Shown here: positions 1 through 32,668 of the stretch, in pieces
How the letters are laid out: every line of letters begins with the position of its first letter
Numbering within the stretch: the first letter of the stretch is position 1
NCBI GenBank assembly: GCA_021805985.1
Contig: JAJZDN010000048.1
Coordinates: 1 to 32,668, forward strand
Direction of reading: 5' to 3'
Length of the DNA: 32,668 nucleotides
Origin: Planctomycetota bacterium
Lineage (GTDB): Bacteria; Planctomycetota; Phycisphaerae; WQYP01
Notes under the pieces: model-generated
Database searches by the model: none
What the model was told of the DNA's origin: nothing
The model's input: the letters and a program-made list of their open reading frames with translations, nothing else
Translations under genes and position numbers: made by a program

Positions 1-47
1 TGTGCCTCCAACGCCGGAACCAGTGACTGTAATTGTTGGGCATCCAT
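1..47 (-). CDS. N-terminus of an unknown protein, cut by the left window edge
   Basis: Only the first 15 codons are inside the window (MDAQQLQSLVPALEA). The start is supported by AAGGAG ending seven bases before the ATG on the minus strand, which is a strong Shine-Dalgarno sequence. The gene lies 75 bp downstream of the methyltransferase gene on the same strand and may share its transcript. Too little protein is visible to name a family. Confidence 0.5.
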   Translation of the reverse strand, partial: MDAQQLQSLVPALEA

Positions 48-122
48 GCCGTCGCTCCTTTCGTCTGCCCTTACTCATCGGTCATCCGAAATAAAATCTT
101 GAGCTTTTATAGCGCTGTCGTA

Positions 123-782
123 CTAACGGATTCCGCGGCAGTGATAGACTCCACCGGGCGGCATATTCAATGCGACAAATTGAAAAGATACATGTTCAAA
201 TATGGATTTGTAAAAATTCAGATAATAGAGCGGAACCTCTGTAATATTGCTGAAAAATCCGTCAGGACGGAGATATTTTTTTACCGCGCCGAACATAGCA
301 TTCCGCACCGATTCCGGAAGACTTGCCGTCCCCAATCCGCTGACAAAACAATCAACGCCATGCGGTGCAATGCCCTGATCACTTAGAATTGAATCCAGGT
401 GGCCGACATCGGCCTGAAGAATGCGCATATTCGCGCTGGCAGAAAAGCGATTGTGAAGCACCTGCACAAAATCTGGATCGCGTTCCAATGCCAGGAATTG
501 CGTTCGTGCATCGAGGCGTTTAACAATTTCCGAGGTAATGGGTCCGGTGCCGGCACCCAGTTCCACAATACATCGCGCAGAGCTGAAATCCGCATGGCTG
601 ATGCTGGCTCTGGCCATAAATCGGCTGGACGGCCAGACCGAGGCGATGCGTGTACCATGGCGAAAAAATTTCTGTAAAAACAAAAGATTATGCGTAATCT
701 TTGCCGGCTCAACTGGCAGTGCCTGCGCCTGCGGCTTACCGGAAGATCTGTAATTATTAACGATGCTGTTGGATTCCTTCAT
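123..782 (-). CDS. SAM-dependent methyltransferase, PmtA/rRNA-dimethylase-like fold
   Basis: The protein has about 219 residues starting at MKESNSIVNN. A longer version beginning at 839 would run back through the terminator hairpin and is unlikely. FLQKFFRHGTRIASVWPSSR resembles the N-terminal region of bacterial phospholipid N-methyltransferases, and VELGAGTGPITSEI is a class I methyltransferase SAM-binding motif I (E-x-G-x-G-x-G). A LQAD-type motif follows, then a PPGG-containing C-terminus. By family, it may methylate phosphatidylethanolamine or a related lipid head group at the inner membrane, but a substrate cannot be read from sequence. It sits 40 bp after the terminator of the OmpA-like gene, so it probably has its own promoter. 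Confidence is high for the methyltransferase fold and moderate for lipid as the substrate. Confidence 0.75.
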   Translation of the reverse strand: MKESNSIVNNYRSSGKPQAQALPVEPAKITHNLLFLQKFFRHGTRIASVWPSSRFMARASISHADFSSARCIVELGAGTGPITSEIVKRLDARTQFLALERDPDFVQVLHNRFSASANMRILQADVGHLDSILSDQGIAPHGVDCFVSGLGTASLPESVRNAMFGAVKKYLRPDGFFSNITEVPLYYLNFYKSIFEHVSFQFVALNMPPGGVYHCRGIR

Positions 783-822
783 GGATGCTACCCTATACGC
801 AATTACCAAAAAAATAAAGTCT

Positions 823-856
823 AAAAAAAAGCCCGGCACGAATTATCATGCCGGGC
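823..856 (-). terminator. Rho-independent terminator of the OmpA-like gene
   Basis: A perfect 8-bp inverted repeat, GCCCGGCA / TGCCGGGC, is separated by a 10-base loop. On the minus strand it is followed by eight Ts and another T-rich stretch. It lies 33 bp past the stop codon of the OmpA-like lipoprotein gene and before the start of the methyltransferase gene, which defines a transcription boundary. Confidence 0.9.
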
Positions 857-888
857 GAGTGAATGGCTATTTCTACAATCAGGAATTT

Positions 889-1833
889 TTAATTGCTTCC
901 TGCGGGAACCGGCACGGTTTGGGGCGGAGTTGCCGTCATATCAGGCGTCCGCGAGGAAGGGGTCAGATTGGTGGAATTACCTGATCGCATCACCTGCTCC
1001 GAAGCCGGCACATAGGGGTTGTATTTCAACTTGACCGGCAGGATAAATATATCAACACGCCGATTCAGCGGATTGCCCCGATGCCGCGGAGCGTTGGCGG
1101 CAATCGGATGAGTCTTACCCCAGCCGGCAACCTGCATTCTGCGATCAATTACGCCGTCGCGCTTCAAGATATACATAACCGATATCGCCCGATTTGTAGA
1201 AAGATACCAGTTTGTCGGATTCATGACCGTGCCGCGGGTGCGACGAATCGGCACGTCATCGGTATTACCGACAATTCGGATTTCATTATCCGATATGCCG
1301 GACATATTAAGAATTTGTGCAAACTCCGCCAACGCCCGTTTCGCATCAGGACGGACCTCGGTGCTGCCTAGTGCGAACAAAAGATCGCTCTTAAACCGCA
1401 ACAGGCCCAGCTTCTTGTTATAAGCCAAAAGATTCGGATATTGCTCCGCCAGACGCTCCAAGGCGCTGTTGACCGATTCAGGCAGCCGCGGTGCGCCGCC
1501 AGCCAATGCCAACAGACGGTTATACTGCCCACGTAATTTGGCCAGCCGTTCCTTCAGCGCTGCGATTTCGTTTTGCAGTGCGGAAGCGCCGCCGCCTTGG
1601 GTCTGCAGGAGCTGCTGATCTTCAGCCAATTTCTGCTTGAGGGATGAAATTTCTCCTCGCAGGCGAAGCAATGCATTTTGATCCGCCGCCAACTGCGACT
1701 TGGCCTGATCAAACGCGGTCTGTAAACGCTGATATTGATCTTCCGAAACACACCCCGTCAGGCCAAGTAACCCTGCGGTTAAACCGGCCAAGAGCGTGGT
1801 GGTCATTAATTTACGGCTGAAGGACTTATTCAT
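889..1833 (-). CDS. OmpA/MotB-domain outer-membrane lipoprotein
   Basis: The protein has 314 residues. The start at MNKSFSRKL is preferred because GGAG lies eight bases upstream; an upstream in-frame ATG at 1866 lacks such a signal. Residues 10-28 form a lipoprotein signal with lipobox LTGC, so Cys28 should be lipidated. Residues about 32-112 are rich in Leu, Gln, Glu and Lys with heptad spacing and are probably a coiled coil. Residues about 150-270 are an OmpA/MotB peptidoglycan-binding domain, shown by GNTDDVPI, STNRAISV and NPLNRRVDIFIL. The tail is rich in Pro, Ser and Thr. By family it tethers the outer membrane to peptidoglycan. It is the last gene before a strong terminator. The arrangement (lipobox, coiled coil, OmpA domain) is common in planctomycetes, and I would not assign it to Pal or MotB. 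Confidence 0.85.
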   Translation of the reverse strand: MNKSFSRKLMTTTLLAGLTAGLLGLTGCVSEDQYQRLQTAFDQAKSQLAADQNALLRLRGEISSLKQKLAEDQQLLQTQGGGASALQNEIAALKERLAKLRGQYNRLLALAGGAPRLPESVNSALERLAEQYPNLLAYNKKLGLLRFKSDLLFALGSTEVRPDAKRALAEFAQILNMSGISDNEIRIVGNTDDVPIRRTRGTVMNPTNWYLSTNRAISVMYILKRDGVIDRRMQVAGWGKTHPIAANAPRHRGNPLNRRVDIFILPVKLKYNPYVPASEQVMRSGNSTNLTPSSRTPDMTATPPQTVPVPAGSN

Positions 1834-2052
1834 ACGCTTTTCTCCAGAGGCTTCCATATCCGACACATCAAATCAACCAATAGTTTCAGCGAATTAGTTG
1901 AAATAGTAAAGGACGAAAAAAAAATAAACGAAGGAATGGAAGACTGGCGGCATCCATGCTGCCCGGGCCTCCATGCCCTTTCACTACAATTCGTAACGCT
2001 CCAAGGCCGAATCCATTGCTGCACCTGAGACAATAGTCGGCCTCATACACAA

Positions 2053-3039
2053 TTATTCCGACGCCTTCCCGGCCAAATACCCAGCTCCGGCAAAAAGAGC
2101 CGTGATGACAACCAGAAACGCGATAAACATCCACACATTTTTAGCCAGAAGCGGCACCCACCCGGGTATAAAGCCCTGAAATGCCGCAGCTGCCGCCACC
2201 AGTGTCAGCACCATAACAAATGCAGCTCCCAAAGCCAAGCCGCCAAAAAGACCCGAAGATGCGTCTGGAGCCTCAAACATCGGAGCATACATCGGAGCCG
2301 ATGATGTCGCCATCCCCGGAGAGGATGATTTTTCCGAAGCTGCTGAACCGGCTGCTACCGCAATGCCGGAATCGGAAGACGCCGGCGCACCGGAGGCTGT
2401 GGCACCGCCGGGCTGATCAAATATTCCCGAAGATGATCCAACCCCTGACTGCCCGGCAACCGAATGATCACCGGGATAAATTTCTTCCAGCAGCTCGGCC
2501 CCCAGGCTGGTGTTATCACTTTCGCGGGTCAAATCAAGCAAGCCGGAGCCGCTGCCTACGGAATCCAATCCTGAGGGGGAGATGGATTCATCCAAGGGGG
2601 AGGATATTTGCGTTTGGGCGCTGGCGTCCGTGGGTTTAACTTCGCTTTCATCAAATACTTTTACCGGCTTTTTACCTGGCGCGGGAGACTGCAGCGGAAG
2701 ACCAGTATCAGCCTTGCCGGGAGCTTTTCCAATCGCCGATTGCCCGGATAGCGAGCCACCCGCGAATGAACCCGCCGATGTGCCACCCGCCGTAGCGTCA
2801 CTGGCATTCATAATCGGATTGCCGGTGCCGGATAAAGGTGCCAAGTCGATCATGCCTTCTTCCAGCGTACCGCCCTGCAGATCGCCAGCCAGTCGATCAA
2901 CCTGATCGACCTTAAACATAATACGATTGCCGTCACGAAATTCGCGGAGTTTATTTTTCTCCACGAGTTCCTTGACTTTGTCCTCGGGCATATTCAGCTT
3001 AGCCGCTGTTTCTTCCGAACTGTAAAACATTTTTGCCAT
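2053..3039 (-). CDS. Excisionase-type HTH protein with low-complexity linker and two C-terminal membrane helices
   Basis: The protein has 328 residues, with GAGGAG six bases before the ATG. Residues 5-55 match the MerR/excisionase HTH_17 type (YSSEETAAKLNMPEDKVKEL, then a wing FRDGNRIMFKVDQVDRL). Residues about 60-260 are low-complexity Gly/Ser/Ala with two conserved-looking islands: VFDESEVKPTDASAQT and LLDLTRESDNTSLGAELLEE. Two hydrophobic helices follow (about 264-290 and 300-324) with a short charged tail. I recall similar architectures from planctomycete genomes, where they are uncharacterised. The HTH would face the cytoplasm if both helices span the membrane. No DNA target or partner can be inferred. 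It could alternatively use the HTH fold for protein binding. Confidence 0.8.
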   Translation of the reverse strand: MAKMFYSSEETAAKLNMPEDKVKELVEKNKLREFRDGNRIMFKVDQVDRLAGDLQGGTLEEGMIDLAPLSGTGNPIMNASDATAGGTSAGSFAGGSLSGQSAIGKAPGKADTGLPLQSPAPGKKPVKVFDESEVKPTDASAQTQISSPLDESISPSGLDSVGSGSGLLDLTRESDNTSLGAELLEEIYPGDHSVAGQSGVGSSSGIFDQPGGATASGAPASSDSGIAVAAGSAASEKSSSPGMATSSAPMYAPMFEAPDASSGLFGGLALGAAFVMVLTLVAAAAAFQGFIPGWVPLLAKNVWMFIAFLVVITALFAGAGYLAGKASE

Positions 3040-3186
3040 GAGCGACTCCTCATTATGACGCCGTCACCGGGTACGACCTAACTATATAGTCTACCAGAAG
3101 GCACCCGTATGCGCCTAGTGCTTTTTTTTCGTTTCCATGAATCAGCGGGTCCGCATCCTAACCTTAAACGCTTTCCACACTCTTCA

Positions 3187-3615
3187 TTATGGCTGCGTTA
3201 ACGCCTTTCCCGCCGACACCATCGCTTTTACCTGAGCCGGCGTCGGCGGCAAATTATTAAAATCCTTGAGTTTCAAATCCGCTCGGAAATCCCGGCTGGC
3301 CATTAACTGTATGCGCGATTGCGAACCGACAAATCGATATACGGCCATGACATCACTTCGCCTGTTCACCAGGATCACTCCCCACCGCGAAGCTGATATC
3401 TGCGTTGGCACCACCCGGATGTTCTGCTGCGCCGACGCAGCATGCGCCCCGGAGGATTTAATCAACGGAGCCGCCATCACTACATTGCCCGCATCCGCCG
3501 GCTCTGATTTAACCTGACTCCAGACCAACACCATGGCGTTGACCATTAGCCCGGCACCAATAAGCCACAAGGCTGAAGACAGGGAACCACGAAAATGATC
3601 TTTTTTCTGATCCAT
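3187..3615 (-). CDS. Small single-pass membrane protein of unknown function
   Basis: The protein has 142 residues from MDQKKDHFRG. An upstream extension to 3729 is possible but would overlap the region ahead of mutL and looks non-coding. There is no clear Shine-Dalgarno sequence. A transmembrane helix lies near residues 14-34 (SALWLIGAGLMVNAMVLVW). The rest would be extracytoplasmic and contains VVPTQISASRWGVILVNR followed by an AVYRFVGSQSRIQLMASRDF stretch. I do not recognise a family. It is read divergently from mutL and precedes the HTH membrane protein on the same strand by 147 bp, so the two could be co-transcribed. Confidence 0.7.
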   Translation of the reverse strand: MDQKKDHFRGSLSSALWLIGAGLMVNAMVLVWSQVKSEPADAGNVVMAAPLIKSSGAHAASAQQNIRVVPTQISASRWGVILVNRRSDVMAVYRFVGSQSRIQLMASRDFRADLKLKDFNNLPPTPAQVKAMVSAGKALTQP

Positions 3616-3742
3616 TAATTGGTCATAGTAAGCCAAGGGCCGCCGGTTCCGCAAGAGCGATGTTATTATTTTGTTGTTTTTTAGAGAACCTTTAATCGTC
3701 CAATTCTTCAGCGTCGCTAGCCCAAGCACCCGTTCTCACGCT
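3616..3742. promoter_or_regulatory. Divergent intergenic region between the small membrane protein and mutL
   Basis: This 127-bp gap must carry the start signals for both divergent genes. It contains an AT-rich core near 3660-3700, but I could not pick out convincing -35/-10 pairs on either strand. Confidence 0.35.
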
Positions 3743-5671
3743 ATGCTAAGCACTATGAACGCCACGGAACCAACATCCTCGGCACCACCTGCCGGCGGAC
3801 ATGTCATTCATGTTCTGCCTGATGCGCTGATCAATAAAATCGCCGCCGGCGAAGTTGTTGAACGCCCCGCCAGCGTGGTGAAAGAGCTTCTGGATAACGC
3901 GGTGGACGCCGGGGCGTCGCGGTTGGTGATAACTATTGAAAACGGCGGTCGCACACTGATTCGCGTGACAGATGACGGTTCGGGCATTTCCCCGGATCAA
4001 GTGGCTTTGGCACTGGCCCGGCACGCCACCAGTAAAATTCAGACTATAGATGACTTATTTGCAATTCAGACCATGGGCTTTCGCGGCGAGGCGTTAGCTT
4101 CAATCGCCGGCGTCAGCCATACCACAATTATTACCCGTCGAGCGCAGGATGATCAAGCGGTGCGCGTGGTGGCACAGGAAAGCGTTTTGGATTCGCCGAT
4201 ACCCTGCTCTGCCCCGGTGGGCACCACCATTGAAGTCCGGGATTTATTTTACTGCGTGCCAGCCCGGCGCAAATTTTTGCGTGGGGATTCTACAGAGTTC
4301 GGCCACATTTCCGAAACCGTGTTGCGTACCGCATTGGCGCACCCGGAAATCGCATTTTCTCTCAGTCATAATGGTCGCAGCACGTTAAATCTGCCCGCCA
4401 CCAATGATCCGCAGGTTCGCGTGGTTGCCGCCTTAAATAAAGAATTGCAGAGCCAGCTTTTGGCATTGGACCATGGCGAACCCGGCATTCGGGTGGAAGG
4501 TTTTGTTGGAAAACCTGCCACGGCACGGGCCACGACGCATTATCAATATCTGTTTCTCAACGGTCGGTATATCCGGGATCGCTCGATTTTTCATGCCGTG
4601 AAAGAATCTTTCCGCGGTCTTATTGAACCCCATTCGCAACCGGTAGCTGTCATATTTTTGCACATGCCCCCCGCCGCCTTTGATGTGAATGTCCATCCGC
4701 AGAAAATTGAAGTGCGCTTTCGCGAGCCGAACCTGCCGTACCGGGCGGTTCTGGCGGCCATTCGCCAGCGCCTGTTGGGTTCGGATCTGACTCCGCCCAT
4801 GCGCCTGACCTCCCCGCCCAGTGCGGAAAAAGCGGAACAATTCATGGCTAATCAGACGCAAGAACGCAGGGAGGTGATTGCCGAATTTTTCCGCGATCCG
4901 CAACCGCTGCAGCAATCGTTGGATTTGCCTGTAACACAACCGCCCCAAACCGCGGGCCATGCTGCCGCAACTGACTTTAATATGCCGGACACTGCCCTGC
5001 ACGGGGAACATAATACCGCGATGCCTTCCAGCGCAGCACAATTATCCCCGTCCACTTCCGCCGTATTCCCCGCGACATCGCCCCCGGGGCTTACCGCAGG
5101 CGGACCCAAATTCATGCAGTTCCACAATAGTTTTATCGTGGTGGAAGATGGCGATGGCCTGCTGGTGATCGACCAGCATGCCCTGCATGAACGGGTGATT
5201 TACGAAAGCCTTTTGGCGCGGGTGCGGGCTGGAACCATTTCCGGCCAGCGGCTGCTGTTGCCTGTGGTCGTATCCGTTAGCCCGCGGCAACTTGCGGGGC
5301 TGGAACGCGTGCGGCCACTATTGGCGTCACTGGGAATTGAAATAACCCAGTTTGACGCTTCAAGCGTGGCCGTGCAAAGTCTGCCGAGTTTGCTGTCCCG
5401 GCTCAACACCATGGATTTTATCAAAGGAGTTCTTGATAAAGTCGCTGAGGAATCGGCGCGGATTACCGATGAGGAATTGCTGCACGAGGTGCTGGATATG
5501 GCCGCGTGCAAAGCGGCGGTAAAGGCTGGCGACCCATTGGCCAATCAGGAAATCGCGGCGTTGCTGGCACGGCGCATGGAGGTGCAGCGATCCAGTAATT
5601 GCCCGCATGGCCGCCCCACCACCATTCGCCTGGACCGTAGCGATCTGGAAAAACAGTTTAAGCGACGATAG
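3743..5671 (+). CDS. mutL: DNA mismatch repair protein MutL, endonuclease-competent type
   Basis: The protein has 642 residues, a usual MutL length. The start at MLSTMNAT is chosen because the conserved core begins near residue 25; ATG at 3755 is equally possible. The N-terminal GHKL ATPase (about 23-340) shows IAAGEVVERPASVVKELL and DNAVDAG (Glu48, Asn52), then DDGSGI, ATSKI and GFRGEALASI. A variable Pro/Ala/Thr linker spans about 370-450. The C-terminal dimerisation domain carries DQHALHERVIYE from Asp477, which fits the DQHA(X)2E(X)4E metal-binding endonuclease motif, as well as ACKAAVKAGD and CPHGRPT near the end. By family, such MutLs nick the discontinuous strand after MutS recognition and act without MutH. 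No mutS lies in this window. The next gene starts 16 bp downstream. Confidence 0.97.
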   Translation: MLSTMNATEPTSSAPPAGGHVIHVLPDALINKIAAGEVVERPASVVKELLDNAVDAGASRLVITIENGGRTLIRVTDDGSGISPDQVALALARHATSKIQTIDDLFAIQTMGFRGEALASIAGVSHTTIITRRAQDDQAVRVVAQESVLDSPIPCSAPVGTTIEVRDLFYCVPARRKFLRGDSTEFGHISETVLRTALAHPEIAFSLSHNGRSTLNLPATNDPQVRVVAALNKELQSQLLALDHGEPGIRVEGFVGKPATARATTHYQYLFLNGRYIRDRSIFHAVKESFRGLIEPHSQPVAVIFLHMPPAAFDVNVHPQKIEVRFREPNLPYRAVLAAIRQRLLGSDLTPPMRLTSPPSAEKAEQFMANQTQERREVIAEFFRDPQPLQQSLDLPVTQPPQTAGHAAATDFNMPDTALHGEHNTAMPSSAAQLSPSTSAVFPATSPPGLTAGGPKFMQFHNSFIVVEDGDGLLVIDQHALHERVIYESLLARVRAGTISGQRLLLPVVVSVSPRQLAGLERVRPLLASLGIEITQFDASSVAVQSLPSLLSRLNTMDFIKGVLDKVAEESARITDEELLHEVLDMAACKAAVKAGDPLANQEIAALLARRMEVQRSSNCPHGRPTTIRLDRSDLEKQFKRR

Positions 5672-5687
5672 TGTCATGGAGTGAGTC

Positions 5688-7112
5688 GTGAAAGAACCAA
5701 TCTCGGATATGGATAGAATTATGCTTCTCATACAAGAGGGGGAGGGACTTTCAGTCGAATTCAAAGAGCGTTACACACCGCGCATCGACGAGGATATTGT
5801 TGCGTTCTCCAATGCTCGTGGAGGAACACTTCTGCTTGGCGTCAGGGATGACAATACCATCCTGGGCGAGCACCTGACCAACGACCTAAAAGCACGGATC
5901 AATAGCTTGTCAAGAAATTGCAACCCTGGCATTTCCATTGAAGCAAAGCAAATCGGAAAAATTGTGGCCATTACCGTACCGGAGGGTTCGGAGAAACCAT
6001 ATGCATGCAGTGCCGGATACTACCGCAGGTTAAACGGCTCCACACAAAAGATGAGCCATGCCGAATTGCGGTCGATGTTCACGGATAATGCCCCGATTTT
6101 ATTTGAGGAAAGAATCGCAAATGGCTTAACCTTTGATGACGTTTCCCGGGCGAAAGTGCGCAATTTTCTCAAGGAAGCCGAACTGCGCATTGGCAACACC
6201 GGCGTGCCTGATTTCCTGCGCAGCCTTGGTGCCGCGCATGGAACTTCCATCAACAACGCCGGCGTTCTCTTTTTTGCCACGGATGTGTATCGACATTTGC
6301 GTCAGGCACAACTGACTCTCCTCGCGTTTAAAGGAATCACAAAAGATGTTATTTATGACCGTCGAGATGTGCGTGATGACCTCTTGACGCAATTCAACGA
6401 GGCCATGGCATTTATCCGCAAGCATCTAAATGTCCGAAGCGAAATTCAAGGAGTCAACCGGGAGGATATTTATGAGATTCCCCTCGAGGTCATGCGCGAA
6501 GCGATCGTGAACGCGCTGATGCACCGGGACTACAACATCACCGGCACGCAAGTCAGCGTCGATATTTACGATGACCGGGTAGAGATTACCAATCCCGGCA
6601 GCCTTCCAAAAGGGCTGTCGCCCAGCAACCTCGGCAAGGTCTCAATTCGGCGCAATGAAATATTATCCGACCTTTTTTTTCGCCTGCACAAAGTCGAGCG
6701 CGTAGGAATGGGTATCCAGAAAATGAAGAAATCCATGTTGATAGCGGGGCTGCGCGCACCGGAATTCCAGCCCAGTGAGTTTTTTACCGCCGTATTTCAT
6801 CGACCCGCCAATTTTGCATTGAAATCCTCGAAAGCTGATGTGACCTTGAATGCGGCACCGAACGCGACAACGCGTTCGGAGATAAGTTCGGAGATAAGTT
6901 CGGAGATAAGTTCGGAGATAAGTTCGGAGATAAGTTCGGAGAAACTTCTGTTGCTTCTGACCGACAGAAGCACGACCAGTGCTCGTGAAGCTGCCGCAAT
7001 ATTGGGCTTATCCCCGCGGGCCGTGGAGAAGCGTATAGCGATATTAAAAGCCCACGGAAGGCTTAAAAGAATTGGCCCGGACAAAGGCGGGCGTTGGGTG
7101 GTGATAAAATGA
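5688..7112 (+). CDS. AlbA_2 (Schlafen-like) / RecG-like ATPase-fold transcriptional regulator
   Basis: The protein has 474 residues with a GTG start and GGAG about seven bases upstream. Residues about 15-130 match the AlbA_2 (former AAA_4) nucleic-acid-binding domain (EFKERYTPRIDEDIVAFSNA, then GGTLLLGVRDD). Residues about 190-370 match the HATPase_c_4 'ATP-dependent helicase RecG-like' module, with REAIVNALMHRDY at 270-282 and DRVEITNPGSLP. A repetitive linker built from ISSE units follows, then a winged helix at about 420-474 (STTSAREAAAILGLSPRAVE). The family is usually annotated as a putative transcriptional regulator; it is not a real RecG helicase. It follows mutL after 16 bp and could be read through from it, but its patchy distribution among bacteria suggests an accessory gene. 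Confidence 0.88.
   Translation: MKEPISDMDRIMLLIQEGEGLSVEFKERYTPRIDEDIVAFSNARGGTLLLGVRDDNTILGEHLTNDLKARINSLSRNCNPGISIEAKQIGKIVAITVPEGSEKPYACSAGYYRRLNGSTQKMSHAELRSMFTDNAPILFEERIANGLTFDDVSRAKVRNFLKEAELRIGNTGVPDFLRSLGAAHGTSINNAGVLFFATDVYRHLRQAQLTLLAFKGITKDVIYDRRDVRDDLLTQFNEAMAFIRKHLNVRSEIQGVNREDIYEIPLEVMREAIVNALMHRDYNITGTQVSVDIYDDRVEITNPGSLPKGLSPSNLGKVSIRRNEILSDLFFRLHKVERVGMGIQKMKKSMLIAGLRAPEFQPSEFFTAVFHRPANFALKSSKADVTLNAAPNATTRSEISSEISSEISSEISSEISSEKLLLLLTDRSTTSAREAAAILGLSPRAVEKRIAILKAHGRLKRIGPDKGGRWVVIK
6875..6942 (+). repeat. 12-bp in-frame tandem repeat encoding ISSE units
   Basis: Five perfect copies of TTCGGAGATAAG plus an 8-base partial copy lie inside the AlbA_2/RecG-like gene, between its ATPase-fold module and its winged helix. 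The period is a multiple of three, so gain or loss of copies changes linker length without breaking the frame. The repeat also keeps several other frames open, which creates spurious long open frames on the opposite strand. Confidence 0.97.
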
Positions 7113-7217
7113 CCGGTAGAAAAAGGAATTTCTGAATCACGTTGCCCTGCCGGAAAAAAACGACCCGTCAACCAAACGCCATCACCAAGTTCATAAACCC
7201 ACGGGGAATCGCTTATT

Positions 7218-9125
7218 ATGGCTTTCATAGGTAATCTAACAGCAGTAAGTTCGCCGCTTCACTTAATTCCCTATCCGAAGCAATGTGAACCCGCGAATGG
7301 CGAGCTTTATTTTGGAGCAACCCCGCCGTGGATTCAGACGCCATCAGACGATCCCGCCGTGCGCGATGCCCTGGCGGAAGTAGTCGCTCTGATTACCACA
7401 GGCCCTCTCTTCATTCCAGCCGAACAACCCACAACGATTCCCATAATCCAACTCGCACTTAACCCCGCCATAGCCCATCCCCAAGGCTATGAATTGCACA
7501 TCACCCGCAAGGGGGCAATCGTTAATGCAAAAACATCAGTCGGTTTATTTTATGGCCTGCAAACTCTAATTCAAATCGCCCGCCACTATGGCCGAGCGTG
7601 GCCATGCCTGCATATTACGGATGCTCCGGATTATGACCGTCGCGGCTTTTATCATGACGTGTCGCGCGGAAAAGTGCCCACGCGGCACACGCTGTTATGG
7701 CTGGTCAAACAGTTGTCGGCACTGAAAATCAACGAGTTTCAACTGTACATTGAAAATGTCTTTGAGTTTTCCGGCCACACGGATATGTATGCTTCCACCA
7801 CGCCTCTAACCGCGGATGATATACAAGCAGTTGATGCGCTGTGCCGCCGATACCATATTGATTTCGTGCCTTCCCTGACTTCCCTGGGCCATTTTGACAA
7901 AATTCTCCGCCTTCCGCGCTATCGCCATCTGGCGGAAATTGAGCCTGCTGATCTGCAACGCCGCGGCATTAAAACCTGGTCGGATGCCCCGTGGACTTTG
8001 TGCGTAACGGATCCCGAGGCCAAAGCCCTTTTAACGCAGATGTATGCCGACTTTCTCCCGCATTTTTCCAGCCCGAATTTTAATATCTGCTGCGATGAAT
8101 CCTGGGATCTGGGCTTAGGCCGCAGCGCGGCCGCTGCAAAAACCATGGGCATTGGGGGGTTATATGTGCAGTGGGTGAAGTTCTGCTGCGATCTTGCCGC
8201 GCGCCATGGAAAGCGTGTGCAACTTTGGGGGGATATTATTCTTAATCATCCGGAACTGATTCACGAGCTTCCCGAAAATGCCACGTTGTTGGAATGGGGT
8301 TATGCCGGTGATCATCCATTCGACGAGCACGGAAAACTTTTCGCCGAATCCGGCCGCGCGTTTTACGTCTGCCCGGGCACATCCACGTGGCAATCCCTGG
8401 GCGGCCGCTGGGATAATGCGACTGCTAATTTGCGCAACGCCGCGCACTGCGGCTTAAAATATGGCGCATCCGGATTTTTGAATACGGACTGGGGCGATTA
8501 CGGCCATCAGCAGACGCTGGCGGTAAGCTTGCTTCCCATGGCGTACGGTGCGGCTGTGGCGTGGAACGCCCAGCAGGATTCCGCGGATAAGCATGCGGTT
8601 GCAGCGGGGCTGCATCTGCTGGGCGACCGCGAGGGCACGATCGCCATGGCCATTGAGACCATGGGCAATGTTTATCAGCGCATCGCGAAAGAGCCGCTGC
8701 CCAACGCGTCCCTGGATTTCAAGCTCATGCGTGAGCCTTGGCATGACAAAGAATTTCTGAATCTCACTAAGACAGAATCGCTTGAGCAGGAATATGAGCA
8801 TCTCACCGCAATTTGCTCCTGCTTTGAATTTCCCGCTGATGCGTTGAATCCTGAACAGGCGTTGGCCTTGCAGGAACTGGCAATCACGCGAGATCAGATT
8901 CTCTATACGCTTTCGCGCACCATAGCCCGACTTGATTTCGTCGCTAACGGGAAGACAAACCGAACAACTTCCGATCAGCAAATCCAACTTCTTGAAGCAA
9001 TAAAAGATCGCTATGGCAATCTTTGGTTACAACGCAACAAGCAATCTCGCCTGGAAGATATCCTGGCCATTTTTGATCAGCGCCTCCGCGAACATCGCGA
9101 AAATTCCGCAGTTGCAAAATCCTAG
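7218..9125 (+). CDS. Glycoside hydrolase family 20-type beta-N-acetylhexosaminidase
   Basis: The protein has 635 residues starting at an ATG without a canonical Shine-Dalgarno sequence. Residues about 10-125 look like the GH20b accessory domain (HLIPYPKQCEP near the start; GYELHITRKGAIVNAKTSVG, then GLFYGLQTL). The catalytic barrel begins with DYDRRGFYHDVSRGKVPT. The candidate Asp-Glu catalytic pair is Asp293-Glu294 in FNICCDESWDLG; by family, the Glu is the acid/base and the Asp stabilises the substrate acetamido group. The C-terminal 200 residues are helical-looking and unassigned. No signal peptide is visible, so it may act in the cytoplasm on imported amino sugars or on peptidoglycan turnover products. 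Family 20 membership is the best reading; the CDE context is less typical than the usual GGDE. Confidence 0.82.
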   Translation: MAFIGNLTAVSSPLHLIPYPKQCEPANGELYFGATPPWIQTPSDDPAVRDALAEVVALITTGPLFIPAEQPTTIPIIQLALNPAIAHPQGYELHITRKGAIVNAKTSVGLFYGLQTLIQIARHYGRAWPCLHITDAPDYDRRGFYHDVSRGKVPTRHTLLWLVKQLSALKINEFQLYIENVFEFSGHTDMYASTTPLTADDIQAVDALCRRYHIDFVPSLTSLGHFDKILRLPRYRHLAEIEPADLQRRGIKTWSDAPWTLCVTDPEAKALLTQMYADFLPHFSSPNFNICCDESWDLGLGRSAAAAKTMGIGGLYVQWVKFCCDLAARHGKRVQLWGDIILNHPELIHELPENATLLEWGYAGDHPFDEHGKLFAESGRAFYVCPGTSTWQSLGGRWDNATANLRNAAHCGLKYGASGFLNTDWGDYGHQQTLAVSLLPMAYGAAVAWNAQQDSADKHAVAAGLHLLGDREGTIAMAIETMGNVYQRIAKEPLPNASLDFKLMREPWHDKEFLNLTKTESLEQEYEHLTAICSCFEFPADALNPEQALALQELAITRDQILYTLSRTIARLDFVANGKTNRTTSDQQIQLLEAIKDRYGNLWLQRNKQSRLEDILAIFDQRLREHRENSAVAKS

Positions 9126-9132
9126 GTGTTTA

Positions 9133-9186
9133 TCCGCGTAATCCGCGTAATCTGCGGTCATTTTTACAGTCTGTTTTCGGATTGCA
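9133..9186 (+). repeat. Intergenic repeat family 1, copy A
   Basis: It begins TCCGCGTAATCCGCGTAAT, continues CTGCGGTCATTTTTACAGT and ends near GGATTGCA. It matches copy B at 9625 over about 50 bases with a few substitutions. It starts a few bases after the GH20 stop codon. Confidence 0.8.
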
Positions 9187-9250
9187 TATCGTGTAACAAG
9201 CACTCGGGTGAATCCACCCCACGCCGCCCCTCCCCTACCGCACGACCTCG

Positions 9251-9293
9251 CTGCATACCAGAATTTCTTGCTGTGACAGAGCGCGGGGCGATT
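9251..9293 (+). repeat. Intergenic repeat family 2, copy 1
   Basis: The segment CTGCATACC, ATTTCTTG, TGACAGAGCG, GGGGCGATT recurs in the same order at 10616-10664, with small spacing differences. It lies in non-coding DNA and its role is unknown. Confidence 0.75.
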
Positions 9294-9303
9294 ATTTTCC
9301 ATA

Positions 9304-9349
9304 CGGTACAACGGGAAAGAACCGCGGATTGCGCCGATAACGCGGATAC
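9304..9349 (-). repeat. Intergenic repeat family 1, inverted copy D
   Basis: Read on the minus strand it contains ATCCGCGTTATC, AATCCGCGGTTC and TCCCGTTGTA. The same three blocks occur at 24002-24033 on the plus strand. It is related to copies A and B through the CCGCGT.ATC unit. Confidence 0.7.
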
Positions 9350-9355
9350 CAGGGC

Positions 9356-9373
9356 ATCGGGCTGCGGCCCGAT
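9356..9373. other. Perfect 7-bp hairpin with a TGCG tetraloop
   Basis: ATCGGGC and GCCCGAT flank a four-base loop. No T-run follows on either strand, so it is not a typical intrinsic terminator. It lies between inverted repeat copy D and a GAGAGTAG-rich stretch. Confidence 0.6.
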
Positions 9374-9624
9374 AGAGCAGGAGTTTCGAGAGAGTAGATA
9401 GTAGAGCAAATTCGGATGGCACAAAAGAGTGGCTGTCGCGGTAGCAAAAAGCCTCCTGCTGTCTGCTTTCCACTTTCTACTCTCAAGCCTCAACAGCGTG
9501 GATTGCTTTGGGATCGTTGCGGTATTGGCGGCGGAGAAAAGTAGTTCTGATTGCCATGACAGTTATCAAATAGCGCTGTGAGTGGCGCGTATGGAGGTCT
9601 CGAAGGATGGAAGCCCGGTACTTG

Positions 9625-9677
9625 TCCGCGTAATCCGCGTAATCCGCGGTCTTTTTTACAGTATATTTTGAATTGCA
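9625..9677 (+). repeat. Intergenic repeat family 1, copy B
   Basis: TCCGCGTAATCCGCGTAATC is followed by CGCGGTC, a T-run, ACAGTATATTTT and AATTGCA. It matches copy A in order and spacing and is followed by TTTCAGAGCGCGGATT, which resembles part of repeat family 2. Confidence 0.8.
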
Positions 9678-9791
9678 AACCGCGTGCCGAGATTTTAGTT
9701 CTTTCAGAGCGCGGATTCTAACCCGCCCAAAGCCGATCGCAAAGCGAATTCATGAAAAGCTGCGTCCGCAACGCGACACACGCTCGCCGTT

Positions 9792-10403
9792 TCACTGCCT
9801 GCCGTTTTTGTGGCCGACCTTGGAATCGACGGATGCCACCCTTCCGTGGTGTCCAAGCCGAGCCCAGTGGCCGCTGGCAGCATCGTACCGGTACTTTACA
9901 TCCTTGTAGTCAAAATAGGGCGCGTGGAGCTGGCCCCCAGAAGTCCATCGGCCCTGGAATCGCACGAAAATGCCGCCCGTCGTTACGCCATTTGTGTCTT
10001 TGGTCACGGCCCTGGTGAGCCAATGTCCCTTCAGGCCGACGTCGGTCAGAAAGACGGTTTTCCCACGGTGCCAATAGTCCAACTCTATCGCCGGTGCGTC
10101 AAAACTCCCGTCACGCGGGATAAAAACAGCATCAACACTCCCCCCCGGCCAGGCGGAGGGGCTCAATTTCGTCGCACCTAACGTGGCCTCCCGCATTCCA
10201 CCTTTCTGGCTTGGCCGCGCCTGGAATATCACTCCATAGCCGGCCGCCTTCGCGTAATAGCGGCCACCGATCGCTACACAAACCCCCGGCGAGCCAGGGA
10301 AGAAAGCTTCAACGTAAGAAATACAATCATTGGCCCCCCACCCAACTGCTATGCCCAGCAAGCAGATTGCGAAATACAGCACCGTCTTTTTATTTTTCAA
10401 CAC
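9792..10403 (-). CDS. Secreted or membrane-anchored protein of unknown function
   Basis: The protein has about 203 residues. The GTG at 10403 is favoured because GAGG ends seven bases upstream; an in-frame ATG at 10436 would add eleven residues. Residues 3-23 form a signal peptide or anchor (KKTVLYFAICLLGIAVGWGA). The exported part is rich in Gly, aromatic residues and Lys/Arg, with YYAKAAGYGVIFQARPSQ, FDAPAIELDYWHRGKTVFL and GRWTSGGQLHAPYFDYKDVK. It has no motif I can place; the pattern suggests an all-beta fold. It stands alone between repeat-rich DNA and a divergent gene. Confidence 0.65.
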   Translation of the reverse strand: MLKNKKTVLYFAICLLGIAVGWGANDCISYVEAFFPGSPGVCVAIGGRYYAKAAGYGVIFQARPSQKGGMREATLGATKLSPSAWPGGSVDAVFIPRDGSFDAPAIELDYWHRGKTVFLTDVGLKGHWLTRAVTKDTNGVTTGGIFVRFQGRWTSGGQLHAPYFDYKDVKYRYDAASGHWARLGHHGRVASVDSKVGHKNGRQ

Positions 10404-10785
10404 ACCGTTACCTCGCTCATCCATATAGAGCAACATGGAATCGTATTATCTATAGAGCGGATCGCATCTGGGACCACAGCCACTTGGTGGTGTGGCTTTT
10501 CGTTCAGTGCGACCACGGTTGCATGCCCATTAAGCTGTCCTGATGCGAATTATACCGCTGGCCCCGGTGGCAGCAACCAGGAGCCTGTCCGAGTAATGGC
10601 CGGAATTGTTCCACACTGCGTACCCTGATTTCTTGTTCTGACAGAGCGAGGCTGCGGGGCGATTGACGAACCTGGTGCGTGGCCGCCGAGTTGCGGAATT
10701 TTTGTAAACCTCCGGCTTAGGCGGGTGGAGATGATCCCGCGAATCCAGATTGACCGATCAAACATCCACCGGTACCTTTATTTCC
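10404..10785. other. Divergent intergenic region with a repeat copy
   Basis: This gap of about 380 bp separates two divergent genes. It holds the second copy of repeat family 2 (10616-10664) and must contain both promoters. I see no convincing promoter hexamers and no credible small gene. Confidence 0.5.
10616..10664 (+). repeat. Intergenic repeat family 2, copy 2
   Basis: It contains CTGCGTACC, GATTTCTTG, TCTGACAGAGCG and GCGGGGCGATT in the same order as 9251-9293. It has an extra seven bases or so between the last two blocks. Confidence 0.75.
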
Positions 10786-12315
10786 ATGTCCACACCGCAT
10801 TCAAGACTCGCCTTAGCCAAACGATGGCGATTGCCTGTTGCGGTTCTTCTCATGCTGATGGTGCCGGTGGCTGTGGATCAGGTATGGGTTCATATTTGGC
10901 GGATTGTCCCAGTTGGCTACCCCACCACACGGCTTCTAGGCCCCATTTCAAAGGACGGCGGGATCAATTACCTCAGGGTAGTAAACCAATTGGCCCGAAC
11001 GGGAGTGACGAGCAAAAATGATGCTGCGGTGTTATTGATCAAAGCGGTGGGGCCGAAGCTTTTCCCGGCCGAGACGTGGTATGACAAAGATATTTTGTGG
11101 CAACTGGATATGCAACCATTCGAGCCACATGCGAGCCGGCTAATCACACTTTCCGAATGGGCGCAGAAACATCCACTTCCGGAAAATCCTAACCGCGACA
11201 GCCGATGGCGCTTGCAAATAAATCTCAGCAGCCATCCGTGGACGGCAGCCCAATATCCGGTGATGGCCCAGTGGATACAAGCGAATCGCAGGCCGCTGGC
11301 GCTCCTTGCCCGCGCGGTAAAGCGACCACGGTATTACGTGCCCCTTGAAAGTCCGGACCGCGGATTAATCCACGCCCGCGTACCGCTGCTGCGGCCCCTG
11401 AGTTTTTTGGTGCAGGTCGCGGCTATGCGAGGGATGATGCTGCTGGGTCAGGGTGACGCCGAGGGTGCCATACGCTGGGCGAAGCGAATCCACCGATTGG
11501 CGATCCGGGTAGCGCAGTCTCCTGATGTGGCTTCGTACTTGGTGGGGATTCGGTTTGAGTCCATTGGGCTGCGCATGGATCAAGCGGCGGCCAATTCAGG
11601 CCAACTTTCTGCGAAGCAACTGGGCGCGTTATTGGCTTCGATTGAAACATGTCATTCAATACCATCTCTTGCGGAGGCCTTAAATGATCAACGGTACACG
11701 GGCTTAAGCATGATCATGATGCTTGACCGGAATGGGTTGATGATTCTCACAATTAAACGGATGTCGAAAAGCGACAAAGAAGTTTGGAACGCACTCTGGC
11801 CCATAGATTACTCGGCAATGATGCGGGAGGAAAACCAGATTTTCGATGCCGAGGTTGCCGCGAGCAAGTTGTCGGATTTTCAGAAGGAGTACCGGCGGAT
11901 GAAGCATCTCAAGCGGATCATCAACGGATACGATTCTCCAGCCAGTGGGATATTGAATCCGGCAAATATTGCCGTGGTGTTGGCCAATCCAAGCGCGGTC
12001 CATCTTGCGTGTTACCGCCGGAGCATCACCACTCAGCGGCGGCTTACGGAGGTCGCCGTTGCGTTGGCAAAGTTCAAAACGGTACGCGGCAAATATCCCA
12101 CAACGCTTTCCGATCTTGTTCCGACCGATCTCAAATTTGCGCCCAGGGACGCTTTCAGCGGTGCGCCGTTTCAGTACGCCGTTACAGCCGATGGCCGGGG
12201 TTTCCAAGTGAAAAGCATGGGGCTGCCAGCGGGTGTAGGCGGATTGGAACTTCGCAGGGGAATGGCGCCGAACATTATCGTTAAGGGCGGCAACTGGGCG
12301 AAGGCGACCAAATAG
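10786..12315 (+). CDS. Signal-anchored protein of unknown function with a pseudopilin-like C-terminal motif
   Basis: The protein has 509 residues from MSTPHSRLALAK. An in-frame TTG at 10750 is an alternative; neither start has a clear Shine-Dalgarno sequence. Residues 9-35 form a membrane anchor (WRLPVAVLLMLMVPVAVDQV). The long middle is helical and rich in Ala, Leu and Arg, with an AMRGMMLLGQGDAEGAIRWA segment reminiscent of a TPR-like helix pair. The C-terminus has VRGKYPTTLSDLVP, then DAFSGAPFQYAV, resembling the tail of many planctomycete proteins and of GspG-type pseudopilins. I recognise no enzyme. It faces lepA convergently, with a shared hairpin between them. Confidence 0.75.
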   Translation: MSTPHSRLALAKRWRLPVAVLLMLMVPVAVDQVWVHIWRIVPVGYPTTRLLGPISKDGGINYLRVVNQLARTGVTSKNDAAVLLIKAVGPKLFPAETWYDKDILWQLDMQPFEPHASRLITLSEWAQKHPLPENPNRDSRWRLQINLSSHPWTAAQYPVMAQWIQANRRPLALLARAVKRPRYYVPLESPDRGLIHARVPLLRPLSFLVQVAAMRGMMLLGQGDAEGAIRWAKRIHRLAIRVAQSPDVASYLVGIRFESIGLRMDQAAANSGQLSAKQLGALLASIETCHSIPSLAEALNDQRYTGLSMIMMLDRNGLMILTIKRMSKSDKEVWNALWPIDYSAMMREENQIFDAEVAASKLSDFQKEYRRMKHLKRIINGYDSPASGILNPANIAVVLANPSAVHLACYRRSITTQRRLTEVAVALAKFKTVRGKYPTTLSDLVPTDLKFAPRDAFSGAPFQYAVTADGRGFQVKSMGLPAGVGGLELRRGMAPNIIVKGGNWAKATK

Positions 12316-12344
12316 CCGCAACCAAAAAGGTGTTATGTGACGCT

Positions 12345-12371
12345 TTCCGGCCACGGGCGCGTGGAGCGGAA
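12345..12371. terminator. Hairpin between convergent genes, possible bidirectional terminator
   Basis: TTCCG and CCAC pair with GTGG and CGGAA around a GGGCGC loop, with a small bulge. It lies midway between the stop codons of the 10786 gene and lepA. It lacks a T-run, so intrinsic termination is uncertain. Confidence 0.4.
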
Positions 12372-12405
12372 ATATTGCGACGCCAACGCACATCGGCACG
12401 GAATA

Positions 12406-14193
12406 TTAATCACCCGGCTCCAGCACCGCCATGAATGCTTCCTGGGGGATTTCTACCTGACCCACCTGTTTCATTCTCTTTTTACCGGCTTTTTGCTTTT
12501 CCAGCAGCTTGCGTTTACGGCTTACATCGCCGCCGTAACATTTGGCCGTGACGTTCTTACGCATGGCACTAATCGTTTCACGGGCAATTACGCGTGAACC
12601 CACCGCCGCCTGCAGGGGCACTTCAAACAAATGCTTGCCGATTTCCTCTTTGAGTTTGCGGATAATGGCGCGGCCCCGGGATTCAGCCTTGGACTTATGC
12701 ACAATCAGGCTTAACGCATCAATAGATTGGGCATTTACGAGGATGTCCATTTTTACCAGATCATCGGCCCGGAATCCGATCAGGTCGTAATCCAGTGTGC
12801 CGTAACCGCGCGTCGCGGTTTTCAAGCGATCAAAAAAATCAAAAATCACTTCCGCCAATGGCATTTCATATTCAATGATCACACGGTTGGGGCCCAGGTA
12901 TTCCGTCTTTTTATAAATACCGCGGCGATCCTGGCAGAGTTTGGAAATATCGCCGATATTTTCCGCTGGCACAATAATGGAAGCGCGAATCATCGGTTCG
13001 CGAATTTCCCGCACTTTGCTTAGGTCCGGCAGCATCGAGGCACTGTCAATCATTTTGACTGTGCCGTCATTAAGTAAAATTTCATAGGGAACGGTCGGCG
13101 CGGTCTGCACCACCTGCACGTGCTGCTCGCGTTCCAGACGTTCCTGCACAATTTCCATGTGCAGCAGGCCTAAAAATCCGCACCGGAACCCGAAGCCCAG
13201 GGCATCGGAAGTTTCCGGCTCAAAGGTGAAGGAGGAATCATTGAGGCGAAGTTTTTCCAGGGCTTCGCGCAACTGCGTATATTCGGTGTCGGGGCCGGGA
13301 TAAAAATCACAGTAGACCATCTGTTTGGGTGGGCGATACCCCGGTAACGCTTCGGAAGCCGGTGTATTGGCATCGGTGACCGTATCGCCAATGGTCACGT
13401 CATGGAGAGTTTTAATATTGGCAACCAGAAATCCGACTTCGCCAGCCTCCAGAGAATCCACACTGACAGCGCGCGGTGCAAACTTGCCCAACCCGGTAAT
13501 CTGAAAGACCTGTTGCTCGCCCATCAGGCGTATTTTCTGTCCGACGACAATTTTTCCGTTCATCACGCGGATGTAGACAACCACACCGCGGTAGTCATCA
13601 TATTTGCTGTCAAATATCAGCGCTTGTAACGGCTTTTCCACCAGCCCTCGCGGCGCGGGCAGACGCAGGCAGATGGCCCGCAGCAACTCATCGACCCCCA
13701 ATCCGCTTTTGGCACTGATATGTACCGCAGACAGTGCATCAATGCCCAGCACCTGTTCCATTTCTTCGGCCACCTGCTCGGGCCGGGCGCTGGGGAGATC
13801 AATTTTGTTGATTACGGGAACAATTTCCAACCCGGCTTCAATGGCGGCGTAAGCATTGGCGACGGTTTGTGCCTGCACGCCTTGCGTAGCATCCACCAGC
13901 AGGAGTGCTCCCTCACATGCCTGCAGGGCCTTGGCAACCTCGTAATGAAAATCAACGTGCCCCGGCGTATCAATAAGGTTGAACATGTACAACCGGTTGT
14001 CCAGGGTATATGGCACACTAACCGCACTGGCCTTAATGGTAATGCCGCGCTCGCGTTCCAAGTCCAGATCATCCAGGAACTGGGCCTGCATGTCGCGCTC
14101 GGTAATAGCACCCGTACGTTCGAGAATTCGATCCGCCAGTGTTGATTTGCCGTGGTCAATATGGGCCACAATTGAAAAATTGCGTATATCCAT
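12406..14193 (-). CDS. lepA: Elongation factor 4 (LepA), ribosome back-translocase GTPase
   Basis: The protein has 595 residues, the normal family length. The start at MDIRNFSIVAHIDHG is fixed by the conserved N-terminus; in-frame sequence upstream is not coding. GTPase motifs are AHIDHGKST (G1, residues 10-18), RERGITIK (G2), DTPGHVDF (G3) and NKIDLPSA (G4). EF-G-like domains II, III and V follow, then the LepA-specific C-terminal domain with GGDVSRKRKLLEKQKAGKKR and the tail EIPQEAFMAVL. It acts on the ribosome in the cytoplasm. It lies 53 bp downstream of the phosphotransferase-like gene, on the same strand, so the two may be co-transcribed. Confidence 0.98.
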   Translation of the reverse strand: MDIRNFSIVAHIDHGKSTLADRILERTGAITERDMQAQFLDDLDLERERGITIKASAVSVPYTLDNRLYMFNLIDTPGHVDFHYEVAKALQACEGALLLVDATQGVQAQTVANAYAAIEAGLEIVPVINKIDLPSARPEQVAEEMEQVLGIDALSAVHISAKSGLGVDELLRAICLRLPAPRGLVEKPLQALIFDSKYDDYRGVVVYIRVMNGKIVVGQKIRLMGEQQVFQITGLGKFAPRAVSVDSLEAGEVGFLVANIKTLHDVTIGDTVTDANTPASEALPGYRPPKQMVYCDFYPGPDTEYTQLREALEKLRLNDSSFTFEPETSDALGFGFRCGFLGLLHMEIVQERLEREQHVQVVQTAPTVPYEILLNDGTVKMIDSASMLPDLSKVREIREPMIRASIIVPAENIGDISKLCQDRRGIYKKTEYLGPNRVIIEYEMPLAEVIFDFFDRLKTATRGYGTLDYDLIGFRADDLVKMDILVNAQSIDALSLIVHKSKAESRGRAIIRKLKEEIGKHLFEVPLQAAVGSRVIARETISAMRKNVTAKCYGGDVSRKRKLLEKQKAGKKRMKQVGQVEIPQEAFMAVLEPGD

Positions 14194-14246
14194 GGGTTTT
14201 GGTGCGCCTCTTAACACGGGCAACCATCTACCCGCCAGACCAGTTA

Positions 14247-15194
14247 TTATAACTTGCTTTGGCAAATCGTGATGGCTGCTGAAAGAAAATGCGGATTTTC
14301 CAAAATCGTCGCAAATCCCCGCGGCAGCCCCGCTCGCCCGGAAAGGGCCGCGATCAACCGGTGGCCGGTCCATAACACCACCGCTGAATGCCAGGGCGGC
14401 CCATTGGTATTTTGCAGTGAAAAATAAGCCTGCAAAAAGGTTTGCGCCTCCGGAGACCGTATTTGCCCGTCAGTATCCACGCACCAGTTCAAAAACACAT
14501 CCACGACATCTTCATAAGTCAACCCCGCCTGGCAATATCCCCAATCCAGGATTGACATAATCTGATGGTCGGCATCCAGCAGAATGGCTTCGGGGGTTAA
14601 AGCTCCGTGCCAGCAGTGCGTGCATTCCACAGAAATATCGACAAGTTGCGCGATAAGCTGTTGCAACTGCTTAGTTTTCAACGCCGCCTTGACGCCCTCA
14701 CGTCCCGGTGCAGGATTTTCCACCAGATTTTGCAACTGCCGCGCCAAGTCCATGGAGGTTACCGCTGTGGAAGGCCGCTGCTGGCTTAAGAGTTTATGCA
14801 GCCAAGCCAAGCGTAATCCCAGATGGCTTAAATTCTGAGTGCTCCACGCCCCTGCTTCCAGTGGCTGTCCCTGCGGCTGCGTGCTAAGCATCAGGTGCGA
14901 GCCTTGCGGCCCAGCTGCCAGCCAGCCAGTGTCAGGACTGCTGGCATGAATCGTCTTGGGAACTGGAAAGCCTGCGGCGCCCAGCCGGGCGGTTAAGTCT
15001 CCGGTGTATTGCAATTGAGCGGCATCAAACGCTGCGGGAAATAATAAAAGCAGAAATTCCTGCTGACCCGCGGTAAGTAGTTCAAAGCATTCCGCCTGCC
15101 GCCCGCGCTTTATTTTCCTGAACCGCAGCACGCGCCCAATATCGTAATGCCGCTCGACAAGTCCATTGAGCAGATAAGCTGTTCGATCATCCAT
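14247..15194 (-). CDS. Phosphotransferase (APH)-fold protein lacking catalytic residues, probable pseudokinase
   Basis: The protein has 315 residues from MDDRTAYLLNG. Other in-frame starts are TTG at 15218 (with AAGG nearby) and ATG at 15203. The fold is that of the aminoglycoside phosphotransferase/homoserine kinase II superfamily. The clearest sign is WHGALTPEAILL followed by MSILDWGY, which lines up with the family's HGDLHPGNLL and metal-binding D-x-E/D motifs. In this protein the catalytic Asp is Ala198 and the downstream Asn is Ala203, although His196 and Asp217 remain. The N-lobe strand EFLLLLF also lacks an obvious ATP-anchoring Lys. A role as an inactive binding protein is inference. 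It precedes lepA by 53 bp. Confidence 0.75.
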   Translation of the reverse strand: MDDRTAYLLNGLVERHYDIGRVLRFRKIKRGRQAECFELLTAGQQEFLLLLFPAAFDAAQLQYTGDLTARLGAAGFPVPKTIHASSPDTGWLAAGPQGSHLMLSTQPQGQPLEAGAWSTQNLSHLGLRLAWLHKLLSQQRPSTAVTSMDLARQLQNLVENPAPGREGVKAALKTKQLQQLIAQLVDISVECTHCWHGALTPEAILLDADHQIMSILDWGYCQAGLTYEDVVDVFLNWCVDTDGQIRSPEAQTFLQAYFSLQNTNGPPWHSAVVLWTGHRLIAALSGRAGLPRGFATILENPHFLSAAITICQSKL

Positions 15195-15243
15195 GCATGC
15201 CATCCATCGGAACTTCAACCTGCCTTTTACGTCAAGGCGAAGG

Positions 15244-15582
15244 TTAATCTCTCACTGCGGTCCGCCTGCCTCCCAATCCTGCTGAACAATTCCAGTATCC
15301 AACAGGACCGCCGCTAGGATCCTCTATGTACTGTAGCATCAACTGCCCCTACGATTCAAATCTTGGTGTGCCATTGTTATAGCTGACCGAACGGTTTGCA
15401 ATGCCTGGATTCAGCGTGAATCCGGCGGGTAACGGCAGTATGTTTCCGGGCGGACCACCAAGGGCCGCTGTCCGGAATTCAGGCTTGCCCGCTCTCCCGT
15501 ACCATTGCAGCGTGCTGCGTGCGGGATTTGTTATTCCGGTATAGCCCGCGTGGCAGGTGGCTCCTGACCGGGCCGTGATATC
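15244..15582 (-). pseudogene. Coding-like remnant downstream of the secreted-protein cluster
   Basis: The gap 15195-15649 has no intact gene, but two minus-strand frames read like protein. From 15582 to 15349 a stop-free frame without a start encodes GYTGITNPARSTLQWYGRAG, ALGGPPGNILPLPAGFTLNP and ANRSVSYNN before a TAG. A different frame then encodes YIEDPSGGPVGYWNCSAGLG and stops at 15244. The residue mix is natural and proline/glycine-rich, unlike random antisense. I read it as the decayed 3' end of a gene related to the adjacent cluster, but no family is recognised. Confidence 0.4.
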
Positions 15583-15649
15583 TCAGCCGTATGCAGCGCG
15601 TACTCCGCCCACCAGTGGCGGCCAGACCGCTTCATTTACGGACGGGGAA

Positions 15650-16378
15650 TCATTTCCGTTTTGCCGTTTGCGTTCCGTTGGGCCGGGGCACGATGGGGTC
15701 CGCTGTGATAAATATGTCAACCCGTCCAGTGAACTTGCCGTTCCTCCCCTGGTACAACTTTGCCTGCCATAGCTGCTGCCCAGCGGGTTTCGGTCCAACG
15801 CGATAGCGGATCGCTGTTGTCAAAAAACGCCGAAGCGATATCCCTTTGACGTTGAATCGCATCGGCGTGGTGAACAGCGCGGGGTGGCGAGGCAACGATA
15901 TTCCACCGCTTCCGCCACCACTCCCACCGCTTCCAAAATTATAAAAGCGAACCCCAGGAAATGCTTTGGCGAAGACGTGCGATTCCAAATTCACTATGCT
16001 CATAGTCCCATGGAGCGTCAGCCTGCGGTTCAATGGATTGCCCTTCCATTTCAATGCCTGCCGGTCCGCCAAGTGAATCACATGCCGATTGCCCGAGCGT
16101 CGCCAGATTCCTATATCGGGGAGTTGATTCCGCAGGAGTTTTAGTTTCTGATGTGTGCTTAATCCTGCTCGCGGGATTTGTATTCGTGCGCCGTAAAGCC
16201 CAGTGCGGGTAACTTTGCCAGCCGGAACAACCTCCTCTTGGGTATAGATGAACTTTGCGTGCAACATCAAATAGAACCCCAAAAATGTCCTCCCACCACT
16301 CGGAACGGCCTTGGCGGCCGCCACAGACATGACAGCAAGGAAGACCACGAAACATATTGTCGGTTTTGCGTTCTGCAT
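15650..16378 (-). CDS. Secreted protein of unknown function, GRVDI-type C-terminus
   Basis: The protein has 242 residues. A signal peptide occupies residues about 7-24 (ICFVVFLAVMSVAAAKA). The mature part has IHLADRQALKWKGNPLNRRL, a Gly/Ser-rich spacer GSGGSGGGSGG near residue 155, and ends with QLWQAKLYQGRNGKFTGRVD followed by IFITADP and a basic tail. The C-terminal block is clearly homologous to a decayed frame at 19500-19600 (LWSAHVYCGKNGKPTGRVDI). AAAGG lies 12 bases before the ATG, at the end of the decayed element upstream. It is the last intact gene of the minus-strand secreted-protein run. I do not recognise a family. Confidence 0.65.
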   Translation of the reverse strand: MQNAKPTICFVVFLAVMSVAAAKAVPSGGRTFLGFYLMLHAKFIYTQEEVVPAGKVTRTGLYGARIQIPRAGLSTHQKLKLLRNQLPDIGIWRRSGNRHVIHLADRQALKWKGNPLNRRLTLHGTMSIVNLESHVFAKAFPGVRFYNFGSGGSGGGSGGISLPRHPALFTTPMRFNVKGISLRRFLTTAIRYRVGPKPAGQQLWQAKLYQGRNGKFTGRVDIFITADPIVPRPNGTQTAKRK

Positions 16379-16394
16379 CGTGGCTTAAATCCTT

Positions 16395-16678
16395 TCAACT
16401 ATTGGCGCAACGCGGATAGGCATTACCAGTTCCGTTCCAAGTTTGATTCGTCTCTGTAACCATAACCGCCACGTCACACTCCACCCAAATCTGCCAATAC
16501 CCCTCAATCATTCGCGTAAATGTCAACGTCGCATTCGACGATGCTGACGGCTGAGTCGGGGTAATGGGTCAGTATAACTGCCCGATGGCGGTGAGCCAAA
16601 GGCGTCGGCCCGCAAAGCCTTGTACTGCACATTGGCAACCGACCAATCGCACCGGGCGGAAAATGACGGCACCGGCAT
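16395..16678 (-). pseudogene. Decayed copy 1 of the SGSYTD element, between two secreted-protein genes
   Basis: From an ATG overlapping the upstream gene's stop (TAATG at 16680-16676), a frame encodes RCDWSVANVQYKALRAD and AFGSPPSGSYTD, then ends at 16523. Homology continues in another frame: PTQPSASSNATLTFTRM, then GYWQIWVECDVAV and TNQTWNGTGNAYPR, ending at a TGA that sits inside the TTGAAAGG ahead of the next gene. A relative at 19239 keeps SGSYTD and PTRPSTSLNATLVFT in one frame, so this copy has a frameshift. The 51-residue 5' part could still be translated by coupling, but this is unproven. Confidence 0.6.
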
Positions 16679-17790
16679 TAATAATACTGGGGCACGGCGA
16701 CATTCGTCCATGGCGACCAAGTGTGCGTATGCGCCAGCTCTACGCGCACGCGATACACGCCGGCTAGGGTCATGTCATACATGCAACTCAAATTGATTGG
16801 CTCGGAATATTTGTACACCATGCCGGGCTTGAGCGTGTACGCCTTGTGTTTCAGGCCCCGCACCGGATGCTTCGCAAGCCAGCGCCCGTAGGCGGTTATG
16901 GCTGGCACCGCAACCCTCGTGACAACCTCGTGTGGCTTAGGCGCTCTGACGTGCCTCACGCGGTCCAGAGAAGAAGGCCCTTGAACCTGAATTGCCCTGA
17001 AATCGACAAACGGGTTGCCGGTCAGACGCAGCTTTATGCGAGATCTGCCGTAGTTGGCGTATTCGGCGTCGATGGTGATTGGCCCCGGCCCTTTCGCATC
17101 CGCGTTGATCAGCAACACTCGGATGCCTGTGGCGTTCGCGCGCGGGACCACTTTCACCGGGGGACCAAGCGCAGCGGCTGGAATTTTTCCGTAAGGTGCC
17201 AGCACGGTGACCCGCAGCGGCTGGCTCACCAGCACGTTGCGCGCGATACGTTTCTGCGTTGCACTGCGGTCCCCGTCCTGCACCAGAAAGATCATTTGTT
17301 CCCGTTTGGTGGACCACAACGGCCCAGGTATACCAACCCGTAGCCCGTATTTGGTTGTCACGCGGACGAGATATCGCCCCGGGAGCGTCATGTCCAAGTA
17401 TTGGCCGACGGGGATGAGATGGCGGTAATCGCCGCTATTTCCGGGAGCGATTAGCCCAATCGGGGTAAATGAAAAGCCGTTTGATGACCACGGTCTAACC
17501 GCCTCCCTGCCAAAGGCGGTCGGCGCAACCTGCGCCGCATGGGGTCCATACGTACCACGGCAGAGGAAGGTATATTCGGGTGCCGAGCGGAATTGGCAGA
17601 ATGTTAAAGGCAATTTGGCTTGATTTCGGAAATAGGCCCGAACCGGTAGCGCAGCACCCGAAGTGTAGACCTTGGCCGCGGAGGTTACGTGAAGCGATAC
17701 GCCGCGCACGGCCGCATCTGATTTCGCAGGAGCCAGTGCGAACAACGCGGACAATGCAAGCACGGGGATGGCTAACGTGAAAATTTTCAT
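16678..17790 (-). CDS. Secreted protein, paralogue B of a tandem pair
   Basis: The protein has 370 residues. AAAGG lies eight bases before the ATG. A classical signal peptide spans residues 1-26 (IPVLALSALFALAPAKSDAA). The mature protein is beta-rich and shares, throughout its length, blocks with the gene at 18038: QYLDMTLPGRYLVRVTTKYG, PLRVTVLAPYGKIP, GNPFVDFRAIQVQGPSS, KPHEV and YSEPINLSCMYDM, then GVYRVRVELAHTHTWSPW. YL-DMTLPG-Y and the C-terminal block suggest two Ig-like or related sandwich domains, each with a strand pattern ending in 'G-Y-x-V-R-V'. The function is unknown. Its start overlaps the end of the upstream element's frame (ATGA) and its stop overlaps the next element's ATG (TAATG). 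Confidence 0.75.
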   Translation of the reverse strand: MKIFTLAIPVLALSALFALAPAKSDAAVRGVSLHVTSAAKVYTSGAALPVRAYFRNQAKLPLTFCQFRSAPEYTFLCRGTYGPHAAQVAPTAFGREAVRPWSSNGFSFTPIGLIAPGNSGDYRHLIPVGQYLDMTLPGRYLVRVTTKYGLRVGIPGPLWSTKREQMIFLVQDGDRSATQKRIARNVLVSQPLRVTVLAPYGKIPAAALGPPVKVVPRANATGIRVLLINADAKGPGPITIDAEYANYGRSRIKLRLTGNPFVDFRAIQVQGPSSLDRVRHVRAPKPHEVVTRVAVPAITAYGRWLAKHPVRGLKHKAYTLKPGMVYKYSEPINLSCMYDMTLAGVYRVRVELAHTHTWSPWTNVAVPQYY

Positions 17791-18029
17791 TTGTCGGGCC
17801 TTTCAATCATTGGGGGAGTACCGGAGGATTGTAGACGATGCTCCAGGTGGGATATTTGTTTGTCAATTGCGTCGTTGCGTTGCCCGCCGCCGGGAGAATA
17901 TTGGTGAGCGTCCATGGAATCAGTATAACTGCCTGACGGTGGCGGACCAAAGGAATCCGCCCGCAATGCTTTGTACTGCACCTTGGCAACCGACCAACCG
18001 CACCGGGCGGAAAATGGCGGTGCCAGCAT
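17787..18029 (-). pseudogene. Decayed copy 2 of the SGSYTD element, frame still open
   Basis: An 80-codon frame starts with ATG nine bases after the stop of the 18038 gene. It encodes RCGWSVAKVQYKALRAD and SFGPPPSGSYTD, and its TGA overlaps the start of the next gene as ATGA. Relative to copy 1, 13 bases differ over the 26 codons from Trp to the Asp of SGSYTD, and 11 of these are in third positions, so this part was coding under selection. After SGSYTD the frame diverges, while a +1 frame keeps GNATTQLTNKYPTWSIVYNP, indicating a frameshift. It may be a relic or a translationally coupled small protein. Confidence 0.55.
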
Positions 18030-18037
18030 TAATAATA

Positions 18038-19192
18038 TTATGGCACGGTGACATTCACCCATGGCGACCAGATATGCGTATGGGCCAGCTTCACGCGGAC
18101 CCGATACACGCCGCTCACGCTCATATCATACATGCAACTCAAGTTGACCGGCTCGGAATAGTTGTAGATCACGTCAGGTTTGAGCACATAGGTTTTCCGT
18201 TTCAAGTCTTTGATAGGATGTTTGCTCAGCCATTGGCCATAGGCGGTCAAGGAGGCAGGGTTCTTGTGAATGTACGGCACCTCATGGGGCCTGGGCTTTT
18301 GGACCGTAGTCGACTCGCCAGGAAAACTCGGCCCGGTAACTTGGATCTCTGAAAAATCAACCAACGGGTTGCCGGCAAGACGCACTTTTGCCGCGCTCTG
18401 GCCGTCATCTACACATTGGACACAAAGAGTAATTGGCCCCGGGCCATTGGCCACCGGATTGGTAAGCAAAAGATGGATACCGGCAGATAGTTTACCGGAT
18501 TGCAGTGGAGTTGTTTTGGCCGACGGCTTTGTCGCCACAACGGGAACTTTCCGGTAGGGCGCAAAAACGGTGATCCGCAGCGGGTTGCTGGTCAATACCT
18601 TGTGCCCAATGAGACGGCTTTTTGCACCCAAAAATCCGTCTTGGATCAGGAATGCGACCTTCGTCGGCTTGATGATGATGTAGTGAGGATGATCCAGTGT
18701 CTGCGGCTGTAGGATGCCAACATATAAACCGTACTTCGTAGTTGCACGCATAACATATAATCCCGGCAAGGTCATGTCGAGGTATCGGCCGACATAGATG
18801 GAAGTATGCGCCACCTCTATGTTGTAAAGAGCCGATTTCCCACTGACAATGAAAAGTGCTGGTGGAAACCCAAATATATTCACCCCGAGGGATTGCTCAG
18901 AACGGATACCGTGGTGTGTGGCCGTTACCCGTCGGTGCAGCACGCCCGCTCCGGCCCCAAATAGGAATGTATAACGGGCCGCCAAATCGTCAGCAATCAC
19001 CAGGGGCAATTTCCCTATATTGTGAATTTTAATCGTAACGGGGACTAGAGACCCCGAAACATACCGGTTGGCGCTGCTGGTCATGATCAAGGCCCCGTAC
19101 TTGGCTGGGTTCGGGATGAGCTTAACTTTACCAAACCCGATGCTGGGCCATAATAATATGCCAACGGCTATTATGCTTGAAATCGTTTTCAT
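18038..19192 (-). CDS. Secreted protein, paralogue A of a tandem pair
   Basis: The protein has 384 residues from MKTISSIIAV; the upstream TTG at 19216 adds only a basic stretch and is less likely. The signal peptide is about residues 1-21 (SIIAVGILLWPSIGFG). It is paralogous over its whole length to the gene at 16678, sharing RYLDMTLPG, TTKYGLYVGI, NPLRITVFAPY, GNPLVDFSEIQVTGPS, KPHEV and YSEPVNLSCMYDM, then GVYRVRVKLAHTHIWSPW. Divergence is substantial (many conservative changes), so the duplication is not recent. A VTIKIHNIGKLPLVI stretch near residue 53 resembles an intracellular-proteinase-inhibitor or Ig-like strand pattern. The function is unknown. Confidence 0.75.
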   Translation of the reverse strand: MKTISSIIAVGILLWPSIGFGKVKLIPNPAKYGALIMTSSANRYVSGSLVPVTIKIHNIGKLPLVIADDLAARYTFLFGAGAGVLHRRVTATHHGIRSEQSLGVNIFGFPPALFIVSGKSALYNIEVAHTSIYVGRYLDMTLPGLYVMRATTKYGLYVGILQPQTLDHPHYIIIKPTKVAFLIQDGFLGAKSRLIGHKVLTSNPLRITVFAPYRKVPVVATKPSAKTTPLQSGKLSAGIHLLLTNPVANGPGPITLCVQCVDDGQSAAKVRLAGNPLVDFSEIQVTGPSFPGESTTVQKPRPHEVPYIHKNPASLTAYGQWLSKHPIKDLKRKTYVLKPDVIYNYSEPVNLSCMYDMSVSGVYRVRVKLAHTHIWSPWVNVTVP

Positions 19193-19238
19193 AGAATCTT
19201 TTCTTTTCAAATTCAATGTTTCGGCCTTAACGGCAAAA

Positions 19239-19727
19239 TCATTTGCTGCGACTCCAAGTACTTGTCAGGGTGCCGCAGCGCGGGGTAAACACCAGTGTGG
19301 CGTTCAGCGATGTTGACGGCCGCGTCGGGCTGATTTGATCAGTATAACTGCCCGATGGCCGCGAGCCAAAGGCGTCGGCCCGCAGGCGGTCGGCCTGCAA
19401 GGCTGGGTACTTTGCGTTTGCGCTGTACCGGCACCCCACTCGCGGTTGGCGGGGATTGCTTGTTCCGGGGAGCAATTTCATTTCCCTTTTGCACACGCGT
19501 AAGCCCCCCGCCGGTTGGGTCGCCGGGTTTGCCAGGATAGAAATGTCAACGCGGCCCGTGGGTTTGCCGTTTTTGCCACAGTATACGTGTGCACTCCAAA
19601 GTTGCGGGCCTGATACGTGTGCATCCCACCGTTGCTGGTCAGATCCGTTAATTTCCCAGTTGAGTGGGAAGTGGTATTTTCTGCTGTTTTCTCGGAACTT
19701 GGAAAGCGGGCGTGGTGGTTGGAAGTT
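19239..19727 (-). pseudogene. Start-less frame: decayed secreted-protein tail plus SGSYTD element copy 3
   Basis: A stop-free frame of about 160 codons without a plausible start overlaps the 3' end of the lipoprotein gene in a different frame. From about 19640 it encodes DQQRWDAHVSGPQLWSAHVY, then CGKNGKPTGRVDISILANP, which matches the C-terminus of the 15650 gene. It then encodes RADAFGSRPSGSYTD and PTRPSTSLNATLVFTP with no frame break. Near 19380 a short duplication gives QADRLRAD. I read it as the residue of a lost secreted-protein gene fused to the best-preserved frame of the element. Confidence 0.6.
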
Positions 19728-20205
19728 TCAATCCACCACTCACGGGAGTCGCCGTCATAATTGTCTGATTCGCAAGATGTTGTTTCTGCAATCCATACTG
19801 CACAACATGCGCCGCCCCGCCGTTAAACTGGGGGGCAGAAGTTCCCTGCCATACTTGGCCGAGATAAAGATCCCGATCCGTAAGCAATCCGTCAAAATGA
19901 TAGCGGCCCCCCGGCACGTCAGGCAGTTGATGCAGCATGTGGCCGGCAATATAAAAGGCCGAGTAATTATCCCACCACGCCGTACACCGGTGCCCTTCAA
20001 ACCGCACGGTGGCACTGTTCATCCAAGGCTGCACGTCAATAATGCGCATTTTGCCGCTGGTAGGCTTGACCACACCCGGGTGGTCCGCTGGATCAACTGA
20101 CTGGGAACATCCAGTGACCAGAAGGCTTAGCACCATCGTCATGGTTAGTGCACACATTATTGCTACCGAAGCGCGGTTCGTGATTTGCCGGTTGGATCTT
20201 ATCAT
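19648..20205 (-). CDS. Lipoprotein of unknown function
   Basis: The protein has 185 residues from MIRSNRQITNRAS; the frame is open further upstream but that part is non-coding in character. Residues 13-33 form a lipoprotein signal ending LLVTGC, with Cys33 as the lipidation site. The mature protein has RIIDVQPWMNSATVRFEGHR, HMLHQLPDVPGGRYHFDGLL and TDRDLYLGQVWQGTS. The last 25 residues are basic and low in complexity, and the stop lies where a decayed frame homologous to another gene begins, so its native C-terminus may have been altered by a rearrangement. I recognise no family. It is divergent from the ABC exporter. Confidence 0.65.
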   Translation of the reverse strand: MIRSNRQITNRASVAIMCALTMTMVLSLLVTGCSQSVDPADHPGVVKPTSGKMRIIDVQPWMNSATVRFEGHRCTAWWDNYSAFYIAGHMLHQLPDVPGGRYHFDGLLTDRDLYLGQVWQGTSAPQFNGGAAHVVQYGLQKQHLANQTIMTATPVSGGLKLPTTTPAFQVPRKQQKIPLPTQLGN

Positions 20206-20357
20206 CACTATGACATGATAAACGAATTGCGACACATTTTCCCGCGCACCAATCCTGCGCACCAGTCCCGCGCACCGGTCCGGCCATGCCATGCTATTCA
20301 TGACCGCGTGTAATATAGTAGAATAACCGGAATGTTGTTCGGCGAAATTGAGGCTGT
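20206..20357. promoter_or_regulatory. Divergent intergenic region ahead of the ABC exporter
   Basis: This 152-bp region between divergent genes contains three imperfect GCGCACCRGTCC-like units in tandem (about 20250-20282) and the AT-rich string GTAATATAGTAGAATA (20311-20326), a possible promoter core for the plus-strand gene. GAGG lies four bases before the ABC exporter ATG, rather close. Confidence 0.4.
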
Positions 20358-22475
20358 ATGCAGGCACTTTGGCGGGTAATTAAAGGGGTGTGGCCGTATC
20401 GCACAGCGGCTATTATCGGTTTTCTCTGTGCTTTGGGCGTAGGCCTGTCCTATGCCAGCGGAATTGCGACGCTGCTGCCGGTGATGAAAATTTTCATCAG
20501 CACCGAAGGGGTGCACGGGTGGGCCAATCAATCCGCGGTGCAGCAGCGGCTGCATCTGAAAATTTTGAATTTAAGCACCTCGGTGCAGGAAAATGCGCTG
20601 GCGGTGGTCATTGCGCAAATTACGCCGCAAACACCGCTACCCTTAAAAACGCTAAAAACCGGGGATCGCGTCGTATCGGTTGCGCTCGTTAACGCCCAGG
20701 GAAAAACGACCCGGGCAAGCCCGCATTGGCAGAGCATGTTGGCTCTGCTGGCGTCAAGTCCCGCCGGGCAAAATGTCCGATTGGCGATCAGTTCCAATAA
20801 CGGCACAGCTTTGCCGCCGATTCTTTTAGCGCTGCCCGCGAGGCCCTGGTACATGCGAGACTTTGTCGCCATTGTCGCAGCGATGCCGCAAAGCCCGCTG
20901 ATGAGCCTGGCCTGGGTTATCGCAGCGTTTATTGTTCTGTGCATTATTGGAAGCATTTTCCGCTATTATCAGCAATATTTATCCATGACCATCGCGGCTC
21001 GGGTGGTCATTAACCTGCGACGAAGAATGTACAACCGAATTGTCCAATTGCCGGCAAGCTATCTGGCGAAAAACGGTACAGCGGACCTGACCAGCCGTCT
21101 GACACAGGATACTGGCGCTCTAACGGAAGGCGTATCGACCCTCCTGGGCAAAACAATTCTGGAACCAGCCAAGGCCATTGGCGTAGCCATCCTGGCGCTT
21201 TGGATTGACTGGAGATTATGCCTGGGCACCGTGCTGGTGATGCCCATTATTGCCATCATCATCCGCAAATTTGCCAAGCACATGCGAAAAGCCAGCCGCC
21301 GGGGCTTGGAACAATGGTCCGGCATGTTGACAATCATGTCCGAAACGCTGGCCGGATTACGGATTGTCAAAGCCTACTCCGGCGAAGGATATGAGCGCCG
21401 GCGTTTTACCCAAGCCAACCGCCTGCTTTACAAGCAGCAGAAAAAAATGAGCCATTATTCCGCCATGTCCCGCCCCACCGTTGAGACTGTGGCCATTATT
21501 CTTGGCAGTATTCCAATTTTAATTGCCGCCAAGTTCGTGCTGCAAAACAGCATCAACAAAGATTCTTTCTTTTTTCTCCTGGCTTGTTTTGCCGCCATTT
21601 TTGAACCGCTGCGTAAATTGGCCGATGTCAACGCCAAACTCCAGCAGGCCAACGCCGCCGCCACACGAATTTTTGAAATCATTGATTCGCCCTCGGAACC
21701 TAATTATTCCCATCAGCTTCGTCACCTGCCCCGGCATGTCCGAAATATCGCCTTTGACCGCGTGAGCTTCACCTACCCCGGCCATGATCAACAGGTGCTT
21801 ACGGATATTTCGCTGACCGTCCAATTTGGCCAAATGGCAGCGATTGTCGGCGGTAATGGCTCGGGGAAAACCACCTTGATGTCCCTGCTTCCCCGACTTT
21901 ATACGCCCACGTCAGGGAATATAAAGATCGACGGCATAGATACCGCCCAGGTGTCCCTCGCGTCGCTTCGCAAGCAAATGGGCCTGGTCACGCAGGAAAC
22001 ATTTCTTTTTGCGGATAGCATTTACAATAATATCGCTTATGGCCGGCGGCACGCCTCACGCGAGGATGTCATGACGGCGAGCATTAAAAGTTTTGCCGAT
22101 GAATTTATCCGCTCATTTCCGGAAGGCTATGACACGCTGGTGGGCCAGGGCGGCATTCGGCTTTCCGGCGGTCAGCGCCAGCGCATCGCCATCGCCCGGG
22201 CCATTTTGCGCGATCCGACGATACTGATTTTTGATGAGGCCATGAGCCAGATCGACACAGAAAGCGAATTCAAAATCGCCATGGCCTTAAAGGAGTTCAT
22301 GAAAAACCGCACCAGCTTTGTCATTGCCCACCGTTTCAGCACCATTGTTTCCGCGGATGTTATTATCTGCCTGGATGCCGGAAAAATTGTGGGAATGGGC
22401 AAGCACCAGGAACTTCTTTCCGCGTGTGAAACGTATCGGCAACTCTACAGCACTCAATTTCGCGAGGTTGGATAA
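20358..22475 (+). CDS. MsbA-like ABC exporter with an enlarged first periplasmic loop
   Basis: The protein has 705 residues, about 120 longer than a typical MsbA half-transporter. TM1 is at about 15-43. An insert at about 50-165 follows, before TM2 (LAWVIAAFIVLCIIGSIF, about 184-201). The insert's LKTGDRVVSVALVNAQGKT, followed by a helix and VRLAISS, resembles a PDZ-like domain. The membrane domain continues with RRRMYNRIVQLPASYLAKNG, and the ATPase domain starts near 455. Walker A is GGNGSGKT (498-505), the signature LSGGQ (602-606), Walker B ILIFDEA (622-628) and the switch His is in IAHRFST. DEAMSQ replaces the usual DEATS. By family it flips lipids or glycolipids across the inner membrane as a homodimer; the substrate is unknown. 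Confidence 0.9.
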   Translation: MQALWRVIKGVWPYRTAAIIGFLCALGVGLSYASGIATLLPVMKIFISTEGVHGWANQSAVQQRLHLKILNLSTSVQENALAVVIAQITPQTPLPLKTLKTGDRVVSVALVNAQGKTTRASPHWQSMLALLASSPAGQNVRLAISSNNGTALPPILLALPARPWYMRDFVAIVAAMPQSPLMSLAWVIAAFIVLCIIGSIFRYYQQYLSMTIAARVVINLRRRMYNRIVQLPASYLAKNGTADLTSRLTQDTGALTEGVSTLLGKTILEPAKAIGVAILALWIDWRLCLGTVLVMPIIAIIIRKFAKHMRKASRRGLEQWSGMLTIMSETLAGLRIVKAYSGEGYERRRFTQANRLLYKQQKKMSHYSAMSRPTVETVAIILGSIPILIAAKFVLQNSINKDSFFFLLACFAAIFEPLRKLADVNAKLQQANAAATRIFEIIDSPSEPNYSHQLRHLPRHVRNIAFDRVSFTYPGHDQQVLTDISLTVQFGQMAAIVGGNGSGKTTLMSLLPRLYTPTSGNIKIDGIDTAQVSLASLRKQMGLVTQETFLFADSIYNNIAYGRRHASREDVMTASIKSFADEFIRSFPEGYDTLVGQGGIRLSGGQRQRIAIARAILRDPTILIFDEAMSQIDTESEFKIAMALKEFMKNRTSFVIAHRFSTIVSADVIICLDAGKIVGMGKHQELLSACETYRQLYSTQFREVG

Positions 22476-22545
22476 AGCATTCAGCGAAACTCAGGCCCAC
22501 ATTTTGGTCCCACATTTTGGCATACCATTTTGCCCAACCATCTGC

Positions 22546-22687
22546 TATAATTCCTGCCCGCCGGGCGCTTGCGAAGGATAGTAGTTCGCAAGCTGCGAAA
22601 AACAGAGAAACAGAGGCCAGGCTGAACTGGCCCGTGCGTCGTACGAACCTGACTTCATGAACCCATAACCAACGCAAGGACTTAAGA
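22546..22687 (+). promoter_or_regulatory. carA promoter candidate and structured leader
   Basis: A TATAAT hexamer at 22546-22551 has no good -35 partner at 16-18 bp. The following leader of about 130 bases holds a perfect 8-bp hairpin, CTTGCGAA / TTCGCAAG (22568-22592, nine-base loop), and a 6-bp hairpin, GGCCAG / CTGGCC (22615-22632). AGGA lies seven bases before the carA ATG. Neither hairpin has a T-run. Regulation by pyrimidines or arginine is known for carA in other bacteria, but no known element is recognisable here. Confidence 0.4.
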
Positions 22688-23893
22688 ATGCCACAACTGC
22701 CAGCCGCCAAACTAGCCTTGGAAGATGGAACGATATTCTCCGGCTTGGGCTTCGGCGCTTCAGTCGCCCGCGCCGGCGAGGTTGTTTTCAACACGTCTCT
22801 TAGCGGATATCAGGAAATTCTGACCGATCCATCTTATCGGGGGCAAATAGTCACCATGACCTGTCCACAGATCGGCAATTATGGCATCGCCGATAGTTCG
22901 GACGAGGAATCTCTGCATCCCCAGGTGGAAGGCTTTATCATCAAAGAACTTTCAACATTGGTAAGCAATTACCGGTCCGTTGAATCACTGCATGACTATC
23001 TCCTGCGACACAACGTCCCCGGCATTGCCGGTATTGATACGCGAGCCTTGGTTCGAAAGCTTAGAACGCAGGGAGCGTTAAAAGGTGTTATCTGTACGGA
23101 TCCCGCTCTGATTTCCGATGACGCCGCTCTGGTAGCCAAAGCCAATGCGTGGAGCGGGTTGGTGGGAGTAGATCTGGTGCAACAGGTCACGCCTGATAAG
23201 GTATACCACTGGGCACAGGACAAGGGAATCTGGGCTCAAAGATCAGATCGTCATGGCGCAGCCGATCACCATGTTGTTGCCATTGATTGTGGTGCCAAAC
23301 GCAATATTCTCCGTAATCTCGCCCAAAGCGGATGCCGCGTAACGGTTGTCCCCGCCACGACTTCCGCGGAAGAAATTCTGGCCCATAAGCCCGACGGGGT
23401 ATTTGTCAGCAACGGCCCCGGCGACCCCGAACCCATCGCCTATGCCCAAGCCACACTGAAAAAACTCATCGGCAAAAAGCCCATCTTTGGTATTTGTCTG
23501 GGCCACCAGCTTCTGGGCCTGGCGCTGGGCGCTGGAACATATAAATTGAAATTCGGCCATCGCGGCGGCAATCAGCCCGTACAAAATATTGGCACCGGCA
23601 AGGTGGAAATAACCTCTCAAAATCATGGCTTTGCCGTGGACGTAGAATCGCTGCGGAAACACGGCGGCGAACCGACGCATATCAACCTTAATGATCAGAC
23701 ACTCGAAGGCTTCCGCATGACCTCCGAGCCGGTGTTTGCTGTGCAATATCACCCCGAAGCCAGCCCCGGCCCGCATGACGCCACCTACTTATTTGACTGC
23801 TTCGTCAAGATGATCCAAACCGGAAAAAGCCCTACCTCCGAAGAAATGAACACCGCCCAAACCCACCGCAATGCCGTTGTTATCAGCGGATAA
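22688..23893 (+). CDS. carA: Carbamoyl-phosphate synthase small (glutaminase) subunit
   Basis: The protein has 401 residues, slightly longer than the usual 380. The N-terminal domain (1-190) shows [27 protein letters not shown] and [17 protein letters not shown]. The class I glutamine amidotransferase domain shows SNGPGDPEP, the nucleophile Cys270 in [34 protein letters not shown] and the His355/Glu357 pair in [11 protein letters not shown]. It supplies ammonia from glutamine to CarB for carbamoyl phosphate, feeding pyrimidine and arginine synthesis. carB is not adjacent. It has a good Shine-Dalgarno sequence and a leader with two hairpins. Confidence 0.97.
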
Positions 23894-24001
23894 ATGGACA
23901 CACTTTCTTAATGCCAAGCAGCACCGCCTCTACTGGTTATTCATTAAACCGCCCCTTCGTGCCCCGTAACTTGGCATTCAGCAGCGTGGCGCACCCCAAC
24001 C

Positions 24002-24033
24002 AATCCGCGTTATCCGCGGTTCAATCCCGTTGT
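24002..24033 (+). repeat. Intergenic repeat family 1, copy C
   Basis: ATCCGCGTTATCCGCGGTTC followed by TCCCGTTGTA matches inverted copy D at 9304-9349 block by block. It lies in the 293-bp gap between carA and the DUF4139-type gene, which otherwise shows no gene. Confidence 0.7.
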
Positions 24034-24186
24034 AATTGCATGTGGATGCTCGCAAGAAGTGATGTCGCAAAAAATGATTGCTCCTTGCGCCCCAGTGGAT
24101 ATACTGAGGCGGTGGAAAATGGCAGTCCTTGAGGTGGCGTGTGGTTGGCAAAGCGCGGATAATTCTGAACTTGTGGAGAACTACTT

Positions 24187-26421
24187 ATGTACCGCGAAGT
24201 TAAATTTATCGGCCTTATTCTGTTTGCGGCCCTGTGCGCATCATGCACGTCCCAGATGGGCATGCCGGGCCAGGCTATGCATGCGCCAACGGGGTCTTCC
24301 GCGGCTCAACCCGCTGGGCTGGCACGCGTGGATTTGTTCAGCCAGGGTGTGGGCGTGTTTCAATATCAGGGAACGGTGCACGGCACACAGACCCAAACAC
24401 TATCCTTGCGCTCCGGGCAGATCAATGACGTGCTGGGCTCGCTGGTATTCCAGGATACCGGCGGCGGCAGTGCCGGCGAGGTGACCTTTCCCGCTGCCAC
24501 GCCGCTAAGTGTCACCTTGCAGAGCTTCCGGCTGGATATCAACAACAATCCATCAAGACGCCAATTGCTGCAACAATTGCGCGGCGTTTCAATTACGCTG
24601 GCGCTAAAAAAGCCGGCCCATTGCAAAGTTACGGGCAGAATTATCGACTTGCTGCACCGGGGATTTTATATGCCCCCCATGCAGCCCGGATCCCCCGTAG
24701 TTCGGTATAACGCCGGCCCGGCGATCATCGGCGGAGCTGGCTGGTATATCAATATCTTTTCGCATAACAAGCTGCAACACATTCCGCTAAACAATGTGCA
24801 ATCTATCCGCATTAACAATCGCCGGTTGCGGGAAAGCCTGAACAAGGCCCTTGATGCCGTGGCTGACCAACCCAGTTCGCACCGACGGCCCATTACACTG
24901 TGGTTTAAGGGGCGTGGTACCCGGCTGGTGCGATTTGCTTACCTGCTGGAAACTCCCTTGTGGCGGATGACGTATCGCCTGATTCTGCCACCGTCGGAAA
25001 AATCCGCCACGCCAAACAAAGCTGTGCTGCAAGGGATGGCCATTGTCGCCAATCAGACGGATATGAACTGGAACAACGTACAACTGGATATCCGCGGTGG
25101 AGAGCCGTTGTCATTTATTAAAAATTTGTATCAACCGCTGTATATGTGGCGGCCCATCGCCCCGGCCCCAGCGGGCACCAGCTTGGTGCCGCAAACATAT
25201 TCTCAGGGCGCAGTCTCTGGTGCGTACAGTGCCCATGCGATGACCATCCAAGGATCCGTAGGCGGAGGTGGAGGCGGAGGCGGAGCCGAATTCGCTTACC
25301 GGCCTGCACAAATGCGGAACTTCAACGCCTTGCGAAGCGCTATGGCACTACCAAAGTCTGCCTTGATAACAGCCGCGCAGAAATCTTTGAATCCGTTACA
25401 GGGGGTCAACGCCATGGCATCGGCCGGGGTGGTGCATCCGGCGTTTGATTATCATGTGAAACACATCACAGTTCCGCGCCAGCAATCAGCCGTCGTGCCC
25501 ATACTGGTAACACCCCTTAGGACCCAAAGGTTTGATTTATTTACTATTGGACAATCCTCCACGCATCCATTTCTGGCGGCCCGCATCACCAATGATACGC
25601 ATAAATTTCTCCCGCCCGGAACGTTGACGGTTTATACCGGATCCATTTTTGAGGGCCAAGCTGAATTAGGTGCCCTGCCCCAGGGCCAGCACCATGTATA
25701 TAGCTATGCTGTGGATCAGTCCCTTACCGTGCGGTTCAAACACTTCTCACAGCACACGTCCCTTATAGCGGCCTCAATAAAGCAGGCGGAACTGAGTTTG
25801 AGAAACCAGATCACCGTAAATAATTTGTACAACGTGCATAACACCGCAGCGCATCAGCGCACTCTTGTGGCAAGAAGTTCCATCCAAAACAATTGGAAGA
25901 TCCTTTTGCCAACGCAGGGTGTGACATTACATAACCAGCAATATCAATACACGCTGAAAATCCCGCCCGCCGGTAAAGCGGTATTGCACATCCGCCAGCG
26001 GCAGAATCAGACACAGATCGTGGATCTGTCAGGCCAGGATATTGCCGGCCTGCGGTCCGTATTACAAACCAAAGGGCTGCCAAAAAACATTGTCGCGGCG
26101 ATCCGGAAAGCCATGACACTCATGAAGGTGGTCCAGCGGCGGCAAAACGTTGTCACCGGCACAGCCGCCCGCATTATGCAAGCACAGAGCGATGAACTGC
26201 GCCTGCGGCAAAACCTGCAGGCCATGAAAAAAGTTTCGCCGGTTTATAATAAAATCGCCACCCAGTTGGCCACGCTCGATACCCACTTGATGACTCTGCA
26301 GCGTCAGCAGCGCATCGAGCAGCAAAGCGTGAACACGGCACAGTTGGCCGTGCAGACTTATTGGTTAAGAACGCACATTCCGTCAACCCCGGCAGTGCCA
26401 GCCAAGGGCCACACGCACTGA
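24187..26421 (+). CDS. DUF4139-type lipoprotein of unknown function
   Basis: The protein has 744 residues with GGAG eight bases before the ATG. The signal is MYREVKFIGLILFAALCASC, with Cys20 as a probable lipidation site, though its -3 residue is atypical. Residues 45-170 (ARVDLFSQGVGVFQYQGTVH and SGQINDVLGSLVFQD) match the N-terminal part of DUF4139 proteins. WRMTYRLIL, LQGMAIVANQTDMNW and LYQPLYMWRP mark the next conserved part. The stretch PFLAARITNDTHKFLPPGTL, then VYTGSIFEGQAELGALPQG, is the DUF4139 beta core. A helical, Gln-rich coiled coil spans about 630-725. A run of eight glycines near residue 360 interrupts the middle. The family is common in planctomycetes and its role is unknown. 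Confidence 0.82.
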   Translation: MYREVKFIGLILFAALCASCTSQMGMPGQAMHAPTGSSAAQPAGLARVDLFSQGVGVFQYQGTVHGTQTQTLSLRSGQINDVLGSLVFQDTGGGSAGEVTFPAATPLSVTLQSFRLDINNNPSRRQLLQQLRGVSITLALKKPAHCKVTGRIIDLLHRGFYMPPMQPGSPVVRYNAGPAIIGGAGWYINIFSHNKLQHIPLNNVQSIRINNRRLRESLNKALDAVADQPSSHRRPITLWFKGRGTRLVRFAYLLETPLWRMTYRLILPPSEKSATPNKAVLQGMAIVANQTDMNWNNVQLDIRGGEPLSFIKNLYQPLYMWRPIAPAPAGTSLVPQTYSQGAVSGAYSAHAMTIQGSVGGGGGGGGAEFAYRPAQMRNFNALRSAMALPKSALITAAQKSLNPLQGVNAMASAGVVHPAFDYHVKHITVPRQQSAVVPILVTPLRTQRFDLFTIGQSSTHPFLAARITNDTHKFLPPGTLTVYTGSIFEGQAELGALPQGQHHVYSYAVDQSLTVRFKHFSQHTSLIAASIKQAELSLRNQITVNNLYNVHNTAAHQRTLVARSSIQNNWKILLPTQGVTLHNQQYQYTLKIPPAGKAVLHIRQRQNQTQIVDLSGQDIAGLRSVLQTKGLPKNIVAAIRKAMTLMKVVQRRQNVVTGTAARIMQAQSDELRLRQNLQAMKKVSPVYNKIATQLATLDTHLMTLQRQQRIEQQSVNTAQLAVQTYWLRTHIPSTPAVPAKGHTH

Positions 26422-26453
26422 TGCCCGAATGTATTGTTACAGGAGGCTTACCC

Positions 26454-26962
26454 ATGCCTGATGACTCAGTGGTGATTATTAACAAATCACTGCCGCGGAT
26501 TGATCTTATGAAGATGTGCTGATCGTGCGGGTTCACGCCAGCAGACTTCTGCCGGAATATCTGCAACGGGAAAAAAATTTATGGTCCAATCGCTATGCCT
26601 CTATTAATGCCTTTGAGCAGCATCTGACGCAGGCGGGCATTTGTGTGTTGAAATTCTTTTTGCATATTTCCCAGGAAGAACAGACCGCACGGCTCATGAA
26701 AAGACAGCAAAGTCCGGACAAGCAGTGGAAATTAAGCGAGGCTGATTTTGCGGAGCGCAAATTCTGGCACGATTACCAAAACGCTTACCAGCAGATGCTG
26801 GCCAACACCGGCACAGTCACAGCCCCGTGGCACATTATCCCCATGGACCATAAATGGGTAGGCCGCGCGTTAATAGCAAGAACCATCATGGAGACCATGG
26901 AAAATATGAAACTAAAAGTCCGCCCCGCGCCAAACCTGGAACTGATCACACGAAAGCTGTAG
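26454..26962 (+). pseudogene. Truncated polyphosphate kinase 2 (PPK2) remnant
   Basis: From 26507 the frame SYEDVLIVRVHASRLLPEY, followed by FLHISQEEQTARL and APWHIIPMDHKWVGRALIAR, matches the C-terminal half of PPK2, which transfers phosphate between polyphosphate and nucleotides. The N-terminal half with its Walker A loop is absent. An ATG at 26454 with a perfect AGGAGG seven bases upstream opens a 22-codon frame, MPDDSVVIINKSLPRID and on, whose VVIINKS resembles PPK2 IFNRS, but it ends at TGA 26522 in a different frame. So there is a 5' deletion and a frameshift. An internal GTG at 26516 could yield a 148-residue fragment, which should lack kinase activity. It lies 32 bp after the DUF4139-type gene. 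Confidence 0.8.
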
Positions 26963-27026
26963 CGCGGCGTTGCCGCTCAATGGGTGATGAATAGAATTTG
27001 TGGGATCCATCCTTACCATAGGCCAC

Positions 27027-27067
27027 GGCGAGGCAGCCTCGCCCGCTAAACTAAGGGTTCCGCCCTT
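27027..27067. terminator. Two hairpins between convergent PPK2 remnant and comM
   Basis: GGCGAGG / CCTCGCC form a perfect 7-bp stem with a 3-base loop (27027-27043), and AAGGG / CCCTT form a second stem (27053-27067). They lie just past the stop of comM on the minus strand and past the PPK2 remnant on the plus strand. No T-run follows, so the termination role is uncertain. Confidence 0.4.
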
Positions 27068-27087
27068 CTAACTCCTGCGGTCTGGTC

Positions 27088-28620
27088 CTAATACTTCCGG
27101 TCCAGCAGGCGGTAGCCGATGGCTTCGGTCACGTGGCTTGGGGTGATTTTTTCTGTGCCTTCGAGATCAGCAATGGTTCGGGCGAGTCGTCGGACTTTAT
27201 CGAATGCTCGGGCGCTTAAGCCCAGTTCTTCCATGGCCTGCTTCATCAATAGCATGCTGGTATCATCCAGGGGGCAGAAATTTTTTAGTTGTTGCGTGTT
27301 CATGCTGGCGTTGGTCACGGTCGAACTGGCGCCGAATCGTTGGGCCTGAATCGCCCGGGCCTTTTCGACATCCTTGCGCATCACCGCAGAGCTGGTGCCG
27401 ACGACTTTGCTGGTCAAATCGCGGTAAGTCACCGCCGGCACTTCCAGATGAATATCAATGCGGTCCAGCAAGGGGCCGGAAAGTTTGCTCATATATTTGT
27501 CCATCGCCTCCAGTTCGGTGGATTTGGCCTTGCGCCGATCGACCGTGCCTTTGCCGCTGGCGGTGGGGTTCATCGCCGCCACAAGCATAAAGCGGGCCGG
27601 GAAGGTGACACTGGCGTGCGCTCGGGCGATGGTAACCGAGCCGGATTCCAGCGGCTGGCGCAGCATTTCCAGGACATGGCGGGAAAATTCCGGCAACTCA
27701 TCGAGGAATAATACGCCGTGATGCGCCAAGGATACCTCACCGGGCCGCGGTATCGTTCCGCCCCCAACCAGCGCCGGAGCGCTGGCCGAATGATGCGGCA
27801 TACGCACGGGCCGCGTGCGCATCAGGCTGCTGCCTTTGGGTAATAAACCACAGGCAGAATAAATACGCGATGTTTCCAAGGCTTCCTGCCGCGTCAATGG
27901 CGGTAATATCGTCGGCAGGCGCTGACATAACATGGTTTTGCCGGCCCCCGGCGGCCCCAGCAGCAACACATTATGCCGGCCCGCGGCCGCAATAATTAGC
28001 GCCCGTTTGGCTATTTCCTGACCGCGCACATCGGCAAAATCAAGCTCGTAAACATCCGGGGAAACCTGCGTGTCAACTTCATCCACCTGCTCAGGCGTAA
28101 GTTCCAAGGCCCCGTTAAGAAATCCCGCCAGGGTGGCCAGAGAATCAATGGCATAGATGTCAATATCCGGCACCACCGCCGCTTCACGCGCGTTGGCCGG
28201 CGGTACCAGCAGGCCGGTATAGCCCCCCGCCGCCGCCAGCATGGCCATGGAGAGCGCCCCCTTAATGGGCCGCACGGAACCGTCCAGGGCTAATTCACCC
28301 GCCACCAGAAATTTTTTGTGGCCATCGGAAGTGATCTGTTTTCCGGCATGAAGAATTCCCAGCGCAATGGGCAGTTCCAGAGCGCTACCTTCTTTTTTGA
28401 TATCCGCCGGGGCCAGGTTCACCAGCAACTGCGTATCGGGAAAACGAAATCCACTGTTAATCATCGCCGTGCGAATGCGATCCAATGCCTCTTTGACGGC
28501 ATTATCCGGCAGGCCCACGAGCAAGGGTTCGCCATATTCCTTGGCGGCAATATTTACTTCAACTTCACATTTGACGGCTTCAATACCCTGCAGCACGAAG
28601 CTATGAACTTTAGCCAGCAT
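27088..28620 (-). CDS. comM: ComM/YifB family AAA+ ATPase (magnesium-chelatase-like)
   Basis: The protein has 510 residues, the usual size. The start at MLAKVHSFVLQGIEA is fixed by the conserved N-terminus and GGGAG seven bases upstream. Residues 1-170 are the Lon-like ChlI domain (VGLPDNAVKEALDRI, IKKEGSALELPIALGIL, VAGELALDGSVRPIKG). The AAA+ core has Walker A GPPGAGKT, Walker B FLDELPEF and a sensor AMNPTASGKG. The C-terminal Mg_chelatase_C region ends TPSHVTEAIGYRLLDRKY. In naturally competent bacteria ComM is a hexameric helicase that promotes branch migration during integration of incoming DNA; in others the role is unclear. A CxxC-type zinc cluster after the sensor, common in the family, is replaced here by RRKAKSTELEA. 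Confidence 0.95.
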   Translation of the reverse strand: MLAKVHSFVLQGIEAVKCEVEVNIAAKEYGEPLLVGLPDNAVKEALDRIRTAMINSGFRFPDTQLLVNLAPADIKKEGSALELPIALGILHAGKQITSDGHKKFLVAGELALDGSVRPIKGALSMAMLAAAGGYTGLLVPPANAREAAVVPDIDIYAIDSLATLAGFLNGALELTPEQVDEVDTQVSPDVYELDFADVRGQEIAKRALIIAAAGRHNVLLLGPPGAGKTMLCQRLPTILPPLTRQEALETSRIYSACGLLPKGSSLMRTRPVRMPHHSASAPALVGGGTIPRPGEVSLAHHGVLFLDELPEFSRHVLEMLRQPLESGSVTIARAHASVTFPARFMLVAAMNPTASGKGTVDRRKAKSTELEAMDKYMSKLSGPLLDRIDIHLEVPAVTYRDLTSKVVGTSSAVMRKDVEKARAIQAQRFGASSTVTNASMNTQQLKNFCPLDDTSMLLMKQAMEELGLSARAFDKVRRLARTIADLEGTEKITPSHVTEAIGYRLLDRKY

Positions 28621-28678
28621 CCAGTTTCTCCCGTTACGAACGGACGCTAAGGTAAGCGGAGCGGCGGGAATTGCCAAG

Positions 28679-28729
28679 CGAGTGGAGACACGAGTGGAGA
28701 AGAGTAGCGAGGAGTGTGTTGCGAGGAGT
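28679..28729 (+). repeat. Short purine-rich direct repeats upstream of comM
   Basis: CGAGTGGAGA occurs at 28679-28688 and 28691-28700, and GCGAGGAGT at 28707-28715 and 28721-28729. The whole 50-base patch is purine-rich on the plus strand. It lies in the 250-bp gap before comM, so it could influence that gene's promoter, but nothing shows this. Confidence 0.6.
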
Positions 28730-28870
28730 TGGGAGCAGCTATACCAGTATTGCATTGTAAATGCGGCAGGCACAGGGATGGGCGGGTGCGTCCGGAATAA
28801 AACTCCAGCGACTGGTTTCCCTTACCTTTGATGTCACGCACCGCGATAACGCAAGTAGTTAATCCGAGCG

Positions 28871-30487
28871 TTAATCCGAGCGGGCTGGGAAGAACTGCGT
28901 GATCTGATCTTGCACGGTGGCAATGCGGGGTTCCAAATCATGTCGAGCAGCGCGTAAATCCGCGAGGGATTCAAGGAAGCCATTGAGCACCGGTTCCAGC
29001 AGTGCAGCGGCTTGGTCGCTTGATGCGGACGCAATCACGTCCCGAAGATTTCCAAAATTGCGGTTTAATCGGTCGATCATGGGCCTGTTCTCAGGCGGTT
29101 GTTTCAACAGACCAATAAGCTCCGCAAGCGGCGCGCCGATTTTGAAAAGTTTTATAGCCGTAGAAAGCTCGGTTGGGTCAACGGGCGCAAACAGGTCGGA
29201 TGTGTTTGCCGGATCGTCGTCGAACAGGAACTCCTCAGAAGGATGATCCAGTTTTTCAGATCCGCTTTCTTTATGCGTATTGTCAGAGCCGGGTGGCCTG
29301 GAAAATTCCGCAAATTGTCGCTGTTCCTGTTCCCATTGCTCATACGTGCGGTGGAATGAAAAGGCAAAATCCTCATCCATGTTGCACCCATCGATGTACC
29401 AGAACACCGGTCCCGGCTGTTCCGCCTGCATCTGACATAGCGGGCAGTCGCAATCGATCATCGCGTCCCGGCCACTAAGCCCTGCGGGCAAGCGTGCCCG
29501 TTCGTCGTGGGTAATCTCACGGGGCGTGCGGCCGTAATATTCAGGGTCGGGTGCATCCATCCATTCTTCGATTATCTCTGCCAACTGCGGAACTATATTG
29601 TGCATGAATGCTTCGGCGGTCGAGGGCCTTTCAGGAATTTTTGCCCCATCTTCGGGTGGCTCGAAGCACCACGCCAGAAGCTCTCGCACCATCTCATAGT
29701 ACATCACCAATTCGCTTAGGCCGAATCCGCTATAGCGAAACGCCGCGGATTGGACATCCAGTCCGCGGGGGCACTTAAGCGTTTGCGACCACTGTTCCTG
29801 CCGGTCATGCATGCAGGAACTCACGTAGTCGTGGTGCTCGAGCATGGCTTCCCGTGGCGAAACGCCACGCAGATCTTCACGTTTGGTAAGCATCCATCGG
29901 ATGTGAATTTGGCGCATCAAATCATAGCGTTTCGCGGACAGCACATCTGGATCATCCATCGCGTTGGTCGCAGTAAATTCTGCCAAGGCGTCATAAGACT
30001 GCCGCGCAACAAATTCCAACAGCGGTTTCCCATAGACTATGGCCCGCACATCCACTGGCGGATAAGTGGACCGCATAGTCCGGCGCTTCACAGCCAGCGA
30101 TTCCCATTCCTCCATGTGATGAGTAAATTTCCAGTTATCCGAGAGGTGGTAGCTGACAGACAATTCTGTAGCACAGTGGCCATCATGATACGAAACGTGC
30201 CCGCAGCGAGACAACGAAGAATAAGTGGATTCACTGGCTACCAGTCTTGCCACAAGATCAATGATGATTATCCCCGCATCGTGCGGCTGATCATCCAGGG
30301 AGGAATTAAAGAACCTGAAACCTCCTGATTCACGTGGCAGCTCGAAGCGTTCCAGTGCCGCTTCGAGCTCCGCTATCGTTTCCGGTTCATCGCATAGTGC
30401 CGCAACCACCCGATCGGCAAAAGCGGCATGGCAGATGCCGGAAATGTCGCCTTTGCCGTCACGGATAACAAGCTTAATCTCACTCAT
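28871..30487 (-). CDS. Soluble protein of unknown function with two GxxPRE motifs and a CxCxxC cluster
   Basis: The protein has 538 residues with GAGGG six bases before the ATG. It has no signal peptide or membrane segment. The N-terminal 130 residues contain GGFRFFNSSLDDQPHDAG and GIIIIDLVARLVASESTYSS. RGVSPREA (207-214) and GRTPREI (319-325) are two copies of the 'G-x-[ST]-PRE' motif seen in several uncharacterised families. The second is followed by DCDCPLCQM (345-353), where Cys346, Cys348 and Cys351 could bind a metal. The region 400-435 is acidic and disordered. The C-terminal 110 residues are helical. It lies between the GH35-like gene and comM. No function can be assigned. Confidence 0.8.
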   Translation of the reverse strand: MSEIKLVIRDGKGDISGICHAAFADRVVAALCDEPETIAELEAALERFELPRESGGFRFFNSSLDDQPHDAGIIIIDLVARLVASESTYSSLSRCGHVSYHDGHCATELSVSYHLSDNWKFTHHMEEWESLAVKRRTMRSTYPPVDVRAIVYGKPLLEFVARQSYDALAEFTATNAMDDPDVLSAKRYDLMRQIHIRWMLTKREDLRGVSPREAMLEHHDYVSSCMHDRQEQWSQTLKCPRGLDVQSAAFRYSGFGLSELVMYYEMVRELLAWCFEPPEDGAKIPERPSTAEAFMHNIVPQLAEIIEEWMDAPDPEYYGRTPREITHDERARLPAGLSGRDAMIDCDCPLCQMQAEQPGPVFWYIDGCNMDEDFAFSFHRTYEQWEQEQRQFAEFSRPPGSDNTHKESGSEKLDHPSEEFLFDDDPANTSDLFAPVDPTELSTAIKLFKIGAPLAELIGLLKQPPENRPMIDRLNRNFGNLRDVIASASSDQAAALLEPVLNGFLESLADLRAARHDLEPRIATVQDQITQFFPARSD

Positions 30488-30593
30488 AATATTCCCTCAA
30501 TTCCAAATTCAGCATTCCCGCATCAGAGCCGCCACCGTTGCGATCCGGAAACGTCTGGGAAGAATATATCCCTCATGCTTAATCTGTCCAAGT

Positions 30594-30617
30594 GGTGCGC
30601 CCCCGGGCTGGCGCACC
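30594..30617 (-). terminator. Strong hairpin after the GH35-like gene
   Basis: GGTGCGCC / GGCGCACC form a perfect 8-bp GC-rich stem with an 8-base loop, 17 bases past the stop codon of the GH35-like gene. No T-run follows on the minus strand, so this may be a 3' stabilising structure or a factor-dependent terminator. Confidence 0.5.
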
Positions 30618-30633
30618 CGGAGGCGCAGGGGGC

Positions 30634-32668
30634 TTAATTCTGCACCAGGGTTGCCCGTATTCGGCTGGCGGCTTGCTCGATGATAATGCGAACTTGTTTC
30701 GGCGAATGTCCCCGTTCATCGAGAATTTCAACGGTATTGCGGCCGGACTTCAGCCAGACAGACGGAACATACAGCCCCACCGGCATACTCTGATCAGGGT
30801 ATAAACCTAAATCATGGCCGTTAACAATGATGTGTCCGCTGGATAAACCCGTGTAGGACACCCGCAGAACGCTGTGGGCGTGGGTGCCGCGCTGCCAATT
30901 GAAATAACCCTTGAAAAAGCGTGGCGGCCCACTTTGCAGAGCCGATCCGGCCACCGGCGTCCAAGCGGTATCAGATTTACCGCGGCCCGACCCATCGTGC
31001 ATTTGCCATGGGGTAATGCGTTTTATGCCATTGGGGGAGAATATCTGTATGGCGGCTGTCCCCATAATCCCGCCGGCACCGGAGTTATTCTGCACCAGCA
31101 CATCCAGATTATTAGCGCCAGATTTGTTCCAGTATTTTTCCAGCGCCACTTGGAATTCCTGACCGAAGCCATAGTGAGTCAAAATTTTATGGCCATTCAC
31201 AAACACGGTGCCGTTATCATCGATATCGGTAAACATCACACGGGCTGCCGCGACATTGCTGATTTTAGGTAATACCAGGTGATACCATGCATAGCCCGAG
31301 CGACCATGGAAATAATCCGTTCCGGTGGAAACGCTCTTCCAGTCCGTGCCAGTGTAATCCGCCTGCTGAATTGTTTTTACATCGGCGGCGAAGTTGTCGG
31401 ACAGAGGCTTAACCCGCCAGGTAAGCAGAGGAATTGTCCTTCGCGGAGCCTGTTCCAGCGTCACATTGCCCCAAATTCCTTTCGCCAGAACTTTATTCAC
31501 TGGGCCTAGATAACTAAAAAGCTTGGTTCTGCCATGTTCGGCGGTAAAAACCGCGATCACGTTGCGACCTTTGCGTAACGTAACCGGAATGCTTCTCGGG
31601 TGCGTTGTAGTAGCGCAATATTTACCATTAACAAAAATGGACGCAAGATTAGAAACATGGTTGAGATTCAGTTGACATAACCCGCCGTGAGGGCTCTCGG
31701 CCGTCGCGCGATACCAGCACCATGGACTGAGAATTCCATCGGCGCCCATGGACAGTGGCTGCGAGACCTTAAGCCAATCCGTTGGCCTGAACGCAATTTG
31801 TGCTGGCGCGGTAAGCGTCGTCTCTTGCCAGTGATGAATCTTCGGGGGTGCCGGAAGTGATGGCGTGGTATTGAGCGCGTTTTTTAACACCATCGGCTCG
31901 GCACCCGAGCCAAACACCAGCGCATCGGCAATGGAATGGCCTACTGGCGTATCGGTGGAAAGTGCCCACTTGCCATGGGCTTTCTTTATCTGTCCGGCAT
32001 ACGCGGGGCCAACAATCACAACTGAACCGGTTTTGGACGAAACAAACCAGGTATGTTTTTCCATGAGTCGATTTTCAATAATAACCCGCAAGATTTTCTT
32101 GCCGACTCTGGCTGTGGCAATGCGTGGTTTCAGGCCGGATGGAAATACCCCACCGACGCCGAAAACATCGCCGTTGCTGTGCCTGATTTGCTGCATGGCT
32201 CCGCCGAGCTGAGCCATCTGCCGGCTAACAAAAGAAATATCCGCACGATGCCCCGGATGGCCATACAGTACAACTGTGGTCATGTTGTTTTCATGTTGCA
32301 CGCCTAAAATACGTGAATAGGATGACACGATCTTCCATGTTTTACCCAAGGTGGCATCCAGCACCACGGGGCGAATTCCTCGGTCGGCAACGCGCAGTTT
32401 GGCGCCATTTTTCATCATGGCGGTCGCGACATCCCGATGAGGGTTATCCAGAAATACGATGGTTCCTGCCGGTGCGGTACGGGCCAACACGCGCACGCCC
32501 CTGGCCATGGATCGGTATTTCTTATCCGTATTGACGCTGTTTTCAAGAATATTGGCGAAGCTGCGGGCAAAATAATTGGCCCGTTTCATGTTGTAATAAA
32601 TAGGACGCAAATCGCCGCCCTGGCCGATGGCGTCGGAAGAGTCGTAACATGCCGCCAATTCATTGTCA
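30634..32668 (-). CDS. C-terminal part of a GH35-like beta-galactosidase, 5' end outside the window
   Basis: The frame stays open to the right edge (…NELAACYDSSDAIGQGG), so the start and the catalytic barrel lie outside. CYDSSDAIGQGGDLRPIYYN resembles the end of the GH35 barrel (the SYDYDAP..E.G region), followed by MKRANYFARSFANIL. Middle beta-sandwich domains span about 60-390. Two galactose-binding-like jelly rolls follow: MFTDIDDNGTVFVNGHKILT and then GHIIVNGHDLGLYPDQSM with VGLYVPSVWLKSGRNTVEIL. By family these enzymes release terminal beta-galactose from glycans, usually outside the cytoplasm. The catalytic Glu residues are not visible, so activity cannot be judged. About 678 residues are present. 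Confidence 0.78.
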   Translation of the reverse strand, partial: DNELAACYDSSDAIGQGGDLRPIYYNMKRANYFARSFANILENSVNTDKKYRSMARGVRVLARTAPAGTIVFLDNPHRDVATAMMKNGAKLRVADRGIRPVVLDATLGKTWKIVSSYSRILGVQHENNMTTVVLYGHPGHRADISFVSRQMAQLGGAMQQIRHSNGDVFGVGGVFPSGLKPRIATARVGKKILRVIIENRLMEKHTWFVSSKTGSVVIVGPAYAGQIKKAHGKWALSTDTPVGHSIADALVFGSGAEPMVLKNALNTTPSLPAPPKIHHWQETTLTAPAQIAFRPTDWLKVSQPLSMGADGILSPWCWYRATAESPHGGLCQLNLNHVSNLASIFVNGKYCATTTHPRSIPVTLRKGRNVIAVFTAEHGRTKLFSYLGPVNKVLAKGIWGNVTLEQAPRRTIPLLTWRVKPLSDNFAADVKTIQQADYTGTDWKSVSTGTDYFHGRSGYAWYHLVLPKISNVAAARVMFTDIDDNGTVFVNGHKILTHYGFGQEFQVALEKYWNKSGANNLDVLVQNNSGAGGIMGTAAIQIFSPNGIKRITPWQMHDGSGRGKSDTAWTPVAGSALQSGPPRFFKGYFNWQRGTHAHSVLRVSYTGLSSGHIIVNGHDLGLYPDQSMPVGLYVPSVWLKSGRNTVEILDERGHSPKQVRIIIEQAASRIRATLVQN

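Follow-up and report, generated by a model that had tools for sequence, protein, structure and literature searches.

The three related elements that lie between secreted-protein genes on the minus strand of this contig are very probably the pseudogene remnants of a larger secreted protein, here called P. The array would then be a row of P/partner pairs in which the partners, of families B, B and C, are intact and the P genes have decayed. The window (the whole stretch of DNA analysed, 32,668 nucleotides) makes up the entire contig 19 of a draft genome of 4.68 Mb (197 contigs). P consists of a signal sequence, a strand-rich constant domain of about 135 residues (Pn), and an exchangeable C-terminal part, of which at least six kinds, unrelated or distantly related to each other, are found behind Pn (ctA to ctF). 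The features of the array are as follows.

19485..19619, minus strand: 3' end of a C-family partner gene, preserved as a remnant (model positions 204-248 of 249; profile E-values 2e-12 and 7e-12)
19275..19400, minus strand: element 3, remnant of Pn by the Pn profile (positions 53-94 of 135)
18038..19216, minus strand: gene A, an intact B-family secreted partner, with a likely start at an ATG near 19190
17883..18014, minus strand: element 2, first part, a Pn remnant (positions 42-85); the DNA similarity stops at 17914
17813..17914, minus strand: element 2, second part, the last 35 or so residues of ctA (E-value 7.9e-8 with a tail model and 2.1e-6 with the full ctA model)
16678..17790, minus strand: gene B, an intact B-family secreted partner
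16401..16666, minus strand: element 1, a Pn remnant (positions 41-126), frameshifted by 1 nt near 16565
15650..16378, minus strand: gene C, an intact C-family secreted partner
15367..15426, minus strand: remnant of a ctD end, downstream of gene C (E-value 5e-10)

Read 5' to 3' on the minus strand, the order is C-gene end, Pn remnant, gene A, Pn remnant with ctA tail, gene B, Pn remnant, gene C and ctD end.

The initial annotation had described three minus-strand elements with a common core, each just upstream of a secreted-protein gene. Both observations hold, with the limits of the elements refined to 19275-19400, 17883-18014 plus 17813-17914, and 16401-16666. The tight junctions that it pointed out (ATGA, TAATG and the flank TTGAAAGG) are also real. 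The window has TTGAAAGG in two places only, ahead of genes B and C. Ahead of gene B it comes straight after the stop codon that closes the ctA tail, and this flank is probably the end of P together with the ribosome-binding site of the partner.

Chance similarity, which had been offered as a way in which the annotation could fail, is excluded by the E-values of the nucleotide and profile searches. A 154-nt query made from the element copies found nine copies in the genome with E-values of 1e-59 to 1e-4, followed by a gap to an E-value of about 1; in relatives, its strong matches lie mostly within the same genus and family. With a profile built from intact relatives, the E-values were 8e-11 to 1e-10 for the three window elements and 5e-18 for the second half of element 1.

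The core of the elements lies within full-length secreted proteins, the P proteins, both in relatives and at contig 71 of the window genome. Intact P is approximately 470–560 residues long. Full-length open reading frames containing the element sequence are present in G000, G007, G002, G023, G027, G008, G018 and G009, and other genomes have shorter or contig-cut frames; the named relatives are unclassified Planctomycetota or Phycisphaerae assemblies. The description of the elements as decayed coding sequence was therefore correct, and the expected full-length parent within a larger protein was found by translation of related loci and with the Pn profile. This profile matched 17 of the 28 genomes of the same family and none of 270 other genomes of the class. 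Pn sequence regularly stands beside genes of the system: 51 of 52 Pn places are within 1.5 kb of an upstream gene U (described below), a C-terminus or a partner feature on the same strand, and the exception is at a contig end. On their sequence, the elements are best identified as remnants of the constant N-terminal domain of P and not as an independent element.

Other identities were considered for the elements. A search of Rfam gave no match and no tRNA was found. A mobile element or interspersed repeat was rejected since the copies have no ends of their own and are parts of genes beside genes of the system; no inverted repeats bounding the elements were found in the window, and the copies do not show an independent distribution with terminal inverted repeats or target duplications.

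The proposal that the elements encode small proteins, coupled to the secreted genes, draws on their short open frames and on the tight overlaps of starts and stops, and is now hardly tenable. The open frames, of 51–91 codons, are broken at points that differ from copy to copy, and in element 2 the final third of the frame is an out-of-frame reading through another piece of the parent gene, the ctA tail. For these reasons the frames do not represent a conserved protein. It might also be supposed that the core was kept as a promoter for the next gene, because two window copies match a sigma-70-like pattern (TTGGCT-17-TATACT). We regard this as very unlikely: there are seven promoter-like sites where 4.5 +/- 1.7 are expected, and in intact P the codons over TATACT are no more constrained at synonymous sites than the average (homozygosity 0.53 and 0.52; mean 0.51).

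In several relatives, Pn copies carry a small palindromic insert, CTCCCGATRCATCGGGATAAACT, of net length about +11 to +13 nt, right behind the SIS codons. It shifts the Pn frame, and the frames on either side remain open. It was seen at L063:6087-6106, L065:6084-6103, L073:5883-5902 and 8500-8519, and in L039, L067, L068, L075 and L076. A similar palindrome is dispersed elsewhere in the genomes of relatives, and none of this type was found in the genome of the window.

All the genomes compared are drafts, metagenome-type assemblies, with many Pn copies at contig ends, so that single-base frameshifts, such as that in element 1 directly after TATACTGA, could be assembly errors; missing stretches of about 1 kb are unlikely to be. 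Contigs recurrently stop inside Pn copies (G023 contigs 98, 100, 135 and 137; G018 contig 225; G007 contig 137), which suggests that assembly failed at near-identical copies of Pn and that there are more copies than were counted.

At intact loci the order is U, P, and then a partner of the family that matches the C-terminal type of P. The gene directly downstream follows the C-terminus: ctA is followed by B, ctB by pB, ctC by D, ctD by C, ctE by pE and ctF by pF. Forty of the 41 adjacent pairs of C-terminus and partner are matched in type, and 100,000 shuffles gave at most 22; the shuffle test counts related loci as independent, and the six types and several genera agree. The lone mismatched pair is a truncated ctB adjoining a C gene. 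Some of the partners are very large, at approximately 810 residues. In G010, contig 39 (L117:1684-4371), a single open reading frame of 895 residues comprises Pn, ctB and the pB partner, and this fusion is direct evidence that the C-terminus and the partner belong together. The fusion protein also links two of the pair types: ctA and ctB match over the same region of it (E-values 2e-10 and 8e-39) and the B profile matches its pB part (1e-7). Because of this distant similarity on both sides, the ctA-B and ctB-pB pairs have probably diverged from one ancestral pair.

The gene that usually stands upstream of full-length P is U, which encodes a Reg_prop β-propeller protein of about 900 residues and whose 3' end overlaps the reading frame of P. 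This is the likeness of the system to Reg_prop β-propeller proteins (PF07494): the U directly upstream of full-length P has the Reg_prop repeat. It differs in that U is one of a large, strongly expanded set of paralogues, which 25 of the 28 genomes have, with up to 25 matches per genome (for example in G019 and G018), and most of these copies have no P alongside. Beside two P loci (L077:4899-6572 and L117:4725-6533) there is a cysteine-rich protein that by eye resembles a methylamine dehydrogenase light chain, and another secreted protein of about 380–395 residues; L077 also holds MauE (PF07291) and a MauD-like protein.

A comparison of Pn sequences gives clues as to how the pairs are exchanged. 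Fifteen pairs of P proteins have Pn domains at least 80% identical and C-termini that differ, with 99% identity for two in G002, while P proteins with the same C-terminus can have Pn identities as low as 26%. The mean Pn identity in protein hardly differs, at 0.56 for the same type and 0.51 for different types. In DNA, a less telling comparison, it is 0.64 within a genome for different C-termini and 0.61 between genomes for the same C-terminus. In the proteins Pn goes with the lineage and the C-terminus with the partner, a pattern to be expected were C-terminus and partner transferred as a pair through recombination in Pn. New pairs would enter through recombination in shared Pn sequence. In the window, deletion and frameshift have reduced the P genes to pieces of Pn, once with the end of ctA attached.

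These rules allow the window to be read. Genes A and B are B-family partners, whose normal place is after ctA, and gene C is a C-family partner, whose normal place is after ctD. Each fragment between two genes derives from the P gene that belonged to the gene downstream. Since its Pn remnant joins the ctA tail directly before gene B, element 2 can be recognised as a P-ctA gene that has lost about 1.1 kb from its interior and still stands ahead of its B gene; the ctA tail at this position agrees with the pairing rule. For elements 1 and 3, beside which no C-terminus sequence is left, the original C-terminal type is inferred from the partner gene.

Part of the history of the array can also be recovered. 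Positions 16569-16868 and 17920-18219 form a 300-nt repeat (79% identity) that spans the end of a gene and an element, and therefore this gene-plus-element unit was duplicated. The elements behind genes A and B both start after one short deletion between TTTCC repeats, and the undeleted form of the junction between B stop and truncated Pn is kept at contig 33 (C33) of the window genome and in G007. Because the undeleted junction is shared and the deletion is common to A and B, the B gene with a truncated Pn behind it probably predates the split of the window species and the G007 species, and the gene A and gene B copies are probably a later duplication of that unit. The view of the initial annotation, that gene-plus-element modules had multiplied, therefore stands for the two B-family genes, which have this derived deletion in common and the junction at C33 and in the sister species. 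It does not stand for the element, which is no module of its own; the unit is P with its matched partner.

Partners outlive P. There are 33 near-complete B or C genes, of which eight stand behind a full-length P and one at the start of a contig. The other 24 are preceded by a P that is truncated, by a C-terminus on its own, by a Pn remnant or by nothing. In the genomes examined, every full-length P that had sufficient sequence behind it was accompanied by its matched partner. Such persistence fits immunity genes, and also partners with a use of their own.

Sequence searches give few clues to function. With the exception of U (Reg_prop), none of the P and partner proteins in this set matched anything significantly in Pfam, NCBIfam, PHROGs, PADLOC or PDB sequences, and no paper describing the system was found in the literature searched. 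AlphaFold models were poor, with a mean pLDDT of 43 for the B protein and 37 for P-ctA.

Proteins with a constant and a variable part and a matched partner gene are the usual sign of intercellular competition, recognition or variable binding. One possible reading, although an unlikely one, is that P and its partner are a polymorphic toxin–immunity system, in which the C-terminus would be the toxin and the partner the immunity protein, and the window would be a row of orphan immunity genes. The layout is like that of polymorphic toxins of the CDI, Rhs and MafB type (PMC3482391, PMC7738311). In those systems the N-terminal part is constant, the C-terminal part comes in many types with a matched gene just downstream, and truncated follow-on cassettes occur in arrays (PMC3482391). 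Here too, six types are found on one Pn, the cognate gene lies directly downstream in 40 of 41 cases, and standalone cassettes occur in which a C-terminus with a truncated Pn, or none, precedes the partner; the frequent lack of P beside partners, while each full-length P with sufficient sequence downstream had its partner, points the same way. However, the P system has no recognisable toxin, immunity, pre-toxin, trafficking or delivery domain in Pfam, NCBIfam, PADLOC or PHROGs, nor a known toxin fold among PDB sequences. Its partners are secreted, some reach about 810 residues, and one forms a single chain with P.

Less probable again is a role of the remnants as silent donor cassettes, kept to vary a surface protein by gene conversion of an expressed P gene. 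Copies within a genome do stay similar, many contigs end in copies, and follow-on cassettes start inside Pn. Against this, the window remnants have lost nearly all the variable sequence that a donor must supply, and Pn copies from one genome are only a little more alike than copies from different genomes (identity 0.70 against 0.61).

We favour a secreted complex at the cell surface, in which exchangeable pairs share a common base, because the searches showed no toxin domain and one P forms a single protein with its partner. Outside the cytoplasm P and partner would act jointly, Pn serving as the shared anchor and the C-terminus as the part specific to the partner, and the longer life of partners would come from a use that they have even without P.

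On balance we consider it reasonably likely that this is a lineage-specific modular secreted system, absent from the libraries searched, with a base of β-propeller and Pn onto which pairs of C-terminus and partner are swapped by recombination, leaving behind arrays of orphan partners. No domain is recognised in P or in the partners, and the system is confined, as searched, to one uncultured family of Planctomycetota, in which it offers clean, testable pairs. A row of seemingly unrelated secreted genes becomes readable through the fossils that lie between them.

Follow-up and report, generated by a model that had tools for sequence, protein, structure and literature searches.

Relics of an N-terminal module between open partner genes in a Phycisphaerae genome: a possible relic array of putative effector-partner cassettes

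Introduction

Passages of Poole et al. 2011 (PMC3150448) on the orphan cdiA-CT/cdiI modules of CDI/Rhs systems propose that recombination in the conserved part reloads the expressed gene. The gene family described here is like the orphans set out in those passages in that it combines a conserved N part, a variable C part and a matched downstream gene, and in that its downstream fragments keep varying lengths of the conserved part, generally without start signals. It is unlike CDI/Rhs in several respects. No CdiA, two-partner-secretion or RHS-repeat domain appeared in Pfam scans of the intact N-module proteins and their neighbors, the shared module lies at the very N terminus, and the C parts (~120–380 aa) matched no known toxin domain. 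The A-type partners carry N-terminal hydrophobic stretches, as in exported proteins, and the upstream gene encodes a Reg_prop propeller protein. Orphan immunity arrays of the Vibrio cholerae T6SS, according to the relevant portion of PMC5361080, likewise keep partner genes while effector genes are displaced; the leftover in Vibrio is the displaced effector 3′ end, whereas here it consists of 5′ module relics between the partners. Polymorphic toxin systems, for which sections of PMC3482391 list planctomycetes among the hosts, resemble the present family in C-terminal diversity, cassettes and partner genes, but no toxin or immunity family in Pfam or NCBIfam matched here. At the level of titles and listings, a literature search returned no description of such a system in Phycisphaerae.

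The window, by which we mean the whole analyzed stretch of 32,668 nt, is contig 19 of a 4.68-Mb, 197-contig assembly (G000) of a Planctomycetota bacterium. It was compared within a set of 61 genomes (its own and 60 relatives, one genome per species), 28 of which belong to the same family, f1. A first-pass annotation had noted that two copies of a repeated element in the window differ mostly at third codon positions and had concluded that they diverged as protein.

Results

The repeated element is the 3′ part of an N-terminal module of ~193 residues, and matches to this module were found in 17 of the 61 genomes, all within family f1 (17/28 inside, 0/33 outside). Intact members are ORFs of 480–570 aa with a hydrophobic N-terminal segment, the conserved module and a differing C-terminal part. 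The module consists of the hydrophobic segment and ~130 residues containing W..VQYKALQAD.FGSPPSGSYTDSISP; past the hydrophobic segment the consensus is ..TYAGPVTVTANMG.FSPNPV.V...A..SL.A.YTPPSGV.EG.LSA.YDWSV..VQYKALQAD.FGSPPSGSYTDSISPTQPS.SS.ATLTFTPLIAGYWQVS.SCSVTVTDTKTNQYW.GSANAGPEDLTS. In the own genome a 27-residue stretch matches eight places, and an 85-residue query matches 16 places at E values up to 10, several of them at chance level. We predict from these sequences a lineage-specific family of exported proteins that combines a fixed N-module with a C-terminal part of one type out of at least six. Scans with Pfam and NCBIfam gave nothing above threshold for the N, A or STN proteins, the sole matching gene being the upstream one (Reg_prop), and PDB sequence profiles gave chance-level matches alone. 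AlphaFold2 models of A370 (5 sequences, mean pLDDT 46.5) and of an intact N-C056 protein (4 sequences, 28.8) were both unusable. A C064-like query against 199 genomes of the phylum, a sample with few genomes of the family, matched G000 alone. Several module copies (L089, L102, L109, L111 and L085) lie at or near contig ends, as is expected where near-identical repeats break assemblies, so that array sizes are probably underestimated.

To survey the genomic setting, 34 regions were tiled with family queries; the resulting tallies count places, not independent events, and the C-type, partner and STN names are working labels coined in this analysis. The module directly follows a ~960-aa Reg_prop propeller gene in 17 places, and the C types of these first-position copies are C055 (3), C056 (4), C064 (3), C034 (2), C071 (1), C062 (1) and N895-like (3), the last so named after the long ORF, N895, that gave them their highest score. 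The units downstream frequently begin with a 5′-truncated module. The C type goes with the gene that comes next: C055 is followed by an F3 partner in 6/6 places, C056 by an A partner in 9/10 (G000:C33, G007:C194, G010:C15, G010:C94, G010:C21, G011:C32, G026:C67, G027:C291 and G024:C16), and C034 by an STN partner in 12/13. The C056 exception, in G005, is cut short and has no A gene next to it, and the C034 exception is the tail in the window itself, with no STN gene after it. C062 is paired with F8 in both of its places and C071 with P489 in one of two, and the pairing of C064 is loose (X586, X465, H491 and once STN). The family shows three traits of polymorphic toxin-immunity systems, namely interchangeable C parts, a type-matched downstream gene and orphan modules that retain pieces of the conserved N part. 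In the own genome, eight stretches of the propeller family lie on contigs C174, C137, C69, C52 and C61, none of which is shared with a module copy.

Within the window, the minus strand reads in order a 3′-end relic of an STN-type partner gene (19667–19482), copy 3 (19400–19281), A392, copy 2 with its tail (18014–17807), A370, copy 1 (16663–16410), STN242 and the C-terminal tail of a C034-type N-module gene (15426–15367; tblastn E 5e-5, with translation). The STN relic was found by tblastn, with 73% over 55 residues (19482–19646) and a weaker match up to 19667; inside it, two adjoining 30-nt copies that are 77% alike occupy 19583–19642. Copy 1 covers module residues ~106–189 in two frames, as tblastn matches and translations indicate. 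It is 5′-truncated and has a 1-nt frameshift directly after SGSYTD, beyond which the module continues in the new frame (PITPTQPSASSNATLTF...), and this 3′ half matches intact ORFs with an E value of 3e-16. Copy 2, likewise 5′-truncated, holds residues ~106–140, a large internal deletion and a C-terminal tail. Its homology ends 6 nt past SGSYTD and resumes in the apparent C-terminal end of a family member, ~34 codons including the stop codon (TNILPAAGNATTQLTNKYPTWSIVYNPPVLPQ) that resemble the terminus of a C056-type gene. This resemblance is weak (E 0.4–1.3); of the six ORFs matched, four belong to the C056 type or are like it and align at their ends, and a C056-like tail fits the A gene, A370, that comes next. 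Copy 3 (residues ~116–155) is truncated at both its 5′ and 3′ ends and stays in frame through LVFTP. The first-pass annotation had both copies 1 and 2 frameshifted in different ways after SGSYTD, which holds for copy 1 but not for copy 2, where there is no frameshift at that point. All three module genes are broken; they are homologous to intact ORFs elsewhere and carry disabling lesions (truncation, frameshift, internal deletion), and by these signs they are almost certainly pseudogene fragments of the predicted exported-protein family.

The adjoining partner genes A392, A370 and STN242 have open frames while the module genes next to them are broken. A370 (16678..17790, minus strand; 370 aa) is a partner gene of the C056 type with an N-terminal hydrophobic stretch, A392 (18038..19216, minus strand) is its paralogue (47% identity, dS 1.9, dN/dS 0.28), and STN242 (15650..16378, minus strand; 242 aa) is a partner gene of the C034 type. 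Partners decay too, as the presence of A genes as fragments (C101) and of the STN fragment in the window indicates. The own genome has nine complete A- or STN-type partner ORFs; among the ten module copies from its four arrays used in codon counting, a single one (C71, 490 aa) is open over its full length, another two (C33 and C71) are long ORFs lacking the 5′ end, and the others are relics. Elsewhere in the window, the gene at 5688–7112 contains a short tandem repeat (6784–6999) encoding SEISSEISSEISSE.

The element reads WSVANVQYKALRADAFGSPPSGSYTD in copy 1 (16645..16568, minus strand) and WSVAKVQYKALRADSFGPPPSGSYTD in copy 2 (17996..17919, minus strand). Over these 26 codons 13 of 78 bases differ, and instead of being spread evenly the differences fall 2, 0 and 11 on the three codon positions (exact multinomial P 3.4e-4; the probability of at least 11 of 13 in one named position class is 2.1e-4, or 6.4e-4 over three frames). 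Nine of the 12 differing codons are synonymous, and the first-pass count is reproduced exactly. Across 32 shared codons the NG86 method gives a dN of 0.073 and a dS of 0.69 (ratio 0.11). The view that the copies of this stretch diverged as protein is borne out, in that relatives have intact ORFs that are homologous to it and show the same third-position bias. Pairs of intact genes show a third-position excess in the 5′ part, with ratios of 0.05–0.31 wherever dS was computable; the codon comparisons were made without the weak own-genome matches C158:6996, C120, C18 and C40. Against the intact gene G007f, the 5′ part yields a pN of 0.111 for copy 1 and 0.125 for copy 2, and the intact pair G002f-G007f a pN of 0.112; copy 3 is more worn in this part (pN 0.193). 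For the 3′ part, pN against G007f is 0.237 for copy 1 and 0.115 for the intact G002f. It had been suggested that selection acted earlier or acts only on the 5′ part, with a dN/dS ratio far below 1 there and near 1 in the 3′ part. This was half right: the 5′ part is free of excess amino acid change and the 3′ part of copy 1 decays, but the ratios of the latter (0.16–0.64) are not near 1, and selection in place on the truncated copies is neither needed nor supported.

The order of truncation and divergence can be read from the flanks. The A370 stop codon and the spacer to copy 1 (16646..16680, minus strand) align gaplessly with copy 2, and their five differences in 35 nt fall 1, 3 and 1 on the codon positions, with no third-position bias. 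The junction between A stop and module is common to copies 1 and 2 and the relic C33r, and a further deletion is common to copies 1 and 2, which together place truncation before the split. The truncated junction common to copies 1 and 2 makes it improbable that the bias accumulated where the copies now lie; changes after truncation are expected to be neutral, which does not fit so strong a bias, and two observations point to exchange. Nine of the 13 differing sites, in an unbroken series, have the C33r base in copy 1 but not in copy 2, and at five of these nine copy 2 has the C158r base. The identical run of copy 1 and C33r is 42 nt long (permutation P 0.003; these P values are uncorrected for 12 pairs); that of copy 2 and C158r is non-significant (P 0.31), and the longest between copies 1 and 2 is 18 nt (P 0.73). 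Synonymous divergence of copies 1 and 2 in the module (10/19) exceeds divergence in the spacer (5/35), which is short (Fisher P 0.004); with 4-fold sites only, the comparison is 6/13 versus 5/35 (P 0.047).

Long identical tracts also occur in relatives, and in some of their genomes the exchange of module segments is evident. In G002 the first and a downstream copy share 127 identical nt (permutation P 5e-4) amid more diverged sequence, despite their different C types (C055 and C062), and the similarity stops at a palindrome. Two downstream copies of G023 share 135 identical nt (P 5e-4) and differ in their upstream parts, and the first and a downstream copy of G018 share 97 identical nt, a run that extends into the C part (P 0.0005–0.001 over the G002 and G018 pairs). 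The corresponding pair of G007, with 30 nt, is at chance level (P 0.31). Of 12 downstream copies from genomes that have a first copy, 5 are closest in third positions to a first copy in the same genome and the other seven (G018p, G018q, G023o1, G023o2, G008o, G004o and G004p) to that of another genome, so concerted evolution is not general. This tally, together with the age of the A370/A392 paralogues given by their dS, would suit a history of gene death alone, in which two old, functional paralogues diverged while under selection and truncation came late, without recombination, and such a history would account for the bias. We nevertheless hold it to be unlikely, because the shared junction and deletion put truncation first and because alleles are shared block-wise and long identical tracts exist in relatives. 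Module segments have likely been exchanged between copies, and on the sequence comparisons such exchange explains the bias better than does selection in place on truncated copies.

Less probable still is continued translation of the truncated 5′ parts into short proteins kept by purifying selection. The ORFs concerned (16523–16720 and 17787–18062) are both open and overlap the ends of the A genes, the 5′ parts lack excess nonsynonymous change, and the junction and deletion common to copies 1 and 2 imply that some divergence followed truncation. Against this, the spacer codons that both short ORFs would need carry the 1, 3, 1 pattern (few sites), the upstream frame differs in the related relic C33r, the C termini of the two ORFs are unrelated, and synonymous divergence exceeds that of the spacer.

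A palindrome (CTCCCGATGCATCGGGATAA-like) directly after SGSYTD(SIS) replaces part of the module in some copies and shifts the frame in most of them. It occurs in 10 of the 34 copies that are not behind a propeller gene (plus one weak case) versus 0 of the 17 that are, the places being G002:C324:6087, G023:C137, C135, C100 and C98, two in G018:C132, G005:C18, and G004:C123 and C13 (loci L082, L084, L089, L109, L111, L116, L099, L117 and L108). The frameshift of copy 1 and the break of copy 2 fall at nearly the same point. Exact copies were found in the module alone when the palindrome was sought as a dispersed repeat; looser matches beyond the module number six in G014, with two mismatches, and one each in G004, G005, G002, G012 and G035, and the palindrome may be one of a broader class of such sequences. 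In SGSYTD (16569–16582 and equivalent positions elsewhere), 32 of the 35 copies that encode the Thr use ACT for it, compared with a 10% share of ACT among Thr codons in the ORFs counted. The preference possibly reflects DNA-level constraint or recent common origin; a codon-level test for such constraint at TATACT was no more than suggestive, the copies not being independent. That the element is a dispersed REP or MITE whose codon pattern arose by chance is hardly credible: a 14-mer is indeed exactly repeated at seven places with an imperfect palindrome inside, but all seven lie within copies of one protein-coding module and hence within one gene family rather than in unrelated contexts, the homology runs on into intact ORFs, and the bias (P 3e-4) recurs across intact genes.

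Discussion

We consider it probable that copies 1–3 are pseudogene relics with an inherited bias, that their module segments were swapped after truncation, and that the window represents an array of orphan partner genes, the partners having been kept. The third-position bias of copies 1 and 2 would then derive from functional modules, and homologous recombination after truncation would have left them holding different alleles rather than differences that arose in place. The module genes would have decayed and A392, A370 and STN242 would have been retained, a pattern seen in effector-immunity arrays.

In this family the conserved module could serve as a homology arm through which downstream cassettes of C part and partner are loaded anew after the propeller gene, in line with the proposal for cdiA-CT orphans (PMC3150448). 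G002 and G018, though not all genomes (G007), show a trait of silent cassettes, namely long stretches of identity shared by the first and a downstream copy of one genome. Displaced units would decay yet retain their partners, like the Vibrio arrays (PMC5361080). Judged by gene content and order, the window is possibly a relic array of putative polymorphic effector-partner cassettes; its layout resembles that of bacterial toxin-immunity arrays, with toxin and immunity roles that are putative. More speculative, and in our estimation rather doubtful, is a full, undescribed effector-partner system of this Phycisphaerae family. In it, an exported protein with a constant N-module would take up interchangeable C domains from orphan cassettes downstream through homologous recombination in the module, the palindrome would put many stored copies out of frame at a single position after SGSYTDSIS, and partners would pile up as orphan immunity-like genes.

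In copies that are dead, a codon-position signal can be the trace of exchange with living genes and not of present selection. If the arrays are indeed effector-partner cassettes, they would add a family without recognized domains to the polymorphic systems.
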